Assembly (NCBI RefSeq): GCF_000189635.1
Contig: NW_002476571.1
Location: 714,148 to 778,147 of the forward strand
Length of the DNA stretch: 64,000 nucleotides
Source of the DNA: Tetrahymena thermophila SB210
Lineage: Eukaryota > Ciliophora > Oligohymenophorea > Hymenostomatida > Tetrahymenidae
Direction: 5' to 3'
Shown: piece by piece, positions 1-64,000 of the stretch
Numbering within the stretch: position 1 is the first letter of the stretch
Layout: every line of letters begins with the position of its first letter
The notes under the pieces: generated by a model
Seen by the model: only the letters and a program-made list of their open reading frames with translations
What the model was told of the DNA's origin: nothing
The model's database searches: none
Made by a program: the position numbers and the translations under genes

Positions 1-704
1 TTTATTAATTTTTTTTTAAAGTTGATGTTTTTCTAATATTCAAATATCATAAATATTTTTCTAGTTGAAGCTTTATAAATAACTAATTAATATATTAAAA
101 TTAATAGATATAATACAGTAGAATCACAAGGTGCAATCTCACTAGGTTAATCTTTAGCTAAATGTGCTAATCTTAAAACTTTAACGTTTTGGATTTAGTA
201 AATCTTTTTTTATTAATTTATTTATTTTTCTAATTTCATTAAATGCTTGGTTATTCAAAGTTTAAGCAGAGTTAAATATTTATTCTTTTATAATTTTTTA
301 TTAAAAAATATGCTTCATTTGTTTCTGATTAACAAAAAGATGTAATGAAATAGATGGATAGGGTGCATTAGATTTTGGTTCGGCTTTAGCAAATTGTGCT
401 AATCTGTAAATTTTAGTTTTAAATATCAAGTAAAAATTATTTATATAACTTATGATAATTATTCAACTTTTTGATTTATTATTTATTTTTAAACAAAATT
501 TATCTCAATTCAAGGAATTAAAATTATTTCTTTTTTAAAGAGGAATAACTTAACTTTTTTAAGATAAATTTTACTTTTTTTAGAAAATATGATTAATAAA
601 TTTATTTATTTATAAAAAGTGGCAATAATACTCAAAAAGAAGATAGAAAAAAGTTAATATTTAAACTCAAAAAAATGAAGAGACTTGTTAAGTTATCTTT
701 CTGA
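1..704 (+). CDS. 3' end of an LRR protein gene (partial, three exons visible)
   Basis: The gene enters from the left edge. Exons read at 108-197, 340-429 and 584-704, with 1-107 as preceding intron. The first two exons are each exactly 90 bases and begin and end in the same phase, so each encodes one 30-residue repeat of the ribonuclease-inhibitor type; visible cores are GAISLGQSLAKCANLKTL and GALDFGSALANCANLQIL. The last exon is lysine-rich, ends KRLVKLSF and stops at TGA 702-704. Glutamines are coded by TAA/TAG. LRR proteins of this kind are large families in Tetrahymena and are presumed protein-binding; the partner cannot be told. It converges on the next LRR gene with about 230 bases between stops. 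Confidence 0.75.
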
Positions 705-933
705 ATATGTATGTTGTGATAGAATATTATTTATGTATTGCTATATTTTATATAAGATGGTAAAAGGTCAGTTAATTTTCTCAAATTTATCTAATTTTTT
801 TATTTTCATATGAGCATTTAAATTTAAATCAAAATTTTATAGATTTTAAATTTTATAAAAGAAAATTGATCATACATTTATTTTTTTAATATAAAATTTT
901 TTTTAATATATGACTAATAAATAATTTTCATAT

Positions 934-2502
934 TCATTTAATTTCAACTATTTTTTTAGATTATTTAATTAAAATTCTACTTTTAGTAAAAGTTGTTCCA
1001 TCAAATTTAAAATGTAAACTTATAAGGTTTGGCAGTTCTCTGATTGAATTTATAAGCTACGAATGAATTAATTACTTTACTTAATTGCGTTGTTAAATCG
1101 AAGACACTATAGAATATTTTGATACCAAAATAAAAATTTAAAGAGATATTTCTTTTAGTTCTTTAAGTGATTTAAAAGCATTTAATAATCTTTCTAAGCT
1201 TTTAGTTGAGTTAAATGTTGGCAAAAATCTTAATTTTATAAAATTAAGATTGGAAAGATTTGATAAGCTATCCCCTAAGCTCTCAAGAGATTATTCATTT
1301 ATTTGGTCATCAATTTGAAGTTCTAAATTTTACAGCTAATTTGATAAACTTAAAAATTCATATAAAAAGTTGTTTTAGATCTGGTGATGCTATGATTTTA
1401 TTTTCAGTATCAGCTTTTAGAGATTAGTGATTCTTGCTAAAGATTTACCAATAAAATTATATCCATCTGCTTGCATTTTGTTATTGCAGATACAAAGCTA
1501 TAAAGATTATAATCTTGTTAATCCTAAAAATAAATTACCTTAAACAGGGCTAAATAAAGTTACTCTTTGATTTTACTAAATAGAGTTAATTTCTACAATT
1601 AATTCCTAAATATTCAAATGACCCTAAAGAGTATTACCTATAATACAAGCAGATTCATTATCTATATTTTAGCCTGATATGATATAATTAAATTTTACTA
1701 AATTAATCAATTCTCTTGTACATTATTATACTTTATAAAATAATTCTTACTAAATATTAGCTTAGCCAAAGACATCTATACTTAATTATTATAAATTTGT
1801 TATTTTAGATATCGTTTAAAACAGATCAACAATCCCATCATCAATAAAATATTTTTCTTTTTCTATTTTTAAACAAAGACCTTCTAATCTATCTAAGCTA
1901 AGAAGAGATTCACCTAGCTTAACTAAGTATTAATTATTTTCTTTTGTTTATTAAAACCTCAAAGAAAGCTACTTCAGATTTCTAGCATAATTAATTATTT
2001 AAATTGCATTTATAATGTCACTGCCTTCGTTATTATTACACTATAAACAGCAAATGCTAATTTTTTAGATATCTTTTTAATTCGTGAAGATTTATTTGAA
2101 AAATAACTAAATTTATTCTTTTTCAAAACATTTTTGGATTGTAATATCTAGTTCATTTAGTTTTTATTATTTATTAATAGATTATCCTATTAGAATTAAC
2201 TCTTCTTAACCTAATTCATCTAATTCGTTTATATTAAGAATATATTTAATAGCATTTGGAAACAAGTATTGAGCAAGTTAAAAATAATTAAGTTAAGATT
2301 ATTCTTTAAATTATATTTATGCTTGTATTGTTTCAATATGTATTAATTATTCATAAAATAAATTAAAATGGTAATCTTCATTTCTCTTTTCAACAATCTA
2401 ACTTTTGTAGTTTTATAAAAATACTAAAAGCTTTTTTTAATTAAAATAAATGAAGAAATCTTAATCAGCCTAGTTAATTTTAACTTTTATATTATCATAC
2501 AT
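934..2502 (-). CDS. Intronless LRR protein, 522 aa
   Basis: One open frame of 523 codons (ciliate code) runs from ATG 2502 to TGA 936-934. This is the first in-frame ATG after an upstream TGA. The first roughly 100 residues are charged and glutamine-rich. From there LRR-like segments recur, with cores such as NIDNESACIIGNTLQG, GYNFIGKSLARITNLQKL and QSLESLGDSLSNLSNLNF. The repeats are more diverged than in the neighbouring multi-exon LRR genes, and no introns separate them. A sequence resembling a splice acceptor (TTTTCCTACAG) lies just upstream of the start, so an extra 5' exon is possible. Function is unknown beyond likely protein binding. It lies on the same strand as, and 239 bases downstream of, the next gene. 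Confidence 0.75.
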
Positions 2503-2741
2503 TTTTGTATTCTATTTTTATTTAATAGCTTTATCTGTAGGAAAATTTAATTAATTTAAATGAAATCTATAATGAAAATTTATTTAAAATACTAAATTAA
2601 TTATTTCTTGATAAACCTATGAAATTCAAAAAAGTAAATTTTAAATTTATTTTTATAAAATAAACAAAAATATATAAAAATTGATAATTTTATAAAGACA
2701 TTTTGCAATTTATTTTATTTATTTATTATTATATTTTTAAT

Positions 2742-5700
2742 TCACTCAAATAATTCAAAAATGATATCAGCTGTTGTTATTTTAAAAATAAAATGATCAA
2801 CTTTTAACCCTTTGTTAATTAATTTTTTAGTGATTAAAAATTTGCAAAGAGATAAAACAGTTTAAATGATTGCTGTATTAACTAGAAAAGTGCAAACAAA
2901 ACTAAGTATAAACATATTAGCTTCATAAGGTTAGGAGTTAAAGAGAGAAACTATAGTAAAATAATAAGAGAGTAATAAAAATGATGAGTAAATGATATAG
3001 CATGCAACTCTTCCTCTTTTCAGCTTAGAGAGGAGCTCTGTCAAAGAACTGTAAATTCCAAAAGTGGCAGAAGAGAAAATAGATAAAATTATAACCTGAG
3101 ATGCTGAAATTTCAGATCCAAACGTAGTATTTATTGCCATGGTCCACATTATATTACTATAAAAAATGATAATCCTATAAAATCTTGATTGCTTTTTATT
3201 GTATATGTAAAAGATTTGAAGAAGAAAATGAAATACGGCAATTCCTTTGTAAACAGAAACACTATTCATGTAATTAGTTGATCTCTCTTTCTATCTTTAT
3301 TAATTCGAAGTTTCATCAAAATGGCTAATGGTAGAAGCACTTTCTTTGTTTGCTTCATTGTTATTTGCTTAGCTTATTAGCATTTAAGGTGAGCTGTCTA
3401 TGATTTCTCCATGTTTATTATTTAATTATGTTTCTTGGCTTTGAGCTATTTGAGTATCTACATTATGAGGAACACCTTTCAAAGTAGGAGTGTTTTCAAC
3501 AGAATTAAAATTCAATTTTTGATTATAAGGTTAATGAAATTACGCTAATTTACTTTTCCTGTTTATAATATTGTTTTTGCTTCTTTTAGAGTTTTTATTC
3601 GAATTCATATTTAAGATGCTGTTTACTGAAAAATTATCCTAAAACATATAGTCTACTTTAGGATGTGTTGCTTAGCTGCTAACATTTTTCTCATGATCAA
3701 CTTTATTTAAATCTAAGGCTAGCATATTATTTTCTATGTTGAATTGCTTAATATTATCTAACTAAGGTGTACCTACACTTTTTTAGCAATATTCACTCAT
3801 ATGCAAAACGCTTTCAACTTAATCTTTTTGTTGTTCACTAAAATTAATTCTGTTATCTTATTTGGCATTAGGTTTCTTTTCGATTTGATCTTATAGTTGA
3901 ATGACATCAAAATCATCTTCTTGTTTTTAATCTGAATTCATTTACAGATTCTTTTGAATATTTCCTAATACCTATTAGTTAATAACACATTTTCGTAAAT
4001 CATCATCTTTAATGCTGCTTCTGCCTTTTTTTTATTTCTCTTCAATGCTTATTGGTTAAACTCTGTTTGCTACACTTTAAACAAAATTCATTGCTAACAC
4101 ATCGCCTCCTATCTACAAAGAAATTTTATCTATTTTAACTGCTGCAAATATTGATACTGCCATCACTATATTAGTTGTCATAATTACATAAACGGCAGCA
4201 TACTCATACCAATTTTTTTTCTCAACTATCGAGATGATGCCTTTTGTGCTCAATGCTTCTTAGAGATTTTTATTTTAGGTAAACAATTATTCTGCATCAG
4301 TAATAAGTGTGGTATAGCTTGGAGAAGTGCATTGACATTAAATTGCAAAAGTTCCATCAGTATTATTCTGTTTAGTTGTGGAGCAAGTAGAATTACTCCA
4401 TTTATCTGATATTCTTTGGAGACATTTTACTTATCCTGTTCCTTAGACAGAGTCAAAATTATATTACAATCCTGTATTTTAAGGAAGGACTAAATTTGCT
4501 TACTTTAATACAATCAGCATTCTTCTTCTATTCTGAACAGCTTCATTCATATTTGAATAATATTGTGGTTCAATAGCAGGAAACACTCTTTGCAATTCTA
4601 ACTTTTATGCTGCTGTTGCGTTACTAAGATAAGGTTAATTTATCGCAGTATATGAAGGTTCAAGGGCGTAAACATTTGATTTCCAAAATTAAAGCAAGAC
4701 ATCATAAATCGCATTAGGGTCAAAGGTTGTTGTCGGAGTTACTCCTTAGTTAACAAGATAATTTTAAATCAAATACTAACTATCAACTCTTTACATTGTT
4801 AAATTAACATAACTTGAATTCCAAACAACTATTTACTAATTAACATTTAGAGATTAAGAAATCAATAACTAAGCAGTGGCTAAGCTATTTACTTACAAAT
4901 CTCCAAAATATGTTATATTATTTTAAGGAGGTTGATTATATATTGCTGTTAACGTTGTGTTCAAAATACTTAATGAAGCAAACATTTGTTGAATAAACGT
5001 GAATTTAGCTGATTGTTAGAAATCACCTAGTAGTTATACTTTTTCACGTTTAGACCTAGACGTAGTATAAACATCGTTTACCCTATTAACCAAATTATCG
5101 CTATCAGGAGCATGTAAGGTTTAATAAAGTTTGCTTAAGCACCTAAATATGAATTCCTGTAGATTAAAATTTTGAATATTAGATGGAAGTTCTAAAGGTA
5201 ACGCCAAGGTTTAATTTTTAATATCTTATTTAGCTGCAATAATTAATTAGCTAGGAGTTTGGGTGGGATTTAATCCTTCGTAATTTATAAAAGCTTCTAT
5301 AGTTATACCAATATTTATAAGCTCTGCTTAGTACTGCTGGGTTGCATTATAATTATCAATTAAAGTTTACTATTATAAGATAAATGCTTCATATTAATCT
5401 TAAGTAAATCCTGGATTTGCCAATTTAAGTCTGACTACGGATGTAAAAATTCCTTTGTGAGAATCCATAACATCAACGTACATTTAGATATATAGATTTC
5501 CTGGAGGTAAAATGGTTGTTATAGTATTTTAAGTTTAGAAGTTACTTAGATATCTTCTTGAGAACGATTTTGGAATCTGAGTTTATTCACTTTCCTATTT
5601 TTGTTCTTTATCAGAGAGATAGTAGTAAAATTAATAGTAGAGAACTCCATCTTAGTATTGAGATTAACAACCATTAATGGTAAAAGTAATCTAACTTGAA

Positions 5701-7823
5701 AATGCAATTTCTCCTCCGACTGCACTGCTTTCCAAATTAAGGCAATTTATAGGAACGGGAAGTGTTTTGAATACATACTTTTTACTTAGTCCTATTTGGT
5801 TTTTATTAGAATCATCAACAAAAAAGTTGAGTTAGACAAAAGAAGGATTATTAGGCATGTATTATGCCCATGTGAAATAAAATTATGGATAGCTTTAAAC
5901 TGTCGAGTTCTTCTATACCATGTGAGTATTGCCTATACTATCCTTATACCAGTAAGTTATTGTAAAATAGTGAGAGTTAGTAATTCTATTAAATTAATTT
6001 TAAGCAGGATAAATTTCTGTAAAAGAAAAAAGATCTTAGTTATTTAACCCATAAAGGTCATAATCTTGAAGATAGATAACTTGCATATTTGAATCAAGCA
6101 TGGAAATAAGACGCACTGCATAGTAATGAAAAGAGCTATCAGAGTTACTTTACAAATCAAACTCCATAATATACGTTTCAGATACATTAAAAAAGTTTTG
6201 AGTGAAAGGTAAAGTTAAGCTGTTTGTTTAATCAGAGTTATAAATGAATTTTTATGAGCTTGTAGAAAAAATATTCCAATTTTAGAAAGTTTAAGAGCTA
6301 CTTGAAGGTAGGATATTTGATTTGAAAGTTAAGCTTTAAGAAGGGTTAAGGTTCAATAATTTATCTCCTTAAATGTATGCATAAAGTGCAGGATTGTATT
6401 TCACAACAATATTTTGGATAATTGTTTGAAAAGAAAGCTAAGAGTTCTGAACGTAAGTTAATGTTATTGCTAATTAATATGTCTTTTATGTCAGAAAAGG
6501 TGTGGGAGTTATTAACAGAGGGAAGATGTTAGTTCCGCTAACTGTAATTTAAGGGTTAGTATAAATTGTTTATCCAGCTTGATCTTGGATTTATGCATTT
6601 AAGTAGAACTAATCTTATTAATTAATAATAAAATAGTTTGACTGCAAAACTTACTTTGTATAAATGTATGTAGGAAGATAGTAAGCGCTTAAATAATTCC
6701 CTACAGGTGCTGCCATGCTTACTGACACATCGTATTGCTAAACCTTTATTATAGTAACTGTGTTTGTTGATTAGATACCAAATGGAAGATTGCAAACAAA
6801 AGTGAAGACATATGTTTGCTGTAAGTTTTACTCAGAGAAAGTATTACTATTTAAAGTAAAGGTCATATCATTAGGGTACATTTAAAGACCACTCAGAATA
6901 CTTTACTATTCTGTTGCGTCTTAGGAAGTAGTAGATAACAATTAAAAAGTTGCTGTTGTTCCGCTAAAACCATTTACTATTAAATCTGTCATTGGTATTG
7001 TAACTGATCCTGGCTAAAATCTATATTGATTCATTCTAAAACTACACTGAGGAGCAGGTAACTAATTTAAATAAAAGTATATATTTTATGTAGAACTTGT
7101 ATACTAGAGAGTGATATTATTTGCTAGCTAAATAGTTGAATTAAGGTTAATATATAGATTATTAACAGAAAACTCAGGTATTATTTGATGCATGTTATCA
7201 GACACAATTGAGCTTTGTATATTTATTACGAATAAGTTATTTTGATCAGGGTCAACTCTGCAAGTCATCGTATTTTAGATGGTTGTATAGGAAGCAATAT
7301 TAGAAAGAACCCCACAATTATTAGTATTGAATTAGTACATTGTTTAGTCATTTTAATTATTAGTTGTAAGTATCGATACGCTAAATTTGCTTACTATAAA
7401 TCCCCCTAATTAATAGTAAGAATAATAATACAAATTGGCTGATGATGATGTACACCAATTACTAACACCAAAGAGAGGTGGAAAGCATATACAAAATTTA
7501 CTGGAGATTACTTTAAATCCACTATAGCAAAAGTAAGGACTTTTCAAATTGTTGCAATCTAAAGTTCCAGGCTAGCACCTTATGCATACACCTCCAGTAT
7601 AGCTATATCCTTTAGGGCAAGAACTGCAATCAGGAAGGCTTAATAGATCTTTACATCTTCTGCAAACATTAGGATACAACGGATCATAATCTAAGCAGTT
7701 TTATTACTATTGAATGATTCTGTTTTATGCTAGCTATTAAAATTGATTCGCTTCAGAAATAAACTAACTTAAACAACATAACACTATTTAGCTTGCAAGT
7801 AAGGTTATAGATATCAAATTCAT
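2742..7823 (-). CDS. Large cysteine-rich multi-pass surface protein, REJ-like, 1,693 aa
   Basis: I checked this frame codon by codon: 1,694 codons from ATG 7823 to TGA 2744-2742 without an internal TGA, so it is single-exon. It opens with a hydrophobic signal-like segment (MNLISITLLASQIVLCCLSQ), then a cysteine-rich stretch at about residues 50-135 with many CxxC pairs, like the furin/growth-factor-receptor repeats of ciliate surface proteins. A very long beta-rich, Ser/Thr/Asn-rich ectodomain follows, reminiscent of receptor-for-egg-jelly (REJ) regions. One membrane segment lies near residues 1212-1231, then a soluble polar stretch of about 280 residues, then five close membrane segments from about 1520 to the end. 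This order (ectodomain, one TM, cytoplasmic region, TM cluster) recalls polycystin-1 relatives, but I see no clear GPS cleavage site or PLAT domain. REJ-like is an inference; surface multi-pass topology is well supported. Confidence 0.8.
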
Positions 7824-9352
7824 CTAACTTGATTGTAAATTTAAAAACTTTTTTTATTCTTTTAATAAATTAATTAACTTATTTATTTGTTGCTCTCGAA
7901 AATAGCCGAGGACTTATTTATATATTTTTTGTTTATTTATAGAAGGAATTCTGTAAATTTTGTTTTATAAAAAAACTTCCTATTTATTTTTCAATAAATT
8001 TTTTTATTTATTTATTTACTTACTTATATACTTACAAAAGCAAATTGATTGTATTGCTTTGATTTATAGTTTCTTGAATAGATACGCTCAGCCATAAGCA
8101 AATTTTATATAAAATTACAATTGATTATTTTATTGTAAGAAGCTATGGGTAATGTTTGTTTAATAATTTACTTGGGTATTTATTTAAAAATATAAACTTT
8201 ATGACTAATATTTTTAAAAGAAAAACAAATTTTCAAAAAAATAAATAAATAAAAATGATATTACTAATATTCTTTAAATATAAATTAATTAACTTATCTG
8301 ATTTATTATTATTTGAGAGACACTTTGATTGACTTATGAATTCTTTTACATTTTCTTCTATCATAATAAATTTTTTATATTTAAACCTATAAATTTTATA
8401 TAGAAAAGAGCAAATAATATTTATTAACTATTGACTTTAATATTAATTAATCTTGATCAATAATAATAATTAGTTGCAAACCTTTTTTTAGATTAGTTAG
8501 AATCAATATATATTTTGGAATAGTAATTTAATCAAACATCTTAGATCACAAAATCCAAAAATTAATTCCCTTTCTTTATTTATAAATATAAAGTAATAGG
8601 CATAAATATTAAATCCTTAACTCTAAATATCCATTTACAAAAATACATGAAAAAATTAAGGATAAATGAATTTTTTAAATATTGTTTATTTAAAATAAAT
8701 GAATTTTATATGATTTATAAAATAAAGTATTAATTATTTTAAACAAAATAAAGTATCATATTTATGTAATTTTTTTAAAATGTTCTAAAAGATTATTATT
8801 TTAATTTAATTAAAAATTGTTAAGAATTTAAAGTGAAATATTTTATTATGTATAAATTCGTAAATTTTTTTTTATTTTTTAAAAAATGGTTTTTTGTTTC
8901 TTTTAAAAAGTAATTTTTAAATTAATAAATAACTAAATTCGAGCAATTGAGATAATTCTAATTAATTTGAATTGTTGGTTTTCATTATTATTAAAATAAA
9001 TATTTTTAAATTAATTTGAAAGTATTTTAATTTATTTTAATAACTTACTTTTTTTAAAAATAATTTATTTTAACTCATTTTAACTAATATTTATAAAAGC
9101 AGTTTTCATCTAAATTTATGAAAAAAATGTATGTGAATGAACTCTGTATATTATGGAATCAATCAAATTCAAAAAAAGAATTTAATATAAAGAAAAAAAA
9201 TTTTTAGGTTAATAAATAATGATCAAGCTAGAATTTGATAATCTTTGAATAGATATTTATTGATATTATTTAAGAAATTAGAATAGAAAGAAGATATATA
9301 AATAGATATATAGAGATAGATAGATACTTTTCAATTTTAATAGAAGAAAAAA
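7824..9352. other. Intergenic spacer
   Basis: Divergent spacer between the surface protein and the nurim-like gene, so it should hold both promoters. It is AT-rich with homopolymer runs and multiple TGA triplets in all frames. I see no gene, RNA or strong repeat. Confidence 0.6.
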
Positions 9353-10297
9353 ATGAGGAAACAATTGGAAAATTAAGGAAATACTATTAAAGTCAAAGTT
9401 AATTTTTTGGGGAAAGTGATGTGTGCTACTCTTACAATATGGAGTAATCTAACTTTCCTGTTGTTTGCTTTATTTTTCATCAACTTTTAGAGAGATATTC
9501 CTTTGTATCTGAATATTAATCTTCATGTTAATGGATTATTCAATTTATGTGATGCAGTAGGTTTAGCTTGTGATCGTTATGAGCTAAAATCTATAGCAAT
9601 TAGCTGTTTGTTTAACATTTTTCTCATTCTTACTTTTTGGATATAGCATGTTTTGATGGCAAAACTTTCTTTTAAGCTAAGAGTTAGCTAAATATTTCCA
9701 GAATATCTTATTATTGAGAGACCTATGTATAATTTAGCTTCTTAATTTATTTATATAGTATCTTTTAGCCTGTGGTAGCCCACGGATTTGGTACTTTATA
9801 ATTTCTCTCAAGAAAATATTATCATAGATATTATTGCATTTGTTGGTGTTCTAATCTTCTTAAAAAGTGTTTACGACCTTAATGAAGTAGCAGATTTGAC
9901 TGGTTTTATCTTTATGAAAAGAGTTTTTTCAAGCAAAGAAATTCAATTTAATCAAAAGTACTTACCTCAAGATAATTCAGATGCAATAAAAGTATCACGA
10001 ATTTATAGAATGTGTAGACATCCTATGCAATTTGGCACATGTCTAATTATCTTGTTTGGAGGAAAATTTTGGAGTATTAGTAGGATCATCTATACTTTAG
10101 GCTTAATAGCTGGAATAAATATTGGAATATCATACGAGGAGTCTAAGCTCGAAAATCTTTATGATTCTTATAAGAAGTATAAAGAAGAGATCCCTTTCAG
10201 ATTGATTCCTAATATATTTAATTTATTTAAAAATAGTAATAGCAACACTGATCAAACTGAAAAATTTACTAACTTAAAATAAGAAAAGGCTGATTGA
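9353..10297 (+). CDS. Nurim / NnrU / MddA-family membrane protein, 314 aa
   Basis: Single exon, 315 codons from ATG 9353 to TGA 10295-10297; six or more codons are TAA/TAG read as Gln. Several hydrophobic segments are evident. Family-type signatures are present: a FWIQHVLMA segment near residue 100 (the usual form in nurim and bacterial NnrU/MddA is a hydrophobic stretch ending QHS-MA), then an ERPMYNLAS segment followed by LWQP, and C-terminally the RMCRHPMQFG box at residues 219-228. That box corresponds to the RHP-x-x-x-G motif shared with isoprenylcysteine methyltransferases and methanethiol S-methyltransferase. Nurim sits in the inner nuclear membrane in animals; MddA is a methyltransferase in bacteria. 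Which role applies here cannot be told. The tail after residue 290 is polar. Confidence 0.8.
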
Positions 10298-10647
10298 CAA
10301 AGTAATTGGTATAAAAATGATTGAAACCTAATAAAGCCATTAATTAATCAAAGTTAGTAGTGATTTTTTAAAAATCTTATTTAAATTTTATAAAATTTTA
10401 GTTAAATAAAATCATTTATATTATTTCTTTGTGTATTGTTTTAATAAATTTTAGATTATAAATAAACAAAATTCATATCTCTAAAATTAAAACTATTATA
10501 AAACTAAAATGAAGAAAATTTCAATAAATCAAATAAAATCAGTGATTTAACTTATAAAAAGTTTTCTCATTCATTATCGTATCTTATTCTTTTTGAATTA
10601 TTACAAACAACTAAACTCTTAATTTACTGTTAATAAATGCAAACAGA

Positions 10648-10706
<59 letters not shown>

Positions 10707-11402
10707 ATAGATAGATAGATAGACTAGCCTTATTATTTTGAATCAAGTATTAAAAAATAATTTACTGTAAATCCTCATTAATTAATTAATACCTGTCCCA
10801 TACTCATTTTTTCCAAAGTTTTATTTTTTGAATATGGAAGAAAAAAATTATCCAGAATATTTACCATTATTTATTCAAGAATATATACAATAGTTAGATT
10901 TTATTGTATAAATAGAAATATATTATTTAATAGCTTTGACTTGGTTCTAAAAGTAAAATTTAAAATTACTATCTTTAATTTATTTAATTAGATATAAAAA
11001 ATATTATTTTAAAAAAAATCTAATTATTTTAAAGATTTTTGTAGACATTTTTGATCAAAATATTTGCTCTTTAACTACTACTCTAATTAATTCTTTATAT
11101 TATAGACAGACAGATAGATAGATATTAAAATTTTATTAATAGAATTATATAAATGTAAGTGATTTTGAAATAAATTTGATTGAGTTTGATAAAAAAATTA
11201 ATTTCTGAGATAATGACATTTGAATTAATTTGATATTTTTATAGACTTTCATATTAATTCTTTTGAGGTAATAGAAATAGCATTTTGACTAAAAATATAT
11301 TTTTGATCAAATAAACATTTCAAGCATTAGTTTAAAATTTTGTAGTCTTTTGAAATATATTTTTAGGATATTTCTGATACCTTAAAAAAACATATATCAA
11401 AA
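10298..11402. other. Intergenic spacer with simple repeats
   Basis: AT-rich spacer. It holds the tetranucleotide tract at 10647-10723 and one copy of a short motif, TTACTGTAAATCCTCATTA, near 10763 that recurs near 15503. No convincing coding region. Confidence 0.5.
10647..10723. repeat. (ATAA)n then (GATA)n microsatellite
   Basis: About 15 uninterrupted ATAA units pass directly into about four GATA units. It lies in spacer, downstream of the nurim-like gene. Confidence 0.95.
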
Positions 11403-11804
11403 TCAATGTTTTTTTTATATTTTATTTGCGATTTTATTTTTTGTTAAATTTAGATTTTTCTTATGCTTTTATATTACAATGGGTCTTAACAAGTTATTTA
11501 ATCTGTAAGGGAGTTAGCAAATAATTTGGTATTTTAGTTTGGAATTTTTTGACATCAAAATTAGAAATTTATACTGATGGCTTATTAATTAGAGATATAA
11601 TTTAATACTGTTCGGATGCGTTATTAAGCATAAGAAATAATTAGAAGTAGAACCAAAATATTTATGCAAATGACAAAATAGTATGTATTAAAAATAGAAA
11701 GTAAAATATTCATTTTTTTCTAGGATATTTATTTACTTATACATCGTTATAGCAATAATCAAAACTACTATGACAGAGATGAAAATCAAAAATGGGTAAT
11801 TCAT
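11403..11804 (-). CDS. Possible small single-TM protein, 133 aa (weak)
   Basis: An open frame of 134 codons runs from ATG 11804 to TGA 11405-11403. It starts MNYPFLIFISVIVVLIIAI, a plausible signal-anchor or TM segment, then a mixed soluble region with HPNS and QLPYR stretches, and a basic tail. A second frame on the same strand (11320-11631, 103 aa) overlaps it and looks equally codon-like, so at most one of them is real. No family recognised. The region may also be a decayed gene; an open frame this long is not rare when only TGA is a stop. Confidence 0.25.
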
Positions 11805-12465
11805 TAATTATTTAGTGTGCCACTATTACAACCAATATACACTTATGAAAAAAAACAGTTTGTTAGAAATTTTAATAAAAAAGGAGGTATGCTGAATTTT
11901 AAATGTTTAAAATGTTAAAGAAACTATATATGAGGTACATTAGTATCATATATTGCCTTTACACTTATTTTTATGAGAAAGAAAATTAAACATGTGGTTA
12001 AAATTAAAAAAATTTTGATTTTAGCTATTATAAAAGATAGTTTTTATAATTTGAAAACAATGAGAAGTTTGTTTATATGCAGGAATTAAGCATGAAAGAA
12101 TTCATATATTATAAACTTGATAATATATATATTCATAAAAAATAGATAGTATATCAATAAATTTAAAAAAGAAATTAATTAAAATTAAAAGGTCAATCGC
12201 TATTTAGCTTGATTTACTTGATAATTTGTTTTCTTTGTTAATTAATTTATTAACAATTCACCACTAATAAAACACTGGAATAGCCAAGGAAAAAGTGAAT
12301 AGATTAAATTCTTTTGTAATTTGTAAAAAAGAAGATTATAAATTCGACAATTAGTTTAAGCAATAAGCAAAAAGAAAGATAATATATTGATAGAACTTAG
12401 AATACTTTTTTAGATTCGTTTGAAAACAAGATAAACAAAACCAAGCTTGATAAATACATAGATAG

Positions 12466-14690
12466 ATGCTCTAAAAGTTGAGAAACAGAATTTTCGGAGA
12501 CGAAAATATAAACCATAACCATAGCTAGAGTAGCAGCCAAGATTCCTAAAAGGATAAAGCTTCCCCTTAGTCTAACAAAAATAGTCAGTCATAAAAGATA
12601 AATAACACGAAGGGAGTTTTGGAAGAGCACACTGGAGCTGCCAACGACAGATTATCATCTAAAAGTCATCCTAAATTGAAATATAAACATTCTCTCAAAG
12701 TAGAAGACTCTCTTGATAAAATTAATATCCATCGCGTTTACAATAAAAAAGAAGATTTCACTCCAATTGGCCAAAGTATTACTAATAATTAGTATTAAAA
12801 TCATTAAGAATAAGAGGATTAAATTTTCACTTAATTTGGAAAGATGTTGAATGAAAACATTATAGATTATAGGACTCTCAAAACCAAATCATGGAAAGGT
12901 ATTCCAGCAGGTAAAATTAATTCATTCATTTAAAAAAACAAATTTATTTCAGCATTTAAGAAAAGCAAGTTTTAAAAAAAAGCAACAAAATATTCATCGT
13001 TTTTGATTGAAAACTTTAAGCAAGATGGCTAGCAAAAATTTTAATATTATTTGTTATTCAGAGTTATTCATGTTATTTTAACAAATATTAGTTTACAGAG
13101 CAGTTGTGTGGAAAATTATTCTTGATTACATGCCACCAAACAGGGAATTAGCAGAAGAATAAATGAATAAAATGAGAAACGAGTACTAGTCCTACGTTTA
13201 AAGCTATTTTGAGAATGAGACAGTAAGACAAAACTTTTCTAAAACAGAACTTAATATGATTAAAGTTGTTGATACTGATGTCCCAAGAACTCAACCACTT
13301 TACGAAATCTACAAGGCACCTTCCATTCAGAATATGCTAAAAAGAATATTAGTTATTTGGGGATTGAGGTAAATCTTATTTAATTTCCTTTACAAAATAC
13401 AATCAATAATAAATTAATAGTCCACATTCATCAGGTTTCTTTAATTTGCAATTTTATTAGTTAACATAATAACAAAATTAACCAATCTATTCATCACACA
13501 TGCATACACATTAAAATTTGTTTACTAAACAGATAAATCCACTCAATCTATCAAAATACCAACCCTCTAATTTCCAAATATTGTTAGAAATTTTTCTTCT
13601 AACGCAAGCATACTATTTTTTTTTAAATTTGAGCTAATGCTTCATAGTATCTTCAAATATCGAAATTCATTTTATAATAATTTATTTCCTATTTTCATTA
13701 AACAAAATTTTATCAAGGAACACAAATTACAATTAAACATTTCCAATTTTATTTAAAAATACAAAAGTTAAATATTTAAAAAGCAAATATTTCAATCATT
13801 TATTTTTGTTAGTAATCTCCATTTACAAAAAATGTATTGATTATTTTGATGTTGATTTCAATAATTTTAACCATTGGATTAATCTATTTTATTTAAAATT
13901 TTAAATAATAATTGCTTCTTAAAATATAAATAATATTGTTTTAAAGAAAAATAATAAAAATAAAATTTATTTTATGAGCAACAATTATTAATTAACATTG
14001 ATTGTTTAATAAAATTAAAAACAATATTTAATATACAATAGGCATCCAGCATGCGGATATGTGTAAGGAATTAATGAAATAGCAACTCCATTCATTTTAG
14101 TATTTTTAAACTAATACATATAACTTGACTCTAAGTAGAATTACCCCATTCCATCTGGACTTGAAAATATCAGCGAGTAAGTCTTGCAAGAAATAGAAGC
14201 AGACACTTATTGGTGCATGGCTAAAATTCTTGATAAAATCTAAGATAATTACACTAATGGTCAACCAGGTATTAAAAGAAGCTTGGATAAAATTGGATAA
14301 ATAGTTCAAAAGATAGATCCAGCTCTTGCAAACCATTTTAAAAATGAAAGAGTTGAATATGTATAATTTTCTTTCAGGTGGATTTTGTGCTTGCTAATCA
14401 GAGAGTTTCCTATTCAGTAAGTTTTTAGAATATTTGATACTTATTTGGCTGACGATAAGGGTTTTGCAGTACTTCATGTTTATATGTGTGCTGCACTCAT
14501 CCTAAAATACTCTAAAAAGATCTAAAAAATGAAATTTAATGACATCATTCTTTTCTTTTAAAACCTTCCGACTTAAAATTGGAGTGATGAGGACATTGAA
14601 ATGCTGTTAGCTGAGGCTTTTGTATATATGAGTCTTTTTGAGTAATCTCAAGGACACATCAAGCCCACAGTGAACTTCAGTTGGCATTGA
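12466..14690 (+). CDS. TBC-domain Rab GTPase-activating protein, TBC1D22/Gyp1 type, 456 aa
   Basis: Exons 12466-12910, 13092-13368 and 14042-14690 join in phase to 457 codons. ATG 12466 is the first after an in-frame TGA. The first roughly 125 residues are polar and low-complexity. The TBC domain opens with LKTKSWKGIPAVYRAVVW and DYMPPNRELAEEQ. The catalytic arginine finger is R214 in DTDVPRTQP. The glutamine finger is Q249 in HPACGYVQGINEIATPF, right after intron 2. Later TBC1D22 hallmarks follow: TYWCMAKILDKIQDNYTNGQPG, then FRWILCLLIREFP, DTYLAD and LLAEAFVYMSLFE. The family stimulates GTP hydrolysis by Rab proteins (yeast Gyp1 acts on Ypt1/Rab1 at the Golgi). Both catalytic fingers are present, so it should be active. 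Intron 2 is unusually long (673 bases). Confidence 0.93.
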
Positions 14691-15700
14691 AAAGAGGTCT
14701 CATTTTTATAGATAAATTATTGTATACTAACTAGTAACCGTCAACTAACAATTAAATAAATAAATAAATTTTGAAGCAATTACCATAATCAAAACCTTTA
14801 ATTAAACAACAGGTCAATTTAATAAATAAATAAACAATTTCAATCATTCAATCAAAAAAATCAAACAAACAAACAAATAAACAATAAAATCTACAACTTT
14901 CTGTATAAATAAATAGATAAAATATATTATAAAAATTATTACTAAGAAAATTATTAAATAAAATATAAAAGTGTATTAGAGAATATTTAATACTAAACTA
15001 AATCTTGAAAAAAATTAAAAAGCATCAATCACATTTATTCATACATATCTCTAGCCTATCAAAAAAATAAAATATCTTTATAGGCTAAAAAAAAACATGA
15101 AAAATTAACTAATTCTAATATTTAATTAAATTATTAATGATATTATGATCTTTTTTATTAAAATTTCATTTATTGTATTTCTTTATATTTTTTACTTATT
15201 TCCATATTAAAATACTTCAATTTTAATTATAAATTAAATTATTCTAATTATAATTACAATATTTATTATCACTATGATATTTTATATTTGAAATTTATTT
15301 TTGTATTTTATTAGGCTTTTTTTAAATAAATTTATTTTTCAAAAATTAGAAATAGTAATTTTAATTATTTAAAAAGCTATATTTCCATAATATTTTTAAC
15401 CTAATTTTTATAATTAAGCACTTTATATTTTATTTATTAAATTATGGAGATATAAAAAAAGCATTCTATAAATTTAAAACCTAAGATTTTTTTGAGATGT
15501 TACTGTAAATCCTCATTACTTCTCACAAACCCCTTCCCCTATCTTTTTAAACATAAAATAGTATATTTATTTAATAAAAAAAGAAAATAGCAGTTAATTA
15601 GGTAGATCTTATTTAATAGTTTATATTATATTTGATAAACAATTTGAATAAAATAATATATTTTATTGTACAATAAATTGATTAAAAAATATTAAAATTG
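14691..15700. other. Intergenic spacer between convergent genes
   Basis: Lies between the 3' ends of the Rab GAP and the potassium channel. It contains short TAAA/CAAA tracts at about 14750-14890 and a second copy of the TTACTGTAAATCCTCATTA motif near 15503, followed by a C-rich patch (CCCCTTCCCC) unusual for this DNA. No gene seen. Confidence 0.5.
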
Positions 15701-18700
15701 TCATTTATCAGTTTAAGATTAAGGTCTACTGTCAGGGGTATCTGTATATCCATTCAAATTCTTATTTAAATGTTTCAATTTTTTTTAATAAAATAGAGAG
15801 TTTTTTTTGAACTAGTTGTTTCTCCCAATTTCATAGATTGGTTAGCGAGAAATTTTTCTTCCTTAGTCACTAAAAGAATCTTATAAGTAAGTTTGAAACA
15901 TTTTAATTATTTTTCTTTTGAAAGAGTTTTTAAAATATTTCCTATGTTCTACAAGAGAAATCAAATATTTGGTATGCCCTTTGATTATATTTTCAATATT
16001 TCCATGAGTGAAATAGTATTTGAACGCTTTAAGCTAATCAAAAGAACTTAAAGGAAATTCACATATGAAATATTCTGAAAGATTTATATCTTATTTTGAT
16101 GTAATCAGTTATTAATTTTCACAGGGGCTTATTGGTTAAATTTACAAGCTTTAAAATTAGACAGGGGAACTCTGTTGATAAGGCTTTTATTAATCGGATT
16201 GAATTGCATTTTTATTTGGCTAATTTTTGTTTTATTTCTTCTTCATATCAGAAATTCTTCTTGGGGAGATGCATTCTTGTTAAGATTCACCTGAAATTTG
16301 TGGGAAATATATCATTTATTATTGTTGTCTGATTGAAGAAGGCCAGTATTTTTGCTCGTTCGAAGAGTCTAAGATAAATAATTAAAAATAATTTTAAAAG
16401 CTTTTAAAAACTAAAATTTATTAAATTTACTATTAGTTTAAATTTGCCCATCACAAAGAGTTGTAGTTTAAATAAAGCCTGCACGCACTGAATTTCTTGG
16501 AGGACTTTCAAGATAATTTAAGATATTTGAATTTCTCTTAGTTGGACTCTCAAGATTAAATATATTTGCTTAATTTTAAGGTTGTTATGTAATTGATAAG
16601 TTATGAAAAGCACCAACTTTAGACTTTTAGCTTAATTCATAAACATTTTTATTAACATTAACATTGAAGGTTTGCTCGCTTTATTACTTATTAAAGCTTT
16701 TATTGCTTTTACGAGAGATTTAGCTACTATACGTGCTATTGATATCTTGTTATTATGTGACTAGATGTTAATACTTAAATTGTGGAAGTTAAAAATGTTG
16801 CTCTTCAACTACTGAGTCAGGATTATGAATTTCACCTGTTTTATAGTCATTAATTAAAATATTTTGCTACTAATTTGTCTGTTAAACATCTTTATTTTAT
16901 GGAGCAATAAGTTAAATATTTGAATTGTTTTGGCCTGCAATTTAATCACTAAATATTGGAAAACTTCTGTTAGTTCGCTGGGGTGATTTTAAATTTATTT
17001 CAGCTTACGAGCTCACTTTATTAATTTATTAAGGCTATATACTTTTAGAATCTATATCTACTAATGAAGAAGATTTATTATTAATTGGCTAATCTTATTA
17101 TTGAGGTAATTAAGCTTATTAAAATATATTCGGTATATGCACAAGACTTTCTTGTTATTTAGTCTAAACATTTCCAAATGAAACTCCATTAGGATTATCT
17201 ATAGATTAATTTTTAGTAAAATCTATATAATTATTATTTACTATCGATGGTTAGTTATTTGCCAAATCACTTTGCATTTAAGAATAGAACTCCTCTTCTT
17301 CTTCATCTAATATTTCATCTAGAACTACTAGCAATTCTCCATTAGATTATAATATCTCTGGGACTCTCTTTTAAAATTATAAAATTAATTAAATTGTAAA
17401 TAGCGTTAATTGAATAAAGAAATATTTTTTTTAAATTGTATTTATTTCAATGATTAATAAGTTTTTTTATAATAATAATAAAAGCTTATTTTTAAATAAA
17501 GCTATTATAAATTATTATTTTAATTGATTGAAGTAACAATTTTTCATGAATTTTATGCTTTATTTTAATCATTTTTTTTAATTTAATTAAAAATTTATGA
17601 AAAAGTAGTTCAATAAATAATATTAAATTCTATGCAAATAAATTACACTAAAAAATAATTCGTCAGAAAGATTTTAGGATAGTATTGGCTAGTAGTAAGG
17701 AAAGAATTATTAAATAATTTTAATTCTAGTATCCTTAATATCTTATGATACCTTGAATTTAGATTTAACTGAATTCATTCTGTTTAGAGTCCTTTTATAA
17801 GCTTATCGTTTTACTTAAATCTCTGGTTTGTTTTATTTGATGATGGTTGAAAATTTATCTGGTATATGATGAACCATAGGACATTTATCAGTTGAATGGC
17901 CATATTGGTTGCAGCAATAGCACTTTAAATCTATAAATTTTTCTTGAAATATCATATTATCTTTGAGCATGCTATATTTCTCCTAATTCAAAAGAAATTA
18001 TCAATTAAGTTTAATTGAAATTTTTATTTTACATATTCTTGTGGAAATATCTTTAAAGTATTAATAAAATCTTCATTTGTAAAGTAAACTAATTAACTTA
18101 TTCCAGCGCTCTTCAATCCATATTACAAATTATACTCAAAGAATAAAGCTCTTTAGTCACTGAATTCTCCTTTGTTTTATTATAAACACTCATTTTAGAA
18201 ACCATTTTTAGTTAAGTTATTAATATAAATAAAAATAATAAATTAAGCTATTCAAAAATTCGTTATTTATAAAAAATACAAATATAATTAATTAATAAAA
18301 ATATAAATAATTATTAGACAGTAAAAATGCATTAATTCAATTTTTAGTAATTTTTTGCAGTAAATTTTAAAATCAATTATAAATTTACGATCAGCAAAAT
18401 CAAAATTAATTAATGCGCTTAATGAATGCTAAAAATTCAATGATTTAGTATGTAGTTTACTTTAATTTTACCAATCAAGATGTGGTCTGATTAGTTATTT
18501 ATCTTTTCTTAGTACGCAATAAGCTCTCCCTAAACTAAACATAGCACTTTGTTGAGAGGCTCGCCTTACTAAAAAACCACTTCATCTGGGGAGAGGTACA
18601 GTTCCTTTAACTTAAGAGAAAGTTGCTCAATAAATTATTCAGAGAAATTAAGAGTGAGGAGTTTGTATTTTTAGAGTATTTTTCCAAAATATTCTTTCTT

Positions 18701-21092
18701 CACTTAATTTCTAATGTTAAGAGACAACTGTTGTAAAACAACGTCTCCTTTTTATCCGTCTTACTATTGTCTTAACTAAAAGTGCTCTAACTCCTTAAGG
18801 ACCTTTATTTAAATATTTTTAGGAATATTCCTGTTGCGCATATAGTGAGATACTTCATATTTCTATCTTCTAAAATAATTTTAGATAAATTGATTACATA
18901 TTATTCTTTTCAAGTATGCTTGTAAAAAAATAGATGATTTTCATAAAAACTTGATTATCCTTTTACTAATAATTTTTCTATTTTAATCAGTTAATTAAAG
19001 AATTGCCTACATTATTATTGCTTGTAGGTATCATTAAAAGTATTTGAATTTGCTTTATACATTTTTAAATAATTTAAAAAAGAATAGAGATATTATATTT
19101 TGTTCAGTAAAAAAATATATAATTTTTCTGCTTTTTCAAGATCATTAGAACAAATTAAAATATGATTTCATTTTTCTTTTGTGAATAAATTCAGAATTTT
19201 TACTTTAGTTCTGACTTGCGGATCTGCATTTCTCTGAAAATAGAACCTATTGTATTTATAGCGTATCCAAATACTCCGCATGTAATAAGTGTCATAAATA
19301 ATACATATATAATCTCAATTTCTGTTTAAGGAGTGATGTCTCCATAGCCAACTGTTATCATAGTTATAAATGAAAAATATAGTCCATTGAGGTATTTTAC
19401 ACTCCATTCATTTTGATCTATTTTTCTCATAATGAGCCAACTATAACGATTGTTATCAACTTCATATTGTCCTAAATAAATAAAGCCGCAACAGCAATAA
19501 TGACCTATAGTAACTATAAGGAATAGGAGTTTAAGTAACTCAAAGCTACTTGGGAATCTATGCTCAAGCTAAAAATGATCATCAATTGAATTTATTAATT
19601 TTGGAATTTAATTAAACCTTATTAGAAAAATCAAAGAAATCCACTAGTTGTTTGATTAAAGCGAAATTATTAATGCTATAAAGGAACTAATATCTTGAAA
19701 AAACGAGGTTTTTAAATATCTTTTAATTATTTTCTTTTACTTTTTAACTTCGATGCCTTCACAATAATAGCTTGTAACACAGTTTAATAATATCCCAATA
19801 AAAAAAACTGGCAATGTGATTATACTCAGAATATAAATTGAATTCAACTAAAGGTTAAAGCAAACCTAAATAGGAATGATGCAAATTTAAATAAATACAG
19901 ATGCAAGCATTATAACTTAAAATGCCATGTATGCATTTGATTGAGAGCTTATAATTATATTTTTTAAGTAGCTTTAATAAATAATTCCTGCTCCATTTAT
20001 TCGAGCTAAGTTGTCTTTTTATATTTTATCAAGTTTTTTATCACATTTTTTAGAATTATTTAAATTAGAATTGATTTTCTGGCCCTCTTCATAATAAGAC
20101 AAATCATTGATCAATTTAACTTGATGGGAGTTCAAATTTTTAAAGACACTGAAATAAAGCTATTTTTTTAGCTGGCTGATAAATTTTTTAATATAAATCA
20201 GAGTTGCTGGTCTAGTGATTATATGATCTTCTTACATTCCAATTTATCTTAATGAGGGAGTAAACATTTCTTCCTACTCTTGCTTAATCATCTGAGATAT
20301 TCTACCAAGTACTGTTGTATTACCTCCTAATATAGCTTCTTTTGACTCCCTAATATCAAGAGAGTGTAATTGTAATTAATTTGCATATTTTTCATCTGAG
20401 TATGATTTTGAAGCCATAGATTTTATCATATTTCTTTCAGACTAAATTTTTTTAGAGCTCTTCCTTAGATTTGAGGTAATGAGATCGTTTGAATGTTCAG
20501 TTTTTTCATTTTCTTGATTGCTACGATTACCAATTTACTGGCGTGCAAATAGACCCTCTATGGACATATCTAAATTTATAGGAGGGAATTTTTTGGCATC
20601 TTCATAAGCAACAGGTATTGATGCTTCTAAAGTAAAAGATTGTTTTTTCATTCTTATCTTTTCTAAATCTTAGTCTATGGTATTCAGTAATTATCTCCTT
20701 TTATCTGCTCCATCAGTATTCAAAGAAATTTCATTTATTTTTGTAAATAGATCGTATTAATTTTTATTGTTTTAAATAGATTGCTAACCATCTATTTGAA
20801 CATTATCATGATCTTCAACAATCAGCTTCCTCTAAGTTGAAGGATTTGCAAGAGTAGTATTTAATATCTCAATTTAATATTTTTCTTTATTTTCTTAAAT
20901 TTAACTTTAGCTTCGGTTTTCTTCAAGTTAACCATTATGACATCCCTTAGTAAAACTAAGGCTCCTATTGCTGGCAATCTATTAATACTTTTTACTATTT
21001 ATTGAAGCATCTTAGTTTTCTTCAACTGGTGTTTTAATTTTTTGAGTTATTGTATCTTGATCTTCGCCAATTAAATAGTTCAACGATTACAT
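15701..21092 (-). CDS. Cyclic-nucleotide-binding potassium channel with CCHC zinc knuckle, 1,464 aa
   Basis: Six exons: 21092-19204, 18869-18461, 18188-18033, 17982-17647, 17367-16431 and 16368-15701. All phases agree and total 1,465 codons; ATG 21092 is the first after an upstream TGA. Residues 1-370 are a polar cytoplasmic N-terminus. Membrane segments begin near 386. The pore has the selectivity filter TVGYGDITP near residue 581, followed by an S6 helix with a GVFGYAINTIG stretch. The C-linker (YEVSHYMRNRNIPKNIQ) leads into a CNBD in exons 2-3, with LSPDEVVFQQGEPLNKV and GEFSDQRALFFEY. Straight after the CNBD comes a CCHC knuckle, C839-x2-C842-x4-H847-x4-C852, then CPMVHHIPDK. A long Gln/Asn/Ser-rich tail fills exons 5-6. 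Family knowledge: such channels are K+-selective and gated by voltage and/or cAMP/cGMP, in cell or ciliary membrane. Introns are 334, 272, 50, 279 and 62 bases. Confidence 0.92.
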
Positions 21093-22223
21093 TAAATAAG
21101 ATTTTTTCTAATTATTTATTGTGCTGGAGATATGAAATTGAAATTATTTTAGAAAGAATGTATATATATTACTGTATTTCTTGAATAAGCAAAAAGATTT
21201 ATTTAATTTCTACTTGCTTATTAATTTCTTTATTCTTGAAATTACTTAAATCTTTAATTTTTCTAACTACTTAACAATTATCAAATTTTTGTAATCAACT
21301 CACTGATTATTCTAAAGGTAAAGAAACATTAATTAAATTGATATGTTTTTTATTCTCATGATCTCAAAAATTTTTAAATTGAGGCTAATATCGTATTTTA
21401 GCAAATCTACAATAAAATAATAATGTTATATAAATTATTAATTATATAAAAAATATACAAACAATATTCAAGTATGATTAACTGATGATAAAATAAGCTT
21501 TTCTTACAAAGTAATAATTTAAATTCTTTTGATATTATTTTTAAGCTTACTATTGTTTGTTTAACTTATTGATATTATTTTTTAATTGATTATGATACAA
21601 TGTATTTATAAATTACATGTATAAAAATCGAACTTTTTACTTAACCTTTATTAATCATAAATTATCTAAAAAAACTTAATAAATAGTTTTTTAAATTTAC
21701 CACAGCGGCTGAGTTTTTAAAGAATTTTTAAGATCCTAGTCAGACTCAAATAAACTTTTATGTGCTTCCAGAGTATGTATTATTTTAATAGCTTATAAAT
21801 TAAAATCATATTTATAAGGCATTTAAAGACCAAGTAAATAAATGCAAAATATATTTTTATTTCAAATTGAAATTAACTAAATATTAAATGTAACAAACAA
21901 CATGTGATTATTAAATGATTTAACTAAATTAATATGTATATTTTTTTGGCAAAACAAATTAATTAATTAGAAGATCAAAAGTAGTAATCTAAATTTTTAA
22001 CTTTAAGAACATCAAATCACGTCAATTAATTGTGGTAAATATTTATGGAGTTAATAGTGATAAATCATCATTCAAAAAATAAAAATAAAATCTTATAAGT
22101 TAAATAAATATATTTAGAAACCCTATTCGCATTGATAAGTTAATAATATATATATAAACTTAGCTTGTATATTAAGCAATTTCGAACATCATAAAATCAA
22201 ATAATCATCATTGGATTAACTCA

Positions 22224-22257
<34 letters not shown>

Positions 22258-22643
22258 ACTATAGATATTTAATTAATTTTTGTCAATTTACTTTGAAGGT
22301 CTAACACAGTAAACTAGAAACTTGAATCAAATCAAGGTAATTATAATAAATAGTTATGGAGTTAATTGCGATAAATCAATCATCTTTCTAAAAGTAATCA
22401 AATTAAATCTTAAGGATAAATATATATATTTGAAAGTCTATTTACATTGTTAATTGAAAATAAACTAATAACCTTAGATTGAATTCTAAACAAATTAAAA
22501 TACTTAGGTATCTATCTATCAATCAATCAATAAAACAATAATACAATTAAATAAATAATCATAAGACTAACTCAATATATTATTTAGTACTATAGACATT
22601 TAATTAATTTTTATCAATTAATATATTAAGCTAAAGTATTAAC
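21093..22643. other. Intergenic spacer upstream of two divergent genes
   Basis: Holds the 5' regions of the potassium channel (minus) and the CNBD protein (plus). About 655 bases of it are a diverged tandem duplication (21985-22640). No gene seen. Confidence 0.55.
21985..22640. repeat. Diverged tandem duplication of a ~320-base spacer unit
   Basis: Unit 1 (about 21985-22310) and unit 2 (about 22311-22640) share ordered blocks: TTATGGAGTTAAT then GATAAATCA, an AAATCTTA block, a TCAATTTAGAAA/TATTTGAAAG block, ATCATAAG/ATCATCATTG with ACTCAAT, then ACTATAGA followed by ATTTAATTAATTTTT. Unit 1 carries a (TTTA)n tract at about 22226-22258. The CNBD gene starts just after unit 2. Confidence 0.7.
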
Positions 22644-25555
22644 ATGCTTTCCAGTAAAATAAGCTCAAATTAGCAAACAAAAATGCTAAAAAGAAAAGTA
22701 ATAAAAGATATTGTTTTATCTACAAACGATATCAATATAGAATCTTAAAATAATACAAAAAATAATATGCTTTCTGTTTAGTCTTCATAGTTAAATTTTT
22801 CTCAAAGAAATAACAAGTATGCTGTTATTGATGAAAGCAGTTTAAAAGTAGAAATCAAAAAACTAAAACCAAAAAACAGCAAATCACCTAAAAAAAATTA
22901 AAATAATTATTAAATGACTTAATATGGTGGATTTAAAAACTTTTCTCTACCTAGCTCTCCAGTAAAAAATTAATTTTAAAATGAAATTATCCATGAAAAC
23001 TTGTCTCAAATAATCACACAAAGCATCCTTAAAACAATCAAAGTTAACAATTTTTAAAAAAACGATGATCTAAATGTAAAAATTAATATTTTTTAATAAG
23101 AAAAAATGTATTTAAACACTTTATTTTAATAGTAAATTATATACACTCTCAATAAATCTAGTAAAATTATTAAGGACATCATTTTTCTCAACGAAAAGAT
23201 AAACAATTAACAAAACTTTTTTGAATATGTTTCTATTTAGGAAAAGAATATTTAATATTTTTATGATTCTATTGAGTATGAATTCATCCCAAAAGGTAAA
23301 CCTCTATACGAGCTCGGTCATACTGCAGATTGCATGTTTCTTCTGCTTGAAGGAGAAGCCTATTACTTAATTAAGTCTTTTGGTAATTTGAACATAATGA
23401 ATTTTATGAAATGTTAATTTAATGAGCACATTAAAAAATTTAATTTGCAAATTAAATATTAATTAAGATGATGTATTGTTAGTATTATTTAACTTTAGGC
23501 AATATGTGGAATTAACTAAAGGATGCTCTAATCTTAGGAAAGTATCTTGACTTAAACATTGCTAAAATAATAAGGAAATATGATTTTATAGGAGACTATG
23601 ATTTGTTGAAGAAGTAAAGGAGATAAGGAACCTGTGTTGCAAAAACAGACTGTCATGTTGTTAGAATTTCAAAATCTGTTTTCGATAGCCTAACAAAAAA
23701 GCGTCTAGAGCAATACTACTATTTTATGAATAAACTTTTGATCAACTCGAAGGTATTTATTGAAATAAAAAAAAGTAGCTATTTAATGTCATATCTTGCT
23801 TTACCTTTAAAGAGTATTAAAAAGAGTAAATCATATATAATTAATGTTCTAATGACAACCAAGTGTACATTTTATTAAATGGATAAGTTTAAGTAAGTTA
23901 ACATTTTTGTTTATCAAGAAACAAATTTGAATATTTAATAAAGCTTAAAAGCATAACAGAACATATGGAAGAAAGCTTTGAAAAAATATAGGAAGCAAAA
24001 TTAATTGTCAATGAATAATAATATTTTGGAGAAGAGACAATCTTTAATTTATAGAAATAGCATACTGCTACATGCATTTCTTAGAAAGCCTTAGTAATTA
24101 AAATAGAAAAAACAGTAAAAATTAAATCACATTTTATTACTTTATTCTAAAAAATATCAATAAATCCTCAACTTTAATCATTATAAAAATTAATGCAATT
24201 TTTTTAAATTAAATATAAGCTTTGATTTTTTAATTATAAATCAAAGTAATAAAAAGTTAACATTTTTGGTATCTTTTCCAAAATAAATTATTTTTTTTCA
24301 AAGTGATAAAATTTTGCAAATTAAATTTAATAAATTTTACTTTTTATACAAAACTTATTTTTATTAAAAACAATAATTTTAGAAACTCTAAGATCTAATC
24401 ACAGAAAATGTTCTTATATTTCATTAGAGGATGAAATACTTTTCAGCAATTAATAGAAGCTTCGCTCCATAAATTAATGAAGAAATAGATTAACATATAG
24501 ATTTAAATGAGCCTAAGGAATATAACTCAAATTTTAATACAATTGATTTAGATTAAATGAAAAGACCTTCTTCATCTATAGACTAAAATATATTATCATC
24601 TGCTAGAAGTAATTATTCAAATAATAGATTTATGAGAAACCTAAGAAGTGTAAGTCAGTGCTAAGATAGAGATTAGCTAAACACTTGCAGAGGTGTTTAA
24701 TTTGAGAATAATAGTAAAAACTCATAAAATAGTGTCTTTGAATATTCGTGGATGAAAGCAAAGCTATCTATGGAGTCTTTAAATACTAAAAAGATTAATG
24801 ATGAATTAAAGCTGTCTAAAACAAAAAACCAACTTTCATAGATATCATAAAATAATTAAAAATTTGAAGGAAACAACAACTCAAGGAGATTCAGCTATTA
24901 ACTTGAAGATCTGAATTAATTTGACGATAAAGAAATTAAAGAAAATTTTGAGCATTCTAGTTTATACAAAATGTATTAGATGAAAAAGAAGGAGCTGTTT
25001 TAGAGAGCAAATAACTTTACTATATAAGACAATTTAAATAATTTCCAAAATAAATTTGATTTTCAACAAAATAACTCTATTGAGATTTCTCTTAAACATA
25101 AAATCTAACAATTTTAAAGTTTGTTTGGTCATTCTCCTCAAAAAAATTAAATTCTGCTAAAATAAAAAAATAGCTACAAATAAAATTTTGAACAAAATCA
25201 TAAAAAAAAATTTCTTTCTCTTTCTGTTGATGACACTCAAAACAATGATTGCAATTTATCTCTTTAGCCATTAAAATAAATCTAGCCTACTGAAGCTAAT
25301 TAATTTATTCTAAATGCAAACACAATAAATTCGAATTCAAACTTTTAAAGTAATAATAATAATAATTATAATAATAATAATAATCTTTTGAGTAACAAAA
25401 GTAGATATATTTATTCAAAAAATCCAATTTATTGCACAATTTATAAAGAAAAATTGCTAAATACGAATAAAATTAGATACTTTAGAAATGTAAAACTTGA
25501 TTTAAAAAATCAGCCATAATTATCATACTAAATATTAAATAAAATTTGCAAATGA
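22644..25555 (+). CDS. Soluble protein with two cyclic-nucleotide-binding-like domains; one-base frame break
   Basis: Exons 22644-23382, 23499-24114 and 24383-25555; splice phases fit. Residues 1-200 are polar. CNBD 1 spans the first intron: FIPKGKPLYELGHTADCMFL, LLEGEAYYLIKSFG, then YDFIGDYDLL and TDCHVVRISKSVF. CNBD 2 follows: KEYQKEQIIYNQ, NDNQVYILLNGQVQV, FGEETIF and TATCISQKALVIKIEKT. The frame that carries CNBD 1 and the one that carries CNBD 2 differ by one base. They meet at an A8 run (23767-23774); one more A would join SKVFIEIKK to QLFNVISCF smoothly, and the summed exon length is one base short of a multiple of three. Exon 3 adds a long Asn/Gln/Ser/Lys-rich tail with a polyasparagine run near 25349-25382. 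There are no TM segments. Such proteins may be cAMP/cGMP sensors; whether the sites bind ligand is unclear. The break may be a homopolymer error or a real mutation. Confidence 0.8.
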
Positions 25556-26192
25556 AATGACTTGTAAGAATATATTTTTTATTTTATATTTAAATTAAAA
25601 ATCTTTTCTAAAAACATAATACTTTCATAAATAAACAATTTTGCATTTAAATTAGTTTTTTAGGGGGGGGGGTCACAGCCGGGTGCGGTCTTCATTTTTT
25701 TTTTCCCTAATAAAAATTATACCAAAAATTTTTATCCCTTTAACAAGAAAATAGTTTTGAAAATATGCGGATTTAGATTGTATATATTTATTTGCAAATC
25801 TAAAATTTTAATATTCATAAATTATTTCTGATTTTATTATAAATAATAGTCCATTAAAAATTCAAAGATAATAGCATATACAATTTGATGAATAATGTAA
25901 CAATATTTCATAAAATCTTAACTAAACGAATTTATACACTTTGAAAAATATAATTAAATGCGCATAAATAGAAAAGCGTTTTTTTATCTTGATTAAATTT
26001 CTTAATTAATTAACTCGAATCATATTTTTTAGTGGATACTAAATATAAAATATTTATATTTCTTTAGAAATTGGTGTTAATACATTGGTGTCAACAGTCT
26101 ATAATAAACATTTTTAAATAAAGATAAAACACATAAAAAAATAATTTATAGTTAAAATATTAGAAAAAACAACGTTAATCTAAACATAAAAT
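25556..26192. other. Intergenic spacer between convergent genes
   Basis: AT-rich except for a short GC-rich island at 25664-25696. The left boundary of the segmental duplication falls near 26108. No gene seen. Confidence 0.5.
25664..25710. other. GC-rich island followed by oligo-T
   Basis: A run of about nine G is followed by TCACAGCCGGGTGCGGTCTTC and then a run of about ten T. This is wholly unlike the surrounding DNA. The oligo-T after a GC-rich segment resembles a polymerase III terminator on the plus strand, but I cannot recognise an RNA. It could equally be an assembly or vector artefact. Confidence 0.4.
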
Positions 26193-28475
26193 TCATTGGC
26201 TAGAATTATTATTACTCACAATACTATTAAATAATACATTTTTTTTAGATCCATTATCTAAATTGTATTTATTTAGGCGAAAAACTTCTTGTGGCAGCAC
26301 GTTTGATTCTTCTAAGTCTGGAGCCTAGAAATTTTCATCTTTGAATAAAAATTTCTTATTTTATTAGCTGTTATCATTAATGGATAAAGGAGATAGTTCA
26401 GAGTTAACAAATCTACTTAAAACAAATTATCTTTATTATAAGTTCTAAGATTTTTTTATAATTTAAATTGGTAGATCTTCAAAGTTAGACTACTATTATT
26501 ATGGCTACTATTATTATTATTAAGCAAATCTCTCTAGTTTTTTAGCGATGCTTCTATCTAAAAGTTAAAGTAATTTCATATCTATGTTTGAAATATTTTA
26601 CTGATTCTTATAAATTTGTTAGTATGCTTTTAGCGTTTATTCAACCTTTTCATCTGCATCATAATTGAATGATCTGAGTAAATTAAATTCTGGACTTAGT
26701 TACATTGAACTCTAGTTTTACATTTCAGTTTCTTACTAATAATTATTATTGGGTGAAGAGTCTAATACTTATTAATTTAAATTTGACTGATTTTATTAAA
26801 TTTTTGATTTTTACTTTAGTTATTTCAAATGAATGTCAATTATTTCTTATGACACTTTAGGCTTAGAAATAAATTCAAATAGCTTTAGCTGATTTTCATT
26901 TAAAAAGAGGTGTTTAAATTTTTCAAATTCCAAAATCTTATTGACAATAAAGTTAATATCTGTGTATTCTGTTATTTTTTGCTGGCTGAAATCTATAAAA
27001 TTTGAAACCTTATTGCGCTTAAAACAGCTAAAGTAATGGTAAATAAAATCTTTGAATTATATGCTCAACTTATTAGTTTGGCTGATACCTTTTTTGATCT
27101 TTTAAAACAATTCATTCTTTAAAGTCTAGCCTTTATAAGATCTTTATGAAATATTGTCAGTTTACTCATTTTGTTTAGGACTACCATCTTTTTTGTTAAG
27201 TAAGGAGTTAGCCATTGGACTATCTCCATCTCTTCTTACCTTTGGACTCTCATTTTAGATAATAGAATTTTGAAGTTTTATTTTTTCATTTTTTTTAAGA
27301 TTTTCCTTGTTATTCACTTGAGATTTTTCTTCCTTAATGTAATCATTAAATTACTCTCCTTGTTTAGTCATTTAATTACTTTCATCAATTTTCTTTTCTT
27401 TCATACTAAAAGTAAATGTTTAGTTGATGAGCTCTCTTTTAAGTTGTAGCGAAGTGTATGGCTTAGCTAGTATGCAGCCAACAAAAAACAATATGTTGTA
27501 AAAACCACCAATTTAAGAAATGACCGAGCTCAGCTTAGTATATGTTCTGTTAATATTTAACTCTTTGCTTTTTTCCAAATATATTATAAGCTTGAAAATG
27601 CCTTATGAAGCATCTGTTCCTGTAATAGCTGACTGTTAAGAGAATATCAATTAGCTTTACTACTAAATATCAGAACTTATCAATCCGATATCATCATTTA
27701 CATGGGTATTCATGTATGTGAAAGATACTATTTACAAGGCATTTGTATTTACACTGTAGTAAGTACCACTTGCGTATGGTATAAAAGGATTTTAATAGTT
27801 TTCAGCTTAAACTATATAATCTGAATAATAAACATGCATTTATTTATTCTTTATTTTATTGGTTATTACTTAAGGGTCTGCACAGCCTTTGCCCTAGCAA
27901 GTAGAGATAGTAATTAAAATACCCGAATAAATATTTGTTTCAACTTAACCTTCTAAGAAGAGATTATCTATGTCTTAAATACAATAAAGCTATTCATAAT
28001 TGTAAATAGCAGTGAATTGACTCTAGAGTGAAGGAATACCAAATAGTTCTTGAGTGCAAGGTCCAACTTTTATATCATTAAAGACTGATTAATATTTAGT
28101 ATTTCCATTTTTGTCTTAAACAGGCACTTTTAACATGAATTAAGCACTTGCCTTATAAATTGTTTCATCCATAAAAGGATTTTAGTTAGCATCCAAAATA
28201 CCAAAAGCAAAAATAAAATTATTTCTATTTAAATTAACTCTTGAAGGTATTTTTAGCTCATTTTACTGAATTACTTAAGGGTTTTCCTTTCTATAAATGA
28301 CCAAACCAGCGCTTATAGCCATGTAAGCAAGTACAGCAAATACAATCAAAGAAACAAAACCGCCAATTTTTGTTGTAAATTTATCTTTTGAATGAAAACT
28401 TATTTGGATAGGAACTCCAAAAATGTCTAGCCCATTTAGCATAGAGTTCATGCCTGAGCTTGTTTTAGAAATCAT
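26193..28475 (-). CDS. Two-TM ciliate membrane protein, paralogue 1, 760 aa
   Basis: Single exon of 761 codons from ATG 28475 to TGA 26195-26193; I scanned the frame and found no internal TGA. A short cytoplasmic N-terminus contains MLNGLDIFGVPIQISFHSKD. The first membrane helix lies at about residues 38-61 (GGFVSLIVFAVLAYMAISAG). A loop of about 250 residues follows, with few cysteines and typical YRKENPQVIQQNELKIPSR and GPCTQELFGIPSLQSQF stretches. A second helix is at about 312-335 (SQIGGFYNILFFVGCILA). The remaining 400 or more residues are cytoplasmic, Lys/Gln/Ser-rich, and include a polyglutamine tract coded entirely by TAA/TAG. I know this architecture only as an uncharacterised expanded family in ciliates; no function is assigned. 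A close paralogue lies at 37481-39799. Confidence 0.85.
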
Positions 28476-31237
28476 TTTTTATATTTAGTAGAAGTTATTT
28501 AATAATTGTTTTTTATTTATTTTTTAATTATTTAAATTATTGAGTGATTAATCTAGCAGATTTAATAGCACAGTGAGTTATTTATTGTTTTTTATATGGT
28601 CAATTTAATAAGAAAACTGTCAATTATTTAATTTACTGATTTTAATTTCGTAAAATAACTTTTCTTCGCTTATATTTTTATGCTTTTATTTAATCTAAAT
28701 TACTTGTTTTTTTGCTATTTAAATTTTATTTGTTTGATGATGAATATAATTAACGAAAAATTAAAATTCTGACTTAATAATTTTAATCATAATATCATTG
28801 ATTTTTTGTAGAAAGAAATATATGAAATTCAAAAAAAACTGAATTAAAATTTATCAATAGAAGAAATTTAGTTTAGAGACTAACACTTGAGTTTGTTTTA
28901 AAAACAATCTTTCCTCTTAAAAATAATATTGATAATTTTAATATTTAAATTATTTGTACTATTGATTAGCATAAATTAGTAGAGCAAATATTGAGTTAGT
29001 GAGTTTATTTATTTTAAGATAATTAGTAAAATATGAATAAGTTGATGATTTTCGCCTAGCATTTTAAAGTAATAAAATATCTACTCCTAACCATTAACCT
29101 TTTTGCAATTCTTTGGTTTATTTGTTTTTTCTATTTTTGAGGTAATAATAGCTAAAAAGTAAAATACTGGTTTAATAATAATTTAATTATTAATTTTCTT
29201 TTTTACAGAAACTTTTGGATTTCAAACACTGAATGAATATACTAGGTAAGGTAACTAATATGTAAAAATATTATAAATTTTTGTTAACTAAATATGTTTA
29301 ATAATAGATTTTTGTTGCTTTTTTATTTTTTGGCCTTTATTGAACTTCTAAATTTTTTAAATAATGCATATTTAACTGTTTAGGAATAGAGAGTAAGCCA
29401 TAAGCATCAATTTTGAATAAGTCTGTTTAGTAAAAAAAAGTATAATTTGTAACATATAATTTTTTACAAAACAAGTAAATTTTATCTAAATGTAATATTT
29501 GTTAAGAGTTAATTAATTTATGAACTAATTTTTTTTATTTATTAATTTTTATTCATTTGAATTTGCAATTAGAAACCCATAAGCTAAAATTAGGCTTGAA
29601 GATTTTCTTTAAAAAATAGTACTATCTATTTATAATCATTTTAGTAAAATTAGTAATACATTATAAGGTCAAAAAAGTAGATAGACTATAATTAATCTAG
29701 CAATTTCTAAAATTTGTTAAAAGTAAAGGTTCTTTCCTTATGGCTCATTCTTTTTCAAATTAAGTTGGCATTTAAAAAATTGATGGTTTGTTTTACATAT
29801 TAATTTAATTAGCTTTGAAAGTTGTCCTTTTCTAATTAATTTCAAATAAGCATTGAGTTGTATTAGCTATTAGAAAAATGTTTAGATAACAATAAAAAAT
29901 ATGAATAATTTACATTAAATAATCATCAAAAAAATTTAGAAATCGCTTTACTCTTAATAGGAATTTAAATTTTCATTATGAATTTTGACAACTTTAATCA
30001 AATTTAAAAATGCAAGTAATATTTTAATTATTTTTTATTCTAAAAATAAAATAATATATTGGTAAGCTATTCATAAATATTTAAAAAATACAACTATTGC
30101 AAGAGACTTGTTGATTTTTTAAATTTTAATAAATTCGTTGCATATTTTGTTATTTAACTTTTGTGTTATTTCTGAATAACACATGCGACTTTTTAAATAA
30201 TATTAAAATTTCTGATGAAATTTATTCCTGTTTATTGTTTTAACTAACTATTGATAGTAAAAATTAATTCAGTGATATATAGATCTCATTCTACTCATCA
30301 ATTATATATGAAGAAATTTAAAAAATAATTAGTTAACTATCTTCTAATTTTTGACCAGAAATTTAATCGATTAGGAGTAAACAAATATAATTAATTGAAA
30401 AATAAAAATTATATTTATTTAGATAACTCGAACATTAATTAATATACCCAAATTAATTTTAATATTTTTATTTAATTATTATAAATCAAGTAACCATCAA
30501 TTAAGAGTATCGATTCTTACTTTAGAATTTATATAAAAAAATAATATTTTTACACAAAAAAATATAACCTGAGAATATTATAATCTTACTGATTAATTTA
30601 AATAGATATCAAAAGAAAGATTTTATGTTATTAAAATGAATAATTAATTTGTAGTAATATTCTATATAAAGTACTATTTTTAAATTACTTTATTAGTCAT
30701 TATAATAAAAAATTATTTTAATAAAATTATAACTTATTATTAAAATGAAATATATTTATTCTACCTCTTTCATTTAAAAAAAATTATTGAATTAATTCTG
30801 TTTATTTACTTTAACTTATATTTGATATATAATTGTTATAAAAATATATTAATACATATCATAATCAATTAGTAAATTTAGAAATTATAATGGAATAAAA
30901 GCTAGTTAATTACAACAAAAATTTAATAACTTTTAAATAATTTAAGAATAAAAAAAATATAAAAAAGCAAAGTAAGTAAGTATTTAGCTAATAATATAAT
31001 ATTCAAAAATTTATTATTAATAAAAGCAATGATAATATAAAAACTGACTACTTAAAATTTTATTATTTAATATTAATTACTTTTTTAAACTAAGAAAAAT
31101 GTGAAAATTATTGAGATATTTATCAAAATAGTTAATAAAATATCAATTTTTATATTAATTTTCGTTATACTTTCTTCAGAAAATTTAACAAAAACAAAAA
31201 AATTTGTATAAAACTTTTAATTTATTTATTTATTTCA
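28476..31237. other. Duplicated non-coding flank, left copy
   Basis: No gene seen on either strand. Blocks throughout match 39800-43824 in order, for example TTTAGGAATAGAGAGTAAGC near 29379 and 40669. It is the upstream flank of paralogue 1 and part of the segmental duplication. The unit that is triplicated at 41.4-43.3 kb occurs once here (about 29990-30660). Confidence 0.65.
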
Positions 31238-31490
31238 TCTTAATCTTTTTTTAAAAAATGCAGCTATCTTCTTACAGCTAATAATAACTAAAAACTGATT
31301 ACCATAAAGTAGAAAAATGAATTTGTTTTTTATAATTTTCAAAGATAAATATTCTTATCTTTAATATATTTTTGGCTTATAATTGTAAAAATCATTAAAT
31401 AAATCATTAGATACAGAATAGCTGTCATTACAGTTTTAATTTTTTTAATTCTTAAATTTGCAGAAAATTGGCTATTTCTTAAAAATTTTT
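31238..31490 (-). pseudogene. Truncated relic of the 653-aa multi-pass protein gene
   Basis: Matches the last part of the gene at 43825-45991. Read on the minus strand it has YSVSNDLFN, then the tail region ending in a KKRLR-like segment and the same TGA context. Frame-breaking changes, including an early TGA in the aligned part, show it is dead. Similarity fades near 31490, so the upstream exons were never copied or have been lost. It sits at the far end of the left duplication copy. Confidence 0.7.
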
Positions 31491-31983
31491 ACAAATTATT
31501 TAGATATTTCAAATAAAATTTCTAAAACTAGGTAAAAGTAAATAAATAAATATAATAGGTTGTAAGAAAATTCATGTCCTATTGAAAACAATTTGCTAAT
31601 ATGGCATTTCAAAAATATAAAATGTTTGGCATTTACAGATTTAAACCACCTCTATCTGAATTAAGTATTAAAGTTTTAATATATTTAAGTACAGTTTGAA
31701 AAATTAATTTCTTTCTATTTTTAACTTGAAATAAAATTAGAAAATTAAGTTATGAAATTAATTTTGTATGAGCTTTATTCTCTTATTTATCATTTAGATT
31801 TAAAAATATTAATAACAAAGTAATAAATTATTTTAAATTTGAATTAAAATTTAGTTAATTATTATGAGCAATAATCATTAAATCATACAAAGTAATAGAA
31901 ATTTTATAATAGCTTTTAAAAAATATTTCACATCAAATGAAACCTAATATAAATTTTTATTTTTTTAAGCATATAAATAGAAT

Positions 31984-32588
31984 ATGGGACGCTTCTAAAA
32001 AGGAGAAAATCTAATAGCTCAGCCAAAAGCAGGTAAGAGAAAGATTATAATATGAAGATTTATTCTAGAGTAGATTTCTATTGATAGGTTTCATACATAG
32101 TCTCTGTATACATATGAAAAATAAATACTTAGATGCTTTGGAAGATATAGACTACAGAGAACATTAATCTGATGAAAAATATTTATGAAAATATCAATAG
32201 TCTGATATACAGAAATATAATGAGAAGAATAAGAAAATTTTTAAAGAGAAAGTATACTTTCTTATAGACAGTAACTATCTTTTGTTAACAGTTAATATAA
32301 GAATAGAAGCATTTAAATTCTGAAGAAGGTATTTAATACCTATTCCTTGATGGAATGAAAGATATTAGTTAGAGTGAATGTTTTTTAATAGAGAGTTTTA
32401 AAGATTTAATTATAATATAAAGATTATAATAGTAGGAGATTAAAGAATCAATATATCAATTCAGAGGATGCTAAGAAAATGTTTTTGGAAAGTTGAAGGA
32501 GTTACTTAAAAGAAACCAGATATATTATAATATGGAAAAGTTACAAAAAAACATAAAGGTATGGTATTAAAGTTGTAAAACATAATGA
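31984..32588 (+). pseudogene. Unidentified broken gene or multi-exon fragment
   Basis: Begins ATGGGACGC (MGRFQKGENLIAQPKA) with a good GTAAG donor after it. Downstream two frames on the same strand alternate in looking coding. One reads DALEDIDYREHQSDEKYL then hits TGA. The other is open for 152 codons (32133-32588) and contains IMRRIRKFLKRKYTFL, YLFLDGMKDISQSECFL and ENVFGKLKELLKRNQ. The alternation suggests indels. It abuts the transposase relic and could be a second gene of the same or another mobile element. No family recognised. Confidence 0.35.
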
Positions 32589-32749
32589 TGTTTCTGAAAT
32601 GGAAATGACTACTCACATAATACTTATGATTTTGAGAGAGTTTAAGCGATTAAAACTAATGAGAGAAAATTATGTAGAGATTTTAACAAAAATCTATAAT
32701 AGACTGTATGTATAGTAAGTATTAGATAACTAAGAAAAGATGAAATACT

Positions 32750-33105
32750 CTTCACATGTATTCTATTTGTATGTAGCCTTGAAAAAGGCAGTAAGTACCC
32801 TAGTGTACTCTATATAATAGAATGTTTTACTGTTTATAAAAATGGATTATTAATCTTAAAATAATAGATGTGAAATAGATAATAATTAACAATTTGACTC
32901 AAAATATTTGGAAGAATTATGAGAGGTACTAAGGTTTCTTTGTGTCTAGCATTCACAGGGATTAGAATCGTCCTCTAGAAAGGATGTACTCTCTTAGTAG
33001 CGCAAAATACCCATTGTGTCCTTATAAGAATCCTACCACGATTGTATTTTCTGTTAAAGGTACTCTCATCGATTTTTGCGATTTATCCCTTCTCTCCTAA
33101 TTAAA
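32750..33105 (-). mobile_element. Decayed DDE transposase of the ISXO2 / Merlin type
   Basis: On the minus strand a frame reads QIAKIDESTFNRKYNRGR, then TQWVFCATKR, ILIPVNARHKETLVPLI, and later TVKHSIIQS and RLHTNRIH. The order and spacing match the IS1595/ISXO2-like transposase core found in eukaryotic Merlin elements: EIDES-x-F-x-KRKYNRGR, then QWVFGG, FLVPV-x-x-R-x-x-x-TL-x-P-I, VNHS and HTN-x-IE. The first catalytic aspartate (IDES) is present. The segment that should hold the second one (SDxWxAY) is not recognisable. It is slightly richer in GC than its surroundings. Terminal inverted repeats were not identified. A dead copy is the likely reading. Confidence 0.75.
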
Positions 33106-33361
33106 ATATAAACTTATGTTTTAATTAAGTTTCAAAAGATATAGATAGAAAATTGTAATTTTATATAGGCTTAAATTATGGTATTTAAGATAGATATTTT
33201 TAAGGAGACTGATTTATTAATTAATTAATATATCTTTTTAGGATGGTACAAATTAAATAAGAATATTTAAAAAAAGTTAATCAAGAAGTTTTAATTAATC
33301 AAAATTATTAATTTCTGATAATAATTAATTAATTAACTAACTAATAATAAAAAAAATATTA

Positions 33362-36300
33362 ATGGCTAATAAAGAAAAAAAAATGAATTAATAGAATAAC
33401 TCTTTTAATAATCTAGAAGATGTAACCATCATTATTTATTTTATTTATTATTATAAAACCTTTTTTTTAAATAAAAAGTTAATAAAATCTAACTTGAAAG
33501 CTCTAACTCATATTGACTTACAGTTAAAGTAAGAAATATATATATTTATATATTTATTTATTAATTTTTAATCTTAAATTTTTAAAAGCAATATTAATTT
33601 ATTTTAACAAAAATAAAAAAATATTTTAAAAGTTTTTCTCTTTTTTATAAATTTACAAAATAAATTAGAATAAATAAAATTTCATATCTTTCATTCATTC
33701 ATAAATTAAATTTTTTTGTTATTATTTATAAAATAAATAGAAATTGTACTCTTAGTAAAGAATAAGTTGCTTAGCTTAACACTTCTTTAGTCTAATGTTA
33801 AAAATTAGAATCTTTACAATTAAATCTTAAGTAATAATTTAACTTAATTATCTTAAATATCATAATTGATTACTTTTTATTATCAATCTAATATTTAGTA
33901 AGGAAGATATTTCAGATGATTAGATAAAATAATTATTTGCTGAATTACCCTACTTAAAATATTTTGTTGAAACTGATAATAATATGAGGTAAATATATTT
34001 TTTATATTAATAAATCTTTAATTTAGCCAACAAATTGTTTAATAAATTATAATATTGTCTTTTTACTCTTGATATTTCTTCTATAAATAAAAANNNNNNN
34101 NNNNNNNNNNNNNNNNNNNNNNNNNNNNNNNNNNNNNNNNNNNNNNNNNNNNNNNNNNNNNNNNNNNNNNNNNNNNNNNNNNNNNNNNNNNNNTTGAAAT
34201 TTAAGGAAATATTCTGTAAGAAGAAACAATGAGTAATCTAATTAATCTCAAAAGTTTAGACTTAAGATTAGAGTATTCTTTTTTTATTTTATCTTTTTAA
34301 TATAAATAATTAATCTTTCAAAACTCATTAAAATTTGTCATTATTTATTTTTAATAAATTATTTTAAATAATTTTTAAATAAAAGTGGAAAATAAATTGG
34401 TGATAGAATAGAATAGAAAAACTCGCACATATAAATGCACTCAGAATACATCTTAAAATTTATTTTTATTATATTTATATAAATAATTTTTATTTATTTT
34501 TAGGTATTTTCATAATTATTAATTTTTAATAATTCAATCAATATCTGATTTTTGAATATTTAATATACACCCTGTTTCCTCTTTTTATCATTAATTCCAG
34601 AACAATTTGGTAATTTAATAACCTTTTTCTATTGGAAATGAAATTGGAGATAAAGGGGCTTAAAATATTGGATTAGGTTTAAGGAATTGCACTCAACTTA
34701 TAAATTTAAAATTTATTAAAAAGTAAATTTTATTTATTACTTTTGAAAAAAATTATGTAAAAGCTTTATTATTCAAACTGAATTAAATAAGCTTAAAATT
34801 AAAAAAATATAAAGTCTCTAACTTTAATTATTTCATTTATAAAAGCGCAAATTAAATTGGGGATGATGGAGCTTCTACTATTGGTACAGCACTTGGGAAC
34901 TGCAAGTTCCTTACTAATCTTGTTTTTGTTATTTCGTAAAAAAGATTTTATATTTATTTATTGATAACTTAAAAAATTTGAATTACTTTTTTTACTTTGA
35001 TTTAAAATTTCAAATCAAATTTAAATAGTGAATAAATAGATTTATTTTGTTTGAAAAGGTAAAATTAAATTGGTGATAGAGGAGCACAAAATATTGGATT
35101 AGGTTTGAGTAACTGCACTCAACTTACAAATTTAAAATTTTGGATAGAGTAAATTCATCTCATTTATTACTTTTGAATAAAATTATGAAAAACTTTTTCA
35201 TTCAAACTGAATTAAATAAATTTAAAATTTATAAAATAAATGCTTTTAACTTTAATTAAATGTGATTTTCATTTATAAAAGCTCAAATTAAATTGGGGAT
35301 GATGGAGCTTCTACTATTGGTACAGCACTTGGGAACTGCAAGTTCCTTACAAATCTTGGTTTTGTTATTTCGTAAAAAAGATTTTATATTTATTTATTGA
35401 TAACTTAAAAAATTTGAATCACTTTTTTTACTTTGATTTAAATGTCAAATCAAATTTAAATAGTTAATAAATTAATTTATTTTGTTTGAAAAGGGAAAAT
35501 TAAATTGGTGATAGAGGAGCACAAAATATTGGATTAGGTTTGAGTAACTGCACTCAACTCACAAATTTAAAATTTTGGATAGGGTAAATTCATCTCATTT
35601 ATTACTTTTGAATAAAATTATGAAAAACTTTTTCATTCAAACTAAATTAAATAAATTTAAAATTTATAAAATAAATGCTTTTAACTTTAATTAAGTGATT
35701 TTCATTTATAAAAGCTAAAATTAAATTGGGGATGATGGAGCTTCTACTATTGGTACAGCACTTGGGAACTGCAAGTTCCTTACTAATCTTGTTTTTGATA
35801 TTTCGTAAAAAAGATTTTATATTTATTTATTGATAACTTAAAAAGTTTGAATTACTTTTTTTACTTTGATTTAAATGTCAAATCAAATTTAAATAGTTAA
35901 TAAATTAATTTATTTTGTTTGAAAAGGGAAAATTAAATTGGTGATAGAGGAGCACAAAATATTGGATTTGGTTTGAGTAACTGTACTCAACTCACAAATT
36001 TAGAATTTTTGATAGGGTAAATTTATTACTTTTGAATAAAATTATGAAAAACTTTTTCATTCAAACTAAATTAAATAAATTTAAAATTTATAAAATAAAT
36101 GCTTTTAACTTTAATTAAGTGATTTTCATTTATAAAAGCTCAAATTAAATTGGGGATGATGGAGCTTCTACTATTGGTACAGCACTTGGGAACTGCAAGT
36201 TCCTTACTAATCTTGTTTTTGATATTTAGTAAAAAAGATTTTATATTTATTTATTGATAACTTAAAAAGTTTGAATTACTTTTTTTACTTTGATTTAAAT

Positions 36301-37010
36301 TTCAAATCAAATTTAAATAGTGAATAAATTGATTTATTTTGTTTGAAAAGGGAAAATGAAATTGGTGATAGAGGAACATAAAATATTGGATTAGGTTTGA
36401 GTAAATGCTCTTAACTTACAAATTTAAGTTTTATATCAGAGTAAATTTTATTTATTATTTTTGAAAAAAATTAAATTAAAGTATTTAAGATATTAATTAA
36501 AATATCTTTTTTTTTAGTAATGATGATATATTTCTAAAATCAAGTGAAATCATTAACTGTAAAAACATAAAGTTATTAAAAATAGGGTAATTAATTTTTT
36601 TTATTTGATAATATTAGAAATAATTTTTATCTAAAAATTAAATTTAAATTTGAAAAAACATATAGATATTTCAAAAGATTGGCTTAAAAAATAAAAAGAT
36701 TAGTTAAATTAATTGTAGAAAATGAAGATTGAATTACTAAAATTAATAATTAAATATTAATTTATTAACATTACATATTATTATAACAATAAATATAAAA
36801 TATAAAAGTTTTATAATGAGTATATATTTTAATCTTTAATTGCATTTCATAAAAAAGAATTGATTGAATATCAGAATTTAATTATCATTTAGTAAAATTA
36901 ATAAAATGTTGAATATATATGCTATATAGGATAAAATCTTTCTTTTGTATCTACTATATTAACTATTTGCAAAATAAAAACTGTATTAATTTACTTTTTT
37001 AATCTTTAGG
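33362..37010 (+). CDS. LRR protein with near-identical tandem repeat exons; contains assembly gap; 3' end uncertain
   Basis: Exon 1 (33362-33528) starts at ATG and ends NLKALTHIDLQL. A 90-base LRR exon is at 33899-33988. The N gap 34094-34193 cuts the next, whose 3' part is 34194-34272. An A-type exon ends at 34722 with no clear AG acceptor. Then come clean 90-base exons at 34846-34935, 35059-35148, 35282-35371, 35494-35583, 35715-35804, 35927-36016, 36139-36228 and 36351-36440, and a 69-base exon at 36518-36586. All share the same phase. Two types alternate: A (NQIGDRGAQNIGLGLSNC) and B (NQIGDDGASTIGTALGNC). They form ribonuclease-inhibitor-type repeats, probably a protein-binding solenoid. 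A further coding-like segment starts at 37010 ([18 protein letters not shown]) and runs into a TATG microsatellite, so the true end is not fixed. Confidence 0.75.
34094..34193. other. Assembly gap (100 N)
   Basis: A run of exactly 100 N, so probably of arbitrary length. It interrupts an LRR exon of the surrounding gene. Confidence 1.
34633..36440. repeat. ~430-base tandem array of paired LRR exons and introns
   Basis: About four and a half units, each holding one A exon, an intron, one B exon and an intron. B exons start at 34846, 35282, 35715 and 36139, giving periods of 436, 433 and 424. Introns are as similar as exons, for instance GTAAAAAAGATTTTATATTT after every B exon, which points to recent unequal crossing-over. 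Confidence 0.95.
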
Positions 37011-37110
37011 TATCTTCAATTAATTATATTTAACAATTTACAAGATTTAAAGATTAGTAGAAATTTGAAATTTTTTTAAAACTCCATAAAAAATTGTTCA
37101 CAAAACATAA

Positions 37111-37184
37111 TGTATGTATGTATGTATGTATGTATGTATGTATGTATGTATGTATGTATGTATGTATGTATGTATGTATGTATG
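37111..37184. repeat. (TATG)n microsatellite
   Basis: About 18 uninterrupted TATG units. In the frame entering from 37010 it would encode a repeating Met-Tyr-Val-Cys pattern. Confidence 0.95.
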
Positions 37185-37480
37185 ATAGTGACACTTAATA
37201 TTTAGAATAAAAAAATTGAAAATATTTACTAAGTATATTTTTTAAAAATAATTATCTAGATTAAATTTAATGCCTTTTTTATAAGAACCAAATTACTTAT
37301 ATTTAATGATTTCCTTTCTTAAAATTTTAAAGGATTTGAATTATTTTTTTGTAAAATTATCTTAATTATTGGGCAAAAACAATAAATTTAAAACATTTTT
37401 AAACAAAGATAAAACACATATAAAAAAATAATTTATCTTTAAAATATTAGAAAAAATAATATTAATATAAACATAAAAAT

Positions 37481-39799
37481 TCAATGATTAGAATTACTGT
37501 TACTTATAGTACTATTAAATAATACATTTTTTTTAGGTCCATTATCTAGCTTGTATTTATTTAGGCGTAAGAAATCTTCTTTTTGCAGCACATTTGATTC
37601 TTCTAATTCAGGAGTCTAGAAATTTTCATCTTTCAATTAAAATTTCTTATTTTATTAGCTGTTATCATTAACAGATAAAGGAGATTGCATTCCTTCAGAG
37701 TTAACAAATCTACTTAAAACATATTATTTTTATTATAAATTCTAAGAATTTTTGATATTTTAAATTGACAAATCTTCAAAGTTAGATAGTTATTTTTATG
37801 GTAACTAATATTATTATTATTATTATTATTATTATTAAGCAAATCTCTCTAATTTTTTAGCGATACTTCGATCTAAAAGTTTAAGTAATTTGATATCTAT
37901 GCTTGAAATATTTTGCTGGTTCTTATAAATTTGTTAGTATGCTTTTAGCGTTTATTCTACCTTTTCATCTTCATTATAATTGACTGATCTGAGTAGATTA
38001 AATTCTGGGCTTAGTGACATAGAACTCTAGATTTAATTGCCACATATTTCAGTTTATTACTAACAATTATTATTGGGTGAAGTGTCTAATACTTATTAAT
38101 TTAAATTTGGCTGATTTTATTATAGCTTTATTTTTTACTTTAATTATTTCAAATGAATGTCAATTATTTCCTATGACACCTTAGGTTTTGAAATAAATTC
38201 GAATAACTATAGCTGATTTTCATTTAAAAAGAGATGTTTGAATTTTTCAAACTCCAAAATCTTATTGACAATAAAGTTAATATCTGTGTATTCTGTTATT
38301 TTTTGCTAGCTGAAATCTATAAAGTTTGAAACCTTATTGCGTTTAAAACAGCTAAAGTAATAGTAAATAAAATCTTTGAGCTAAATACTCAACTTTTTGG
38401 TTTGACTGATACCTTTTTTGATCTTTTAAAATAACTCATACTTTAAAGTCTAGTCTTTATCAGAACTTTATGAAATATTGCCACTTTACTAGTTTTATTT
38501 AGGACTATCTTCTTTTTTGCTAATTAAAGAGTTAGCCATTGGACTATCTCCATCTCTTCTTACCTTTGGACTCACGTTTTAGATTATAGAATTTTGAAGT
38601 TTTATTTTTTCATTTTTTTTGAGATTTTCCTTGTTATTCACTTTAGATTTTTCTTCTTTAATGTAATCTTTAAATTACTCTCCTTGTTTAGTCATTTAAT
38701 TGCTTTCATCAATTTTATTTTCTTTCATACTAAAAGTAAACGTTTAGTTGATGAGCTCTTTTTTAAGTTGAAGCGAAGTGTACGGCTTAGCTAGTATGCA
38801 GCCAACAAAAAACAATATGTTGTAAAAACCACCAATTTAAGAAATGACTGAGCTCAGCTTAGTATATGTTCTATTAATATTTAACTCTTTGCTTTTTTCC
38901 AAATATATTATAAGTTTGAAAAAGCCTAAGGAAGTATCTTATCCTGTTATAGCTGACTGCTAAGAGAATAGCAATTAACTTTACTATTAAATATCAGAAC
39001 CTATCAATCCGATATCATCGTTTACATGGGTATTCATGTATGTGAAAGATACTATTTACAAGGCATTTGTATTTACGCTGTAGTAAGTACCACTTGCGTA
39101 TGGTATAAAAGGATTTTAATAGTTTTCAGCTTAAACTATATAATCTGAATAATAAACATGCATTTATCTATTCTTTATTTTATTTTCGATTACTTAGGGA
39201 TCTGCACAGCCTTTTCCCTAGCAAGTAGAGATAGTAATTAAAATACCCGAATAAATATTTGTTTCAACTTAACCTTCTAAGTAGAGATTATCTATGTCTT
39301 AAATACAATAAAGCTAATCATAATTGTAAATAGCAGTGAATTAACTCTAGAGTGAAGGAATACCAAATAGTTCTTGAGTGCAAGGTCCAACTTTTATATT
39401 ACTAAAGACTGATTAATATTTAGTATTTCCATTTTTATCTTAAACAGGCACTTTCAGCATGAATTAAGCACTTGCCTTATAAATTGTTTCATCCATAAAA
39501 GGGTTTTAGTTAGCATCCAAAATACCAAAAGCAAAAATAAAATTATTTCTATTTAAGTCCACTCTTGAAGGTATTTTTAGCTCATTTTACTGAATTACTT
39601 AAGGGTTTTCCTTTCTGTAAATGATCAAAACAGAACTTACAGCCATGTAAACAAGTACAGCAAATACAATCAAAGAAACAAAACCGCCAAGCCTTGTTGT
39701 AAATTTATCTTTTGAATGAAAATTTATTTAGATAGGAACTCCAAAAATGTCTAGCCCATTTAGCATAGATCTCACACCTGAGTTTGTTTTAGAAATCAT
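37481..39799 (-). CDS. Two-TM ciliate membrane protein, paralogue 2, 772 aa
   Basis: Single exon of 773 codons from ATG 39799 to TGA 37483-37481, without internal TGA on a line-by-line scan. It matches paralogue 1 along its whole length: the same N-terminal MLNGLDIFGVPIQI box, first helix (GGFVSLIVFAVLVYMAV), extracellular loop, second helix and Gln/Lys-rich tail. The differences are point changes and small in-frame indels, mainly in the tail (12 residues longer). Both copies being intact implies either recent duplication or selection to keep both. It is the core of the right copy of the segmental duplication. Confidence 0.85.
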
Positions 39800-40842
39800 C
39801 TTTTAGTTTTAGGAGAAATTATTTAATAATTGATTTTTTTTGTTAATTAATTATCTAGATTACTGATTAAACTAGCAGATTTAATAACATATAATATATG
39901 GCCAAATTATAAAAAATCTGCTAGTTATTTCATTTACTGATTTTGATTTAATGAAATAACTTTTCTTCACTTTTTATGCTTTTATTTAATCTAAATTATA
40001 TATTTTATTGCTTTTTAAATTTTATTTGTTTGATGATATTAATTACACTTTTTCTGGAAAGAAATATAAGAAATTAAAAAAAAAACTATAATTAGAAATG
40101 ATCCTTATAAGAAATTCAAATATGTCTAGCTAGCAGGTTTAGTATAGAGATTAATACTTGAGCTTATTTTAAAAGCCATCGCTACATTTTAATTATAAAT
40201 ATACTGATTATTTACATTTAAATTATTTCTGCTATTAATTATCATAAATCAGTAGATTACATTTAAAAATATATTAAGTTAGTTAGTTTACTTATTTTAA
40301 GATAAAGAGTAAAATAGAAAATAAGTGCATGATTTTCACCTAGCATTTTAAAATAATAAAATAACTTTTCCTCAGCTTTTTTGCTTTTCTTTGATTATTT
40401 TTTTTTTCATTTGGTGGTAATAATAGCTAAAAAGTAAATTACTGGCTTAATAATAATTGAATTATTCCTTTTTTTGCTTACTGAAATTTATAAAGATCAA
40501 AGACTTAATACAATTAAGTAAGATAATTTATATGTAAAAAATATTATAAGTGTTTGTTTGCTAAATACATTTTTTATTAGATTTTCGTTGTTTTCTTAAA
40601 ATATTTGTTTGGTTTTTATTCAAATTTTTTAAATAATTAAGTAATTTATCCATCTTTATTTAACTATTTAGGAATAGAGAGTAAGCCATAAGTGTTAAAA
40701 TAAAAAGTAGAAAGTGAAAAAAATATATTTAGTTTTACAAAATAAGAAAATTTAATTTTTTTTTAAATGTTACTTCGATAAAAGTAAATAAATAAATAAA
40801 ACAAACAAACTTTAATAAAAGTACCTAATTTTTGTTCATTTT

Positions 40843-40928
40843 AATTTATTATTAGAAACAAACCCCTAAGTTTTATAAATAATATAATTTATTATTAGAA
40901 ACAAACCCCTAAGTTTTATAAATAATAC
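40843..40928. repeat. Perfect-like 43-base tandem duplication
   Basis: The unit starting AATTTATTATTAGAAACAAA and containing CCCCTAAGTTTTATAAATAA occurs at 40843-40885 and again at 40886-40928, differing only at the last base. Confidence 0.95.
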
Positions 40929-41359
40929 TTTGTATTTAAAATTATTTTTTACAAATTAAAAATAATAATAATAGCTAAATATCATAAAAGATATTATCAA
41001 ATATAATTTATATAAAAAATTTAAAAATAATTGTATCGCAAGTATTAAAACTCATATTTTATTAAAAGTAGTGTGGTTGCTTTTCTCATGGCTTATGCTT
41101 TTCAAATTAAGTTAGCATTTAAAAATTGATTGCTTTACATATTAAGAAATCTAATTTGAATTGATAATCTCTCATTTCTAAAATCTATTTAAATTTAGCG
41201 TTCATTTATTTTAAATATAAGCATAGATTCATTCATTTTCGTGTACTCATATAAATTTATAATAATTTTATATTCAGGAAAAGGATTAGAAAACAAAAAA
41301 ATTGAAATTTTTTTATTTTAAATACTCATCAAAAAAATTTTAAATCACATCTGTGTGTA

Positions 41360-43300
41360 AGGGAATTTAAATTTTCAAAACTAATTTTTACAAATTTAAT
41401 CACATTTAAAAATACAAATAATATTTTGCTGATTTATTTATTCTAAAAATAAAATATTAGCAAATGATTCCTAAGTATCTAAAAAACACAGAGATCTCTA
41501 GCCACTTACTTGCTGAATATTAAAATTATAATAAATTCCTTTCATATTTTGTTTGATATTTATCTTTTATTAAATTTCTGCATAACATACATATGTGATT
41601 TTTTAAATATAAATTAATTTCTGATGAAATTACTTCCTCTTTATTGTTTCAAATAACTTATTTTTGACAGTAAAATTAATTCAGCGATATACTGATCTCA
41701 TTATATTCATCAATGAGGTGTCATTAAATTTAAAATTAATATACTATCTTATAATTTGAACCAGAAATCTAATCAACTTTGGTGTAAAGAAATATAATTA
41801 ATTGAAAAATAAAAATTATGTTTTAGAACATTAACTAATCCACCCAAAATAGGTTTTATATGTTAATGACTAATAACTATAAATCAAGCAAGCAAGGAAA
41901 ATTATTTGCTCTTACTTTAGAAATTATAAATAATTAAAAAATACATTCAAAAAAAAATAAAACTGATTAATTTGCATAGATTTATTATTAATTTTTTGTA
42001 AATTTAAAAATGCAAATAACATTTTGCTTTTTTATTTATTCTTAAAATAAAATAATTTTTATTTTGCTAAGTGATTCTTAAATATTTAAAAAACATAGAT
42101 ATTACTATCAACTTGTTGAATATTAAAATTTTAATAAATTCCTTGAATGTTTTGATATCTATCTTTTGTTAAATTTCTGATATTGTAATAAATGCCTTTT
42201 TAAATATAAATTAAAAATTCTGATGAAATGAATTCCTCTTTATAGTTTGAACTAACTAATTATTGATAATAAAATAAATTCAGTAATATATAGACATCAT
42301 TCTACGCATCAATAAGATGTCAAGAAATTTAAATATTAATCTTTGAAAAGTCTTCTAATTTTTACCAGAAATTTAATTAACTTTGGTTTAAGCGAATATA
42401 TTTAATTGAAAAATAAAAATTATGTCTTTATAAATAGAACTTTAACTAATCCACCCAAATTAAATTTAATATTTTTATGATTAATTACTATAAATCAGCA
42501 AAGTAACAAGGAAGAGTATTGTCTCTTATTTTAGAAATTATTAAAAATTAAAAAATACATCACAAAAAAAATATTAACATACAAATAAATATTATCCCCT
42601 AGTTGATTAACTCGCATAGTTATTTTTTACTAAAATGAATTTTTTGTAAAATTTATAATTGCAAATAATATTTTGCTTATTTAATTATTCTAAAAATAAA
42701 ATAATATTTTTGTAAGTGGTTCTTAAATATTTAAAAAACGCAGCTAGCTGCTTGCCGAATATTTAAATTTTAATGAATCTCATGCATATTTTGTTATTTA
42801 ACTTTTGTGTATTTCTGCATAACATACATACATATATAGGTGACGTGACTTACTTTTTAACTATAAATTAAAATTTTTGATGAAATTTATTCCTCTTTAT
42901 TGTTTCAACCAACTATTTATAGTAAAACTAATTCAATAAAATATAGATCTGATTTTATTCATAAATAAACGAGATGTGAAAAATTTTTTAAATTAATTAG
43001 TAAACTATCTTCTAATTTCTATCAGAAATTTAATCAACTTTGGTGCAAAGAATTGAAAAATAAAAAATCATGTTTTAATAAATATATATTTTTATGATTA
43101 ATTGCTGTTAATAAAGTAGCCAACAAGTAAATGCAATTGTATTGGCTCTTACTTTAGAAATGATAAAAAATTAAAAATACTTCACAAAAGAAAAATATAA
43201 ACATACAAATATTATAATTTAACTGATTAATTAATTTGCATAGATTTATTTTACTAAAATGAATTTTTAGTTAATATTCTTTTTAAAGTAATTTATTTTA
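41360..43300. repeat. Tandem triplication of a ~0.6-kb spacer unit
   Basis: Three ordered copies, with anchors near 41408, 42006 and 42656 (spacing about 600 and 650). Each contains ATTTTGCT, TTATTCT-AAAATAAAATA, a TTAAATATTTAAAAAAC-like block, TGATGAAAT, TTCCTCTTTAT and AAATTTAATCAACTTTGG-like blocks. The left duplication copy has one such unit. Confidence 0.8.
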
Positions 43301-43824
43301 TTAGTTAGTTAGTTAGTTATAATAAAAATCAAAATTGTTTTAATAATATTCAAACTAACCATTAAAATCTCCTTTCATTTTAAAAGATTTTTTAAATTCT
43401 AATGAATAATTTCTGTTTATTGATTTAGCTTATAATAATATATTTTATATATTGTCATATAAAATGATTAATGCGTATCTTAATCAATTAGTAAACTGAG
43501 AAATCAGATTTGTTTAATAGCTAGCTATTTATTTGCTACAAATATATAATAACTTTTAAATACATTATTTAGACATAAAAAAGCAAGAATATGCGTTTAG
43601 CTATTCTATTTTATATTTAAAAACTCCTTTTTAATAAAAGCAAAGTTAAAATTTTTATTATAATATTAATTACTCTTTTGAAAGACATGAAAATTACTGA
43701 GATATTTATCAAAATAATTTACAAAACATCTAAATTTTTAGTAACTTTCATTCGTATTTTATGCAGAAAATATAACAAAGACTAAAAAATGTCAAAAAAG
43801 CTTTAGTTTATTTATTTATTTATT

Positions 43825-45991
43825 TCATCTTAATCTTTTTTTAAAAATGCAGGTATCTTCTTACAGCTAGTAATACCTAAAAACTCTTTCACCATAAAGT
43901 AGAGAAGTAAATTCATTGTTTGCAATTGCAAAAGATAAATAGCCTTAGCTTTAATATATTTTTGACTCATAATTGTAATATTCATTAAATAAATCATTAG
44001 ATACAGAATAGCCCCCTTCACAATTTTAAATTTTTTTAATTCTTACATCTAGTAGAAAATCTGACTACTTCTTAACAACTTCTTAGCAACCAAGATCAAA
44101 GTAAAGTTATTAAATACCTTTGTTGATTAGTACTAATTTATCACTTAATCTGACTATTTCTATCGTTAGATTAGGATTACTGCTGCAAATATGCAACTTT
44201 TGATTTATTGATTTAATAGAATCGATATTTCCTTTGTTCTCTTATTGAATTAAAGAATAATCATCTTAAACTTAATTTTATTACTGGTTTATCAAATCTG
44301 TATCAATATTCGAATCTGTCATTTAATCTTTAATGAAAATGTTTTTTTCTAGATTTTTATCATCTTTAGACTAATTCCACTCCACTTAATTATATTAATT
44401 TTCTTCATCTATTTTTAGATCTAAATAAAAAATATTTTCATTAAATTAGACTAAAATAAAAAAAAATATTATACTGTTAGGCAAGTTAAATTTTTGATGT
44501 TATTTATATTATTCAAAAGAATTTATATTATTTTGGATATTGTTAAAAACTATTTGCTCATTTATTTCATTCTGATTTCTTTCTGGGATAACTAATTCGA
44601 TTTGCTAATCTTGTCCAATTTAAAATTCACTGTTTGGCTAATTAGAATTTTATTATTCCTCTAAGTTTTCACCTTAATTTTACTTTTTAAATGAAAATTA
44701 GTTTAAAAAAAATAAATAATATTTTTTGATTTACCTCATCATAAAACCATTTTTAAAACCCTGAAAGAAAGTTTTTATTGAAAATCCAAACATACAATTA
44801 ATCATTTTCTGTAAAAAATAAGTAATAGCATTCTTAAAATTTAATGAATAAATGAATCTTGCACATTAATTCACATAAATACATAACTTGTCCATCTAGA
44901 AGATTTACTATACTCATTGTATTTGTCAAATAACCTTTTAAAATTATTAAAATAAATCATTTTCAGTAAATGCAAAAAAAAAGATGAAAATATCAAAATT
45001 AATTTAATTTTAAACTATTTAAATTTGCTTGATTATTTTAAATGTTCAAGATTTGAATGAAACACTAATTATAAATCAGTACTATCAAGCAACTTTTTAT
45101 GGAAGATATTTTTTAATTTAGATGGCAAAATTCATAATTATATTAAAATTTACTAGAAGTATATTTAGTTGCGACTAGCATGTCTTAATCATTTGGTACT
45201 AGTTAATCTGCCTTGATATTAAATTGATTAATCAATCTCTTATGACCGATATGATAAAGATAAATCTTGTTAGTGACAAAATGATCTTAGAAAATAACTA
45301 GAATTCCTTATTTTTTATAGAGCTCAAGCAATTTACCCTATGAGATATTTATTTAAGTGAATGAATTCTAAAATAAATCTAAAATTTTAACTTCTTTTCC
45401 CATATTTTAAATATACAGCATAGGTTTGCTCTTTTTGTTTCCTCCATAAATACATTTAATAAAAGCTTATCCTTAGAAAACCAAAGCTTTTTTACAATCT
45501 TTTTGAAATCTCTTTTTATTTTAATAGAAATTTTATCTTATTCTCAAGTATATGATCAACATTCTGAAAGCAATAAATAATAAAACCATTTTTAAAGCGT
45601 CGTTTATGAATAGATATATAAAAATTGGACCAAATACTAAGTAGAATGCTAAATTTAGAAGCAAATTCTTTTGGTATTTCAAATAGAATTTGTAAAAATA
45701 GGTTGAAGTAAATATAATATTATGTATAATCATATCATAAACTATTATTGCAATAATCATTTCATCTGTTAATAAAACCAAAAAAATAGGGATAAACACT
45801 TTAGTCAGCTCTATAAAAAGCTCAATTTTATAATTTTGAAAGCTACTAAGATCGAAATATTAAATTGTAATAGATGCATCAAAAGTTAATCTAATAATGT
45901 AGTTAAAGATTCCTACTTCATTAACTTCTTAAGGAAAACTATCCTTTTAGAAATAGAATTTAATAAGCTTATAAAAGAAGTATATGATCAT
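43825..45991 (-). CDS. Multi-pass membrane protein of unknown family, 653 aa
   Basis: Exons 45991-45066, 44934-44883 and 44808-43825 fit in phase and total 654 codons, ending at TGA 43827-43825. The N-terminal 130 residues carry hydrophobic segments (KVFIPIFLVLLTDEMIIAII, LLLNLAFYLVFGPIFIYLFI, LKMVLLFIAFRMLIIYL). A mixed soluble region follows with YLYHIGHKRLINQF and TKYTSSKF. The tiny middle exon encodes LFDKYNEYSKSSRWTSY. A short stretch KMINCMFGFSIKTFFQGFKNG precedes a polar Gln/Asn-rich region and a conserved-looking C-terminus (SNPNLTIEIVRLSDKLV, SQGYLSFAIANNEFTSLLYG). ATG 45991 directly follows a TTTAG, so an additional 5' exon is possible. I do not recognise the family. A truncated copy is at 31238-31490. 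Confidence 0.7.
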
Positions 45992-46846
45992 CTAAAGGTT
46001 GCTTTAAACTAATATAAAATATTTAAACAGCAATTACTATGTTTGTTATTTGATAATTTTAGGATTTCTTTTGTTGCTCCTTTAATAATTAATACAAAAA
46101 GATATATCTATATTACTAATAAATACTTCTTTGATTTTTTAGTTAATATTTATCAAAAATATATATTAATAAAAGACTATACTTCAAACTATGCTTAATA
46201 AATATTATATTTATCTAAAAATATCTTCTTTTCTATAAATTGAAAATATATTTCTGTTAGTTCATTTAAAAACACTTTAAAGAATGAGAGATTCTGCTAT
46301 GTTACTTTTAAAAATATTAATATAATTTAATATAAATAAATCTATCTATTAACATTATAACAAAAATATCAAATGTCTTTTGGCTTGCTTACTCATTCAG
46401 TATAAAAATAATCTAAATAGAATTTTAAAAAATCAATAAATTATCATCAAGTATTTATCTTAAAATGATTGATTGTAATCATAAATATATTTGCAATTTT
46501 TTATTTAAATATTCATTTAGTGTAATAAAAAGTAATATGATATTTATTTTAATATCGATTCTTAAATTATTAATGTTTATCGCTAAAAGTGCTTTAAATA
46601 ATTTCGAAATAAATATTTTACTAATTAATTTAAATTTTGATTTTATAATTTTATCAAAAATACATTCAATACGAATAAAAAATAGTAATTTATCTTTAAA
46701 ATATTTTTTAGATTTTAAATTTAGTTAGCTTTATATAAAAGAAACATTTAAATTTAGGTTTGATATTAATTGTGTTTGGAATAATGTTAATAAATAAATA
46801 AATTTATAAAATAAACATATCAGACAACAAAGAAATAAATACGTCA
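45992..46846. other. Intergenic spacer between divergent genes
   Basis: Holds the 5' regions of the 653-aa protein and the third LRR gene. No reliable gene seen. Confidence 0.5.
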
Positions 46847-49800
46847 ATGGGAAAAAATCAAAGCATTGAAAAGATTTAAAAAATATAAAACAAGCTTTCA
46901 TAGGATTGCATTTTAAAAGAAGATATGAAGAAAATTATTAATAGCTTAAAAAATTAATATTAAAAAATAATTTTTTTGGCTAATGATAGAAATTCTTTAC
47001 TAATTTCTTGCATACATAGGTAGAAAAAAGCAAATTTGATTTTAAGAATTTCAACACAGCCTTTTAAACCCTTAAAAATTATAGATATCAAAGATGATTC
47101 ATTGTATCCATCTTGTTAGCAGCATGTTTTGTAGCAATTTAGTTTCATTTTATAAAAAGATTAATCAACTTATTTATAGAATCCATCACCTACAAAATAG
47201 ATTTAGGTTACTTAAAACAGAAACAATGAAACAAATTTAAAATCAGAATAAATTCTTAATAAAATAAATATTGATAACTAATCTACATTATATAATGGAC
47301 ATTAAAAAGAAAACATTTCAACATTTTATGTGCAGGAACTGAACCAAACCCTTTATTTTTAAAATCTTAAAACTCTATGTTTCGCAGAATATTCTCCACC
47401 ATATCAAATCAAGCAAAACTTCCATTTAGTGACCAAGATTTCTTTTTGCAAAAAGCTGTAATTTATTCTTCTTTAAAAATAAATCTTAATATTAATTAAA
47501 ATAATAGTAATGAATAAATAGATATTACTGGAATACAATCTATTGTGGAAAAATGCATAAATCTTGAAAGTCTGACATTATAATTCATGTTATTTTAATT
47601 TGTTTAGAAATTCACACTAAATTCATTTTTAAAGGAAATCATAAATATAGCACTAAGAAATTCTCTGTTTAAATTATTGCTTGAGCTACTGCAAGCAGCT
47701 CTAGGAGCTTAATTTAAATTTAAGGTATTTTAAGAATATATTATCTATTAAATATTCAAAACTTTTTAGTAAAAACGAAGTAGGTGATTAAGGTGTTTTC
47801 CAACTAAGTCTGGCTATTTCTCAATTAACCAAGTTAAATTCATTGAAATTAAACTTAAAGTAAATTTAAAATAATATATGTTGCTTTGATATTAAAATAT
47901 TATAAAAGATAACATAATTATCTTATTTTAAATTAAAATTAATTTTCTAAATTTAGATAAACTCAAATAACTGAGACTGGAGCCTAATATTTAGCAAATT
48001 CTTTACCTAATTGCAAAGAATTAATGAATTTAGATTTAAAAATAAAGTATATAATTTATTAATTAAAATCTTTAAAATTTAGATTTTATAAACAAAAATA
48101 TTAATATATTTTATGTTTAAGCTCGAACAACATACAATCTAATGGTGTTTTATATTTGGGAATAGCAGTTAGCTAATGCAGTAAGATTAAGGAACTCAAA
48201 TTAAACTTTGAGTAGCTAATTTATTATCCTGAATTAATTAATAAATAAATAAAAATTTTTTTACGATATAAAATTAAATAGTAGTGTCAAAATATAAGGA
48301 GAAGGAGTAAAGTCACTGGCTGATGGTATTGGAAAGCTGAAAGATATTGAATTTTTGAAATTAAAATTATCGTAAATTATTATTTCATTTAATAAAATAA
48401 AAATGAATATTTTAAATAAAAGATATAATGATATTCAAACATTGGAAGTCAAAGCACTTATCTCTGAAATATCTAAATGTAGTAAAATTAAAGAGTTAGA
48501 TTTATGTCTTAAGTAAATATATACTTTGCTTAATTTTATATTTAACATTTATTTTTTTCAATCAAAAGATATACAAACGTTAATGGTGAGATTTCTTTTA
48601 GCAAATTATTAACAAATTTAACTAATTTAGAGGTGCTGATTCTAAATTTTGAGTAATTTTTTCTTTAAAATTTTTTTTTAACTAATTTTTTAAAATAAAA
48701 GCATTCACAATTTTCAATAGCAGAATATCGAAAATTTAGTATTGAGTCTTAATTCAAACTAAAAATTAAAGAAATTTGAATTGAGTTTCACGTAAAAAAT
48801 ATTTATTACATAATAATATTTATAAACTTTAATATCTGATAGAAACAATAAAATCAATTAAGAACTGGCTAATAAGATAACGAACAATATTATGTCAATG
48901 AGCTAACTCACTGACTTAAAGCTTTGCCTTAAGTAATCAAAAAATAAAACCATTAATTTTTAAAAATACTCTTTATTATTTATTAAATAGGAAAAATGAA
49001 ATCAAAAAAGATGTCTTAGATATTTTTGGCATTAAAATTTCTTAATTCAAATAACTTAAATCGTTGAAAATGGATTTGTCGTATATTTTTTCTAATAATA
49101 ATAAATAAATTTAAAAAAATTATAATTAATATATAGAAAAAATGATATAAATTCAGCTGCTTTTAGAAGTTTCATTAATAATTTAAGCTAATCAAAAAGC
49201 CTTAAATAGCTTCAAATAAATGTTAGGTAAATTTAATTTTTTTAATTTTACAAAAATATTATTTTTGATATTAATAATTAGCTAAAATGCCCCAAACTAG
49301 TTTCTATAGGATCAACAACTATATTTTCTAAATTAAATGACTTCACTCACTTAACTTAGACTAAATTTAGAGTAATCCAAATTTAATTTAAAAAATTTAA
49401 AACTAAAATAAATTTTCATTCAATTTAGAAGCTTTCTTATTTTTGAAGAAGATATCAGTAAACTCCAATAAGAGCTTATTTAGCTTAAATAACTCTAACA
49501 ACTACAAATTCATTTTAAGTAAATTTTTAATAACTTAAAACTATTGATTAACTTATAAAAATAAAATTTAGACTCCGAATATTTTANNNNNNNNNNNNNN
49601 NNNNNNNNNNNNNNNNNNNNNNNNNNNNNNNNNNNNNNNNNNNNNNNNNNNNNNNNNNNNNNNNNNNNNNNNNNNNNNNNNNNNNNTTATAAAATAAATT
49701 AGCTGCAATTTAAAGCAAATTTCTTTTCTTAAACTTTCAAATCCGTAAATTCTAAATTTAACAATTTTTCATATTAACTTATTAATTATTTCTTTTATAA

Positions 49801-49930
49801 ACTTATTCATTTATTTATTTATTGAAATATTATATTATTAAATAGACTTTTTTAAGCTCATCAAATCTAGCTATACAAAAAAAACTCAAAAAAAGGTTTA
49901 AGATATGTGATATCAGATATTATTATTTGA
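46847..49930 (+). CDS. LRR protein with one 90-base exon per repeat; contains assembly gap
   Basis: The first exon starts at ATG 46847 and runs about 740 bases, polar and Gln/Lys-rich. It changes reading frame once between about 47400 and 47430, so an error or unseen intron lies there. Repeat exons follow at 47608-47724, 47770-47859, 47957-48046, 48122-48211, 48282-48371, 48423-48512, 48569-48652, 48702-48791, 48843-48932, 48991-49080, 49137-49226, 49282-49371, 49429-49518 and 49572 into the gap. Most are exactly 90 bases; all keep the same phase. The consensus is N-x-I-x5-G-A-x2-L-x3-L-x2-C-x2-L-x2-L-x-L-x-L, e.g. TETGAQYLANSLPNCKEL. After the gap, exons at 49687-49744 and 49846-49930 close the gene with a lysine-rich tail and TGA. 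Predicted as an extended LRR solenoid; role unknown. Confidence 0.8.
49587..49686. other. Assembly gap (100 N)
   Basis: A run of exactly 100 N within the repeat-exon array of the third LRR gene. The true number of missing repeats is unknown. Confidence 1.
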
Positions 49931-50273
49931 ATTTATTTTATAAATTTATTGTATATTTTTGTTTATTCTTTTTATCATAAATAGTTTGCTTTAAATTGCT
50001 CAATCATAAAATCATATTTATATTTATTTTTATGAATAATATACTAATTTCTTAATCTAATTTTAATTAAAGTATATTCTAATTTATCCATGAAGATATA
50101 AATAAATATACTGTAATATATCTTTTATTTCTACTCAAATATATTAACACCAAAAATTTAAAAATAATTTTAAATTAAAATTATGCATTTTTAATACTAA
50201 TTTAACAAGCATATTTATTTAAAACAATTACAATAATTAAAATAAATATAAAACTTTTAATTTATTTATTTAT
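49931..50273. other. Short spacer between convergent genes
   Basis: AT-rich; nothing recognisable. Confidence 0.5.
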
Positions 50274-50915
50274 TCATTTATTTTTATATTAGTTTTTTTT
50301 AGAAAGGATTTCTTCCAATCTTTTTAAAAAAGGATCAAAAGTAGAAGCGAATTCTATGTATGCATTCGAACAGCCTGTTTTAAAATTTTTTAAAGTTATG
50401 TATGCATAAAGATCTGCGATAGTTAAACTTTCAAAGAACTAAGGCTTGTTTCCTAATGCTTTTTGCAATTATTAAATTTTAGGAATAACTTAAGAATTTA
50501 GCATGTTCTTTCCATCTTCATTTTATTTTGATGCTTGATAAATTTTTGAAAATAAATCATCACATACAAATCTAATATTATCTACTCTGTATTTTTCTTT
50601 TCCTTCCCCATACAGGTACTATTAATTTGTTAATTCAATCAAATAATTCACAATATTTTAAGACTCGGATATTGAAAAGTCTCCATGAATCAGGTAAGGA
50701 AGATTTGGGAAATCTAATCCAAGCTCTGATTTTTTTTTTTCCCATTCAGTAGATGAAGAAGTGTACTTATGTTCAGCGTAAGGATAACCTACAAGATCTA
50801 AGATATATCTAACAGTTTAACCTCTTGAGGCATTCTCCAAATAGCCTATGATTAACTCTTTAGATTCATTGGTTTGTTTTTTTCCAATTTAGTTAGTTGT
50901 ATTCGAAGAGTCCAT
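50274..50915 (-). CDS. Glutathione S-transferase, 213 aa
   Basis: Single exon of 214 codons from ATG 50915 to TGA 50276-50274. After a polar leader of about 23 residues, the thioredoxin-like domain reads IIGYLENASRGQTVRYILDL, with the usual tyrosine in the first strand. It then has LGLDFPNLPYLIHGDFSISES with the cis-proline and the ESQNIVNYL glutathione-binding box. The all-helical domain contains FFESLTIADLYAYI, matching the GST C-terminal N-capping box (S/T-x-x-D). Length is normal for cytosolic GSTs of the mu/sigma type. They conjugate glutathione to electrophiles. It faces away from the second GST gene; the two proteins share LGLDFPNLPYLIHGDF, so they are paralogues. Confidence 0.92.
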
Positions 50916-51994
50916 TTTGTAATATTTTTTAATTTGCTTAGCTCAATTTATTGATTAAATGCTTTACTTTAAAAAATTAGATCACCAGAATTATTTAAAT
51001 GCATAAAATTTTGGATAAAAATTCAAAAAAAAGTAATTTTAATCAGATTTCTTATTCCAAAATTGTTCTATATTTTTTCTCTGATTTTTCTTAATTAATT
51101 AAAATAGAAAAATAAATCAATCTTTTATTCAACAGCTTTAAATCAATTAGCAAATTTTACTTTTTGACTTTTACATTTTTTTACAAATTTAATAATTCAG
51201 TTTTTCTATTAAATGTACTAAAATATTTTTATAACATACTTAAAAGCTTAAAAGATTATATTTTATTGAGAGTTATTTCTAGTTAATTTCTCAATTAATT
51301 TTAAAAAAAATATTTATTTGAATTATAAAATTTCTTTAAAGTTATTTTGTTTAAACTTTTACCTTATTGTTAAATGAATCTTATGTTTATTAAACAAGAA
51401 ACATTTCTGCTAAATTCTTACTTATAAATCTTTTATTCATTAACCGAACTCATATTTTTTTTATTTTGTTCTTTAGTTATTCCTTAATTTTGTAAAGATA
51501 AATCAAATAACTTTATTTAACAGTATTAAACACTATTTCAAATTGTTTACTTTTTAATTTTTACATTTATTTATACAATTTTATAGTTTTAAGAAAATCT
51601 TTACAAACAACAGATTAATGAAATATTTTTTTTATAAATACAACTAAAATTTATTTTTGATATAAAATTTAAATATTTTAAAGTTAATTTATGCAAATTT
51701 ACAAAGGAAATTAATAAAACATTATAAAGAAGACATAAATATATAGGTTGATATGAATATTATTTATGTAGGAAAAAAATTACTTTACAAAGGTATTCTA
51801 GTTTAAAAAGCCTAAACTTTTTAATTTAGAAAGATTTCTGTCAAATTCTAACAAATTAGATTAATCATTTAAATTAAAAATATAAAATAAGCCAATAAAG
51901 ATCTTATGAAATAGCGAACGCTAAAAACAACATAAACATTTTTAATAAATTAAAATCAAATTTAATAATAAAAATCACTAAAATAAATACTTAA
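50916..51994. other. Shared upstream region of two divergent GST genes
   Basis: About 1.08 kb of AT-rich DNA between the two start codons; it should contain both promoters. No gene or clear motif seen. Confidence 0.5.
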
Positions 51995-52621
51995 ATGTCT
52001 TCACAAACTATAAATTTAGGATACTGGGGTTTTCCATTAAGAGCATAGCCTATAAGATATATTTTTGAACTAGCTCAATATCCATATTAACAGACTAACT
52101 ATACTTTTGAAGGAGCTAAAGACTGGTTTGAAAAAGATAAAAAAGAACTTGGTCTAGATTTTCCTAACTTGCCTTACCTCATACACGGCGATTTTAAGAT
52201 AACTGAATCTTAAAACATTATCAGTTATGCTTTAGATATCACTAAGTAGCATCATTTATTGGGATTTGGACTAATAAGATTTAAGATAGATAATATCAGA
52301 TTCCTCTGTGATGAATTGATTGCCAAAACATTCTTAGCATCAACGAAAACAGGAGAAGAAAAGAAGGCAGAAATCAACAATTCTGTAATTCCTAAATTTA
52401 AGAGTTTATAAGCTGTTTTAGGAAATAAAAAATTTTTCTTTGAAGACAAGTTAACCTTAGCAGATATTTATGCTTACACAGCTATAAATGCATTTTAACA
52501 TTTGTTGAATGATGAATACAAGTAATTTGCTTAAGCTTTTGGTCCATTTATGAAAAACTTTGAAGAAGTTCCTTTGATTAAGGCTTACCATAGCTCAAAC
52601 AGATATCCTAAATTTACATGA
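51995..52621 (+). CDS. Glutathione S-transferase, 208 aa
   Basis: Single exon of 209 codons from ATG 51995 to TGA 52619-52621. The N-terminal domain starts INLGYWGFPLRAQPIRYIFE, close to the YWxxRGxxxxIR pattern of mu/alpha/sigma GSTs. LGLDFPNLPYLIHGDFKITE follows, with the cis-proline, then ESQNIISYAL. The C-terminal domain has FFFEDKLTLADIYAYTAINA (N-capping box) and a family-typical end, PLIKAYHSSNRYPKF. It should be a cytosolic enzyme conjugating glutathione to electrophiles. Without the 23-residue leader it is more canonical than its divergent neighbour. Confidence 0.95.
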
Positions 52622-54026
52622 TTATTTAAATAATTAAATAAAAAAATTATTTTGTTGTTTCTAGATTGTTTGCTTTATTGGTTATTTAATGTTTTTTTAT
52701 GTGAATTTATTTGTCGCATTTGTAATTAATTTTAGCTTTTTAAATACCATAAATCATTCATCATTTTACTTAAAAATGTGTTAATAAATTAATTTAATAT
52801 GAGCTCTTAATTATGAATTTGAGAGAATTAGTGAAATTTTGAAAATATAAAAAATGTATTTTTATAAAATAATTTTTGCAACTAATTTTTTCTAATGTTT
52901 TCAGGATTTTTAAAAAATATTGATATTTTCTATTATTAAGTTGTCAATTAAAATAATAAAAAATAAATTAATTTTTATTAATAATTGAGATTAATAAAAA
53001 TTAAAAATATTAATATTATTAAAAATATTGAAATTAATAAATCTTATATTTTTAAAATTAATATTTATTTTTGTTTACTTTTAACAAGAATATTACTTGG
53101 AAGATAAGAGTTTGTTTATATTATTAATATAATGAGGATTTATCTTATGAGAGAAGCAATAAAAAAGAAATAAATATAAGTGGAGTAGATAAATTGCATT
53201 TAATATTTAATTTGGTAGATTACTTATTTAATCATCAACTCTTTCACTTAAATTAATTTAATAATTAGAATTTAAAGTTATATTTTATGTAAGATTTATT
53301 AAAAGATAATTATTAACTTCAAGAATTTATTTTTTACTTTTGTATTAAATTAATAAACAAATATATTTTATTATGATTATATTTTTTGAAAAATAATAAA
53401 TCACATTAATTATAATTTGAAGATGCAGAAATTAGTTTTTATTATTTTATTTTATATTGTTTGTTTATTTAAAAATTGTATTTTTTATTGAATCTTTTAT
53501 TTAATTTGTAAGTAATATTTTATTTTTCAAAATTTTTTTTTTATCTTTATTGTTTTAAAATACTTCATAATAATAATCTAAAATATTTTTTTCTTATCTA
53601 GCAATTTATAATCAAAAGTAGATTTAAATTTTTAATATTGTTTAAAATTCTTGAATTATTAAATGATTGGGCTTGTAAAAAATGTGTGGGATTTAAGTAT
53701 ATAATTTCATCTATCAAATTATGTTCATTCATAACAGTAAAATATAAAAAGATATTATTTTTTTGAATTAAGTTATATAAAATTCTTAATAAAATAAAAT
53801 AAATAATTAATATTATCAAACAAAAATTTAAATATAATTAAAAAATAAGAAAATCTTTATTCGAATTAATGAAAAATCTTTGTGCTAAATTTACGTTTAA
53901 GAATATACTAAATATTAATTTTATTTTTATATCTAATACTATCTCATTAAACATAAAAATATATCCACAAATTATATATTTTTTATTTTATAAATATAGT
54001 TTTTTATAATATAAAGTGCTTATTTT
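52622..54026. other. Intergenic spacer between convergent genes
   Basis: Strongly AT-rich with long A/T runs. An apparent short minus-strand frame at 53598-53819 is not convincing. Confidence 0.5.
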
Positions 54027-55235
54027 TCATTATTAATTTAAACTTTGCAATCCATTGCATCTTATATTGTTTGGATAAGCAAGTTCATCAATGAAATAAA
54101 AGTTATCAAGAGGTTCATCTTATTCTACTGCTTCAATAAAGGATTTTAAAGCCAAAGAAGGTGTGATTTAGCTATCTTCAGGTACTTAATAAACTTAGTT
54201 ATTGTAGGAAAGCCTTTAAGAAAAGACATGAAGAACACAAGAAACAGCCCACATACCCCAATCTTTTTTAACAGACCTGATTTAAGAGATAGTATCATAC
54301 AATTTTTGTCTCATGTTTTCGATTTTTGCTAATTCTTAATCAGTGCAGCCAACTAGAGCATTCTTTGAATTAATACAATTAATTTGAAGATAAGTGTTGA
54401 TAAAGAATTAATCATATAAAGAGCTTATAAAGAATACAGGAAGATTAATTTAATTAATAATGTATTCTGTTAAGAAACATTTGTAAAGGTTTTAGTCATC
54501 ATGTAGATAAGGGCATCCTTATGGTTGAATAATTTCTCTTTTTCTGTCAGTAATAAAGTCTACCCAGACTGGATTCTTATCTTGCAAAACTGGGTTCAAC
54601 TAAACATTAAATCCGCAATCTGGGGATGCAACCATTTTAGTTGTAGATGGAAGATAATTTCTTAAATATTAAGACCAAAAGTATGAACCCTATCCACCAG
54701 CGCTACCTCCAGCTAAAACTACAATTGAAGAGTTCTTCATTCCATACTTTTGAGAAATATCATCAATGATTTCCTTAAAGTTGTCGCTGCCTCTAAAGTT
54801 TAATGTCATGTTTTTGTAAACCACAGGATCTCTACTACTTTAATAGTATGTTCCATCACAATATTTAATGAAAACTCTATTCCAATTGTAGAAAAGAGGA
54901 TTATTTTTTTGTAAAGGACTAAATATACCATTATCAGAATATGTTTGACCCCATTTGCTGCTTGATCCGAGATCAGTAAAGGCACGATTGTAGCAGTTTT
55001 CAAGAATTTCCTATTCAGTCTACCCATTGCAGTAAAATCCACCCTCCATATATAAAAGAAATTTGTTTTATCCTTCACCATAACCTTATGAAAAATAGTA
55101 GCCAGGTGCAGAGCCATCTAGGCATTTAGCCTTTTAAGGATCTTAAAGTAAGACTAATTTGTTTTAATTTTGAGCACAACAAGTACAAATAAAAGCTAAA
55201 GCTAGAATGATGCAAACAATTAAATTACTTCTCAT
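54027..55235 (-). CDS. Secreted pectinacetylesterase/Notum-family hydrolase, 402 aa
   Basis: Single exon of 403 codons from ATG 55235 to TGA 54029-54027. A signal peptide is evident (IVCIILALAFICTCCAQ). The mature part has the family's early CLDGSAPGYYFSQGYGEG and LLYMEGGFYCNG boxes, NPLFYNWNRVFIKYCDGTYY, and the nucleophile elbow GGSAGGQGS with Ser178. PDCGFNVQLNP and later an SCVLHVFSQ segment follow; the last occupies the place of the catalytic histidine region, usually SC-x-x-H-C. Paired cysteines fit disulfides. Family enzymes are serine carboxylesterases that remove acetyl groups from pectin (plants), or palmitoleate from Wnt (Notum). Here an extracellular or lysosomal deacylase with unknown substrate is likely. 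Confidence 0.92.
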
Positions 55236-58200
55236 AGTATTTAAATAATTATTTGTATTAAATCTTTTGTTTAATTAATAAAAATGCGATATAATATATG
55301 TAATTATTAGCCATATAAAAACTAATTAAATTAGTTAATTTACTTTTTTTCATAGAATAGAAATCTTATTTCATTTTATTTGACGTAATTCTTATAAACT
55401 ATCATGTATCTTTAATAGAAAAATATGACTTAATATTTACCACTCTTTTCAAATTTTTTATTTATTTCAGATTTTAAGGAGATAAAATAAAAATCTTATT
55501 TTTAAATTAATTTTATCCTAATTCTTCTTCTCTTTCATTAAAAATTTTGTTTTTTTAATAAAATATAATATAAAATTTAGAATTATCAACTATATAAAAA
55601 CAGAGAAAATAATTAATTTATTTTCAATTTCATAGAAACAAAATCTTTTCAATATTTGACAAAGTTTTAAAAGTAAATTAATTATTTTTATTAGTAAAAC
55701 AAGACTTAATATTTGCTATTTCCTACATTTTTCTTATGTAAATTAAGATTTAAAAAAGGTAATAAAAGTCTTATTTTTTTATATTAATTTTGTCTTTATT
55801 ATCTTCTCTTTCTACTGCTTTAAAAAAACAAGATTTGTTTCAATCTTTATTGTCTGAAATATAATTTAATCAAATCATAAAAATTACTAAATGGTAAATA
55901 AAAATAATACTTCTATTTTAAAGCATTTGAAATATCATAAAATTTCATTGCAAAAAATACCAATATTTGATTTAAAAGATTTAGAAATAATTATTTAAAA
56001 ATGCTATTAAATTACACATTATTAAAAAATTTTATCAAATATTTAATTTTATAATATAAAATAACATGCCTCAAATAAAAGTTAATTGACAATATTTTAA
56101 AAGATATAAATTAGAAATTTAAATTTTAATCTCCCCTCTCTATTTGAAATATTTCAAAATTTTAAGGTTTGAAGATCTAGGTAACATGGTAAATGTATAT
56201 TTAATATTTCTCAATAAAATTTTATCAAACAAAAATAAAATTGAATTTATATTGCGTTGTGTTGAATTAGCTCAATATCTAAATGAAAATTTTCAAACTA
56301 GAATTAAATTTACATTGAATAGAATTTTATTATGAGCATCTAATAAATAATCTGGCTTAATAAGCTAGCTAAGAGAATAGTCTCTTAAATAAATTTATAT
56401 CACTGAGTTGGTATTCAATGATTGGTATATTGAAATATTCTTATATACTTTTAATGTATTATAAAATTTAATAAAAGCGAAAATTAATTTAAATCAATGT
56501 CTACATCAATTAAAAGCTTATTTATTCTTCTTCTCCTACAAATAAATAAGCAGCTATTCATTCGAAATTGAGAATAATTGATTAATCTTAGGAAAACCTC
56601 AATACTTCCTAAATTAATCATTATATTACTAATTTGAATAAATAGATTTAACTTGTTAAAACAAAGATAGATAGTGTATATGAAAATTAATTTACCATAT
56701 CAAAATTAAATAATTATTATTAAATTTTTTTTATTGTGGCTTTAACTTTGATTAACTTTTATAAATTAAAATAAATTTAATATTTTAGAAACTCAATTTA
56801 ATATCTATTTTCATAATTTATCAGAAAAAACATTACTGGATTTAGCTATCGAAGAAAAAAAGCTGTTTTCTTATTTTTGAATGTTGCAATATTTCCTGCA
56901 AGAGAAATAATTATTTGAAAATAAAAATAAATTTATTTAAAGATAAATAAACTATGTAATATAAATTTGGATATTTATTTATTTCATAAAAATTTTAATA
57001 AAAAATAAATATTGAATAAAGATGCGAGGAAGTTTGTAATGCGTTGAATTTGGGTATGATATTAATTTGTTATAACAAATTGTGTCATATATTAAATAAA
57101 ACATTTATTTTTTAATTAAAATATAATTTTTGAGTTGAGTTTAAATGATTAAAATTCATAGAATTAATTTATTTAATGATGGATTTAGTTAGGGAAAATA
57201 ATATTTTATTTATAATATTTTACATTAAATTTTTAATTTATATTTTCAAAAATATAATATTTTCAAGTTTTTTGCTAAATAAAGAAGAATTAAGTGGTAT
57301 TACTTAATCAATAATTTTATCTTTATTTTATTTAAAATGCTTAGAGTAAAAATTATTTTTTTAACTAAATATTTTAAAATTAACTTTTACAAAAACTTTA
57401 AACTCAATAAAAAAGACTTATCTGACTTGTAAAAAAAATATTATTCAGAAAGTTCAACTAAACTCAAACTCGAAAAATTAAACTCGTTGCTGAAAATTAG
57501 ATAATTGTAGAGATAGATTGGGCACTTAAATTTTGATTTAATAGTAATTATTTTACTGTGAACTTATGATATGAAAAAATGCATGATACTTAATATAAAT
57601 ACAGAATTAATAAATAATTAGCTTCTAATAATATTTTTTATTAATTTATTAAATGGCTTTTCAAATTTTATTAATATTTAAAAAACCTTAATAAGTTTAT
57701 TTTTTAAATATTTTAAATTTATTTTTATAACTATTCTTCATTAAATTTAACTAAACCATGTCTATCTTTCCAAAATATAAATGAATTTGAGGATTGTTAC
57801 TTTGAAGCATTTATTTTAAACTCTTACTTATATGTAAAAGATATATTTACTATTGATTTCTGAGATTACTTATATCATTCTTCCTTGAAATCAAAATTTA
57901 TAAGAAAAATCTAATTCAATTTTTTCTTCTAGTTTACCTTAAAATTCAAGCATAAATAATTAACAATAATAATTACCCAATAAATTATTTGAATTTATCA
58001 AGTTTTAGGAATAAATAAATATTATAAGTTAAGCAATAAAACTCTTCAAATTCATATTTTCCAGTCTTTAAATTAAAATATTCTTTTCAAATATAAAAAG
58101 CTTTTTACTTTAATGAAAAAATAATAAAGTATTTTAGAAATTAAATGATTATAAATTTATTTTAATACTTTATTAATATCATTTTTTTAATTAAATATAG

Positions 58201-58526
58201 GTTCTTTATTGGTTCTCTCATTATTTAAAATATTATTTCTCCTTATAAACAATATTTAAATTGGCATCAAAATTAATTAAATAGATATATTTTATTGCTA
58301 ATTAATTTGCCTGAAAATTTAAAACTACAATTAAAAAGATTAAAATTTTCTATATATGTAAGAATTTATCAACGCATTTGCTATTTATCTACTGTTTAAT
58401 TTTTCAAATGTGTAAATAGTTCTATTGATAATTATTTCAAGTATTTTTATGTAAAAAACTTTATTTTAAATCCTAACCAAATTTTATTTCTAAAATATAT
58501 AAATAATCAATTAATTAAAAAAAAAT
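55236..58526. other. Long intergenic region
   Basis: About 3.3 kb, AT-rich. The only coding-like piece is 56111-56335. The final ~0.9 kb (about 57640-58526) resembles 62230-63297 and is the duplicated upstream flank of the GPI-like protein genes. Confidence 0.5.
56111..56335 (+). pseudogene. Orphan coding-like fragment, ~74 codons
   Basis: An open frame ending at TGA reads ISPLYLKYFKILRFEDLG, then VELAQYLNENFQTRIKFTLN. Its amino-acid composition is much more protein-like than the surroundings. There is no start codon and no clear splice partner. It may be a lone exon or the remains of a gene; family not recognised. Confidence 0.3.
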
Positions 58527-60926
58527 ATGAAAATACAATAAATATTTCTTCTATATCTATTTTGCACTTGTTGTAGTGTCTATGCTTTAAGCTAATGTAA
58601 GTGCACTATAGATTCTTCTCCTTTCCCTGGATCTGTAAGTTCTGTACCTACTGCTCTAGCTCTTTCTCCTGAAGATGAATATTCAGAAATGAAAAATATA
58701 GGAAAACTGATTGCAGTTGGCTCAATATAAATTCTTTAACAGACTTTCTAAGTTTAGCAAAAATCAAACATCAATTTATAGCATAACTGCCCTGCAGGCT
58801 ACACTCCAGTCACTCAAGATGATCTTAAAGCAATAATCGCTAGACCAGATTATAGTACTTTGATAGGATCTGATTATCTAAAACTTGATTTTTCTAACAA
58901 TACCTACTATTCATAAACTAAGGTATACCCTTCGAGTACAAAAGGCAGTGATAGTAAATCTTTTAAGTACTACACTTTGTCTGTAGACTCGAAAGGTAAG
59001 CCTAATATCAATTATGAAAGTACTTACTTTGACACTAAGACAAAATTAACTATTTGCAAAAGAAATTTATAATAATTCCCAGTTTAACTAGCAGGATACG
59101 AAGGATATGATCTAGAAAAAGGAAAATCTTACTAGTTCTAAATTATCAATAAAAATGTTTAAGCATACTATGTTTCTGATAGCAATAATAACACTTACAC
59201 TACTTCAACTTTCACTTATACTCATAATGGGAATTCTTAATGGGGATGTGCTACTATTAACTTTAAGCTTTAGGTTTTTGGAGGAGTAACTGTTGGTGAT
59301 TGTCTTACTATTTGGACTAAAAACTAAATTGCTTTTAATGCAGACTCTAGCAGTTTTAATATTAATACAATTTAGGGCACAGTATTATCTGGAGTTAAAG
59401 CTAACATGACTGAAGATTTGTTCTTTAGCCATGGTTCTGCACCCATAGCACCTATTATAGGAGATTCAAGCTCCTTTTATGTATACTATTCAAATTTAAA
59501 CTCAAGCTAGCTTATGGTTTAAAAGGTTTCTAGCTAAGGAACACCTCTTGGATCTGCAATAGATACAAAGTAAGTTGGTTACCCATTTGATATTGTTACT
59601 ACTGATTTTGGTTTTGTTGTTATGGCTGGAGATTCTAATTAAAGGGCATTTATCTAAGCAATCAATAAAGATGGATCCTAAAGATGGCTAAGAATATTAG
59701 TGGATAATGGAATAAATGCTGTTAGTCCTCTTGATTAAATTAAATTTTATTAAAGTGATAAATGTGATTTACCTTCAGGTATGACACTCATGTATGATCC
59801 TGAAAATGGTAGACTTAATTATGCCAGAGGAAAAATTTAAGCAATATGGGCTCATTATAATCACTTTGGTTATTATAGTAATGGAGAGAGAGATGATCAT
59901 ACTGGAGACACAATGATCAGCTTAGATGCAGATACTGGCTTAGATTAAAATATCTTTTGGGCTTGGGGAGCTTCTCATTCTTTATACTAAAATCTACACT
60001 ACGATGGAAAGAATCTGTATGTTGCTTCACTTGGAGATGCATATCCCATGAATATTAAATTTAATATTTGTAATATTGATACTTATTAATGTGTGAGTAG
60101 TACTAATTTAGTATAAGGGGATATTCCTGGAGATGGTAGTGGTAATTCTGCTGGTAGATAAGGTAGTTTCATTGATATAGTAGGAAATAGAAATCAAAAG
60201 CTATTTATATACTCAAGAAAAGATTGTACAGGCGGATACGATGATATATCTTCGGAAAATTCTATCAATGAGCTGGCTGTTATAAAATTTGATTCATAGC
60301 TAAAATACATTTCTACAACCACATTGATTAGTGGAGATGATGCTGCTAGAATAAACAACATTAAAACAGTTCCATATGGTAAAAACATTTTACTAGCTTA
60401 CACCATGATCCCATCTTCTGATGTTTAAAATTTCAATCGCTAAAATATAATACCTACTGAAGAATAGACTTATGTAGCTTTGCTCAGTGGAGTTGATGGT
60501 TCTATTTTAGTGCAACCTGCATAATTATAGAATTACTAAATAAGCGCCTCAGATGATTGGAGAGTTCTTGAAAATGGAAGTATCGCTTACACATATGTGG
60601 ATAGTGATTACAATTTAAATATTTACTTAACTCCTGCTTTAACTACACCAAGTTATCCAAATCTAATTGTTACAACTGATCCTATTTATGGATTTGATAA
60701 GTTTACTAATTAGAAAGCTACTGTGCCTTTAAATAACTATAATAATAAATGTGTTACTGATTAGAATAATTTTAATTGGGTTAGCATTAAATCTACTTCA
60801 AAAAATATTAATAGCATTGATATTGGTAATCAAAATTAAGATGCAAATATTCATAGCAACGAAACTAGTTCAAAAACAATAAAAAGTTTATGTTTAACTT
60901 TATTAATAATTGTTTTATGTGCTTGA
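58527..60926 (+). CDS. Secreted surface protein with GPI-like C-terminus, copy 1, 799 aa
   Basis: Single exon of 800 codons from ATG 58527 to TGA 60924-60926, no internal TGA. The N-terminus is a signal peptide (IFLLYLFCTCCSVYA) followed by LSQCKCTIDSSPFPGSVSS. The body is rich in Ser, Thr, Asn, Gly and aromatic residues with few cysteines, reading like a beta-propeller or beta-sandwich extracellular protein; segments such as VVMAGDSN, ISLDADTG and NIFWAWGASHS recur in blade-like style. The last residues are hydrophobic (SLCLTLLIIVLCA) after a polar spacer, the form of a GPI-attachment signal. Function unknown. A second copy starts 4,771 bases downstream. Confidence 0.85.
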
Positions 60927-63297
60927 TATGCTTATTTTAGTAAACTATTTACTATTCTTAATATTTGTAATTTTTTTTAAATTTGCAATTTACACACATT
61001 CATTTTGATTTTTTGAAGTTTTTTATTTTTTATTTAAAAATAACTTATTTTTAGCCAATAAATTGTCTTAATATCTCATGAAATAAAATACCTCATGTTA
61101 CCTTATTATAATAGATGAATTTATAATTATTTTTTCAATTAATTTACAAATACTTGAAAATTAAGTATAGAAATAAATAATATTTCAAATATCTAGTATT
61201 TTTTGTAAATGCTATTTTTCTTTTTTCTTTTTCTAGATTCTAAATATTTTTAAACAAATTCGACCAAGTATTTATTATCAAAAAAAAAGAATTTTAATAT
61301 TAATGAATAATAAAGTAAAAAATAAGTAAATAAGTTTTGAAATAAACTTTAATTAGAGTTGTATAAGAATTATTTATAATTGAATAAATTAGAAAATTTA
61401 AATTCAATAAAAACTTTTTAAATAAATTTTTTCAATATGAATTATAAGCATATGACGTCCTATTCCCCAAGTATTTATAATTTTGAACTTAAGGTATTTT
61501 TATTTTTTTCTATATAAGTAATATTAGCCATTTAATTATTTTTTGATTTATATGATAAAGCAATAAAATTTTCTATTTTAAAAATTTCATTTATTTATTT
61601 TTTTACAAAATTATTATCTGTTAATATAAAAATAAAAAAATGGCAAAATTACCATTTTACAAATAATATTATATCTTAAAACAAATTATAATTTTTATCT
61701 ATTTTTTAAAATTTATTCACTCGATTTTCATAATCCAATTTAATTTCCACTTTTTAAATAAAGAAAACATAATTAAATATTAAAGATATAAAGAAAGAAA
61801 CTATTACAAATCCTGGTATTTAAACATGTTGAACTAGCTGGATAGGATTATATTTTGCTGAATTATGTTTAATTTAAATTTAAAATAAAAAAATATTTAT
61901 GAAAAGGTAGGTAAGTAAATTAATATTCAATAAAATTCATAAACTGAATATTATACAAAAATATATTGTATAAAAACTGTTCAATTAAAATATTCAATTT
62001 TTTCATATTTTTGGGGGTTTTCATTAAATATCAAATAGTTTTTTTACAATTTTTGTAAACCATAGGCGTTTTATACGAAAAAAATCATATATATAATTTA
62101 ATACTTTTTAAATGTTAATCAAATAAATTACATAGAATATCCTTATTATCTTATTATTTATTTGAAAATGAAATTAAGAACTTTTGTATAACCAAAATTG
62201 TATAAGAATTAATAATAATAAGATTTTATTAATATTTTTATTAATTTATAGAGTGGCTTTTAATTTTTTATTAATATTCTAAAAATTAATAAATTTATTT
62301 TAAAAGTATTTTAAATTTATTTTTTTAATTATTCTTCATTTCATTAAATTTAGCAAAATCAGGTTTGTCTTACCAGAAAATTAATGAAATTGAGGATTGC
62401 TACTTTCCAACATTTATTTTATTTAAACTTTGACTTTAATATAAAAGATATGTTTACTATTGAATTCTGAGATTACTTATAGATAAAAAAGTCAATTAAT
62501 TATTTTGCTTGAAATCAAAATTTATAAGAAAAATACAATTAAATTTTTAGTTGCCTTAAAATTTTAACATAAATAATTAATTACCTATAGTATATGATGA
62601 ATAAATAAATATAATGGTCCAATAAAGCTAGAATTTATCAAGTTTTAACATATAAATAAATATAATGGTCCAATAGAACAATAATTAATCAAGTTTTAAG
62701 AATAAATAATTATAATGGCCCAATAAAATTAGTATTTATCAAGTTTTGAGAATAAATAAACTTTATAACTTAAGCAACAAAACTCTTCAAATTATTATAA
62801 ATTTATTCTACAAGTTAAAATTTTATTTCAAATATAAGCAGTTCTTTCTATTAATGAGAAAATAATAAATTATGTTTGAAATTAAAAAATTTTTAATATA
62901 TTTTAATACTAATAGTAAATTATTTTCTTCATTAAACGTAGGTACTTTTTTGGCACTCTCTAGTTTTAAAATATTATTACTCCTTACATTCAATATTTTT
63001 TCTTTTTTAATTTAGCATTAAATTAATTAAATCAATATCTTTTATTTCTAATTAATTTACCTGAAAATTTAAAACTATAACAAAAGTTATCACTCATTAC
63101 CAAGTTTAAAATTCTATATAAGCATTAGAATTTATCAACCCATTTATTATTTACTGTTTATTTTTCAAATTTATAAACATTAATAATGATACTTCTAGTA
63201 CTTTTGTACTTTGATGTAAAAAACTTTATTTTAAATTCAAACCAAATTTTATTTTCTAAAATATATAATCAATTAATTAAAAAGAAAAGTAAAAAAT
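60927..63297. other. Spacer between the tandem surface-protein genes
   Basis: AT-rich, no gene. Its last kilobase matches the region upstream of copy 1 and holds the minisatellite at 62601-62755. Confidence 0.55.
62601..62755. repeat. ~50-base minisatellite, three copies
   Basis: Units start near 62601, 62652 and 62702. Each contains ATAAATAA, ATAATGGTCCAATA (GGCCC in unit 3) and TTATCAAGTTTTA. The equivalent spot before copy 1 (about 57960-58030) has a single unit. Confidence 0.9.
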
Positions 63298-64000
63298 ATG
63301 AAAATTCAATAAATATTTCTTCTATTTCTAATTTGCACTTGTTATAGTGTCTATGCTTTAAGCTAATGCAAGTGCACTGTAGATTCTTCTCCTTTCCCTG
63401 GATCTGTAAGTTCTGTACCCACTTCTCTAGCTCTTTCTCCTGAAGATGAATATTCAGAAACAACAAATATAGGAAAACTTATTGCAGTTGGTTAAATATA
63501 ACTTCTTTAACAGACATTCTCAGTTTAGTAAAAATCAAACGTCATCTTTTTACATAACTGCCCTGCAGGATACACTCCAGTCACTCAAGATGATCTTAAA
63601 GCAATAATCGCTAGACCAGATTATAGTACTTTGATAGGATCAGATTATCTAAAACTCGATTTCTCTAGCAATACTTACTATTCCCAAACTAAGGTATACC
63701 CTTCGAGTACAAAAGGCAGTGATAGCAAATCTTTTAAGTACTACACTTTGTCTGTAGACTCGAATGGTAAGCCTAATATCAATTATGAAAGTACTTACTT
63801 TGACACTAAGACAAAATTAACTATTTGCAAAAGAAATTTATAATAATTCCCAGTTTAACTAGCCGGATACGAAGGATATGATCTAGAAAAAGGAAAATCT
63901 TACTAGTTCTAAATTATCAATAAGAATGTTTAAGCATATTTATGTTCTGATAGCAATAATAACACATACACTACTTTCACTTTCACTTATACTCATAATG
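63298..64000 (+). CDS. Secreted surface protein, copy 2 (3' truncated by window)
   Basis: Starts at ATG 63298 and is open to the window edge (234 codons). It is nearly identical to copy 1 from the signal peptide (IFLLFLICTCYSVYA) onward, including PAGYTPVTQDDLKAI and SDYLKLDFSSNTYY. Differences are scattered point changes without frame breaks; for example a TAT-TTA-TGT stretch replaces TAC-TAT-GTT near 63940 and stays in frame. It is probably a functional tandem duplicate. Confidence 0.85.

Follow-up and report, generated by a model that had tools for sequence, protein, structure and literature searches.

The window (the whole stretch of 64,000 nucleotides of Tetrahymena thermophila SB210, contig NW_002476571.1, that we have analysed) contains an LRR gene that is real, young and of a known class; its middle is an array of alternating 90-bp exons of two types, A and B. 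The copied unit of the array is the A-B exon pair, and recently copied exons of the family are under diversifying selection at residues 26, 28, 30 and 1 of the repeat. The explanation that best accounts for the whole, and that we hold with good confidence, is that the array would have grown by unequal exchange, that diversifying selection would have acted on its copies, and that its left edge would have been remodelled by a dispersed element.

The array and its surroundings

The array is real, and it lies where the first-pass annotation had placed it (34633-36440): Tandem Repeats Finder calls it at 34636-36473, with a period of 424, 4.3 copies, 92% matches and a score of 3001, the repeats being detectable at the nucleotide level; this call and the matches elsewhere in the genome rule out a chance or single-copy repeat. 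The features of the gene are the following, in window coordinates:

33741-33830, plus strand: older 90-bp phase-2 LRR exon of the gene head, between AG and GT, open in table 6, with a counterpart in the paralogue on contig C222
33899-33988, plus strand: second older 90-bp head LRR exon, between AG and GT, open, with a counterpart in the C222 paralogue
34094-34193, no strand: assembly gap of 100 N; the C222 paralogue has about 214 bp between the flanking matches
34183-34272, plus strand: third head exon, donor GT at 34273; its C222 counterpart (L009 4872-4961) ends alike
34386-34405, plus strand: start (20 nucleotides) of the exon that is the first B exon in the paralogues, truncated by the element; intron and exon start match C222
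34406-34632, plus strand: dispersed element of about 228 bp; 98-100% copies at C67, C220, C60 and C419; 96 copies of its tag
34633-34722, plus strand: exon A1, without AG in front; corresponds in position to exon 8 in the paralogue on C222 (92%)
34846-34935, plus strand: exon B1, between AG and GT
35059-35148, plus strand: exon A2, between AG and GT
35282-35371, plus strand: exon B2, between AG and GT
35494-35583, plus strand: exon A3, between AG and GT
35715-35804, plus strand: exon B3, between AG and GT
35927-36016, plus strand: exon A4, between AG and GT
36139-36228, plus strand: exon B4, between AG and GT
36351-36440, plus strand: exon A5, between AG and GT; corresponds to the last A exon in the array on C203
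36441-37050, plus strand: 3' region that is conserved in the gene family; at least 34 other matches from or near its first base, plus one of 41 bp

The two alternating kinds of 90-base LRR exon that had been described from the letters are indeed present: the A/B order alternates, and eight of the nine array exons are consecutive and measure exactly 90 bp between AG and GT; the ninth, A1, has its GT donor and is preceded by AT, not AG. The array introns are 122-133 bp long in the window. Once spliced, the array exons are read in phase 2 across the splices without a stop in the ciliate code (table 6), the other two frames not being open, so the proposed phase symmetry of the exons is upheld. A match to Pfam LRR_6 (PF13516; 67.6 bits against a cut-off of 23.4, 3.8e-19) is taken here to mean a ribonuclease-inhibitor-like LRR, and the motif L22xxL25xF27xI29xxN2xIGDxGA is one that we take to resemble the ribonuclease-inhibitor-type repeats.

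The A and B exon types have 58% of their bases in common on average, and each type is uniform in the core of the array: exons A2-A4 are mutually 92-97% identical, exons B1-B4 96-98%, the iBA introns 96-98%, and the iAB2-4 introns 99-100%, plus 2-11 gap columns. The alignment of introns between units gives identity equal to or higher than that of the exons, in agreement with the statement that introns are as conserved as exons. The units had also been called near-identical, which is correct for this core (A2-A4, B1-B4 and the inner introns) and incorrect for the edges, where the identity to the remaining A exons is 77-80% for A1 and 79-84% for A5, and that of iAB1 to the remaining iAB introns is 88-89%.

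On either side of the array the gene continues. The first 11 bases of the third head exon fall inside the assembly gap, its start being placed by the 90-bp exon of the C222 paralogue, while in the 3' region an LRR-like exon starts, in frame, at 36518. Directly past the tail region there is a perfect ATGT repeat (37110-37184, 18.8 copies), and a 150-bp stretch 3' of the array (37391-37540) is 87% alike to window 26106-26252 (C9:740253-740399). Elsewhere in the window, a 43-bp unit is perfectly duplicated at 40842-40927, and a 50-bp unit, 50 being no multiple of three, occurs three times at 62599-62760 with 83% matches. Additional 90-bp LRR exons with AG and GT are found at 108-429 and 48122-48211, so other LRR genes may flank the gene described here. 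Searches of the window have returned no Rfam match and no ARAGORN gene (bacterial code used).

The paired register across sister arrays

Our comparison of sister arrays covers the window and 20 stretches fetched from half (14) of the 28 remaining contigs with matches, scanned with two scoring matrices grown from the A and B exons of the window, a scan by which strongly diverged exons are missed. It has recovered 370 exons in 29 runs of at least three; AG is present in 367 of them and GT in 366, and none contains an in-frame TGA in phase 2, while 322 and 167 do so in the other two frames. The A and B types alternate at 314 of the 341 steps between neighbouring exons (2000 shuffles: mean 182, maximum 210). 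The 27 remaining steps, 22 of them B-B and five A-A, all fall within six steps of the start of a run except for one internal A-A, and most belong to a recurrent head, B-A-B-B-B.

Seven sister genes have both the head and the family tail after the last A; their A/B order is mostly strict, and they contain 16, 17, 22, 25, 27, 27 and 30 detected exons, counts that leave out a few exons missed or cut off at stretch ends. This register suggests that exchange moves the exons mostly in pairs.

The left edge of the array and the dispersed element

The first-pass annotation had placed the left limit of the array at 34633. The limit stands, and A1 is a 90-bp exon with a GT donor; it lacks, on the other hand, an ordinary exon start, and the dispersed element in front of it is a mobile-element scar that had been overlooked together with a loss of exons. 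The element contains GAATA units, a conserved 37-bp tag at 34415-34451 and, near its end, TTTTTCTA; it directly follows the first 20 bases of the first B exon of the paralogues and ends where A1 starts. Because it spans the interval from nucleotide 20 of exon 1 to the start of A1, the rest of exon 1, the paralogue exons up to exon 7 and the acceptor of A1 are missing. The left edge would thus have been remodelled by the tail of a site-specific retroelement in the first B exon, about seven exons being lost. Another reading of the element, as a mini transposon whose ends are inverted (TAGAAAAA / TTTTTCTA), has been considered; a retroelement tail is preferred because the GAATA units vary in number and the left end is common to the copies.

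The reading frames suggest how A1 might be spliced or skipped: leaving it out would join 34272 to 34846 in frame, and a short A1 starting at 34684, inside the exon, would also be in frame. An in-frame rescue of A1 by an AG of the element is rejected, the nearest one (34599-34600) putting A1 out of frame, with stops, and read-through from exon 1 meets TGA at 34546. At exon A1, the gene may have suffered damage. It could even be a decaying pseudogene, no longer made since it lost seven exons and the A1 acceptor to the element, a reading that we regard as possible but on balance doubtful: the AT before A1, the absence of exons 1-7 of the C222 paralogue, the out-of-frame A1 and the TGA at 34546 are all consistent with it, while the spliced array without a stop, the in-frame join past A1, and the changes among the core units, which fall on the same four residues that vary in the family (8 of the 12 variable exon bases lie within codons 1, 26, 28 and 30), speak against it.

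The tag occurs in 96 copies genome-wide with up to 3 mismatches (reversed control: 0), namely the window copy and those of loci L030-L125, where most loci have one tag and L040 has two; the copies mostly have 1-4 GAATA units. According to an automatic rule, which covers the sequence before the tag only, the junction is located after nucleotide 20 of an LRR exon in 68 of the 96 copies, after nucleotide 19 in 16 and after nucleotide 23 in one, so that 84 tags join an LRR exon after nucleotide 19-20; the rule-joined copies have one orientation. In seven more copies (window, L044, L055, L119, L120, L124 and L125) an LRR-exon start is recognised by eye, and in L034, L073, L113 and L115 there is no clear one. 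All 96 copies were read together with their flanks: in 78 of them, the 60 bases ahead of the tag contain a target 16-mer with at most 3 mismatches, against 0.9% of letter shuffles. After the tag, a strict pattern for the remainder of the LRR exon is found in 16 of the 96 copies, within short flanks; a loose match (76 of 96) was mostly spurious when listed, and has been discarded.

The sequence flanking the tag is not constant but agrees with the LRR subfamily of its locus (the window and L042/L097 versus the rest), which makes an independent target more likely than an LRR flank travelling with the element. The tags L042 and L097 (C249:138753 and 140426) lie within 1.7 kb of each other, their exons have an A-to-B-type intron end, and they perhaps belong to one sister array. 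None of the tags in this somatic genome has a reverse transcriptase detected next to it; the sole match, on C134, lies on a contig without a tag.

Homogenisation of the core and the mode of copying

The core units of the window are 2.4-3.8% apart, while their best match among the fetched outside units is 8.7-10% away (at least 8.7% for any of these), which supports the earlier claim that whole genomic exon-intron pairs were copied; the last window unit is 6-8% from the core units. Across the scanned runs, 85 of the 159 units with a run mate have their nearest neighbour in their own run, where shuffled labels give at most 16. The other 74 have their closest relative outside their run, a number that caps the exchange between genes, as a single gene may be divided over several runs.

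The two ends of the array behave differently from its core. A1 is 92% identical, and its intron 93%, to exon 8 of the C222 paralogue and its intron, with the next best exon at 87%, and A5 is 88% identical to the terminal A of C203; the inner window exons are broadly alike to the inner C222 and C203 exons, mostly at 86-92%. Diverged edges around an alike core are the edge effect expected of unequal exchange, and conversion would give the same. In the mechanism that we propose, an A-B pair with both its introns (424-435 bp, 60 residues) would have been multiplied via unequal exchange between misaligned copies, the core being homogenised while the array ends would escape exchange and keep their own identity. 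Each exchange would shorten or lengthen a solenoid of the ribonuclease-inhibitor-like kind, in most cases by a single A-B pair, and the symmetry of the exons (90 bp, phase 2) would preserve the frame.

Unequal crossing-over had already been named as the copying route in the first-pass annotation; the copied exon-intron pairs and the edge effect agree with it, while homogenisation is explained equally well by gene conversion, and we infer crossing-over as the mechanism. An older array in which conversion between units keeps the core alike, with no change of copy number, is unlikely: it would fit the alike core, the diverged edges and the up to 74 of 159 units with their nearest relative outside the run, and conversion is also allowed by Xiong et al. 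2019 (PMC6564038) in the published text, but it leaves exon number unchanged and is insufficient alone, given that the sister genes with head and tail vary from 16 to 30 detected exons.

Diversifying selection on four residues of the repeat

For the analysis of selection, 261 exons in regular context were arranged into disjoint pairs by flanking-intron similarity alone, and codon changes were counted without gaps; since the choice of pairs with low intron distance lowers the intron figure, no weight is given to an excess of exon over intron change. Fifty pairs have flanking introns within 5%, consisting of the closest 23 and the next 27. In the closest 23, residues 1, 26, 28 and 30 take 38.3 of the 58.8 nonsynonymous and 3.7 of the 21.2 synonymous changes; in the next 27, they take 64 of 115.5 and 5 of 29.5, respectively (Fisher 3e-4). 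The agreement of the two sets is no blind test, because the four residues were picked from the same data with both bins visible.

With all 50 pairs combined, the ratio of dN at these residues to overall dS is 4.09 (bootstrap 3.19-5.37), compared with 0.22 at eight LRR consensus positions, which were chosen knowing the family, and 0.58 at the others; the Fisher value for the four residues against the rest is 1.8e-7. The average dN/dS figures of 0.84-1.08 conceal these opposite trends across residue classes, and the 73 pairs at 5-20% intron distance present the same pattern in a weaker form (2.66).

It is highly improbable that the pattern reflects a mutational hotspot, i.e. exon ends that mutate or recombine faster: the variable residues do lie near the exon ends, and dS at their codons, 0.079, is somewhat above the 0.038 and 0.052 of the others, but it is well below the dN of the same codons (0.209), and residues 27, 29 and 2, located between the variable ones, change less. 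Under diversifying selection, by contrast, the outward residues of the beta-strand (26, 28, 30 and 1) would be altered after copying while the LRR consensus positions are held. In repeats of the ribonuclease-inhibitor type, residues 26, 28 and 30 would be outward-facing positions of the concave sheet; by this analogy, the four residues are predicted to line the concave face, and the pattern is as would be expected if the LRR protein bound varied partners.

Extent of the gene family and integrity of the locus

The genome searched (101.0 Mb, 445 contigs) has telomerase exons that are identical, over long blocks, to PDB chain 6d6v_A, which is from T. thermophila. In this genome, the array query finds at least 136 matches, spread over 29 contigs including that of the window, and the head region at least 36 others, which amount to 35 places since two are parts of a single one; together with the tail matches listed above, these counts place the family at some 35 genes or gene pieces at least. 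By these matches, the window gene is one family member with conserved head and tail and a variable middle. That the locus is an assembly artefact, with fewer or many more true units or a chimeric join of sister genes, is most improbable: the 100-N gap at 34094-34193 and the sister arrays that reach contig ends (e.g. C203, C412, C37, C165 and C141) mean that copy counts may be off, but the core units are distinguished by substitutions or indels, which disfavours a simple assembler duplication, like arrays are matched in 28 other contigs, and no gap separates the array from the tail.

A-like exons about 300-400 bp apart are present at L015 (plus strand), L017 (minus), L018 (plus) and L021 (minus), there on the strand opposite to the A/B arrays, and at L013 (minus); they probably represent the main class with introns of about 257 bp, adjoining the A/B arrays.

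Wider reading and comparison with known systems

A joint reading of these findings, which we offer tentatively, is that a retrotransposon would be specific for nucleotides 19-20 of the 90-bp LRR exon, i.e. for a coding repeat that is abundant in the host, in the way that R2 is specific for ribosomal genes. Every exon being 90 bp and phase-symmetric, a struck exon could be skipped within a longer intron with the frame kept, and LRR arrays would therefore be a safe harbour for the element, whose scars would mark the array edges and seed exchange, while the host would gain a recognition repertoire. If this is true, fast-changing arrays with a diversifying concave face would provide a single-celled organism with a repertoire for innate recognition. 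The array class is already known; the paired register and the diversifying predicted binding residues point to recognition and name residues to test.

The large family to which the gene belongs had been missed in the first-pass annotation, which was right about the LRR-gene array as such; the family has been described. Xiong et al. 2019 (PMC6564038) report thousands of LRR genes with 90-bp exons in phase 2 and propose unequal crossing-over, with gene conversion allowed as well; the T. thermophila CRS1 subset comprises 69 genes with introns of about 122 bp, masked by one repeat consensus. The window gene shares with this 90-bp-exon class (group III) at least three 90-bp exons in a row, phase-2 introns, nucleotide-level repeats and the proposed unequal crossing-over, and it fits the CRS1 subset, an assignment made by intron length (122-133 bp in the window, medians of 122 and 127 in the scanned runs). 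The differences are two: the published repeat unit is a single exon with its intron, whereas the unit of the window is an A-B pair, and the published Ka/Ks is purifying for most such genes taken whole, whereas four residues are diversifying here. In the main text of Xiong et al. 2019 (PMC6564038), 'dimer' and 'two exons' do not occur, and 'alternat' occurs once, on an unrelated matter; the paired unit, the selection signature and the exact element junction would go beyond that text.

The element is probably a derivative of the tail of Tt.REP, a non-LTR retrotransposon (Fillingham et al., cited in Xiong et al. 2019, PMC6564038), to which it is likened by description rather than by letters. The identity is probable because a 54-bp 3' tail with 169 somatic, LRR-associated copies has been published for Tt.REP (Xiong et al. 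2019, PMC6564038); as in that description, our element has a short conserved tail and many somatic copies that adjoin LRR units (96 tags, 85 of them joined to LRR exons by rule). In contrast, the published sites are placed in LRR introns, while the junctions found here are after exon nucleotide 20, 19 or 23, as a rule 19-20; a struck and skipped exon that was annotated as part of a long intron could reconcile the two. Among the open-licence papers listed, we have found none on a site-specific element in LRR exons. The exact exonic target turns a loose association of element and LRR genes into a testable mechanism of integration, and would correct the insertion site.

The R2 retrotransposons of ribosomal genes have a fixed 3' junction, and in published descriptions they share with the Tetrahymena element an exact target inside a multicopy gene; here, however, the target is a protein-coding LRR exon, and the tags have no reverse transcriptase beside them. 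The ribonuclease inhibitor is likewise built of alternating repeats of type A and type B, one exon holding two repeats. The Tetrahymena array has the same kind of LRR motif and paired repeats that are copied as a module, with the difference that each of its exons holds one repeat instead of two.
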